NCBI GenBank assembly: GCA_945861925.1
Contig: CAMAWO010000008.1
Location: forward strand, 1-37,976
DNA length: 37,976 nt
Direction of reading: 5' to 3'
From: Bifidobacterium breve
Lineage (GTDB): Bacteria; Actinomycetota; Actinomycetes; S36-B12
Below the pieces are notes generated by a model. The model saw only the letters and a program-made list of their open reading frames with translations. It did not search any database and was not told the origin of the DNA. Made by a program: the position numbers and the translations under genes. The stretch's first letter is position 1; every line of letters begins with the position of its first letter. Positions 1-37,976 of this stretch are shown piece by piece.

Positions 1-2054
1 CGCATGGCGGCGTGGATGCTCCAGTGGTGGACGCGGGTGCCCTGGCCGGCCATGCCGATGATGAGGACGTTGCGAGGCTCGTCGCCGCCTGCGGTCGCAA
101 CGCCAATGGCCGCAAGGGCGCCATAGGTGTTCTTGCGGCCCTCGTCTCCGGTCATCACGACGATCGGGCCAGTCGGACGGCCCTCCACATCCACCTGAAC
201 GGCCGAGACTCCTGCTGGCCATGCAACGTGAGCGAGGTTGGGCTGCCGGCCGATCACGCTCGGCAATTCGTCCTTGGCCAGATGCGAGATGCAGATGAAC
301 TCGTCATAGGTGCGAAGCGCATCGAGTCCGGCGGCATACTCCACGCGCGCTGCGGCATGACGCAGGTAGATGGTCGGGTAGTGCATCGGGATGAAGTCGA
401 AGACGATGGCGATCTTGTGGGCCGTGCTGTGGAGGAGCGGGATAAACGGCTCAGGGCTGGCGGTGAGCGGCGACGGCTCAATGAGCACCGAGAAGCCGGG
501 CACGCTCGCCTCGGTGACACGTGTGACCTGCTGGCAGGAACCCGCGAGATCATCGGGCAGGCGCTCGAGGCCCCTATCAACGAGGAGCACGACCTTCTCG
601 TCGCCAACAGCCGCGCGAATGCCAAGGAGTGCACTGCTCGCGAACCGGCCGATGCCGCGGGCGCCGAAGGCGGCACTCTGCAGGCTGCGAGCGTCGAAGA
701 GCACCCGGTTGCCAATGGCCGGCGTGGGCGAATCGGGCGGCGAGGCGAGGCGCACGCGGGTGCGCAGGGCGGCCATGAGGCGCCCGAGTTCATCCTCGTG
801 ATTGTCAGTGCGTCGGTCTAGGGTCTCGTCATCGTCATAGGGGCCGGCGTCGAGCCACGCCGCGACTTCCAGCGCATCCTGCGAGGAGAGGGGGGCCAAC
901 CCGAAGCCACCACGATGCGGGTCGGCCTTGCCCGCGCGCGCGCCCGGGAGGGCGGGCATGCCCTCGGGGGTGATCCAGTCGACCGTTTCGGCCGGGGCCT
1001 TGCCGAGGTAGCCCGGGTCAACGAGATTCGGGAAGTTCGCGGTGACGTGACGTAGGTGACGCTCACGGATGACCGCGCGCTGCAGGGGGCCGGGAGTCTT
1101 GAGGATTGCCAGGCGCACCGCGTGCTGGGCAAGCCGAACGACCTTGCCTGCCTTCCGGGTATAGCGCCAACTCCTCGATCCCTCAACGCTCGCAAGTGCC
1201 GTGCGCAGTTCAAGGATCTGCTTCTCGTACTCGGTAACCGGCACGGCGGCGCGGATCTCGTTGAGGATGAGCTCGCGCTGCCAGGCACGCCGGGCATGCG
1301 CACGATCGCGTGCCTTGGCGAGGTCGGATTGATCTGCCTGCACCCAGCCGTGCATGCCGGCGTCCAGTGAATTGAACGGGGTCGCGACGGCCGAGACCAA
1401 GTCATCGTGCTCGGAGGCCACGTACCAGCGGTTCACGCCGTCGAAGGCGGCAAGCACGTAGCCCCGGCGCAGCAACTGCGGCTCCCAGGCCTGATGGCTG
1501 GGCTCCTCCGTACCCGCGTGCACCGCCTCGATGCACATGACCCATGGGCGGAATGTGCGAAGCGAGAGCCCGTCAAGAACGCTCGCCTCGGCGCCCTCGA
1601 CATCAATCGACATGAAGTGAATCTCCGGGGAACTCAGGTACTCATCGAGGATGGAGTCGAGCCGGCGGGCCTGCACGGTGATCGCTACAGTCTCGAAACC
1701 GCGCTTCACTGCCGCCTGGGCCTCGCCGGTGTTGAGGGTGCCGAGTCCCGTACCGGGCACCGTGTTGAAGGTGAGCGTGCCATCGGAGTCGCTCGCCGCG
1801 CATTCGACAACGATGTCTCCTGGCCGGAGGGTGCGAAGGTCGCGGGCGAGCGCTGGGTCGGCCTCGATGAGCAAACCGCGCCAGCCGAGGTCATACAGGC
1901 TCGCGGTGATCGACAGGTGGCGCGGCTCGTTCGCGCCGACATCGACATAGGTAAGGCCATCGCCCCGCTCGAGCGGCGGATCCTGCTGCATATGGAAGGC
2001 GCGCCAGACGCGGATGTCTTCGGCATTCTGGGCGTACGACACCTTCGGCTCCAC
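1..2054 (-). CDS. FkbM-family methyltransferase fused to a glycosyltransferase domain (partial, runs off the left edge)
   Basis: Continuous reverse-strand frame of about 684 codons absent from the ORF track (GTG start, no stop before the edge): VEPKVSYAQNAEDIRVWRAF...YVDVGANEPRHLSITASLYDLGWRGLLIEADP...MSIDVEGAEASVLDGL (FkbM hallmarks), then ...RVLFDARSLQSAAFGARGIGRFA...IVFDFIPMHYPTIYL...FICISHLAKDEL...VVMTGDEGRKN (GT4-like). Confidence 0.85.
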   Translation of the reverse strand, partial: MEPKVSYAQNAEDIRVWRAFHMQQDPPLERGDGLTYVDVGANEPRHLSITASLYDLGWRGLLIEADPALARDLRTLRPGDIVVECAASDSDGTLTFNTVPGTGLGTLNTGEAQAAVKRGFETVAITVQARRLDSILDEYLSSPEIHFMSIDVEGAEASVLDGLSLRTFRPWVMCIEAVHAGTEEPSHQAWEPQLLRRGYVLAAFDGVNRWYVASEHDDLVSAVATPFNSLDAGMHGWVQADQSDLAKARDRAHARRAWQRELILNEIRAAVPVTEYEKQILELRTALASVEGSRSWRYTRKAGKVVRLAQHAVRLAILKTPGPLQRAVIRERHLRHVTANFPNLVDPGYLGKAPAETVDWITPEGMPALPGARAGKADPHRGGFGLAPLSSQDALEVAAWLDAGPYDDDETLDRRTDNHEDELGRLMAALRTRVRLASPPDSPTPAIGNRVLFDARSLQSAAFGARGIGRFASSALLGIRAAVGDEKVVLLVDRGLERLPDDLAGSCQQVTRVTEASVPGFSVLIEPSPLTASPEPFIPLLHSTAHKIAIVFDFIPMHYPTIYLRHAAARVEYAAGLDALRTYDEFICISHLAKDELPSVIGRQPNLAHVAWPAGVSAVQVDVEGRPTGPIVVMTGDEGRKNTYGALAAIGVATAGGDEPRNVLIIGMAGQGTRVHHWSIHAAM

Positions 2055-2217
2055 GCCGCCAAGACTAGACGTCAAGGATGCCCAGCCCCTCGGCTCCGCG
2101 AGGGCACCGCGCGGCGCCAACCGTCGCTCACGAATGATCAGGTTTCTGACGCACCGTGTGAGGCGTTGAAATGCTGCAGCTATGTCTGCCGAATCTCGTG
2201 CATGTGCAATCGAATGG

Positions 2218-2402
2218 ATCAAGCCATTGTTCGAATCCCGAGCGTGCCCGTCGCGGTGAAAGCCGAGGCCGGGCTCGCCGCGGTCCGCGCGATCACCGAA
2301 GCCGACGGCTACGAGCAGATTGCCGCCCAGTACGCCGGGCATGCCGACGCTCGTCGCCGCATGTCGCGCCGTCGCGCCCCCGCATGGTCGGACGAACTGT
2401 GA
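2218..2402 (+). CDS. putative small antitoxin (MazE-position) protein
   Basis: Frame ...MDQAIVRIPSVPVAVKAEAGLAAVRAITEADGYEQIAAQYAGHADARRRMSRRRAPAWSDEL*; its stop overlaps the start of a MazF-like C-terminal fragment. Confidence 0.35.
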
Positions 2403-2617
2403 GCGTGCTCGTCATCACGCTCACGACATCGACCAAGCCAGCCGTCGCCAGCATCGTGGAGATTGCGTCCACCGAGGTGCTGCCGGGTGGTCGCGTGATG
2501 TGCCACGACATCTACGACTTATACGACGACGAGGTGAAGGCCGACATCGGCGCGCTGAGCGCCACGACAATGGCAGCCGTCAACGAGGGATTGAAAGGCT
2601 CTCTCAGTCTCACGTAA
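2399..2617 (+). pseudogene. MazF/PemK-like toxin, C-terminal remnant
   Basis: VSVLVITLTTSTKPAVASIVEIASTEVLPGGRVMCHDIYDLYDDEVKADIGALSATTMAAVNEGLKGSLSLT resembles the second half of MazF (VLPI.T/S..., IG.LS..TM..V...L...L.L) but lacks the N-terminal GDIWWVD...RP.VVVS region. Confidence 0.5.
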
Positions 2618-2713
2618 CGACGATGCCGACCAGTCGCCAACCCATTCAGCAGGCGGCCCACGTCAGGTGCGGCGCCTGATTGACATGCACGCCGCCCCGA
2701 GCGCAGACACGAC

Positions 2714-3492
2714 CTAGACCTTGCTCAGGAGTTCCTTCTCGATGCGGGCAGCTGCGACGGCGATGTCGTAGTTCGCCGGCGGGTTGGCGACGAGGAGGCT
2801 CAGGTCACCGACGAAGTCTGGGCTCTTCAGCTTCTCCTGCAGATTGGTGACGGCCAGGGCGGAGGTGTACCCCGATGGGCCATAGGGCTCGAAGCACGCG
2901 ACGATCTCGGCCGGGTCGAGGCCCAATTGGTCAAGGCCAAGCCACAGGTCGAACACGTCACGACCCTTGCTCCGCTGGTATAGCGCTCGCAACTTCGTCG
3001 ACACCAATTCGGCGGCGGTGAACGTCTGCAGGCTGCACACCCCGGAGAACCAGCTTGACTCCACCGCGAACGGTAGGTCGATCAACGGGCGTGCGGGAAA
3101 GTTTCGTAGGTGTTGATCTCGACCTTGATGCGCAGATCTGGCCCACCACTGGCGGCGGGTGCCCGGAACTTGACCTTCGGGTACATGCCGACTGCCACTT
3201 GCGCAACGTTGAGCCCGACCTCTTGAGCAACTTCACGCAGAGCATCGATGACCGGGCCGATCGGGGTGTGGGTTGTTCGCACGAAGTCGAGGTCCTCGCT
3301 GTAGCGCAGACGTGCGCTGAGGTGTACCTGATGCAGGCACGTGCCTCCACGGAAAACCAGTTCTTCCTTGAGGAGGGGGTGCTCATAGATGGCGCTAATC
3401 GTCCGAGCGAGCAGGAGGTCCTGCTCGACCTGGTCGCGGGTAGGCCAAGGGCGGGTCACGCCCCACTGGGTGATCGCTGCTGCAGGTATCAC
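2714..3492 (-). pseudogene. abiEii: AbiEii/AbiGii-type nucleotidyltransferase toxin, split into two frames
   Basis: 3082-3492: LVFRGGTCLHQVHLSARLRYSEDLDFVR...KVEINTYETFPHAR*; 2714-3085 in another frame: LIDLPFAVESSWFSGVCSLQTFTAAELVSTKLRALYQRSKGRDVFDLWLGL. Together these form one AbiEii-like protein. Confidence 0.85.
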
Positions 3493-4307
3493 AGGTCAGG
3501 TTCGACTTCCGTGTTGATCACAAGACCCCAGCGCTTGTCAGTGGGGCCTCTGCGCGGGCCGCGCGGATCCAACAGCACCGTTGGCCGACCGTCGGACTGT
3601 CCCTCCAGATGCCCGGCGAGGGAATCCCGGTCAACGGCCGCATCGACGCAGTCAAGGACCCACCCCAGTCGGCGAAGGCTGGACCCGGGGAAGTGACGAG
3701 ATGCACCGATGAGGTCAGGCGCCGTCATATGCGCCGCCTCAACCAGTTCGGCGACCACTGTGGCGACGTTGCTGAGCCCGCCTCCGTCCTTCGGGTAGTG
3801 GGCCAGATCCAGGGCCGTGGCTGCAGGAGACGACACCCTCACGACACCCGAAGCTGAGTTCTTCAGCACAAACGGCACGTCGGCGGCCTTCGACCGGTAG
3901 TAGAAGCGCAGCTTGACTCGACCGAGGTCACGATCCTTGATGCGTTTGTCGACGGCCACCTGGAATGCCTGCGGCCGTTGGTGCGCGGCACCATGAATCT
4001 CAGCCGCGCTCAGCAGCGCCACGTAGTAGTTCGCTGCGAGCACCTTCATCAGCGGGTCGATGAAGTCGAGGGCCGGGATGACCCCCCACGTCCTGAACTC
4101 GGGCGGGATGGGCACGTAGAAGCCGGGTGAAGGACTGAACAGCTGGCCGCTTCGCCGCAGGCGCACAAGGGCAGCAGCGGCTGCCTTCGCGTCGAGCCCC
4201 ATGAGTGAACTCGCCGCCGGCAGATCCACCCACGACTGGCCATGGGACAGCAGTCGGTCAGCTAGGTGCCGTGGTGGCACCCTCTCGACCAAGCTCTGCT
4301 TACTCAT
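3489..4307 (-). CDS. abiEi: AbiEi-type antitoxin (type IV TA; ORF extends to 4325)
   Basis: MSKQSLVERVPPRHLADRLLSHGQSWVDLPAASSLMGL...LRRSGQLFSPSPGFYVPIPPEFRTWGVIPALDFIDPLMKVLAANYYVALLSAAEIHGAAHQRPQAFQV; 4-nt ATGA overlap with the AbiEii ORF. Confidence 0.88.
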   Translation of the reverse strand: MSKQSLVERVPPRHLADRLLSHGQSWVDLPAASSLMGLDAKAAAAALVRLRRSGQLFSPSPGFYVPIPPEFRTWGVIPALDFIDPLMKVLAANYYVALLSAAEIHGAAHQRPQAFQVAVDKRIKDRDLGRVKLRFYYRSKAADVPFVLKNSASGVVRVSSPAATALDLAHYPKDGGGLSNVATVVAELVEAAHMTAPDLIGASRHFPGSSLRRLGWVLDCVDAAVDRDSLAGHLEGQSDGRPTVLLDPRGPRRGPTDKRWGLVINTEVEPDL

Positions 4308-4363
4308 GGTTTGACTCCAGTGCAATTAGTGTTGTTGATACGACGCTCAGCGCTGCTTAGGAG

Positions 4364-4397
4364 GCAATAATTGCACATATTGATGTGTAATTATTGC
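4364..4397. promoter_or_regulatory. 15-bp inverted repeat upstream of abiE, candidate AbiEi operator
   Basis: GCAATAATTGCACAT-attg-ATGTGTAATTATTGC; arms differ at one position. Confidence 0.65.
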
Positions 4398-4405
4398 GCT
4401 TAAGA

Positions 4406-4654
4406 CTATGGATAGCGCTGTATCTCACGCATTCGATACACACTCACAGCGAAATCAGGGTCGACGTGCATGCCTCCAAGGCCAACCCTGCGAGTACCTC
4501 CGGATTGATGGCGCAGCGCCGTTAACGGCAGCGACCGCGAGAGCGGGGTCGCATCGGATCGGCCCGCGTATTCGGGAACGTAGGCAAGGCTCAGGGCCCC
4601 ATCCGATCATCTGCCGAGCGCCGCCGCCTCGTCACCGCCAAGGAGAACGAGCAT
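4406..4654 (-). pseudogene. HipA N-terminal remnant with internal TGA
   Basis: MLVLLGGDEAAALGR*SDGALSLAYVPEYAGRSDATPLSRSLPLTA matches the HipA N-terminus (GRL.RD.DG.LSF.Y...ATPLS.SLPL); the HipA-like sequence ends near 4530. Confidence 0.6.
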
Positions 4655-4658
4655 CTCC

Positions 4659-4920
4659 TCAGGCAACCGACTCGCCTCCGCGATGCCGCTCAACGATCGC
4701 GGCGAGGTCGATCGGGGATCGTGACGCCCCCACGCTCATCGCCATGCCGAGGGCGCTCAGAGCGCGGAGCACCAATTGCACCTCGACGCGGCCGCTGCCC
4801 TGCTCGACTCACACGACCCAGTCACGACTCACTCCGGCTGCATCGGCCAGCTGCTGCTGGGTCCAACCCCGCTCCTTGCGCGCCGAGTGGAGAACCCGGC
4901 CGATGTCGGCGTTCGCCGTC
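4659..4920 (-). pseudogene. HipB-like XRE antitoxin with internal TGA
   Basis: ADIGRVLHSARKERGWTQQQLADAAGVSRDWVV*VEQGSGRVEVQLVLRALSALGMAMSV, a typical XRE HTH followed by VE.G...E..LVLR.L..LG. Confidence 0.7.
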
Positions 4921-4944
4921 AAGAACGGAAATGTCGGCGTACGC

Positions 4945-5922
4945 CTACGTCTCGTGCCAGAGGGCCTCGGGGTTCGCGAGGAGTTCTCGGTCGAAGTCGA
5001 CCATCGCCTGCACCATCTCGGCGAACGACTTCGTGTGCTGCCAGCCTAGGTCGCGGTAGGCAGCACTGCTGTCGCCCTTGAGGACGACCGGGTCGCTGTC
5101 GCGCTTGAGGTCCTCGCGGACGGTCACGTGCTCGGCCCAGTTGTCGATGCCGACCGCGGCGAACGCAAGTTGCAGGAATTCGCTCAGCTGGTGGGTCTGC
5201 CCGGTGGCGAGGATGTAGTCACGTGGCTCCGCGGAGCGCATCATCAGTTGCATGCCACGCACATAGTCGGGCGCCCAGCCCCAGTCGCGCGACACATCGA
5301 GGTTGCCGAGCTCGAGGCCCTGTTGCTGGCCGGCTGCAATTCGGGCCACGCCTTCGGTGATGCGCCGGGTGACGAAACCGCTGCCGCGCAACGGGGATTC
5401 GTGGTTGTAGAGGATCGCCGCCGAGGCGTGCACGCCGCGATCCGCGCGGTACTGCGCGATGAGATCCATCGCCTCGGCCTTGGCCTTGGCGTAGGGGCTG
5501 TGCGGTGCGCGGGGGGTCGCTTCGTCCTGCGGAGCGATATCGGTCTTCTCGAAGATAGTTCCGGACGAGGCCTGCACAAGCCGGCCGTGGCCCGGGTTCT
5601 CGGCGAGTGCTTCCAGAATCGTCCGCACTGCTCCGACATTGACCGCATGGGTGCCGACCGGGTCATTGAAGGATTCGACGATCGAGCTGATGCCGCCAAG
5701 GTTGTATATCTCATCCGCTGAAATATCCGCGAGCGCCTTGCGAAGCGCAGCCGAATCACTCAGGTCGCATTCGATCACCTGAACGGCAGGCGCGTAACGC
5801 AGGAGGAAGGACGTATCGGTGCCCGGCTTGACGAGGCCGACGACTTCGGCGCCCGCGGCAAGCAGGTCCTGCGACAGCAGGATGCCGTCCTGTCCGGCAG
5901 CGCCGGTGATGAGAGCGCGCAT
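4945..5922 (-). CDS. NAD-dependent epimerase/dehydratase, GDP-mannose 4,6-dehydratase-like paralog
   Basis: MRALITGAAGQDGILLSQDLLAAGAEVVGL...DEIYNLGGISSIVESF...SSGTIFE...SPYAKAKAEAMDL...LYNHESPLRGSGFVTRRIT...NLDVSRDWGWAPDYVRGMQLM. Confidence 0.9.
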   Translation of the reverse strand: MRALITGAAGQDGILLSQDLLAAGAEVVGLVKPGTDTSFLLRYAPAVQVIECDLSDSAALRKALADISADEIYNLGGISSIVESFNDPVGTHAVNVGAVRTILEALAENPGHGRLVQASSGTIFEKTDIAPQDEATPRAPHSPYAKAKAEAMDLIAQYRADRGVHASAAILYNHESPLRGSGFVTRRITEGVARIAAGQQQGLELGNLDVSRDWGWAPDYVRGMQLMMRSAEPRDYILATGQTHQLSEFLQLAFAAVGIDNWAEHVTVREDLKRDSDPVVLKGDSSAAYRDLGWQHTKSFAEMVQAMVDFDRELLANPEALWHET

Positions 5923-5929
5923 TCAGGGC

Positions 5930-6934
5930 CTAGAACGAGCCTTCTTTGGCGCCCTCGAGGCGGGCGATGTCAGCGTCGACCATGATGCGTGCGAGCTCGG
6001 GAGGCAGAACCTTGGCTTCCCAGCCGAGCTTGGCCTTCGCCTTGCTCGCGTCGCCGATGAGCTCATCGACCTCGGTCGGGCGTAGGAACTTGGGATCGAA
6101 CTTCACGTAGTCCGCCCAGTTCAGGCCAGCATGCTCGAAGGCGAGGGTGAGGAAGTCGCGGATCGTGTAGGCGGTGCCGGTGGCGAGCACGAAGTCCTCG
6201 GGCTCGTCGGCCTGCAGCATGCGCCACATACCGTCGGTGTACTCACGGGCGTAGCCCCAGTCGCGAATGGAGTCGAGATTGCCCATCCACAGTTCCTTCT
6301 GAAGGCCCTTGACGATGTTCGCAACGGCGAGGGTGATCTTGCGGGTCACGAAGGTCTCGCCGCGGCGGGGCGACTCGTGGTTGAAGAGCTGGCCGTTCAC
6401 CGCGAACATGTCGTAGGCCTCGCGGTAGTTCTTGGTGATCCAGTAGCTGTAGACCTTCGCGGCGCCGTACGGGCTGCGCGGGTAAAAGGGGGTGTCCTCG
6501 TTCTGCGGGGGCGGGCTGGCGCCGAACATCTCGCTCGTGCTCGCCTGGTAGAACCGGATCGACGTATCAGTGCTGCGGATCGCCTCGAGCATGTTGATCG
6601 TGCTCACGCCCGTTGCCTGCGCAGTGAACACCGGCTCATCGAAGCTCACCCGCACATGCGACTGAGCCGCGAGGTTGTAGACCTCGTGCGGGTGGATGTC
6701 GTGGACCAACGCCGACATGCGGGCAGCGTCGGTGACATCTCCGTAGTGAAGGTGAAGGTTCTTTCCGGGGGTGTGGTCGTCCTTGTGTAGGTGGTCGATG
6801 CGCGAACGATTGAAGGTCGACGACCTACGCACGACGCCGTGCACCTCGTAGCCCTTGTCGAGCAACTGCTCGGCCATGTACGAGCCGTCCTGACCTGTCA
6901 CGCCGGTGATGAGCGCGCGCTTGGCTTCAGACAA
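5930..6934 (-). CDS. gmd: GDP-mannose 4,6-dehydratase (ORF extends to 6991; TTG start with RBS preferred)
   Basis: KRALITGVTGQDGSYMAEQLLDKGYEVHGVVRRSSTFNRSRIDHLH...YNLAAQSHVRVSFDEP...STSEMFG...SPYGAAKVYSYW...FNHESPRRGETFVTRKIT...WGYAREYTDGMWRMLQ. Confidence 0.95.
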   Translation of the reverse strand: MSEAKRALITGVTGQDGSYMAEQLLDKGYEVHGVVRRSSTFNRSRIDHLHKDDHTPGKNLHLHYGDVTDAARMSALVHDIHPHEVYNLAAQSHVRVSFDEPVFTAQATGVSTINMLEAIRSTDTSIRFYQASTSEMFGASPPPQNEDTPFYPRSPYGAAKVYSYWITKNYREAYDMFAVNGQLFNHESPRRGETFVTRKITLAVANIVKGLQKELWMGNLDSIRDWGYAREYTDGMWRMLQADEPEDFVLATGTAYTIRDFLTLAFEHAGLNWADYVKFDPKFLRPTEVDELIGDASKAKAKLGWEAKVLPPELARIMVDADIARLEGAKEGSF

Positions 6935-7091
6935 GGGTTCCTCCGAGCGTTCTTCAGGCGAGCGGGTCACGCTCGAACTGGGGGACGGCAATGGCCGCAG
7001 CCTACCCCTTGGATTGTCGCTCTCTGCGGCCGATCGGCGGGCGGCGATGCCGCAACTGCACCATGTATGCAGAGCGGGATGCCGTCAGTTA

Positions 7092-7733
7092 CTACCGCCC
7101 CAGCAATCTGGCGACCTGCGCGTCCTCGCGCGGCGAATTCCGGTCCGCGAGATCGGCAATGACCAAGCCCAACGGTGCAGGGGATCCAATCGCGTGATCC
7201 ACCACATGCAGGAGCACGTTCGGTTGCGACGACGGAACCAGGAGGAAATCCTGCGTCAATGCGGCGAGATCGTTCCCCATGACATATCCCTCGAACTCAC
7301 CGCTCGATGAAAGTCGCGCACGAGGGTCGCTGATGCCCGATAGCACGAATCGCGCATCCGCTGCGAACCGGGGACCGTCGTCCCGGCTGACTGCGAACTT
7401 GGCGACGGGGCATCGTGAGTGCAGCCACGACGACAGGAGCCGGGCTGGATCTTCATGTTCAGCGACCTCACGCAGCCGGCATCGAAGACGGGATGTCTCG
7501 GCCGGGTCCAAGTCCGGATCCATGGCGCCGCCAGAGAGCAAGCCGATGAAGGCCCAGGCCATCTTGCGACTCATGGGACGGCGGATAAACGACCGCCTGC
7601 GCAATTCTCGGGAGTCGATCAACCACAGTCCGCCGGTCCGGCGAGCGGCCACCCTCCCTTGTGCGATCAACTGCAGCACTCTGCGCGGGGATATTCCTTG
7701 GGAGATTGCGAACTCGGTGACTCCAAGGTCCAT
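7092..7733 (-). CDS. helix-turn-helix domain protein, possible orphan antitoxin-like regulator
   Basis: MDLGVTEFAISQGISPRRVLQLIAQGRVAARRTGGLWLIDSRELRRR (excisionase-like HTH) followed by a ~150-aa unassigned domain. Confidence 0.6.
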   Translation of the reverse strand: MDLGVTEFAISQGISPRRVLQLIAQGRVAARRTGGLWLIDSRELRRRSFIRRPMSRKMAWAFIGLLSGGAMDPDLDPAETSRLRCRLREVAEHEDPARLLSSWLHSRCPVAKFAVSRDDGPRFAADARFVLSGISDPRARLSSSGEFEGYVMGNDLAALTQDFLLVPSSQPNVLLHVVDHAIGSPAPLGLVIADLADRNSPREDAQVARLLGR

Positions 7734-7865
7734 GACAGAAGTATACGGATGTACGAATATTTGTGTCCACGGTACTTTGGGGGCATCGAGGGCTCCGCGA
7801 CTGTGTCACAGGAGTCGGCGGGCACGGTCAGGGATAGCCTTTGGCGTCATGGGACTGGCGCAGAG

Positions 7866-8984
7866 GTGAGTCGGCGCTCCTGGCCCCTCGACGCCCTGCG
7901 CGTGTTCGCAGCGCTCGTCGTCGTCTGCTAGCACTGGGGGCCCTACGGCCTCGGCGATCTCGCCGGGCCCGGTGCTCCCTCGATGCTCATGCGCTACGGC
8001 TTCATGGGCGTCGATGTCTTCTTCTTCATCTCCGGGGTCGTCATCACCCGCTCCGCAGTCGGACGCCACCCGCGCGATTTCGTCGTTGCCCGGTTCGCGC
8101 GCCTCGCCCCCGCGTACCTGCTCATCCTCGGCGCGACGATCGTCGTCGACATCCTCGTGTCCGACCCGCGCCTGACCTTCGAATCGGCGTTGTCATCGCT
8201 CACATTCTCGGAGTACGTCACCGGCACGGAGTCGGGCGGCCTGCTGATCCTCGACTCTTGGACGCTCTGGGTCGAGATCCAGTTCTACCTGCTCATCGCC
8301 CTATTCCTCCTCGCCGGCCTTCTCCTCCCGCGCAAGAGCAAGCGACGTTCGTTCCCGTCGCTGTCGCAATTGCGTGTCGTCTACCTCGTCTGGCTCGCGC
8401 TGCTCGCGATGGCGCTCGCCAACGTCCAGGAGATTCCGGGCCTGCTCACCCTTGCCGGGTACGCATCGATTTTTCTATGCGGAGCCCTCTTCGGGACGGT
8501 TGTCTCGTGGCGTGACGCCCTGCGCATGTCGCCGATCCTGCTCCTCGCCACGACCATGATGCTGTTCCGATTCCTCGAGCGGGCCTCGGGCGCGGCGATC
8601 GAGCCCACCGACTTCGGTGGCGCGCTCGCCCCCACCCTTGTCGGAGTCGGGCTGGTGCTCCTCTGCGTTGCGGCAGCCCTCGGGAGCCTCTCGGCCCGGC
8701 CGCTGCCCGTGCGACTCGCGAAGGTGCTCACCCTGTGCGCGCTCGCCACCTACCCGCTCTACCTCATGCACCAGGAGCTCGGCAATCGCCTTGTCATCTG
8801 GCTGCAGGGCATCGGTGGGCTTGCGGCACCACTGGCCCTGCTCATTGCCTTCGCCGTCGTCGTCGCACTCTCACTGTTCATCTCTTCGCGACTCGAGCCG
8901 GTTGCACGGCGCTGGATCGTCGCGACGTGGCGCCCGACCCCCGCGCAGCCGGAGCAAGAGTCGCCCGTCTCACCGAAGGGCTGA
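7866..8984 (+). pseudogene. acyltransferase family 3 (OafA/YrhL-like) membrane protein interrupted by TAG
   Basis: VSRRSWPLDALRVFAALVVVC*HWGPYGLGDLAGPGAPSMLMRYGFMGVDVFFFISGVVITRSAVGRHPRDFVVARFARLAPAYLL...; the in-frame TAG is at 7929-7931. The downstream ORF 7983-8984 is intact. Confidence 0.8.
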
Positions 8985-10097
8985 GTTCGACCGACCCCCT
9001 CGGATTCGATCCATCAACTCGACGAGCGGCGCACCGGCCACGTAGTGACGTCCCCTTCTTTCCCCTCGTGTCTCGAGCAGGCCCGCTTCGACGAGCCGGC
9101 GTAGGTCGCCTCCCGCTGTCTGCTCCGAGATTTGCTCGGAGGCAATCTCGAAGCTCGCTCGATACGTGCCATTGCGCACTTGCATGCCCTGTGCGGCATC
9201 GAAGAGGGCGGTCAACGAGCGCTCGGGCAGCCGGAGGTCAGCGACGAGCTCAGAGAGCGCCATCCAAAGGTGCTCGCTCTCGCGCACGCGGTCCAGCAGT
9301 GTCTGCGCCTGCCGAACGTGTGCGGTCATCATGAACTCCACCCAAGGCCTCGTATCGCGGGCTGGCTGCCAGCTTCCGCCGCCGACGGTGGCAAGCACGT
9401 CGTAGTATTCCTGCGTGTGCTGGCCGAGGTACTCCTCGATGCTCATGAACACCGGAGATAGCACGCCGGTGCGCGCGAGGACGAGGCTCTGCAGGCAGCG
9501 GGCCGCTCGGCCATTGCCGTCACGGAAGGGGTGCACCATCACTAGGTTGAGGTGGGCAAGGGCCGCTCGAACAAGGGGCGGCTCGGTGGACGACTCATTC
9601 AAGGAGCCGCACAGTTCGCGAATGAGGTGCGGGACCTCGCCGATGTCTGGGCCCTCGTAGACGATTAAGCCATCGATATCGCGCCGCACGAAGATCGCTC
9701 CGGTGCGCCACAGGCCCGGCCGGTTGGCGAGCGAATCGCTCGTCATCATGAAGTGCAGGCTCTTCAAGAGCCGCTCGTCATAGGCAAAGTCATCGTCGTC
9801 TGACATCTGCAGCACGTATGTCATTGCCTCGCGGTAACCGACGAGCGCCTGGCGCGTTCCCTCGTCCACGCTGATCGGGTCCTGCCGGGCAACGACCGCA
9901 GCCGCGTCGTCGAGGCCGGCGACGAACCCTTCGATGCTGTTTGATCCTTGGATATTGCGGGCGAACGACAGCCGCCGCAGGGATCCGGTCCAGCGCTTCG
10001 GCTCGTGCAACTGCCACCGCAGGCGACTGCGGTATTCGCCGATCTTCTCGAGGAGGGCCAGGTCGGTGTCTGTGAGGGTGGGCGCAGTGAACAACAT
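8970..10097 (-). CDS. Fic-family protein with C-terminal winged-helix-like region
   Basis: HPFRDGNGRAAR Fic motif; SNSIEGF resembling the (S/T)xxxE(G/N) inhibitory motif; ATG at 10097 preceded by GGAGGGAGG; ORF extends to 10148. Confidence 0.9.
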   Translation of the reverse strand: MLFTAPTLTDTDLALLEKIGEYRSRLRWQLHEPKRWTGSLRRLSFARNIQGSNSIEGFVAGLDDAAAVVARQDPISVDEGTRQALVGYREAMTYVLQMSDDDDFAYDERLLKSLHFMMTSDSLANRPGLWRTGAIFVRRDIDGLIVYEGPDIGEVPHLIRELCGSLNESSTEPPLVRAALAHLNLVMVHPFRDGNGRAARCLQSLVLARTGVLSPVFMSIEEYLGQHTQEYYDVLATVGGGSWQPARDTRPWVEFMMTAHVRQAQTLLDRVRESEHLWMALSELVADLRLPERSLTALFDAAQGMQVRNGTYRASFEIASEQISEQTAGGDLRRLVEAGLLETRGERRGRHYVAGAPLVELMDRIRGGRSNSALR

Positions 10098-10122
10098 GTG
10101 GGTGCCTCCCTCCAACGTAACT

Positions 10123-10145
10123 AAATATAGTTTATAACTATATTT
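10123..10145. promoter_or_regulatory. perfect palindrome upstream of fic, candidate operator
   Basis: AAATATAGTT-TAT-AACTATATTT; 10-bp perfect arms, 26 bp upstream of the likely fic start. Confidence 0.65.
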
Positions 10146-10219
10146 CAAAATGAATTAAACCATGATTCCATCACTCCCGTTCCTGCTTTGACTCAGGAGG
10201 TTTCAGGGATGACTCCATC

Positions 10220-11080
10220 TTGCGGCCTAGACTCCGGAGCGTGGACGAGTCGGTGGTGGCAGTCGTCCCGACCTTCCGGCCCAACGCCGACGAACTCAAT
10301 AGCCTCGTTGCGTCCCTCGAAGCTCAGGGCATCAGCGTGCTCGTCACGGACGACGCCTCGCCCTGCACCTCGGACCCAGCGCTGCGCGAGATCGAATCGC
10401 TCGGGGTCGACGTCGTCAGGCACAGCCATAACCGCGGGATCGCCCGCGGCCTGAACGACGGCCTGGCCTTCACAGTCGCCCGCGGGGCGACCTGGCTGCT
10501 CACCGTCGACCAGGACTCGTCGCTACCCGCCGACTATGTGTCGGCCCTGCTCGCCGCAACGACCGATCGGGTCGGTGTCATCGGTGCCGAAATCATCAGC
10601 GACGCCAGCGGCGACGTCCGGTATCCAACGACCCAAAGCGATGGCCACCTCACGACCGAGGAGGTCTTCCAGACCGGCTCGCTCTGGTCGGTGGCCGCTC
10701 TGACCGCTATCGGCGGGTTCGATGAGTTGCTCGGCATCGATGCGGTGGACGCCGCTGCGTGCCTTCGCCTGCGCGAGCGCGGGTTCATCGTGGCCCTCGC
10801 CCCCGGCGTGCGGCTCGAACATCGCGTCGGCGCGGCACGTCAGGTCACCCTTCTCGGCCGAACGGTGGTCGCAACCGGTCACAGCCCCGAGCGCCGCACC
10901 ACCATGGTGCGCAACAGGCTGCGCCTCGCCCCCGCCGAATTCAAGCAGTCGCCGAAGCACGCCTTTCGCACGCTCAGGCGAGTCGGAGTCAACGCCGTCC
11001 TCGGTGCCACCGTCGAAGAGAACCGATGGGCGAAGACCAAGGGGACCATCAAGGGCCTATGGCCGCGCGCGAGCCGTTAG
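10220..11080 (+). CDS. glycosyltransferase family 2 (rhamnosyltransferase-like)
   Basis: [36 protein letters not shown]...[13 protein letters not shown]...[12 protein letters not shown]...[24 protein letters not shown]. Confidence 0.88.
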
Positions 11081-11108
11081 CCTTGCGAGTCTTCGAGAGG
11101 GGCATATC

Positions 11109-11969
11109 GTGAAGGGCATCATCCTGGCCGGCGGGACCGGCAGCCGACTTTGGCCGATCACCAAGGGCGTGAGCAAGCAGCTGCTGCCCGTCTACGACAA
11201 GCCGATGATCCACTACCCGCTGTCGACCCTCATGGCGGCCGGGTTGCGAGAGATCCTCATCATCACGACCCCGGACGACTCAGAGAGTTTCTCGCGACTA
11301 CTCGGCGACGGCTGCGACCTCGGGATGACGATCAAATACGCGGTGCAGCCGAAGCCCGAGGGGCTTGCCCAGGCGTTCCTCATCGGCGCTGAGTTCCTCG
11401 CCGGCGACCAGGCCGCCCTGATCCTCGGCGACAACCTGTTCTACGGCCAGGGCCTCGGGCGCAAACTCTCGGCGCTCACCAACCAGAGCGGTGCGCATGT
11501 GTTCGCCTACGAGGTCGCGAACCCGAGCGAGTACGGCGTCGTGGAGTTCGATGCCAGCGGCAAGGCGCTCTCCGTCGAGGAGAAGCCCGCGAATCCCAAG
11601 AGCAATTACGCGATCCCGGGCCTGTACTTCTACGACGAAACCGTCGTCGACGTCGTGAAGACCATCGAGCCGAGCGCCCGCGGCGAGCTCGAGATCACCA
11701 CGGTCAACGACCACTACCTGCGCGCCGGCACCCTAAACGTCACCGTGCTCGAGCGCGGAACCGCCTGGCTCGACACCGGCACCTTCAGGTCACTTCAGGA
11801 CGCCGGCGAGTTCGTTCGCGTCATCGAGGACCGTCAGGGGACGAAGATCGGGTGCATCGAGGAAATCGCCTGGCGAAACGGGTGGATCGACAATGCTCAG
11901 CTACTCGTGCACGCCGAGGCGCTCGCGAAGTCCGGGTACGGCGGGTACCTGCACGGACTCATCCGGTAG
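11109..11969 (+). CDS. rmlA: glucose-1-phosphate thymidylyltransferase
   Basis: [57 protein letters not shown]...[10 protein letters not shown]...[23 protein letters not shown] start. Confidence 0.96.
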
Positions 11970-12001
11970 GCGATCAGAGACTGGGCCTGTGTCCGTACTC
12001 G

Positions 12002-12457
12002 TCAGCCAGGCTGATGAGTCGTACCCTTCGACTCAAACGCCACATCGCCTTCCCTGACTCCATCGATCCAGAGCTCCCATCGCAACCGCTGGCTGGGAGG
12101 GAGCGGAAGCGGGCCAAAATTGAAGGCCATCGGGAACGCGATTGGTGCCCCCGCGGTGTGGCCCCCAGGGCGTCCAACTTCAAACTCGCCAGCAATAGCC
12201 ACCGGCTGCATCCCCGCTGGCCCCTGCTGGAAAACGGGCTCGCCATCGGCCTGCAATAGCCGCAACTCGAATGGGATCCCACGATTCGTACTCGTCCAAG
12301 GGACGTGGATGAGTGCGGCGATCCCGAAGGGGACCCCCGGATCAATCCAGGTCCAACCGGCGCCGTTGATGAAGAGCTTGCTGTCGGCGATAGAAACGAA
12401 GTCACAGAGCAACAACTGCACATCGAAGCCGGACAGCGCGTTCGAGTTCTCCGTCAT
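12002..12457 (-). CDS. DUF6941-like protein
   Basis: MTENSNALSGFDVQLLLCDFVSIADSKLFINGAGWTWIDPGVPFGIAALIHVPWTSTNRGIPFELRLLQADGEPV; ATGA overlap with hicB; ORF extends to 12466. Confidence 0.7.
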   Translation of the reverse strand: MTENSNALSGFDVQLLLCDFVSIADSKLFINGAGWTWIDPGVPFGIAALIHVPWTSTNRGIPFELRLLQADGEPVFQQGPAGMQPVAIAGEFEVGRPGGHTAGAPIAFPMAFNFGPLPLPPSQRLRWELWIDGVREGDVAFESKGTTHQPG

Positions 12458-12747
12458 GCGGTCCACTTCTCGCGCATCGTTGCACGGGGAGCTCTGGTTT
12501 CCATTCGCTGATCCGAGGATCCCGCGCTTCGAGGCACCCAGGTCGCGTCACCAGCCGATTGAGCACCGGCCATGGACTCGGCGACGAGCACTGGCTTGTC
12601 GGTATCCGGGTGAAATGCGAGCGCACCGCGCGCTGCAACCTGCAGTGCAGCGAGGGTCGGGGCCACCACTGTGAAGCCCTCGAGGTCGGGGCTATCCGCC
12701 CACCATGAGCCGTCCTCGTAATGCATGACGACGTGGGTGTGTCTCAT
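12454..12747 (-). CDS. HicB-like antitoxin
   Basis: MRHTHVVMHYEDGSWWADSPDLEGFTVVAPTLAALQVAARGALAF, a HicB-type fold signature; upstream AAGGAGACGTC; ORF extends to 12795. Confidence 0.7.
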   Translation of the reverse strand: MRHTHVVMHYEDGSWWADSPDLEGFTVVAPTLAALQVAARGALAFHPDTDKPVLVAESMAGAQSAGDATWVPRSAGSSDQRMETRAPRATMREKWTA

Positions 12748-12791
12748 GACGTCTCCTTGCCCAGTAGTTTCAGAGCCTGTTCTTGGGTCAG

Positions 12792-12880
12792 TCAAACATC
12801 CTTCACGAGGATCTTGCGCACCACTCCAGGAGGAAAGGTGGAACCACCATGGTACGAAAACGGCGATGTGACCCGGTCTG
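12792..12880 (-). pseudogene. HicA-like toxin, C-terminal remnant
   Basis: TSPFSYHGGSTFPPGVVRKILVKDV* resembles the HicA C-terminus (P.H....PG.LR.IL); the upstream sequence is not HicA-like. Confidence 0.45.
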
Positions 12881-13101
12881 GCGGGCCGCGCTGTAGTTCA
12901 ACGGTGCTCGAAGAAGGACCCGCTCCAATTCCCGAGCCTTCAAGGACGGGAAGTGCGGCACTCACTGATTCTGACACCTCACGACGCTGGCTGGGAATGC
13001 TGGAATCAGCAATCGGTGCGCCACCCTTCACGGCTGTGGAAAACTGCGTTCGCGACTTCAGTTGGCCAGGCGACCACACGAATTCCGATGGGGCTCACTC
13101 A

Positions 13102-13450
13102 ACGAGACCGTCGTCGAGGTCGTGAAAGCCATCAAGCCGAGCGCTCGCGGCGAGCTCCAGATCACCGCCGTCAGCGACCACTACCTGCGCGCCGGCACCC
13201 TGAGCGTCACCGTGCTCGAACGCGGAACTGCCTGCCTCGACACCGGAACCTTCAGGTCACTCCAAGACGCCGGCGAGTTCGTGCGGGTTATCGAAGATCG
13301 GCAGGGCACAAAGATCGGGTGCATCGAGGAGATCGTTTGGCGCAATGGGTGGATCGACGACGCTCAGCTGCTCGTGCACGCCGAGGCGCTCGCGAAGTCC
13401 AGGTACGGCGGGTGCCTGCACGGACTCATCCGGTAGGCGATCAGAGACTG
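13102..13450 (+). repeat. partial duplicate of the rmlA 3' end (copy of 11635-11983), pseudogene fragment
   Basis: Gap-free alignment at a constant offset of 1467 nt; encodes [60 protein letters not shown]...LHGLIR*; identity continues past the stop (GCGATCAGAGACTG). Confidence 0.93.
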
Positions 13451-14045
13451 TTCGACGTAGCCGTGTCATCGGCGTCCACGGAATGTGGAACCGGAGCAAT
13501 GGTGAGCCCCATGCCGATAACGACCTCGCGCATCGCCTTGCTTGAGCGGACTGCCCAAGTCCGGGACCCCTCGGCGCCAAAGATGGCCACCGCGACCTCG
13601 GTGCCTGTGCTGAACCGTGGTTGGTCAGGCCGTAGCCCGTCGCGGCCGAGAGTTCTCTCGTCGCTCCTAGTGCAGCGGCGGACGCATGTGTCGAGTCAGC
13701 GAGCGGCCGGCTGCCAGTGTGGAGCGGGGTCGCGAACGTCCACGGCTCATAGCCTTCGCTGGTGCGAACGATCTTGAGCATGTCGATGACCCCCGGACGC
13801 ACCTTCAACCCGCCCTTGGTGTCCCTGATGAACTAAAAGGCGGAAAGACAAGCTGCCCGTCGCCGGTCTACAGGCCGAGCAGGGACCCGACCCGCATCCG
13901 CGAGTCCAACGCCTGACGCGACGCCTTGAACTCCTGCTGGAGCTTGGCGCTGGACCAGAAGGGTTTCAGCAGTTCAACCATGGGGTTGTTCACACTGGTG
14001 GGGAGCGCCAAGGTTGAGAAGCGCTCTGCCACCTCCATCGCGGTC
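13440..14045 (-). pseudogene. decayed antitoxin-like or regulatory gene
   Basis: MEVAERFSTLALPTSVNNPMVELLKPFWSSAKLQQEFKASRQALDSRMRVGSLLGL*TGDGQLVFPPF/[frame change]/QFIRDTKGGLKVRPGVIDMLKIVRTSEGYEPWTFATPL.../[frame change]/RFSTGTEVAVAIFGAEGSRTWAVRSS... Confidence 0.4.
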
Positions 14046-14338
14046 GGAGGAGCGACATGGGCCTGGGCCTACTGCTCAGCGGAGTGCCGCGCGATCCGGC
14101 TCGGCAGCTCGAGGGTGTCGTGCACCCAGACGTCCTCGTTGAACATGGGATCCTCGGTGCGCCTTTTCGAATCCCTTGGACTGTGACGGCGACGGCTCCT
14201 GCATACCGGTGACCGAGCGCTTGAATCTCACGGTGACTGGCGGTGACCAGTTCTGGGAGACCCTTGACCTGGGCATCTCGTACCTGCCCTACAACGAGGC
14301 GCCCTTCGTCGTTTGGGCAATCTCGACTTCACGTCTTC

Positions 14339-14554
14339 TCACTCGTCCAACATCAGTTCGTCCGCAATCAGCGCGCCCGGTGGTATTGGTGCGCAAGAAG
14401 GTCTCGCAACCTGCAGATGTCGGTACAGGATCGCATCAAAGAAAAGACCGGAGTCATCCGTACCACCTGCTTCGTCGAGTATGAGTTCCGCGGAGAGGAT
14501 GCGCCTGACTGCGTCCTCGATGTCATCGATTCGTTCCGTAGCCGACCGACTCAC
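14339..14554 (-). pseudogene. HepT-like HEPN RNase remnant
   Basis: MSRSATERIDDIEDAVRRILSAELILDEAGGTDDSGLFFDAILYR resembles the HepT N-terminus; RDLLAHQY (HEPN Rx4-6H motif) lies in another frame at 14383-14406. Confidence 0.6.
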
Positions 14555-14890
14555 AGAAACACCGCGTCGTGGAGGGCGGTTGAGGCAACGGACGGCGTCA
14601 TGGCTTCCGAGGCGGCAACATCAACGTTCACCCCGATCAGTCGGGAGATCTCGTCACCAAGATGGGCGAGCGGAAGCAGTCCGCGCGTTCGCACTGGAAA
14701 GTCGACAAGGATGTTCAGATCGGATTGCGGATGCTCCGCTCGTGGACCCGCTTCAGGGTATTCACCGTCGGACTCACCGAACCCCGCTCGTAACGCGCGA
14801 TCATTGCTTGCGTCGTCCCGGCTTGCCCTACGGCCTGGACCTGAGTCAGACCAGCTTTCGGACGTATCTGGTCGTCACGTCCCCACGTAG
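14551..14890 (-). pseudogene. HTH-MntA-like nucleotidyltransferase antitoxin remnant
   Basis: KAGLTQVQAVGQAGTTQAMIARYERGSVSPTVNTLKRV (XRE), then in another frame SDLNILVDFPVRTRGLLPLAHLGDEISRLIGVNVDVAASEAMTPSVASTALHDAVFL* (MntA-like; GSxARGEA segment absent). Confidence 0.6.
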
Positions 14891-14908
14891 CGAGCTATCG
14901 GACCCCTG

Positions 14909-16213
14909 TCACAGTCCGCTGCCAAACTCAGCTGGCTGTGAGCACGGTCGCCAAAGTCTGTCGATTGGCATGACGTGCAGCCGGTCTTCGTAGGTGTACG
15001 AACGTGCCCCAGTCGAGAGGGCCACTCCCGCAACAAAGTTGTCCCCCAGTGCCTCTCGCAGCTTGCGCAGACCCTTGAGGTCCGATCCGGGCACGCGCTC
15101 GTTGGCCTTGACCTCGAATGCCAGGACACGGCCGTCGTGGGCCTCGATCACGAAGTCGACTTCGTGTTCGTCGCCTGTACGCCAGTACCCGAGGATCGGA
15201 GCCTCGGGCAGCCAGGACACCTGCTTGGTCAACTCGCCCACCACGAACGTCTCGAGCAGGTTTCCGAACTCCGTCAGCACAGTCGGGTCTAGGGACGCCA
15301 GCTTCTGCGTGCTGATCCGCATCAGCCGTGCGGCGAGCCCCGAGTCGACAACATGGATCTTCGGCCTCGCTGCTGCCCGTGCTCGCAGTGTCTTGCCCCA
15401 GGCGGGCAGTTGCACGACGAGGAACAAGTCCTCGAGTAGGCGCACATAGCCGTCAGCTGTCGGCCGGGTCGTATCTAGGCCTGCCATGGCGGTCGAGACG
15501 TTGAGGATCTGCGCCGTCTGGCCCGCGAGGCGGTTCAGCAGGGACCGGAGAACTGCCCGCTGCCTGACCTTCTGCAGTTCGAGTGCGTCCCGCTCGAGTG
15601 AATGCTTGACGAAGTCGTCGAACCACCGGTTGCGTGCCCTGCCCTCCCGGCGCAGAGCCAAGGGAAACCCTCCTGCACAAAGCCGTTCGACATACTCCTC
15701 CCGTGTCGTCGTGGACGTGGGATGGGCCGCCACGGCAGCGTCGGGATCGTAAAAAAGAGCCACGACCAGGTCCTCGATGTCGCCAGCGATCTCGCCCTGG
15801 GAGAGCGGGAGGACGTTGAGGGTGTGGAGCCGGCCGGTCAGGGCCTGGGCCGTGACTGGGAGGGCTTCGTGCCTCGTAGATCCCGTCAGAACGGCGGTCC
15901 CGGGGAGCGCCCCGTCCCGGCTCATGCGGGTCTTGAGGGCGTCGAGCAACTCAGGCGCCTTCTGGTACTCGTCTAGGCACACTGGCCGTTCTCCGGCCAC
16001 CACCTGCGTCGGGTTGGCCCGTGCAGCGTCCAGAGTCGCTGGGTCGTCTAGGTCGATGACCCCGACCTTGTGACGAGCGGCGAAATCGCGCAGCAGTGTG
16101 GACTTGCCTACCGACCTCGGCCCGTGGAGCGCGATCACTGGCTCCTCGGCCGAACGTGCTTCGATGACATCGTGAAGTCTGCGACGGGCCATGCCCTCGG
16201 ACAGTCCGCTCAT
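14909..16213 (-). CDS. AAA-family ATPase with DUF4143-type C-terminus
   Basis: VIALHGPRSVGKSTLLRDFA (Walker A), PVCLDEYQKAPELLDALKTRMSRD, TGSTRHEALPVTAQALTGRLHTLNVLPLSQGEI, ...LLETFVVGELTKQ...GYWRTGDEHEVDFVIE. Confidence 0.9.
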   Translation of the reverse strand: MSGLSEGMARRRLHDVIEARSAEEPVIALHGPRSVGKSTLLRDFAARHKVGVIDLDDPATLDAARANPTQVVAGERPVCLDEYQKAPELLDALKTRMSRDGALPGTAVLTGSTRHEALPVTAQALTGRLHTLNVLPLSQGEIAGDIEDLVVALFYDPDAAVAAHPTSTTTREEYVERLCAGGFPLALRREGRARNRWFDDFVKHSLERDALELQKVRQRAVLRSLLNRLAGQTAQILNVSTAMAGLDTTRPTADGYVRLLEDLFLVVQLPAWGKTLRARAAARPKIHVVDSGLAARLMRISTQKLASLDPTVLTEFGNLLETFVVGELTKQVSWLPEAPILGYWRTGDEHEVDFVIEAHDGRVLAFEVKANERVPGSDLKGLRKLREALGDNFVAGVALSTGARSYTYEDRLHVMPIDRLWRPCSQPAEFGSGL

Positions 16214-16240
16214 GTGTGCAGGATACCAGAGTTGCAGCAC

Positions 16241-16308
16241 TCAAACTTATAAAACGTGAGGGGGCTAAACTTGCAAAATATGAGGGGCTAGACTTGCAAA
16301 ACGTGAGG
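16241..16308. repeat. three tandem ~23-bp imperfect direct repeats upstream of the AAA ATPase
   Basis: TCAAACTTATAAAACGTGAGGGGG / CTAAACTTGCAAAATATGAGGGG / CTAGACTTGCAAAACGTGAGG. Confidence 0.8.
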
Positions 16309-16329
16309 CCATGCTGTGTCAGGTCCGCG

Positions 16330-18039
16330 CTAGCTGCGGCGTAGCTTTCGCTTGGCCTGACGCAGTTTTTCGGTCGCCCGCCACGTACGGCTCGACAGGA
16401 TCGCTGCGAGCGCTGCCTCCGTCGACGCCGTGCTGCTCACCGTGCTTGTCGCCACTGTCGGCAGGCCGATCACATGCTGGAAGAAGTCGATGAGCGCGCT
16501 GGCAAAGCCGTCCCAGGTGAGCGCGGTGATGGCCCGGTGGAGGTCGGCCACGCGCTGCTCCGCTGCCTTCGGATCGGCAAGGATGGTCGTGAGGTCCGCG
16601 GCGAATTCGTCGATGACCCAGCCACTCGGGAGGCCGCTCAGGTGGGCGATCTCTTTGAGCGGCCCAAAGTCGGCGAACGTGGATGGCGTTCCGAGGGCAG
16701 CGGCCTCATAGGGCACGAACCCGAACCCTTCGGCGCTTGACGGGTAGAGCACCGCGCTGGCGTTGGCGAGGAGCCATGCCCGACTTGCGCTCGACAGGTG
16801 GCCCGCGGTGCGGACGGTGCCGCGCAGATCGACGTGCTTTGAGAGCAGTCGTTCCTCCTGCTCCTTGGAACTGCTGCTCTTCACGTGCAGGCCGGCGAGC
16901 ACGAGATCGCACGACTGCCCGCTCGCCAGCACCTGCTGCCACACTGCGATCGCAAAGTCGCGGTTCTTGTGCTGGAAATCATTGCCGAGCACCGCCACGA
17001 AGCGCTTGCCGCCAAGCTTCTCGACGATCTCGGCGAGGTCAGCGTCAGGCTGCTCGGGCGCGCTCGTTGCCGCGATGTGATCAAGGCCGAGCGGGATGGG
17101 CTGGACGCGCTCAGGGTCCAGGCGCGGCACCTCGGTGCGCAGTCGCGCAGCGACGTCCGCACTGATCGTCGCAACGCCGTCAACCGAGAGGGCGATCTTC
17201 CGCTGGAGGCCTCGGTAGGCCGCCCAGGCCTCGGGGGAGCCGTGGTAGCGCGGGATGTCGTACGCAATGAGATCAAGGTATGTGGTGACGATCCGTCGGC
17301 CCAGTCCACGAGCCTCGGAGATATTGCTGCGGCCATCGATCTGATTCGGGTACCACACGACATCGGCCTGCTCGGGAGGGCGCTCAGCAGTATGGACCGC
17401 CACCTTCGGGTGCGTGACGAGATGCTCCGCGTACGCAGGCAACTCAGGCAACCCGACCAGCGTGATGACGTCAATGCGCTCATCGTCAGCCATCGCACGC
17501 ACTGCCGCCGTTGTGAGCACCTGCGCCCCCGTCTCGTACGGGCCAAGCCAGGTGACGTCGATCGTTACCGAGATATTGCGAGCCTTAAGCGGCTGCGTGT
17601 GGGTCGTTGAGTAGTGCGAACTGCTCGGGTCATCGGCCTCGATCTCGTCCATCGCGGCGGCTCCTGCGATCGGTTTCGCCTTCGCCACGTCACGATGCGA
17701 GGTGAGCCACCAGTCGTGCCACAGCCCCCGCTCGGAGGCCTTCGCCGTCCAAAGGAGCAAGTCCTCGACATCTCTGGCCAGCTGCGGCAACGGTCCGACA
17801 AGATCCTCCGCGTCCCGCGCTACAGCGATGAGCGGGCCTGCGGGCGCTGTCGCCCGGAGCCATGTTTCGGTCACCTGATCATTGGGGTGCAGCGAGAGAG
17901 TGACTATGCGCGGGTCACTGTCGATCCGCCGACCGAACTCCGCCATGCGATCCATGGTGAGCAGCGCCGGGTCGCCGAACACGACGAGCACCCGACCCCT
18001 CGGCGACTTGAACGACTCGGTCGCGCCCTGTTGGCTCAT
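16330..18039 (-). CDS. glycosyltransferase family 4
   Basis: FVAVLGNDFQHKNRDFAIAVWQQVL...LVLAGLHV...HLSSASRAWLLANASAVLYPSSAEGFGFVPYEAAALGTPSTFADFGPLKE; C-terminal SSRTWRATEKLRQAKRKLRRS. Confidence 0.9.
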   Translation of the reverse strand: MSQQGATESFKSPRGRVLVVFGDPALLTMDRMAEFGRRIDSDPRIVTLSLHPNDQVTETWLRATAPAGPLIAVARDAEDLVGPLPQLARDVEDLLLWTAKASERGLWHDWWLTSHRDVAKAKPIAGAAAMDEIEADDPSSSHYSTTHTQPLKARNISVTIDVTWLGPYETGAQVLTTAAVRAMADDERIDVITLVGLPELPAYAEHLVTHPKVAVHTAERPPEQADVVWYPNQIDGRSNISEARGLGRRIVTTYLDLIAYDIPRYHGSPEAWAAYRGLQRKIALSVDGVATISADVAARLRTEVPRLDPERVQPIPLGLDHIAATSAPEQPDADLAEIVEKLGGKRFVAVLGNDFQHKNRDFAIAVWQQVLASGQSCDLVLAGLHVKSSSSKEQEERLLSKHVDLRGTVRTAGHLSSASRAWLLANASAVLYPSSAEGFGFVPYEAAALGTPSTFADFGPLKEIAHLSGLPSGWVIDEFAADLTTILADPKAAEQRVADLHRAITALTWDGFASALIDFFQHVIGLPTVATSTVSSTASTEAALAAILSSRTWRATEKLRQAKRKLRRS

Positions 18040-18066
18040 GCGATTCCCTACCTGCCTCGTTCGCTG

Positions 18067-19809
18067 CTAGTTCGGTTCGTAGATACGTGCAAGTTGCTCG
18101 TTCAGTGCCGGCGAGTAGTACGGGTCGGGGGTCGCACCCACCCACCGCTGCCCGAACAGGTCGTGCTCCGCGGGGTCGGGTTTCTTTCGGACGATGGACG
18201 CGCCCTCGTGATGGGTGAGGTGGGCGTACGGAGTCCACGCGACGCGGTACCCGGCGGCGCGCGCCCGCAGGCAGAAGTCGACGTCGTTGAAATCCTTGGC
18301 GAAGGCCGTGTCGAACCCGTCGAGCTCATCGAAGACCGACGTGCGGACGAGCATCGCGGCCGCGGTGACCGCCGAATAGTTGCGCGGCGTAAGGATCGAG
18401 CCGAAGTAGCCGTACTCCTTACCCGACTTGCCAATCCACGCATGGGTGGGGCCGCTCGGCAGCATGACCATGCCGACATGCTGGAGCTTGCCGTCGGGGT
18501 AGGTGAGCAAGCACCCGGTGACGCCGACGCCCGGGATCTGGCCGATCTCCAACATGCGGGTGACTGGATCGCGCTGAGCAACCGTCGTGTCGTCATTAAG
18601 GAGGAGCAGGGAATCTCCGGTCGCCGCGGTTCGGCCGAGGTTGATCGCCTCCGCGAAGTTGAAGTCACCGGTCTCGTACACAATCTGGGTCACCTCGTGC
18701 ATGCCGGCGCGCTCAATGGTCACCTCGTCAATGACCCCAGTGGTCACGATGATGATCTGCAGGCGCGTTCGCCGCTCGCCCTCGATGAGTGATGCGACGC
18801 AGTCGTCGATGAACCGGCGGTCACCGCGCTCATTCGGTGTGCCGATCGTCGGGATGATGACCGACACGAGGTGCTCGCCCTTGACGCGCGGATGCACCTC
18901 ATTGAGTCCACGCACCCGGCTGGCCTCAACCGTGCCACCGTCGAAGGTGCGATCAAGGTGCTCCTGCTGGGCGCGCGCTGCTGCCTGTTGCGCCCACGGC
19001 TTGGCCTCGATCGTGAGCGCGGTCGACTCAGCCCAGGCCCGCCAGTGGTAGAGCGGCAGCGGAATATGAACCACGTTGGTGAGAAGCGGCATGAGGCGCA
19101 GGGCCAGGTCAAAATCCTGGGCGCCGTCCATCGACGAGCGCAGGCCGCCCACCTCGTTGACGAGTCTGCGCTTGAAGATCGTGAAGTGGCACAGGTACAT
19201 CTGGGTGAGGAGCAACTCAGGAGAATAGTCGGGCTTGCAGTAGAGGTCGAAATGTTCGCCTCGTGGGTTGATCTTGTCCTCGTCGGAGTAGATCGCATCC
19301 GGTTCGTCGCCCTCATCCAGCCGCTGGCTGAAGATCTCGATGCATCGGGGATCAAGGGCATCGTCGTGGTCAAGCATTGCGACGTAGTCGCCGGTTGCGC
19401 TCCGAAGTGCATGATTGAGGGCGGACGAAATCCCGCCGTTCTCCTGCTGGATGATGCGGACGCGGACGTCACCGGCGTGCAGGGCGGCAAACTGCGCGAG
19501 GAACTCCCCGACCTCCGGCTTGGTGCTCCCGTCATTTGCCACGACGAGTTCCCAGTTGCGGGCCTGCTGGCGGATCACCGAGTTCAGGCACTCGTCAAGG
19601 AACTCGATCGGCGGGTTGTAGACCGGCACGAGAATCGAGATGGTGACGTCGTGGTCGGTGGTGCCAGCGGAAATCTCGGGGGCGAGGGCCAGCCAAGCCT
19701 TGTAGTGCTTACCGATATTGCGTTCCCACAGCTTGCGTTTGGCCCAGCGCTTCACCCGGCCGGCGCGCCGCTTCGCCTTGATAATGGGGTTCCTCTCCGT
19801 CAGCATCAA
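18067..19809 (-). CDS. glycosyltransferase family 2 with two GT-A modules
   Basis: ISILVPVYNPPIEFLDECLNSVIRQQARNWELVVANDGS...MLDHDDALDP... and VSVIIPTIG...LLLLNDDTTV...GFDTAFAKDFNDVDFCLRARAAGYR. Confidence 0.9.
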   Translation of the reverse strand: MMLTERNPIIKAKRRAGRVKRWAKRKLWERNIGKHYKAWLALAPEISAGTTDHDVTISILVPVYNPPIEFLDECLNSVIRQQARNWELVVANDGSTKPEVGEFLAQFAALHAGDVRVRIIQQENGGISSALNHALRSATGDYVAMLDHDDALDPRCIEIFSQRLDEGDEPDAIYSDEDKINPRGEHFDLYCKPDYSPELLLTQMYLCHFTIFKRRLVNEVGGLRSSMDGAQDFDLALRLMPLLTNVVHIPLPLYHWRAWAESTALTIEAKPWAQQAAARAQQEHLDRTFDGGTVEASRVRGLNEVHPRVKGEHLVSVIIPTIGTPNERGDRRFIDDCVASLIEGERRTRLQIIIVTTGVIDEVTIERAGMHEVTQIVYETGDFNFAEAINLGRTAATGDSLLLLNDDTTVAQRDPVTRMLEIGQIPGVGVTGCLLTYPDGKLQHVGMVMLPSGPTHAWIGKSGKEYGYFGSILTPRNYSAVTAAAMLVRTSVFDELDGFDTAFAKDFNDVDFCLRARAAGYRVAWTPYAHLTHHEGASIVRKKPDPAEHDLFGQRWVGATPDPYYSPALNEQLARIYEPN

Positions 19810-19814
19810 AAGGC

Positions 19815-21050
19815 CTAGGTGAGACGGAACTCGACGGGGAGTTGCACAAAGCCTTGGCCGATCTCGCCTCTCTGACTGCGCACCGGGAACTCGACGGCGT
19901 CATTCCAGGAGTCGAGCAGTTTCGAGCCGCTGAAATCGAAGACATCGACATGCACCCGGTAGCGGCCGGGCAGCAGCGGGTTGTCGGTCAGTGCGACCGT
20001 GATCGTCCGGTCCCCTTCAAGGGTTCCGAAGTCGGTGCCGACCCGGTGATTGCTCACCATGGTGACGAGGGGGCCGGATTCATGCTGAAGGGCAATGCGC
20101 ACGTTCGGCCCGAGCACGGGCTCGCGCGCCGTCATCTCAAGGCTGATCTGGAAGGTCGTGCCGGTCTCGGCGTGACCGATGGGCTGGCCGTCGAGGTCGA
20201 CGATCTTTGCGCTGCGCACCCGGATGCTCTGATCGCCAGCCCGCGGGTCACCCGCGTCGTCGCGCACCGCCTCGATTTGCAGATTGCGCGCGGCTTCGTC
20301 CGAATTGACCCGCTTTAGGTACGCGGCGATGGTCTCCGTGGGGGCACCTGCCGTCTGGAGTTCACCATGCTCGAGCCAGGCGATCTCATCGCAGAGCGCC
20401 TCGAGCTGACCGAGGCCATGGCTCACGACGATGATCGTGCGGCCCGAGCGCCGCAGTGCATAGAGGTGGTCGAAGCACTTGCGCTGGAACTCCTCGTCGC
20501 CGACCGCGAGCACCTCATCGACAACGAGAACGTCTGGTTTCATATGCACCGCAACAGAAAATCCAAGGCGAACATACATACCGCTCGAGTAATGCTTTAC
20601 CGGGTCATTGATGAAATCGCCGAGCCCGCTGAACTCGACGATCTCTTCTGTCACCGCCTGAATGTCCTTGCGGGGCAGTCCGAGGATCGAGCCGTTGAGG
20701 TTGATGTTCTCTCGGCCGGTCATGTCGGGGTGGAAACCCGCTCCGAGTTCGATGAGTGCGGCAACCCGTCCGTCTGTAGTGATGGATCCTTCAGTCGGGC
20801 GGTAGATGCCGCCGATCATCTTCAGGAGGGTCGATTTGCCGGAGCCGTTGTGGCCGATGAGTCCATAGACGCTCCCCTTGGGGATCTGGAGCGTGACATC
20901 GCGAACGGCCCAGAAGTCCTCAGGCTTGCGGGCACGCCCGCGAACGAGGCGCTCCTTGATGCTGTTGCGTCGATCGGTGTGACGCTTGAAGCGCTTGCCG
21001 ACTTGCTGGATGTCGACGGCGAGGCTAGCGCCGACCGGTTGGATCGTCAC
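19815..21050 (-). CDS. wzt: polysaccharide ABC transporter ATP-binding protein with Wzt C-terminal domain
   Basis: GLIGHNGSGKSTLLKMIGGI, YSSGMYVRLGFSVAV, VLVVDEVLAVGDEEFQ; C-terminal beta-rich Wzt_C-like region; GTG start overlaps the permease stop (GTGA). ORF to 21524 is a spurious extension. Confidence 0.92.
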   Translation of the reverse strand: MTIQPVGASLAVDIQQVGKRFKRHTDRRNSIKERLVRGRARKPEDFWAVRDVTLQIPKGSVYGLIGHNGSGKSTLLKMIGGIYRPTEGSITTDGRVAALIELGAGFHPDMTGRENINLNGSILGLPRKDIQAVTEEIVEFSGLGDFINDPVKHYSSGMYVRLGFSVAVHMKPDVLVVDEVLAVGDEEFQRKCFDHLYALRRSGRTIIVVSHGLGQLEALCDEIAWLEHGELQTAGAPTETIAAYLKRVNSDEAARNLQIEAVRDDAGDPRAGDQSIRVRSAKIVDLDGQPIGHAETGTTFQISLEMTAREPVLGPNVRIALQHESGPLVTMVSNHRVGTDFGTLEGDRTITVALTDNPLLPGRYRVHVDVFDFSGSKLLDSWNDAVEFPVRSQRGEIGQGFVQLPVEFRLT

Positions 21051-21844
21051 AGCATCTCCCCGATGTCTTCGCTCCAGCGGTTGAAGATCGCAAAGCCGGC
21101 CCAGAAGGTGAGGAAACCGCCGACCAGGAGGCCAATGACCACGAGTGCCGGTGGCGCCACGAGTGAGTACATTGCGTCGTGCATACCCTCGACATACCAA
21201 GAGACCGGGTTGAGCTTCACCACCCATGACAACAGTTCGTTCTGGCCATCCACCATGCTGATTGGGTAGAGCACCGGGGTAAGGAAGTACAAGGCGCCGA
21301 GTACCACCGCGACGATGTACATAACGTCGCCGAACCGCGCATTGATGATCGATAAAACCAGTCCCACTCCCTGGGCGAATAGGGCCATACCTACGAGGAT
21401 CGGAAGCGCGAGGGTCCAGGTCCAACTGATGTTGCGCAGGAACAGGAACATGATGACAAGTACGCCGAGCTCGAGCAGCACCTGAATCATTTGGACAAGC
21501 GAGGCACCGAGCACTGGGGCCCATGCTGGGAACTGCACCTTCTTCAGCAGCTCGCCGCTGCTTTTCAGCTGGGTCATCGACAAGGTCAGGAGACCGGAGA
21601 AGAGGTTCCAGGTGACGAGGCCGGTGAACAGGAAAGCGGCGTAGGAGCTGCCCTCACCGTTGCCGAGCTCGGGAGCTTTGATTCGGAAGACGAGGCTGAA
21701 GACCGCCGCGAAGATGACGAGGGTCGCGAGTGGCTGGATGAGCGACCACGACCAGCCCAGAATGCTCGAGCGGTATCGGGTAGCGAAGTCACGATTCGCG
21801 AAGGCGAAAATGAGGGCCCGACGCGTGTAGAGGTCGGTCAGCAC
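21047..21844 (-). CDS. wzm: ABC-2 type polysaccharide export permease
   Basis: NRDFATRYRSSILGWSWSLIQPLATLVIFAAVFSLVFRI...LTPVLYPISMVDG...LVKLNPVSWYVEGMHDAMY-like architecture. Confidence 0.92.
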   Translation of the reverse strand: MLTDLYTRRALIFAFANRDFATRYRSSILGWSWSLIQPLATLVIFAAVFSLVFRIKAPELGNGEGSSYAAFLFTGLVTWNLFSGLLTLSMTQLKSSGELLKKVQFPAWAPVLGASLVQMIQVLLELGVLVIMFLFLRNISWTWTLALPILVGMALFAQGVGLVLSIINARFGDVMYIVAVVLGALYFLTPVLYPISMVDGQNELLSWVVKLNPVSWYVEGMHDAMYSLVAPPALVVIGLLVGGFLTFWAGFAIFNRWSEDIGEML

Positions 21845-21963
21845 TTGTGCCCGCCTCTCTCACTCATGACGATGGTGATCCTAACGTGCCACCACAAACT
21901 CACCTTGCCTCCAAACGCCGCCCTTCATCGGTATTGTCGGCTCTAGTCCTGAAGGAGGCTTCC

Positions 21964-23156
21964 ATGACCGTCATCACGTCACGCCGCTCGCGGGACTCGG
22001 GATCGCACCCGCAGCCACCGCCGCGGCAGCGGGGTACGTCGCGACCCCGAATGGCATGGTCGGAGTCAACCAATCGGTGATCGTCTCCGCCCCGAAGCTG
22101 AATGGTCAGGTCGTCTCAATCGGATTCACTTCGGGCACCAACTCCTTCACCCAGCAAACAACCCTTGGTTCAACGGGCATCGGATCCCTCAACTGGACCC
22201 CGACCACGCCTGGCAGCTGGGTAATCGCTGGCCTCGGTAACGCCATCTCCGCTGGTTCGACCACCGTGAGCGTCGCCGCCATGCCGACCGAGACCACGCT
22301 CATCGCCCCGAACAACGTGCAGCGGCGGGTCCCCGGCGTCTTGAACGTCATCGTGAGCGCGACCCTCGGCACCATTCCGCCAGCAGGCTCCGTCTCAATC
22401 TCGTCCGCCTTCGGGTCACCGGTCGGCACCGCCGCCCTCGCCCCGATGCCCGGCACCACGAGCGCCCTGGCACAGGTGAGCTGGACCCCCGAGCCCATTG
22501 GCCCCTTCCCGCTCATCGCTACCTACGTTCCCGCTTCCGGGGCTTACACGGCCTCAACGAGCGGCACCGCCCAACCGAACGTCGTCGGAGACAACCCAAC
22601 CGTTTCACTGCAGTTCGCTCCCGTGCTGCGACTCGGCCAGCCCGCGCTCCTCACCGCGGTACTGGGCGCCGGTGTGCCGGACGGCAGTGCCGCCTTCATC
22701 GTCGATACGACCACGATCGGCGGTTCCGTGCCAACGACGAGCGGCATCGCCTACCAGCACTGGACCCCCGGCAAACTCGGCTACCAGATGATCACCGTCC
22801 AATTCTCAACCGGAGCCCCGAAGAACGTGAACGGCACCTCGACGCAGGCGGTGAGCGTCCAGCCAGGCCTGCCCCTTGACACGGTGGTCGTCGACCCGGT
22901 CGGACAGGCCCCATGGGCCGTCGGATCGCCCATCGTCATGAAGGCGGGTACCAACGTGACCTTGGCGGCGACAGCCTCATCAGGAGCTACCGTGCTCTTC
23001 TCCGAGTCCGGACCTTGCATCATCAGCGCCGCCGTACTCAAGGCGCTCGTCGCCGGGCAGTGCCAGGTCACGGTCGTTTCACCCGGTAATGCCGCGTACG
23101 ACAACTCCTCGGCCATCTACACGATCGCGGTGACGGCGCCGCCCAAGAAGGGCTAG
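21964..23156 (+). CDS. secreted Ig-like repeat protein, apparent frameshift in signal peptide (ORF from 22056)
   Basis: RBS GAAGGAGG + ATG at 21964 gives MTVITSRR..., while LAGLGIAPAATAAAAGYVATPNGMVGVNQSVIVSAPKLNGQ is in the 22056 frame; Ig-like body up to ...AVTAPPKKG*. Confidence 0.7.
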
Positions 23157-23173
23157 CCCCAGCGGGCCGGACG

Positions 23174-24155
23174 GTGCCCGTGGGCCTCCTTTCAGGCCCT
23201 GCCGCCTTCACCGAGCAGACGACCATCGGGGCCGCAGGCGAAGGCTCCATCACCTGGACGCCCACAGCAGCAGAGAGTCTCGAACAGCCTCCTGGGAGTT
23301 GTTGTCGCCCCGATCGGCGTCCTGCCCCCAATGGGGACCCTTGCCCTCTCGACGAGCACCGGCAACGCGATCTCCTCGGCCACCCTCGCCAGCACGACCG
23401 GCACCTCGTCGACGTCCAGCCTCATCGCCGGAGCGACCGCCACGTCGAGCTCCACCCTGCTCTGGACCCCAACTTCCAGTGGCGATATCCCCATCAAGGC
23501 GACCTACGCACCCTCGTCCGGCGGTCAACTCGCGTCCGTGAGCATTTTCTCAACGCCGAACACCACGACCGCGAACGCAACCGTCTCGGTACGGCGGCCG
23601 GCTGCCCTCTACGCAGGTTCACCCACGGTGGTTCAAGCGGTTCTCGGGCAGGGCATGCCGGACGGCAGCGTCGCCTTTCTTATCGACGGATCGACTCCCG
23701 TGGGCTCCTCCCCAACCGTCGACGGCGTTGCCTCACAACTCGTGACGATGCCGGCAAACGGGGTTCACACGATCTCCGTTGAATACACCGGCAAGAACCC
23801 AGGGTTCAGTGGCACGGCCACTCAACAGGTGTTCGTGCTCGGAGCTCGCCCAACGGATGCCCTCATCGTCACGCCCGCCGCCCAGGGTCCGTGGTCGGTT
23901 GCGCTGCCAATCGCGATGACATCGGGGCAGTCATTGAGCCTCACGGGGACCAGTGCCTCCGTCACGACGGTGCTTCTCAACGCATCGGGTATCTGCTTCG
24001 TCAACGGGGCGGTGCTCACCGCGCTCGCCGCCGGGGAGTGCCTCGTCACTGCGATCTCGCCGGGTGATGCCGCCAACTCGCCCGGATCGGCGACTTACAC
24101 GGTGTCGGTCGTGGCATCCTCGACTTCAACCTCCGGCCTGCCACCAAGCCGGTAA
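23174..24155 (+). pseudogene. degenerate tandem paralog of the Ig-like repeat protein
   Basis: VPVGLLSGPAAFTEQTTIGAAGEGSITWTPTAAE aligns with IGFTSGTNSFTQQTTLGSTGIGSLNWTPTTPG; after a frame change, NSLLGVVVAPIGVLPPMGTLALST aligns with VPGVLNVIVSATLGTIPPAGSVSIS. Confidence 0.75.
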
Positions 24156-24190
24156 AACCACCACACGGGCAATCTCGCTCGAAGATCAGC

Positions 24191-26032
24191 TCAGGGCGCT
24201 CCTCGCCCCTTGAGCCTTCGCAGCGGTGCAGTCACCTTCCACGATCGAGTATTGAGAACAAAATCGAGCTCCTGACGCAAAGCATCGGCCGTCGACTTGA
24301 GCGCTACAACCTGGCTCTGCAAGTCATCCGCAGGCAGCACCACGAACGAACGGATTCCGAGGAAGCCTTCGACCGAATCCTGGGCATCGGTCACGGTGAG
24401 GCTCACTTGCGCTGGCTCACCTGCGGCGCCTGACCCGAGTGGCAGGGTGATGACGGAGCCGAGATAGACCTCCTCGTGCACCGGCCCTCCCGGGCCCACA
24501 GCGTCAATCCGCACCACCCCCGGCATTGAACGGGTCGAGACGAGGAGGACGAGCGGGCCGTCGACCGGGCGATTGATTCTAAAATCGGCTCGGCTACCCG
24601 GCCTGAGCTCATTGCCCCAGACCTGCGGCGCGCCGAAGGTACCGATGACCGCGGCATCGACAGTCTCGAAGTCGCGGGTGCCGCGCAGCTGCCGGAGCAT
24701 CGGGGTGAGTCCCTCCGATTGCAGGTGACGCATGTACTGGTCGGCATAGCCGGAGTCGGGCGCCGCCCCTCCTGTCGCTAGGACGTATTCGCGTCCGAGT
24801 TCGATCTCTGCGAACACCGGCTTCCTCGCTTCCTGCGCGTGAGCGCGTGCGATGTCGTGGGCAATGCAGTCGGCGACGTGCTGCCACGTCAGGTCCTCGA
24901 ACTCTGCGGCGATTCGCGCTTCTCGGGTTGCGCGCGCACCGACGTCAAGGCCCTCCATCTCGACGACACGGATGAAATCATCGACATCGTCACTCGTGAA
25001 GTAGGAAGCGAGATCACCCCCCGCCTCCGGGAGCGACGAATTGTTCGCCGTGATCGCGACCTTGCCGAAGGCAAGGCTCTCACTCACCGGCAGCCCCCAG
25101 CCCTCGTACCTGCTCGGATACACCGTGAACTCTGCATGGTCGTAAAAGCGGGCGAGGTCGACATCGCTCACGCTGTTACTGAGCAGCGACACCTTGCCAG
25201 AAAGTCCCTGCGTCGCAACGTATTGCTCAAGAAAATCATCAGCGTGCCAGCCGAGTCGGCCGATGCAGACCAGATCAGGTACGGCATCTGATCCATGACG
25301 TTTGATGAGCCGCTGCCAGCCTTTGAACGCCAGCAGGTGGTTCTTGCGGGCCTCGACCGTGCCGACGAGCAGCGCGTACGTCCTTGGCCAGGGCGTCGAG
25401 GCAATCTCGAACTGGGCAGGGCCGATGCCGCACGGCAGGCCGGTGACCTCGCCTGGGGGTGCGGTTCTACCCACCCGCTCGCAGTAGCGGATGAAGTCGT
25501 CGCGGCTTGCCTTGGAGATCGCCGGTACCGCGGAGGCCGTCTGGATGACGAGTTCGAGGTAGCGCTCGAAGAGCATGTTGACCGCCGCCGTGTGACCCGT
25601 CTCGAGCACAGGGGTGAGGTCGTAGAGGAGGAAGACGAGACGCGCCCCTCGGGCGCCGGCATCGCGCGCCGCGAGCATGAGAGCGTCATTGATCCAGACG
25701 GCGCCGAGGAACACGAGCACGGTGTCGGGGGTGACGTCGATTGGCGGCCCCGTTCGCGCGCGCGCTAGAGCACCGGTCGCAGCCGCGGCGGTTGCATCGC
25801 GATCCCCGGTTGTGGCGCTGCCCGGCGCGTCCAACATGGCCTTGATCTCATCGCCCGTCAGGCCGACGAACCTCCCGCTCGGCCGGTCGAGGATGACGGG
25901 GACGGCCGGGTGCTCCGCCCCCCGGATGAGCAGTGGAGCCGTCTCCGCGATGACGCGCTGTACGCCTGATACAGATTCGCGGCGCTGGAGGAATTCAACG
26001 AGGTCGGTGACGTCGAGCAGGGTCGCGCTCAC
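24191..26032 (-). CDS. glycosyltransferase family 4
   Basis: TLLDVTDLVEFLQRRESVSGVQRVIAE...TYALLVGTVEARKNHLLAFKGWQRLIK...LVCIGRLGWHADDF...FTVYPSRYEGWGLPVSESLAFGK; C-terminal NTRSWKVTAPLRRLKGRG. Confidence 0.92.
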   Translation of the reverse strand: MSATLLDVTDLVEFLQRRESVSGVQRVIAETAPLLIRGAEHPAVPVILDRPSGRFVGLTGDEIKAMLDAPGSATTGDRDATAAAATGALARARTGPPIDVTPDTVLVFLGAVWINDALMLAARDAGARGARLVFLLYDLTPVLETGHTAAVNMLFERYLELVIQTASAVPAISKASRDDFIRYCERVGRTAPPGEVTGLPCGIGPAQFEIASTPWPRTYALLVGTVEARKNHLLAFKGWQRLIKRHGSDAVPDLVCIGRLGWHADDFLEQYVATQGLSGKVSLLSNSVSDVDLARFYDHAEFTVYPSRYEGWGLPVSESLAFGKVAITANNSSLPEAGGDLASYFTSDDVDDFIRVVEMEGLDVGARATREARIAAEFEDLTWQHVADCIAHDIARAHAQEARKPVFAEIELGREYVLATGGAAPDSGYADQYMRHLQSEGLTPMLRQLRGTRDFETVDAAVIGTFGAPQVWGNELRPGSRADFRINRPVDGPLVLLVSTRSMPGVVRIDAVGPGGPVHEEVYLGSVITLPLGSGAAGEPAQVSLTVTDAQDSVEGFLGIRSFVVLPADDLQSQVVALKSTADALRQELDFVLNTRSWKVTAPLRRLKGRGAP

Positions 26033-26176
26033 AATGGGGTCCCTGACACGTCGCTCAGCCTAGGCGACGGCGGCAAACCGTACGATTTCTGCTCTGTCGA
26101 GCATTTGATCGCTCCAAGCTCGCCGTGCGTAGCTGGATGAGATGACCGAAAACACGCCCAAATGACCATTCGCGTT

Positions 26177-26207
26177 GTCATTTCAGCCGGAATCCGGCTG
26201 AAATGAC
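26177..26207. terminator. perfect 14-bp inverted repeat, candidate terminator or attenuator hairpin
   Basis: GTCATTTCAGCCGG-AAT-CCGGCTGAAATGAC, between the end of the 26240 gene and the start of the 26032 gene; no clear U-tract. Confidence 0.55.
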
Positions 26208-26239
26208 TCGTGGGGGGTGGGGTGGCTCGGGGGCGGTTG

Positions 26240-27976
26240 TTAGTTGACCCACTTTAGGTGGGTTACGCATACTGACGGCTCTGGGTTGCCTACGCCTAGG
26301 TATGTGACCGTCGTGCATTCGGGTTGGGTCGGGAGTGCCCAGGCTGGCAGGCTTTCCCAGAAGGCTTGGATTTGTTCGCGCTTGGGCGCGTACATCGCGA
26401 TCGCCGTCGGCTTGAGTATTTCGAGCGCTTTGACCTCCTCCCGTGACAGCGCCGCGTTCCCCGTCACCAGGTTGTATTTCCCCCACAGTTGCATGGCCGC
26501 CACGGCTGACATGACTCGGTCGGGATCTGTCCAGATCGCTACTCGATCGGTGCGATCGGTGTGGTCCAGCACCCATTCCTCGGCCTTCACCTTCGCACGC
26601 ATGAGTAATTCGCCGTTGAAGTCGACGTACGCGGCACGGAAGGGGTACTGGCCGTAGATCCCAAGCTGACCCCGGCCGTTTTGCAGGACCTGAGCCCCTG
26701 TCGCGATGAGCGCGATTGCGCCCATGACGACGAGGGCGGCCAGTGCATCTGATGGTCCACGCGCTGCGACGGCGGCAAGTACGAACGCGAGCACGAAACC
26801 CCCGGTGATGAGCAGTCCCTGATTGAGCGTGACCTGCGCCTCCCAACGGCCGGCCCACAGTACGAGCGGCACCCCCGCGATGATCGGCAGGTAGGCGATC
26901 GAGCCCAGCCTCCTGTCACCGACAATCGCCGCAAACGCGAGCCCGATCGACACCAGCGCGCCCGGCCAGAGCTTCGCCGTGTAGTGAGGGGCCTCAAGCC
27001 AGGGCCCCGGCACGAGGAACAGATAGCCCCAGGTGAACAGGATGTTCATGCCTGCGATGGCTGAAGCGATGAGGGACCATCGATTGGCACGCGTTACGGC
27101 GAGCGCGATGAGGCTGATGATGAGGGCTGCCGCAGGCACGAAGAGCGTGACATCGCGAGTCCAGATATTCGGGTCGCTGATGAAGCTCGCGTAGTCGAGT
27201 CGGCCGTTCCAGTCAAGGTAGGTGCCAACCCAGGACCGTCCAGGGAAGATCACCGCGCCGGCAGCAAGGAACCCCGTGATACTTACGACGAATCCCACAG
27301 CGGCTGCCCCTGCATCAATAAGCAGGCGCCGCCATCGCTCCTCAGCGTCGGTGAACAGCCCCACGGCGCGCACCGCGAGCCACATGGACAGGGCGAGGAA
27401 CAGGGCGTACGGGTTGAGCATGACCAGCCACCCCGCCACCAGCCCGGAAAGAGCCCCCGGCAGCCAACGAGCTCGTTGGGAACCGAGAGTGCACCAAACG
27501 GCTAAGGCGAGGAACAGCGTGGTGGCTGCCATGATCGCCCCGGTCAGGTACGGGTTACCCACGTAGCTGAGCACCATCGTGTTGAGGGACGCGAAGAGGG
27601 CCACCCCCACCGCGAGCACCCGATTGCTCGCCCGCTTCACGAGCACGTAGGTCGAGCCGACGATGACGAGGATGAGCAGGAGGCGCCAAATAGCAAACCC
27701 GGTCCACGGGTCGCCAGCCGTGACGAGGAGTCGAACCGGGGCGATATATCCGAGCCGGGTCCAGGTGTAGGCGGGCTCGATGGCGCGATCGGTCACGTCG
27801 CTGCCGAAGAGGGCCAAGGAGGCGTAGAACTCGGAGTCGGGGGAGTTGAAACCCGCCCACTGCCGGGAACCGGAGAAAAAGGCACTGAATACGGAAATGC
27901 CCAGAATGATCACCGGGTCGATCCCCGCACCCCACCATCGCGTAGGTGTTCCTACGCCGGAGGCTGATCCACGCAT
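26240..27976 (-). CDS. polytopic membrane protein, GT-C-like glycosyltransferase (ORF extends to 28093)
   Basis: Many hydrophobic segments; early loop GFNSPDSEFYASLALFG; C-terminal soluble region ...DFNGELLMRAKVKAEEWVLDHTDRTDRVAIWTDPDRVMSAVAAMQLWGKYN. Confidence 0.7.
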   Translation of the reverse strand: MRGSASGVGTPTRWWGAGIDPVIILGISVFSAFFSGSRQWAGFNSPDSEFYASLALFGSDVTDRAIEPAYTWTRLGYIAPVRLLVTAGDPWTGFAIWRLLLILVIVGSTYVLVKRASNRVLAVGVALFASLNTMVLSYVGNPYLTGAIMAATTLFLALAVWCTLGSQRARWLPGALSGLVAGWLVMLNPYALFLALSMWLAVRAVGLFTDAEERWRRLLIDAGAAAVGFVVSITGFLAAGAVIFPGRSWVGTYLDWNGRLDYASFISDPNIWTRDVTLFVPAAALIISLIALAVTRANRWSLIASAIAGMNILFTWGYLFLVPGPWLEAPHYTAKLWPGALVSIGLAFAAIVGDRRLGSIAYLPIIAGVPLVLWAGRWEAQVTLNQGLLITGGFVLAFVLAAVAARGPSDALAALVVMGAIALIATGAQVLQNGRGQLGIYGQYPFRAAYVDFNGELLMRAKVKAEEWVLDHTDRTDRVAIWTDPDRVMSAVAAMQLWGKYNLVTGNAALSREEVKALEILKPTAIAMYAPKREQIQAFWESLPAWALPTQPECTTVTYLGVGNPEPSVCVTHLKWVN

Positions 27977-28038
27977 CTTCACAACGTACGCCGACGCAGC
28001 ATCTGCTGGTAATCCGGCCACCTCACGACCTCGCCTAC

Positions 28039-30066
28039 TCAGGCTGACCGGCACCAGAACTCGTAGGACTCGGCCTTCGGGACGACCGCCCACCCACGAT
28101 CAGGCGCATTGGAACTCGCGCTCTGCCAGAGCACCGACCCGGTCACGACTCCACCCGATGAGACAAGGCCCGTCGTGACACCGGGGTCGCATGCGCCCGG
28201 CTGACGTTCGACGACGACGAGTTGCTGCGTCGATTCGCCCTTGAGCGCATCAACAGTTGCCAGGTCCACCTGTTGCCACCCTGCAGGCACCGGCTTGGCA
28301 AGGAGTGCCTGATCAATGCCGATCGCGAAGGGGTGGTCGGGGGTGGGGGGCGTGAGGTCCTCAGGGAGCCATGGGTCGGGCTCTACGACGCCCTCGTAGA
28401 CCCAGGGCGTCATGACACCGCCGCCAACCGTGGCGAACACCGGGCCTCGCGGCAGGTCCTTCGAGAGGTCAGGGGACATGGCCAGCTCGGGCGGCGCAGT
28501 TGCTCCGGCCGTGATGAGCACCGTGCGGGCGATCTGCCCGGTGGAGCGAGGAGCTACGACCGTCGCCGGCTCAACCTGATTCGGATCCTTCACCATGAGC
28601 GGCACATGGGCCACCTCAGCCGAGCGCTGCTCCAGGGTGTCGCCAACCCGTCGATCAGCCGTGACGCTGATGGTCGCACCATGATCAGATGTGAAAACGA
28701 TTATGGTGTTGTCGTAGCGTCCGGTTGCCTTAAGTTCGGCGATCAGTTGGCCGAGTTGCCGATCGAAATCGATCGCTGAGTTCGCGTAGAGCCGCCGCTC
28801 GATCGACTGCAGTTCAGGTGTGGAGTAATTGCCAGCCTTGTTGCTGCCAACCATGTGAGCATCGTCAACGATAGGCAGGCGCGAGGGATAGATCACTTTC
28901 CCCTCACGATCGACGTTCCACGGGGCGTGGGTGCGGATCGTGTGCCAAAAACCGAAGATCGGCGCACCCGGCGCTGCCTGCTCGGCGCTCCTGAGACCCG
29001 CGATGGCCTTGCTCACGGAGTTGCCCTCGGCATTGTCGCCGAACTCGTCGCCACCGGCCCAGAAATCCCGCCACTTGCCGTCGAATGAGGGAAAGGCGGC
29101 CGAGAAGGGATGGGCGAGGGCCGTGCGGCCGGCGATCGCTGCCGCATCCGCAGCAAAGCCGAGGAGTTGGCTCACCACATTCGTATCGCGAGCCGACCCC
29201 AAGCTTGCACACTCATTGGCGTCGCATTCGAATCTGAACATCGGCGACTCCATGACGACGGAGTACTCGGACGCAAGGCTGGGAACGATGCCGATGTTCG
29301 CGCGAACCTCCTGCATGCGTTCTGGGCCCTCCGCTTCCACGTCCGAAATCCCTGCGAGCATCGACGGTATGGCGTAGTCGGTGTAGTTCGCTGTCGAATA
29401 GGCGTGGGTGTAGGTCGTCGAATTCGCCTGCAGCGACTTGAGATTCGGGAACTCCGGACGGATGGCTCCTGCCTTGTCGAAGACGAGTGGGTACTGGAGT
29501 TCGTCAGAGACGATCCACATGATTGATGGACGCTGCGGGTCGGGTGCGAACGCTAGCGGGGGCGCCGCCTCTGCGGCGCTGCCGGCGAACGCGGAGAGCG
29601 CGAGTGGCGCCACGGCCGCAATCGAGGCGAAGACGAACAGCGGCGAGCCCATGGTGAAGCGGCGTGCGAGCAGCATCACGCCGGCGGCGACAACAAGGCT
29701 GATGATTGGCCCAAGTGCGGGGGCACCAGAAAAGACGGTCTGGGTGAGGGCATTGCCGGCCAGGAACCAGACGACGACGAACATGATGGCTGACGCTGCG
29801 ACATCGTAAGATGCTGACTGCAGACGCTTCTTCAGAACGGTGAGCACCCCGGCCAGGAGTAGCCACAGGGCAACCAGAACAACGGTGAGCATAAGTACCC
29901 ATGCGATTTTCGACACCCCGTGCGCCGAGAAGAACACCTCGTTCGCAGCGATTTTGTCATTCGCGGGGATGACCACCGCAAGCACGACGAGGGCCAGCAG
30001 CCATGAGGCACTGTCGTAGGGACTTGTATTGCGTCGCTCACCGAGGCGAGCAGTAAGGTCGCTCAT
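28039..30066 (-). CDS. sulfatase-like, alkaline-phosphatase-superfamily membrane transferase (ORF extends to 30195)
   Basis: N-terminal membrane helices then RPSIMWIVSDELQYPLVFD...YTHAYSTANYTDYAIPSMLAGI...GFWHTIRTHAPWNVD...NTIIVFTSDHGATISV; ATGA overlap with the upstream gene. Confidence 0.85.
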   Translation of the reverse strand: MSDLTARLGERRNTSPYDSASWLLALVVLAVVIPANDKIAANEVFFSAHGVSKIAWVLMLTVVLVALWLLLAGVLTVLKKRLQSASYDVAASAIMFVVVWFLAGNALTQTVFSGAPALGPIISLVVAAGVMLLARRFTMGSPLFVFASIAAVAPLALSAFAGSAAEAAPPLAFAPDPQRPSIMWIVSDELQYPLVFDKAGAIRPEFPNLKSLQANSTTYTHAYSTANYTDYAIPSMLAGISDVEAEGPERMQEVRANIGIVPSLASEYSVVMESPMFRFECDANECASLGSARDTNVVSQLLGFAADAAAIAGRTALAHPFSAAFPSFDGKWRDFWAGGDEFGDNAEGNSVSKAIAGLRSAEQAAPGAPIFGFWHTIRTHAPWNVDREGKVIYPSRLPIVDDAHMVGSNKAGNYSTPELQSIERRLYANSAIDFDRQLGQLIAELKATGRYDNTIIVFTSDHGATISVTADRRVGDTLEQRSAEVAHVPLMVKDPNQVEPATVVAPRSTGQIARTVLITAGATAPPELAMSPDLSKDLPRGPVFATVGGGVMTPWVYEGVVEPDPWLPEDLTPPTPDHPFAIGIDQALLAKPVPAGWQQVDLATVDALKGESTQQLVVVERQPGACDPGVTTGLVSSGGVVTGSVLWQSASSNAPDRGWAVVPKAESYEFWCRSA

Positions 30067-31508
30067 CGCTGCTCCAGCAGGCCCCAGGCATTGACGACCA
30101 CTCGCGTCGCTGAGGTCGTGCCCATGACCTCGACGTGAGCGAAGCGATTCCGTAGGGCACCGAGGAGGGCATCGGTTGAGTATTCGCCGCTCCAATTGGG
30201 AATCTGACCCAGCAGGATGCGCGACTTCTCGTCATTCTCGTCAGCGAACTCGATTTGGACTGGGGCGCCAAACGCAGCGAGGGCATCGACCGCGAACTGC
30301 ATCGGCGTGCCCTGGGTGATGACCACGTGGTGCAGAACCGCTTGGCAGATGACCGCTGAGGGCTGCACCCGATCGGTGAACGCCGCAAATTCCGCGTTGA
30401 GTAAGCCCGAGGCCGGGGTGAGGTTGGTGATGTCGCCGAGGATCGGTGTGACGTCGCCGGCAACATCGGAGGGCAGGCCCTGATGGAGCATGTCGAGCGC
30501 TCCGGCATCGGCGTCCATCACGATCACTCGTGCACCTGCGTGGCGGGCGAGGTGGGCGGCGGTGAATCCGTCGTTGCCGCCGACGTCGAGAACGAGTCGA
30601 CCACGTCCAGAATCGGCCTTGATGAAATCGGCGGCGAGCCCTGACTTCCGGGTGAGGTCATCGTTCTCGTAATGCGCCCGGGTTCCGTAGTCGACCCAGG
30701 TGGTGGCGTGCTCCTTGCCGTGGAGTGTGCGAACCTGTTTTGCGAGGCGTTTGGTCAGCGAGCGGGTGGCATTGCGTGCGAGATCCTGATTCTTGTTCGC
30801 GGTATCAGCAAAGGTGGACTCACTGGGCGCGTTCCTTTCGACCGGCTTCGTCGTGGCTTGGAGGAGCAGGAGCGACAGGCTTCGGCGGGCCTTCTTCGGC
30901 AGGAGCGCCCTGGCCGAGTCAGAGCGAAGTCCACGGTGCATGCTCACGTTCCAAGCATCCGCGGCAGTCACGCGCTCACCCGAGCCGACCGCAAGTGGAT
31001 TGATGAAATGTTCGATGAACTGACGTGACGCATTCCAGGACGGGTTCGGGCGCCAACGCTCGACCGAGCCGAGGTCAATGAAGACAGGTTGCATGCCCCG
31101 GAACTGCACATTGAATGCCGAGGCGTCCTTGAGGTCGAGACCGATGTCAAGGAGGCTCAGCCGAAGGTCGAGGGTGAGCAGCGCCGCTGCCTCAAGAAGG
31201 GAGTTCGGCCACTCCCACGGGTAGGTGATGAGGTCCACGTGTTCGACCGAGAACACCGAAGCATCAGTTGCCGGATTCCGGCCGGAACGAGCCGCGTATG
31301 CCCTGACGATCGGCCCGGCAGTTGCGTCCGGCAATTCCTCGAATGCGACCAGCGAGCCGGCGGCGGTCAGCGAACCGTACAGTGCCGAGCCGCGCAGTGT
31401 CCGCATGGCAGCGGAGGAAGATGGTCCGGCCATGCGGTACCAGATGCCCTCGTGCAGAAAGGCTGCGTTCTCGGGATCGCGGAAACTCGCGGTTGGCAGG
31501 ATTGTCAC
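30063..31508 (-). CDS. class I SAM-dependent methyltransferase with N-terminal kinase-like domain
   Basis: RLVLDVGGNDGFTAAHLARHAGARVIVMDADAGALDML (MT motif I); N-terminal TYPWEWPNSLLEAAALLTLDLRLSLLDIGLDLKDASAFNVQFRGMQPVFIDLGSVERW resembles a kinase DxxxxN...IDfG arrangement. Confidence 0.8.
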   Translation of the reverse strand: MTILPTASFRDPENAAFLHEGIWYRMAGPSSSAAMRTLRGSALYGSLTAAGSLVAFEELPDATAGPIVRAYAARSGRNPATDASVFSVEHVDLITYPWEWPNSLLEAAALLTLDLRLSLLDIGLDLKDASAFNVQFRGMQPVFIDLGSVERWRPNPSWNASRQFIEHFINPLAVGSGERVTAADAWNVSMHRGLRSDSARALLPKKARRSLSLLLLQATTKPVERNAPSESTFADTANKNQDLARNATRSLTKRLAKQVRTLHGKEHATTWVDYGTRAHYENDDLTRKSGLAADFIKADSGRGRLVLDVGGNDGFTAAHLARHAGARVIVMDADAGALDMLHQGLPSDVAGDVTPILGDITNLTPASGLLNAEFAAFTDRVQPSAVICQAVLHHVVITQGTPMQFAVDALAAFGAPVQIEFADENDEKSRILLGQIPNWSGEYSTDALLGALRNRFAHVEVMGTTSATRVVVNAWGLLEQR

Positions 31509-31520
31509 GTGTCGTGCGGG

Positions 31521-31700
31521 CTAGGACTCGGTCGGGGTGGGCTCGGGTGCCTGATCGGTGACCGCGGTGCCCTTGCCCCGGCCACGTAGCTTTGCCACCT
31601 GTGACCGGAGAAAGAACCAAGAGCCTGCAGCGCCACTCGCGATGGCGGCAAGCAGGTACGAACCCGTGCCAGCATCGATGTAGCCGACTGAATTCAGCAT
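31521..31700 (-). CDS. 59-aa small membrane protein (YIDxGTGS motif)
   Basis: MLNSVGYIDAGTGSYLLAAIASGAAGSWFFLRSQVAKLRGRGKGTAVTDQAPEPTPTES*; below the ORF-track length cutoff. Confidence 0.8.
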   Translation of the reverse strand: MLNSVGYIDAGTGSYLLAAIASGAAGSWFFLRSQVAKLRGRGKGTAVTDQAPEPTPTES

Positions 31701-31792
31701 TTCGTCACCTTATGTTGGCCTGTAGGACACCTGAAGGTTACATCAGTGTCGCGGATCGTGATGGCGCGCTCGCTCCCGTCGTATCTCGCCCA

Positions 31793-32647
31793 CTACCGAA
31801 GGGCGTTCAGGAGGCGAGCCCAGGAGAGCGATTCGACGATCGCATCGTCAGTCGCCAGCGGCCGCAGCCTGCCGTGGAGGTCGCGCAATTTGCCCACGAC
31901 CTCTGGCCCCGCGGTGACCGCGGAGGCCAGCCGCTTGAGCCTGGAGTCGTCCTGTCGGCCCCGTCCGAGGCCCACCTCTTGGGTGTCGATGACCCGGTAG
32001 TCGATGACGAGCTCCGTATTGATCAGCATGGCGCGCCTGGCGGTCGCGACCAGACTCCACCAGCGATCGTGCAGCCATCCTGTAGGGATCGTGAGGTCTG
32101 CGAAGCCCGCGGGGCGCAGGGCGCTTGCGCCGCCGGTCGCGATCGAATGCCTGACGGCGTAGCGCATCTGCTCGGCTGACGGCTCATGATTCCAGTCGCT
32201 GGGAACGGGGAAGGTGGCGCGCAGCGTTCCGTCGAGCGACTCATTGCGGGCATTGATGAGGGTGCCGTCGGACGCAACCATCGCCATCTCGGGTTGCATC
32301 GCAAGTTGGCCCACCTGATGGCCGACCCGGGTCGGGTACCACAGGTCGTCATGGTCACCGAGGACCGCGACGTCGTACTTCAGGCAGGCGCGGATCCCCT
32401 GATGGAAGTTGTGGGCGATTCGGGTGGTGACGTCCTCGGCCCGCGATGTTGCTCGATAGACACTCCCTCGACCACCAAGGACCGCGTGGACGATGGAACG
32501 TGTGGTGTCGGTCGAATTGTCGTCAATGACGACGATGGCGTCGGGCTGGTGCTCCTGCCCGACGATGCTGACTAGGGTCTGTTCGATCCATTGCGCCGAA
32601 TTGCTCGTGACGATCAGTGCAGCGGACGAAAGGGGTTTCGCGTTCAT
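31793..32647 (-). CDS. glycosyltransferase family 2
   Basis: SAALIVTSNSAQWIEQTLVSIVGQEHQPDAIVVIDDNSTDTT...AVLGDHDDLWYPTRVGHQ. Confidence 0.9.
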   Translation of the reverse strand: MNAKPLSSAALIVTSNSAQWIEQTLVSIVGQEHQPDAIVVIDDNSTDTTRSIVHAVLGGRGSVYRATSRAEDVTTRIAHNFHQGIRACLKYDVAVLGDHDDLWYPTRVGHQVGQLAMQPEMAMVASDGTLINARNESLDGTLRATFPVPSDWNHEPSAEQMRYAVRHSIATGGASALRPAGFADLTIPTGWLHDRWWSLVATARRAMLINTELVIDYRVIDTQEVGLGRGRQDDSRLKRLASAVTAGPEVVGKLRDLHGRLRPLATDDAIVESLSWARLLNALR

Positions 32648-33768
32648 GAATGTGATGTCTTTCTCTTTGGGCGCGCTGCCAGGCCCTGGATGAGGGCTTC
32701 GTACTCATCAGTGACTGCGTCCCATTGGTAGACCGCGGCGATTCTAGCGAGGCAGTTGGTGGTGAACTCGGTGAACGTTTCATCAAGGCCCTCGCCGGCC
32801 GATTGATCGAAGATCGCCGTGAGTTCCGGCTCAGTCGCCCAGAAGAACGCTTGACTGTCGGTGACCTCACGGTTGAACTCAACGTCATAGGCGAGGACGG
32901 GGACTCCGGCGCCCATGGCACGGAGCAGTGATGGATTAGTTCCCCCGACACTGTGGCCGTGGATATACGTGCGGGCATTCGCGTACAACTGGTCGAGTAA
33001 CTGCTGGTCATAGATTCCGCCAGTGAAAATGATCCTCGGGTCGTCCTGCGCTGCCGCCCGCACAGCGTCGATGTAGCCGTGCGAGTAGGGCGCGCTGCCC
33101 ACCACGATGAGCGGCCGGGTTTCAGCGCTCAACCGGTAGGCGCTCACCGCGTCGAGCACATGGTTTTCGGGCTCAAATCGCGCGACGATGAGGTGGTAAC
33201 CCTGTTGATCGAGCGAAAACTCTGCGATGCGGTCGCTGCCCGGGGTGATGATCTCCGCGCCGTAGCGGATGACGACGCTTTCGCGTCCGTACTCCGCCTT
33301 CACGTGGTCGGCGATTGCTTGTGAATCGGCGATGACCTCGTCGCCCCACAGCACCGATGCCCGCTCGGCCCAGCGGTAGTACCGCGCGCCCACACCCCGC
33401 CACTTCTCACGTTTCGACTCCAAGCCGTCGAGGTGAATGGCTGTTGGGATGCCAGCGAGCTGCAGCGGCCGCAGGAGTGGCGCATTGCCCGCGTTGAGGA
33501 GCAGCACAACATCGGGTCGGTCCTTAATGATCGCGTGAACCGTACTGACCGCCGTGTGGCTGAGGGTCTCGGTCATGCGATGGCGCAGGGCCGGCGCATT
33601 GACGAGGGTCATCCCGAGGTACTCGGTTCGCTGCTGGCCCGGATTGCGGCAGTAGACCGTGACCTCGTACCCGCGCGCTGCCAGGCGCCTGCCGATTTCC
33701 TCGACGGCGGTCTCGAAGCCCCCGTGCAGCGCTGGCACGCCGCGCGTACCCATCAGGGAGACCTTCAC
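32644..33768 (-). CDS. DUF1972-type glycosyltransferase family 4 (possible rhamnosyltransferase; ORF extends to 33852)
   Basis: VKVSLMGTRGVPALHGGFETAVEEIGRRLAARGYEVTVYCRNPGQQRTEYLGMTLVNAPALRHRMTETLSHT...; GTG start at 33768. Confidence 0.9.
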   Translation of the reverse strand: MKVSLMGTRGVPALHGGFETAVEEIGRRLAARGYEVTVYCRNPGQQRTEYLGMTLVNAPALRHRMTETLSHTAVSTVHAIIKDRPDVVLLLNAGNAPLLRPLQLAGIPTAIHLDGLESKREKWRGVGARYYRWAERASVLWGDEVIADSQAIADHVKAEYGRESVVIRYGAEIITPGSDRIAEFSLDQQGYHLIVARFEPENHVLDAVSAYRLSAETRPLIVVGSAPYSHGYIDAVRAAAQDDPRIIFTGGIYDQQLLDQLYANARTYIHGHSVGGTNPSLLRAMGAGVPVLAYDVEFNREVTDSQAFFWATEPELTAIFDQSAGEGLDETFTEFTTNCLARIAAVYQWDAVTDEYEALIQGLAARPKRKTSHS

Positions 33769-33836
33769 GCGACCACCGTACTTGCACGACGTGCGCATCT
33801 CCCCCGTCGGTGGTCTGCGCTGATAGCCTTCGGCGC

Positions 33837-34457
33837 GTGCAGACGAGTCCACTTTCGATAGACGGTGTCTGGGAATTTACCCCCAAACTCCGGCCCGACG
33901 ACCGGGGTGTCTTCCTCGAATCCTTCAAGGAGTCGGTCCTCGAAGAGGCGATCGGCCACGATTTCACCCTGCAGCAGATGAACATCTCGGTCTCTAGGAT
34001 CGGCACCGTTCGCGGAGTGCATTTCGCACTCGTCCCACCCGGGCAGGCGAAGTATGTGCAGTGCTTCTCGGGGCGAATCCTCGACGTCGTCGTCGATATC
34101 CGGGTCGGTTCGCCGACCTTCGGGCAGTGGGACGCAGTTGAACTCGACGACGAGAGCCGCAAGGGTCTCTACATCGCCGAGGGACTCGGACACGCCTTCT
34201 GCGCCCTGTCTGACTCGGCCACGGTTGGCTACCTGTGCTCGACTCCGTACTCGCCTGGGCGCGAGTTCGGCATCCACCCGCTCGATCCCGCGCTGGGCCT
34301 GCCCTGGCCGAGTGGCGCCGAGTCGGTTCTTTCGGAGAAGGACGCTGCCGCGCCGACCCTTGGGGAGGCAAGGGCCTCGGGCCTGCTCCCCACAATGGCC
34401 GAGTGCCAAGCCTTCGCGGCGACCAAGGAGATCACCGGGATGTCGTCAGGCGCCTAG
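33837..34457 (+). CDS. rmlC: dTDP-4-dehydrorhamnose 3,5-epimerase
   Basis: RPDDRGVFLESFKESVLEEAIGHDFTLQQMNISVSRIGTVRGVHFALVPPGQAKYVQCFSGRILDVVVDIRVGSPTFGQWDAVELDDESRKGLYIAEGLGHAFCAL. Confidence 0.95.
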   Translation: MQTSPLSIDGVWEFTPKLRPDDRGVFLESFKESVLEEAIGHDFTLQQMNISVSRIGTVRGVHFALVPPGQAKYVQCFSGRILDVVVDIRVGSPTFGQWDAVELDDESRKGLYIAEGLGHAFCALSDSATVGYLCSTPYSPGREFGIHPLDPALGLPWPSGAESVLSEKDAAAPTLGEARASGLLPTMAECQAFAATKEITGMSSGA

Positions 34458-34551
34458 CCGCGGGCCGGTGCATAACTCAAGCGCCCCCTTCCCTTCACTT
34501 GACGAACGCCCCAGTTGACAAATGCCGCATTACTACTGCATTGTGCCAAAT

Positions 34552-35019
34552 ATGACCGTTACGTTACCGATCACGACGTTTGCCCGCGAGTACGCCGCGC
34601 TGCTGGACGCGCATCCCGACGACGAGTTGGTCCTCGAGCGGCGCGCTGGCAAGGCTGCCGTCGTGGTCCGCTCGCTTCGCCTGACCCAAGGCGACCGCCA
34701 GGCGGTCGAGGCAATCTCCCACGTTCTATCCCAGTTGCTAGCCCACACGGACCTGTCCGCCGCGATCGCCGACGGCCTGCAGGACGAGTTCCCCTGGATG
34801 GCGCTGCTGCCCGCCCCCGTCCGCGGCGAGTGCGCTCGCGAACTGCTCATTGTCCTGCGGGCCTCGGCTGCTCTAGGCCGGTACGGCGCCTTGCATGACA
34901 CGCTCGACTCATGGAAGGCGACCGCGGAGATCTACACCGACTCCCATCTGGTCGCCCAGCTGACCGAGCCCGTGGACACCCCCGACGGTGGGGACGTACC
35001 GGCTCCGAATCAGGACTAG
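34552..35019 (+). CDS. Phd-like (prevent-host-death) antitoxin
   Basis: MTVTLPITTFAREYAALLDAHPDDELVLERRAGKAAVVVRSLRLTQGDRQAVEAISHVLSQLL; immediately precedes a RelE-like ORF. Confidence 0.6.
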   Translation: MTVTLPITTFAREYAALLDAHPDDELVLERRAGKAAVVVRSLRLTQGDRQAVEAISHVLSQLLAHTDLSAAIADGLQDEFPWMALLPAPVRGECARELLIVLRASAALGRYGALHDTLDSWKATAEIYTDSHLVAQLTEPVDTPDGGDVPAPNQD

Positions 35020-35022
35020 CCT

Positions 35023-35397
35023 GTGCCCAAACGACTGGAAGACGTCGCCCCTCCCCCGCGACCGGGCGAGTGGCGGATCCGCTTTGGTACGTCCGAGGCT
35101 GCAACCAGCTGGCCGGAGATGTGCGCACAGTTCCCCGGAAACTCCCATGAGGCGTGGGAGCGGATGCGGCACTCCCCCACGGAACGCACCGGCACCCAGA
35201 AGCCACTCGCAGGTCCCCTCGCGACGCGTCAAGTGCGCGGCGAGGAACTCGCTCAGTGGCAAATCGACATCTCTAGCGGGGCCCGCCTGATCTACGCAAT
35301 TGACCCCGCCAAGCGCACCGTATGGGTCATGCTTGCCGCCACGGGTCATCCGGGGGCCACGCTCGCAAAAGGCAAACGCAGCAGCCAGAACAGATAG
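35023..35397 (+). CDS. RelE/ParE-like toxin
   Basis: SWPEMCAQFPGNSHEAWERMRHSPTERTGTQKPLAGPLATRQVRGEELAQWQIDISSGARLIYAIDPAKRTVWVMLAATGHP; 3-nt gap from the Phd-like gene. Confidence 0.65.
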   Translation: MPKRLEDVAPPPRPGEWRIRFGTSEAATSWPEMCAQFPGNSHEAWERMRHSPTERTGTQKPLAGPLATRQVRGEELAQWQIDISSGARLIYAIDPAKRTVWVMLAATGHPGATLAKGKRSSQNR

Positions 35398-35427
35398 TTC
35401 ACCTGCATCCTCGCCGAAATCGTTCGG

Positions 35428-37734
35428 CTAGCCGGCGGGGCCCCTTGTCTTGAGATTCACGCCCGGGACCTTCGAACGGTCGAGTTTCAGGCCCGGCCCT
35501 GATGGGACCGCTCCCGCCCACCACGCCAATGCCGTCTGGCTGAGCGCGTATTCCTCACGTCCGAGCGCATATGACTCCTCAACACCGCCCTTGTCGTAGA
35601 TTCGCCCATCGGTCCAGCGCTGCTGCATCCCCCGCGTATCGCGCGCATGGGCTGCAAGGAACTTCGCGGCTTGGGTATCAGGTGCCGAGTAGAGCGACGC
35701 GAAGGAGTCAACACCGGTGAAGGTCGCGGGGCGACGAGCACCCCACTTGACCCCCTGCGGGTAGTAGATCTGGCCGCCCGGCTGGTAGACGATTCCGCCC
35801 GGTGCCGCATAGGGCGGTGACGCGAACTTCACGACAGTCAGTGCCCGATACACGATGTCGGCATTGAGGAACAGTGACTCCGGGACCGGGACCTTAGCGC
35901 TCCGCAGCAGGCTGGCAGCCCACCACAGATGAAGCACGTTTTGGATGTAGTCCGGGTTGATGATCCCGTGATTGGTGATCGTTCCGTCCTCATTGGCGTT
36001 CGTGCCCGGGAGGTTCTTGCTGATGTTCACGCCGTTAACCACGAGGTTGTTCGTGAGATCACTCGGACGTGCGAACGCCGCGATCGAGTACTCAACGACT
36101 GTGCGCCGCCAGGTTTCAGCTCGTTTGTCCCCGGGCATCATGGCGAGCGCGAGCGCGGGAGCGGTCAGGTCCCACGACACCTCGTCAGCTTTCGAGTTGC
36201 CCGGGGAGATTTCAACCCCAGCGCGGGTGCGGTAGTAGTGCGGGCCGCGGGCCGCGACTTCATCGGCCTCGGCTGCAACCATCGATACGATGTAGGCCCG
36301 TTCCTGCTTGCTCAGTTCATCCCAGAGCAGCCATCCCGCCTGCCCAGCCGTAGCCGCCCACAGCGCAGACTGCCACTGCAACCCCCATCCACCAGGGGTG
36401 ATCGAGGCGTGCTGGCAGGCGATGCTCCGAAGTTGCCACCTCGCATAGGCGAGGAGGTCAGCCCTGCTGATGTTCTGGACGTTCTTCCACGTCGAGGTCG
36501 TGAGCATGATCGCAGCGGCCTGCGCCGAGTTTGCGCTTCGGCGAATCGACTCCTCAGCGGTCTTATGGACGCTCAGTGCATCGAAGTACGGCTCCCCCCA
36601 TCGGTTAGCGAGGCGCACTGTGTGGTCATTCGTCATGGCATAGCGCAGGCCGTCCTGCACCGTTGCCTGGATTTCGGCGTATCCGGCCTTCGCTGTGCTC
36701 CCGGTGAGTCGAGCAGGAGGATCGACGCGACGTGCCCACTTCAGCGCCCTCGCCTGCGCCACCGAGGATGCAGTTGGGCATTGGTCGACCCCGGTCCCTT
36801 GGCTTGCGGCAAGGGGAACCTGCCCTGCCTGCATCGGGACGGTCAAGGTCGCCGTCTTGCTAATCCGGTTGACCCCCTCACTGAAAATCCAGGTCACCCC
36901 GCCCCGGACCACTCCGGGTGTGTCGATACCGTCACCATCCCAGTCGCCGACGATCGGCACATCGGTCGGCAAGCCGAACGGCATCGTGACGATGGCTGTG
37001 TTCGTTGCGTCAGCGAAGGAAACGTCAACGCCCTTGCTCACCTTGGGTGGCTTCTTGACGGCCGTGAACTGCAGTATCCAGACGCCCTGCCTGACCACGC
37101 CGAGGTCATCACGACCGTCACCATTCCAGTCGCCCACGACCGGTGTGTCGCCCGCCGCTCCGAAGGTCTCGGTCCGCTTCGTGTTTTCGGAGGAGAGCCG
37201 CCAATTCCAGGCACCATCCTTGAATACGCCGATGTCTGGCTGACGATCAGCATCAATGAGCCCGGTAACTGGCAATTCACCCGCCTGCCCGCCCCACGTT
37301 CCCTTCGCCTGCCAAGCCGGTGATCCGACCACCGCGTTGGTGTAGAACCACCGGCCCCGGTCATAGCGACCCGGCGTATCGACTCCATCGCCATTCCAGT
37401 CCGCCATGAGCGGCTGCCCCGAGCCGGCCGGCATCCGAATCGTGGTGGTCTTCGGTGGCATCCCGATTCCGGAGAAAATCGTAAAGACTCCGGTCGAGGC
37501 CACGGCCCCCGCAGGAAGTGACGTGGGCGAGCCTCGCTTCGCCCGCGAGCCCTGCCCTTCGACACCGGCATTCTCGGACCCTAGCCCAGCCGCCGCAGGC
37601 ATCTTGGGGGCAGGCAGAACGACGATAGGGCTCAATGATGGACGCGCCCATACTGGCGCCGCCTGAACGAGGAGGGCGGACGTGGCAATAAGCGCCAGCA
37701 CACGGAGACTGGTCAGAGCGAGCATTCTTGGCAT
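35428..37734 (-). CDS. secreted FG-GAP/VCBS-like repeat protein with a large helical C-terminal domain
   Basis: Signal peptide MPRMLALTSLRVLALIATSALLVQAAPVWA; repeats LMADWNGDGVDTPGRYDRGRWFY, VVGDWNGDGRDDLGVVRQGVWILQF, IVGDWDGDGIDTPGVVRGGVTWIF; ~430-aa C-terminal region with WGLQWQSALWAATAGQAGWLLWDEL...NHGIINPDYIQNVLHLWW. Confidence 0.8.
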   Translation of the reverse strand: MPRMLALTSLRVLALIATSALLVQAAPVWARPSLSPIVVLPAPKMPAAAGLGSENAGVEGQGSRAKRGSPTSLPAGAVASTGVFTIFSGIGMPPKTTTIRMPAGSGQPLMADWNGDGVDTPGRYDRGRWFYTNAVVGSPAWQAKGTWGGQAGELPVTGLIDADRQPDIGVFKDGAWNWRLSSENTKRTETFGAAGDTPVVGDWNGDGRDDLGVVRQGVWILQFTAVKKPPKVSKGVDVSFADATNTAIVTMPFGLPTDVPIVGDWDGDGIDTPGVVRGGVTWIFSEGVNRISKTATLTVPMQAGQVPLAASQGTGVDQCPTASSVAQARALKWARRVDPPARLTGSTAKAGYAEIQATVQDGLRYAMTNDHTVRLANRWGEPYFDALSVHKTAEESIRRSANSAQAAAIMLTTSTWKNVQNISRADLLAYARWQLRSIACQHASITPGGWGLQWQSALWAATAGQAGWLLWDELSKQERAYIVSMVAAEADEVAARGPHYYRTRAGVEISPGNSKADEVSWDLTAPALALAMMPGDKRAETWRRTVVEYSIAAFARPSDLTNNLVVNGVNISKNLPGTNANEDGTITNHGIINPDYIQNVLHLWWAASLLRSAKVPVPESLFLNADIVYRALTVVKFASPPYAAPGGIVYQPGGQIYYPQGVKWGARRPATFTGVDSFASLYSAPDTQAAKFLAAHARDTRGMQQRWTDGRIYDKGGVEESYALGREEYALSQTALAWWAGAVPSGPGLKLDRSKVPGVNLKTRGPAG

Positions 37735-37976
37735 AGGACCGTTGATCGCATCGGCACCTTCACTAGCGTGACCCTGTCCGGGTGTTCGCGCTTTATCGTG
37801 GTAAGGCTATCGCCAGAAACCCCACGGAACCAGAGCAGCGACATGGCCAACTTGGGGTTGATACCAAGAGCAAAGTCGACGTAGCTCACAGCATCATCCT
37901 CGTACGGGAAGGCCGGGAGTTTGATATAAAACCGTTGATCGCTACTGCTGAGCACTCGGTTCAACGATGCGACCCA
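37713..37976 (-). CDS. hypothetical protein, probably partial at the right edge
   Basis: Open frame to the edge: WVASLNRVLSSSDQRFYIKLPAFPYEDDAVSYVDFALGINPKLAMSLLWFRGVSGDSLTTIKREHPDRVTLVKV... Confidence 0.45.
   Translation of the reverse strand, partial: WVASLNRVLSSSDQRFYIKLPAFPYEDDAVSYVDFALGINPKLAMSLLWFRGVSGDSLTTIKREHPDRVTLVKVPMRSTVLCQECSL

Follow-up and report, generated by a model that had tools for sequence, protein, structure and literature searches.

A NoeA-family kinase-methyltransferase and its phosphatase-fold and small membrane protein partners near an actinobacterial polysaccharide export locus

The nodulation genes noeA and noeB have been known as host-range genes since 1995. Modification of Nod factors has been proposed for both (PMC9048898, PMC9758233), and NoeA was published in 2022, together with Lani_1194, as a family of predicted kinase-methyltransferases, for which an N-terminal kinase-like domain was also described (PMC9758233). 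Kinase and methyltransferase domains likewise share one chain in WbdD of Escherichia coli O9a (PMC3482155), where the order is methyltransferase, kinase, coiled coil. The N-terminal methyltransferase-kinase of Klebsiella O7 ORF6-O7 is a second, methylphosphate-making glycan terminator independent of WbdD, so kinase–methyltransferase pairs recur; its architecture (methyltransferase, APH-like kinase and coiled coil, fused to glycosyltransferases) is unlike that of the protein described here, and known terminators carry a long coiled-coil ruler (PMC11231755). The Lcin_0519 family also consists of predicted kinase-methyltransferases, with genes adjacent to those for Wzm, Wzt and glycosyltransferases, which also stand near the gene described here, and it is a separate family by its published description (PMC9758233).

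We found that a kinase-methyltransferase gene in the whole 37,976-nucleotide stretch analysed here (the window) is the middle gene of a conserved three-gene unit, a conclusion drawn from linkage and co-occurrence. The gene (30063-31508, reverse strand, GTG start) encodes 481 aa with no transmembrane segment by hydropathy, and its sequence places the product in the NoeA/Lani_1194 family: homology to NoeA is full-length (tblastn, 27% identity over 93%, E 2e-19; pairwise blastp, 4e-34), a kinase-like domain with Arg in place of Lys precedes the methyltransferase, and a phosphatase-fold gene adjoins. The tblastn search also matched planctomycete, gemmatimonad and delta homologues, while the viral contigs and phages searched held no relative. 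This half of the unit was already predicted in 2022 and is hence not new. NoeA/NoeB of Sinorhizobium meliloti and Lani_1194/Lani_1195 (PMC9758233) share with the window the full-length family, the domain order and the downstream phosphatase-fold gene, and the S. meliloti operon also has a small gene, encoding YLDPGTGS, between nodL and noeA that is annotated only as hypothetical. The window differs from noeA/noeB in holding a freshwater actinobacterial member that adjoins an ABC-exporter glycan locus and is not accompanied by nodL.

An earlier note on this DNA had read the protein as a methyltransferase with a kinase-like N-terminal half, in the reverse of the WbdD domain order, and each of these points held. 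The C-terminal class I SAM methyltransferase domain (30066-30665, reverse strand), recognized by Pfam, alignment and fold match, carries the SAM motif VLDVGGNDGF at 30564-30593 (reverse strand) and matches Pfam Methyltransf_25 at E 5.6e-5, slightly below the curated cut-off. In fold searches the full-length model resembles class I methyltransferases, which predominate among the matches and include WbdD (4azt, 4azs), aligned through its methyltransferase part only. The N-terminal half contains a putative catalytic loop and metal-binding motif, D128-x4-N133-x11-D145 (31074-31127, reverse strand), whose Asp/Asn/Asp resembles the WbdD active-site triad D351, N356 and D369. These three residues and R25 are each identical in 57/57 aligned homologues from several phyla, and D128, N133 and D145 are kept even in NoeA at 27% identity; because of this invariance the motif is not a chance occurrence. 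An AlphaFold model of the N-terminal domain (about residues 8-215; 30864-31487, reverse strand; pLDDT 78, pTM 0.81) gave a Foldseek list against the PDB headed by protein kinases and kinase-like domains, with CK2alpha as the best match (E 2e-4, prob 1.00) and PknG, RNase L, EGFR and MSK1 among the other top matches, rather than a fold unrelated to kinases. According to this model, the domain is a protein-kinase fold with two lobes, a catalytic loop and a metal-binding Asp, at TM-scores of about 0.38 and with structure models built on 19-23 similar sequences. The kinase likeness is visible by fold search only; a search of the domain sequence against PDB sequences returned nothing meaningful.

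The next gene (28039-30066, reverse strand), whose start codon overlaps the kinase-methyltransferase stop (ATGA), encodes a NoeB-like membrane enzyme of the alkaline-phosphatase superfamily (Pfam Sulfatase, 82 bits), with about five N-terminal transmembrane segments followed by the catalytic domain. Its D/T/H/D residues are conserved, with Thr occupying the nucleophile position, and throughout the alignment of partner enzymes (57/57) the catalytic D/T/H are kept with Thr or Ser as nucleophile. A formylglycine sulfatase was rejected because all 57 have Thr/Ser without CxPxR, the C/S-x-P-x-R maturation motif being absent. NoeB falls in the same profile family, although a profile built from the window clade alone reaches it at E 0.0035 only. 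Matches to YejM and LtaS models were weak; like LtaS, EptA and YejM, the enzyme combines membrane segments with the metal-site residues of the superfamily and a Thr/Ser nucleophile, but it constitutes a distinct subfamily, linked with the small protein described below. Its gene lies immediately downstream of the kinase-methyltransferase gene in 20/20 near relatives with room for it and in 21/30 distant loci, with three more having it immediately upstream, and its presence agrees with that of the kinase-methyltransferase in 22/23 genomes of the order. The earlier note had left this overlapping gene unconnected, and had missed the small ORF at 31521-31700.

That ORF, the unannotated first gene of the module (reverse strand), is the useful part of the result. 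It encodes a membrane protein of 59 aa (MLNSVGYIDAGTGSYLLAAIASGAAGSWFFLRSQVAKLRGRG...), has an AAGGTGA-like ribosome site upstream and stops 12 nt before the kinase-methyltransferase start. The window protein has a weakly hydrophobic transmembrane segment (17-residue mean 1.5) and the motif YIDAGTGS, an instance of the family pattern YxDxG(S/T)GS, which in small proteins often directly follows a signal-peptide-like AxA site. Neither Pfam nor NCBIfam gave a family match, and the motif was not found in searchable papers. By profile search, the gene occurs once per locus, on the same strand and beside the kinase-methyltransferase gene in 55/58 loci, and one of the three loci that lacked it in the first search (L080) later yielded it. 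Within the order it is present in 23/23 genomes with the kinase-methyltransferase versus 1/143 without, and in a sample of the phylum in 32/34 versus 4/263, although co-occurrence counts for the three-gene unit are not phylogenetically independent. Stray copies adjoin a phosphatase-fold gene in six of six cases, and a divergent version is fused to a phosphatase-fold protein in four genomes. The small protein thus accompanies the kinase-methyltransferase almost without exception, and where the kinase is missing it either stands next to the phosphatase-fold enzyme or forms part of the same chain. Dismissing all weak matches in genomes without the kinase-methyltransferase as spurious was rejected, four of them being these fusions; the match in one such genome (G337) remained spurious.

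We suggest, with a probability of roughly 0.5, that the small YxDxG(S/T)GS protein, the NoeA-family kinase-methyltransferase and the NoeB-like enzyme constitute a transmembrane phospho-modification unit acting on a cell-surface molecule, to which it probably adds a phosphate-based mark rather than capping the sugar chain of this locus. On the cytosolic face, the kinase domain would phosphorylate a sugar or lipid-linked glycan precursor, and the methyltransferase domain would perhaps methylate the product, possibly on the phosphate, by analogy with WbdD only. Outside the membrane, the phosphatase-fold enzyme may then transfer or hydrolyse the phosphate group, with the small protein serving as its membrane subunit or its substrate. 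In this genus, the unit has ended up within an ABC-exporter polysaccharide locus, whose glycan it may decorate. A bolder and distinctly more tentative proposal is that the three genes encode a trans-membrane modification machine of a class not described before. The tiny protein, with its exoplasmic YxDxG(S/T)GS end, would then serve an alkaline-phosphatase-fold transferase as its dedicated subunit or as its acceptor, and the phospho(methyl) group would come from the kinase-methyltransferase in the cytosol. On this view the S. meliloti host-range system, as described so far, would lack a component, which the hypothetical ORF separating nodL from noeA would supply. The conserved small gene in itself gives NoeA/NoeB a defined third part, and the resulting system is open to testing in a laboratory symbiont.

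The earlier note had proposed a candidate chain-end modifier, by analogy with WbdD and with Wzt_C as the reader of the chain end. A WbdD-like terminator of this kind would cap the non-reducing end of the locus polysaccharide with methylphosphate for recognition by Wzt_C and export, a role that we consider improbable. The kinase-like and methyltransferase domains would suit such a role, and the Wzt with a C-terminal domain that the note had reported is confirmed: the Wzm-type ABC permease (21047-21844) and the Wzt ATPase (19815-21050; Wzt_C, 49 bits), both on the reverse strand, lie about 8 kb from the kinase-methyltransferase, and at a comparable distance from it in a sister genome (G422). Co-occurrence in the order (Wzt_C in 18/23 genomes with the kinase-methyltransferase versus 29/143) points the same way but is confounded by kinship. 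In the phylum sample, however, 23/33 kinase-methyltransferase genomes have a Wzt_C gene, and only 3 of the 23 with both, window included, have the two within 20 kb; most near relatives (60-77% identity) have Wzt_C on a different contig. Near relatives whose neighbors were read hold the kinase-methyltransferase/phosphatase-fold pair in housekeeping surroundings, amid purine-synthesis, ftsK or permease genes, and the window arrangement was found again only within the same genus (L001-L003; G422). A search for a general glycan or exporter neighborhood of the family found none, and beyond the unit its neighbors are random, with 92 neighboring proteins giving 99 Pfam families, each in at most two. 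A match labelled Wzt at another locus (L011) proved to be a TOBE-domain ATPase of the ordinary sugar-import type rather than Wzt_C, and was rejected. The 481-aa protein also has no coiled-coil ruler, its longest predicted helix being about 22 residues, and two profiles (A1, A2) found no WbdD chain among the PDB sequences. Its partner genes differ from those of WbdD, for which we know of no phosphatase-fold enzyme and small membrane protein as constant partners. The domain assignments of the earlier note stand and its WbdD-like role is not supported, and a kinase-methyltransferase near a Wzt gene is not automatically a WbdD.

Two further readings bear on the phospho-modification unit itself. 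Arg (R25) stands where a kinase Lys is expected, and an ion-pair Glu was not identified in the NoeA family (PMC9758233), so that catalysis by the N-terminal domain may possibly be reduced or different (AMP transfer, pseudokinase). The same features would fit a catalytically dead kinase fold that provides the methyltransferase with a binding module, leaving methylation as the sole activity, but the invariance of the predicted catalytic Asp, Asn and metal-binding Asp in 57/57 homologues across several phyla and the constant pairing with a phosphate-handling superfamily make this unlikely. Less remote, if still doubtful, is that the unit modifies a lipid or a small secreted molecule, with no direct role in the window polysaccharide and an incidental position in the locus. 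The Nod-factor modification proposed for the host-range genes noeA and noeB (PMC9048898, PMC9758233) and the many unrelated surroundings in which the unit occurs are consistent with this, whereas the partner is a membrane enzyme from an envelope-acting superfamily, and a glycosyltransferase neighborhood is kept around the unit in this genus. In the window, a GT2 glycosyltransferase gene (31793-32647) lies upstream of the unit, followed by a GT4 glycosyltransferase gene (rhamnosyltransferase Cps2T-like; 32644-33852), both on the reverse strand, in a neighborhood common only to L001-L003.

The 481-amino-acid protein encoded at 30063-31508 on the minus strand (GTG start) is a new member of an already known, predicted family. 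A tblastn search with it matched NoeA, a host-range nodulation protein of Sinorhizobium meliloti (27% over 93%, E 2e-19), and further homologues in Planctomycetota, Gemmatimonadota, and one deltaproteobacterium. Its two-domain make-up is not new, since the Lani_1194/NoeA family has been described as a predicted kinase plus methyltransferase (MT) in which arginine replaces the catalytic lysine, with Lani_1193 and the alkaline-phosphatase-fold Lani_1195/NoeB as conserved neighbours in 65% of 816 neighbourhoods and in 38%, respectively (PMC9758233). What we add is a conserved third component and evidence that the resulting unit is independent of the exporter. Distribution in the window's order is patchy (23/166 genomes), with every occurrence in a single family.

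An earlier note had picked out a kinase-like motif and a C-terminal SAM methyltransferase in this protein, and both observations were confirmed. Counted from the GTG start, D128, N133, and D145 lie within LKDASAFNVQFRGMQPVFIDLGS and, together with R25, are invariant across 57 homologues from several phyla, as are D308, G310, and N312 of the SAM motif and the H393-H394 pair. Pfam recognised the methyltransferase alone, and weakly (Methyltransf_25, E 5.6e-5); the full-length model (pLDDT 76, pTM 0.80) matched class I methyltransferases in the PDB, including the WbdD MT domain (4azt). The fold search that the note had proposed for the N-terminal domain (model pLDDT 78) returned protein kinases, the best being CK2alpha (E 2e-4, probability 1.00) and PknG, after which came more kinases and the kinase-homology domain of RNase L, with TM-scores of about 0.38 and models built from 19-23 similar sequences. 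In model numbering, one lower than the GTG-based residue numbers, helix 101-119, strand 123-125, the D128/N133 loop, strands 133-136 and 139-142, D145, and helix 156-174 follow one another in what is, as modelled, the order of a kinase C-lobe. We consider it likely that the kinase is active.

The 285 nt upstream hold an unlisted open reading frame (31521-31700, minus strand) for a 59-amino-acid membrane protein with the motif YIDAGTGS, which has a Shine-Dalgarno-like AAGGTGA and stops 12 nt ahead of the kinase-MT start. Its relatives share the layout (A/G)-Y-(I/L)-D-x-G-(S/T)-G-S, a hydrophobic segment (weak in the window's own copy, 17-residue mean 1.5), and a basic tail. Among 15,528 small ORFs, the motif occurred beside the kinase-MT at 55 of 58 loci, once per locus and on the same strand, with matches at more than 10 of the 55 falling outside the 40-sequence profile seed; of the three loci without a match, L080 had been lost to the ORF-length limit and turned up in the genome-wide search. 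Genome-wide searches found the small protein in 23/23 kinase-MT genomes of the order vs 1/143 others (that one spurious), and in 32/34 vs 4/263 across sampled Actinomycetota, where the two genomes lacking it have the weakest kinase-MT matches. Each of those four is a phosphatase-fold protein of 728-1430 amino acids (L107, L108, L109, and L110) with a divergent version (AxA-YVDPSxxTYTIQ...WRR) fused on its N-terminal side, and two of them look near-identical. All six stray copies away from any kinase-MT, in five genomes, adjoin a phosphatase-fold gene; this pairing and the fusions make the phosphatase-fold enzyme the small protein's primary partner. At L106:12083-16522, the small protein and phosphatase-fold gene sit between CDP-glycerol glycerophosphotransferase-like and GT2-methyltransferase genes, which suggests a phosphate-rich glycan setting with the kinase-MT not nearby.

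Searches of Pfam, NCBIfam, and the PDB matched nothing to the small protein, nor were its motif strings found in the searchable literature. In S. meliloti it is a "hypothetical protein" between nodL and noeA, and because the order 1192 (acetylase), 1193, 1194, 1195 mirrors nodL, ORF, noeA, noeB, it is probably Lani_1193. In 16 sequences, a hydrophobic stretch precedes the motif, and most of these stretches end in AxA or similar, resembling a signal-peptidase site; given the tail's median net charge of +3 and the positive-inside rule, the motif end should face outwards.

The third gene (28039-30066, minus strand) starts inside the kinase-MT stop codon (ATGA overlap). Its product has a domain of the alkaline-phosphatase superfamily (Pfam Sulfatase, 82 bits), with the superfamily residues kept, preceded by roughly five membrane segments at the N-terminus. 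A formylglycine sulfatase was rejected, as CxPxR is missing in 57/57 partners; all 57 carry Thr or Ser where the nucleophile is expected, in keeping with phosphate rather than sulfate chemistry. The gene lies directly 3' of the kinase-MT in 20/20 near relatives with room. Of 30 more distant loci in Actinomycetota that have room, 21 show it immediately 3' and 3 immediately 5'; one has it adjoining on the opposite strand, one has it some 4 kb off, and four lack it. Full-family members occur in 22/23 kinase-MT genomes of the order vs 1/143 others (naive Fisher 4e-25, the genomes not being phylogenetically independent), the exception (G350) carrying its kinase-MT as a contig-edge fragment. We put the probability that the three genes form a unit at about 0.9. 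Directly after them, a 617-residue hydrophobic protein without a Pfam or NCBIfam match (26240-28093, minus strand) is common to the window and L001 only, among the loci compared. A very divergent kinase-MT homologue (L089:7870-9486, genome G035) keeps Asp/Asn/Asp and has neither small protein nor phosphatase-fold neighbour.

WbdD phosphorylates a glycan end and afterwards methylates that phosphate (PMC3482155), and in Klebsiella O7 a different kinase domain serves the same sequence of steps (PMC11231755). From the domain content, invariant active-site residues, and three-gene unit we infer a scheme, to which we give roughly even odds, in which the cytosolic kinase-MT would phosphorylate, and perhaps methylate, a precursor. 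The basic cytosolic tail of the small protein may bind the kinase-MT, and its outer motif the phosphatase-fold enzyme; outside the membrane, this enzyme would then transfer or remove the phosphate group on a molecule that belongs to the envelope or is secreted.

The earlier note had instead suggested, by analogy with WbdD, that the kinase-MT may modify a chain end and that Wzt_C may read that end. The window does contain Wzm, Wzt with its C-terminal domain in the same locus, and several glycosyltransferases; three close loci (L001-L003, 85-89% identity) share the glycosyltransferase neighbours, and G422 has the same 7 kb between phosphatase-fold gene and Wzt_C. Genome-level co-occurrence in the order (Wzt_C in 18/23 kinase-MT genomes vs 29/143 others) also favours such a terminator, but g210, another genus of the same family, has Wzt_C in 8 members and the kinase-MT in none. 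Beyond the window, L001-L003, and G422 the linkage is mostly missing: among sampled Actinomycetota, 23/33 kinase-MT genomes have a Wzt_C, but just 3 (the window, G083, and G035) have it no farther than 20 kb away. Two single-contig genomes have them more than 700 kb apart (G016) or have a kinase-MT with Wzt_C not found (G205), and near relatives carry them on different contigs, which in fragmented genomes is no proof of distance. The near-relative units that we read adjoin purL/purF/purM, ftsK, or permease genes, and neighbours at distant loci are unlike one another. The note's interpretation is partly supported, its two domains holding up, and we regard a Wzt_C-read terminator as improbable.

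The window's polysaccharide locus also encodes an AAA_14/DUF4143 ATPase (14909-16240, minus strand), and a Fic/DOC family protein (8970-10148, minus strand) lies near the sugar-nucleotide genes. Metagenome bins titled Bifidobacterium breve (L001, L002, L007, L017, and L021) carry genes that closely resemble those of actinobacteria with the label Nanopelagicales or Actinomycetota, and their species label is probably wrong.
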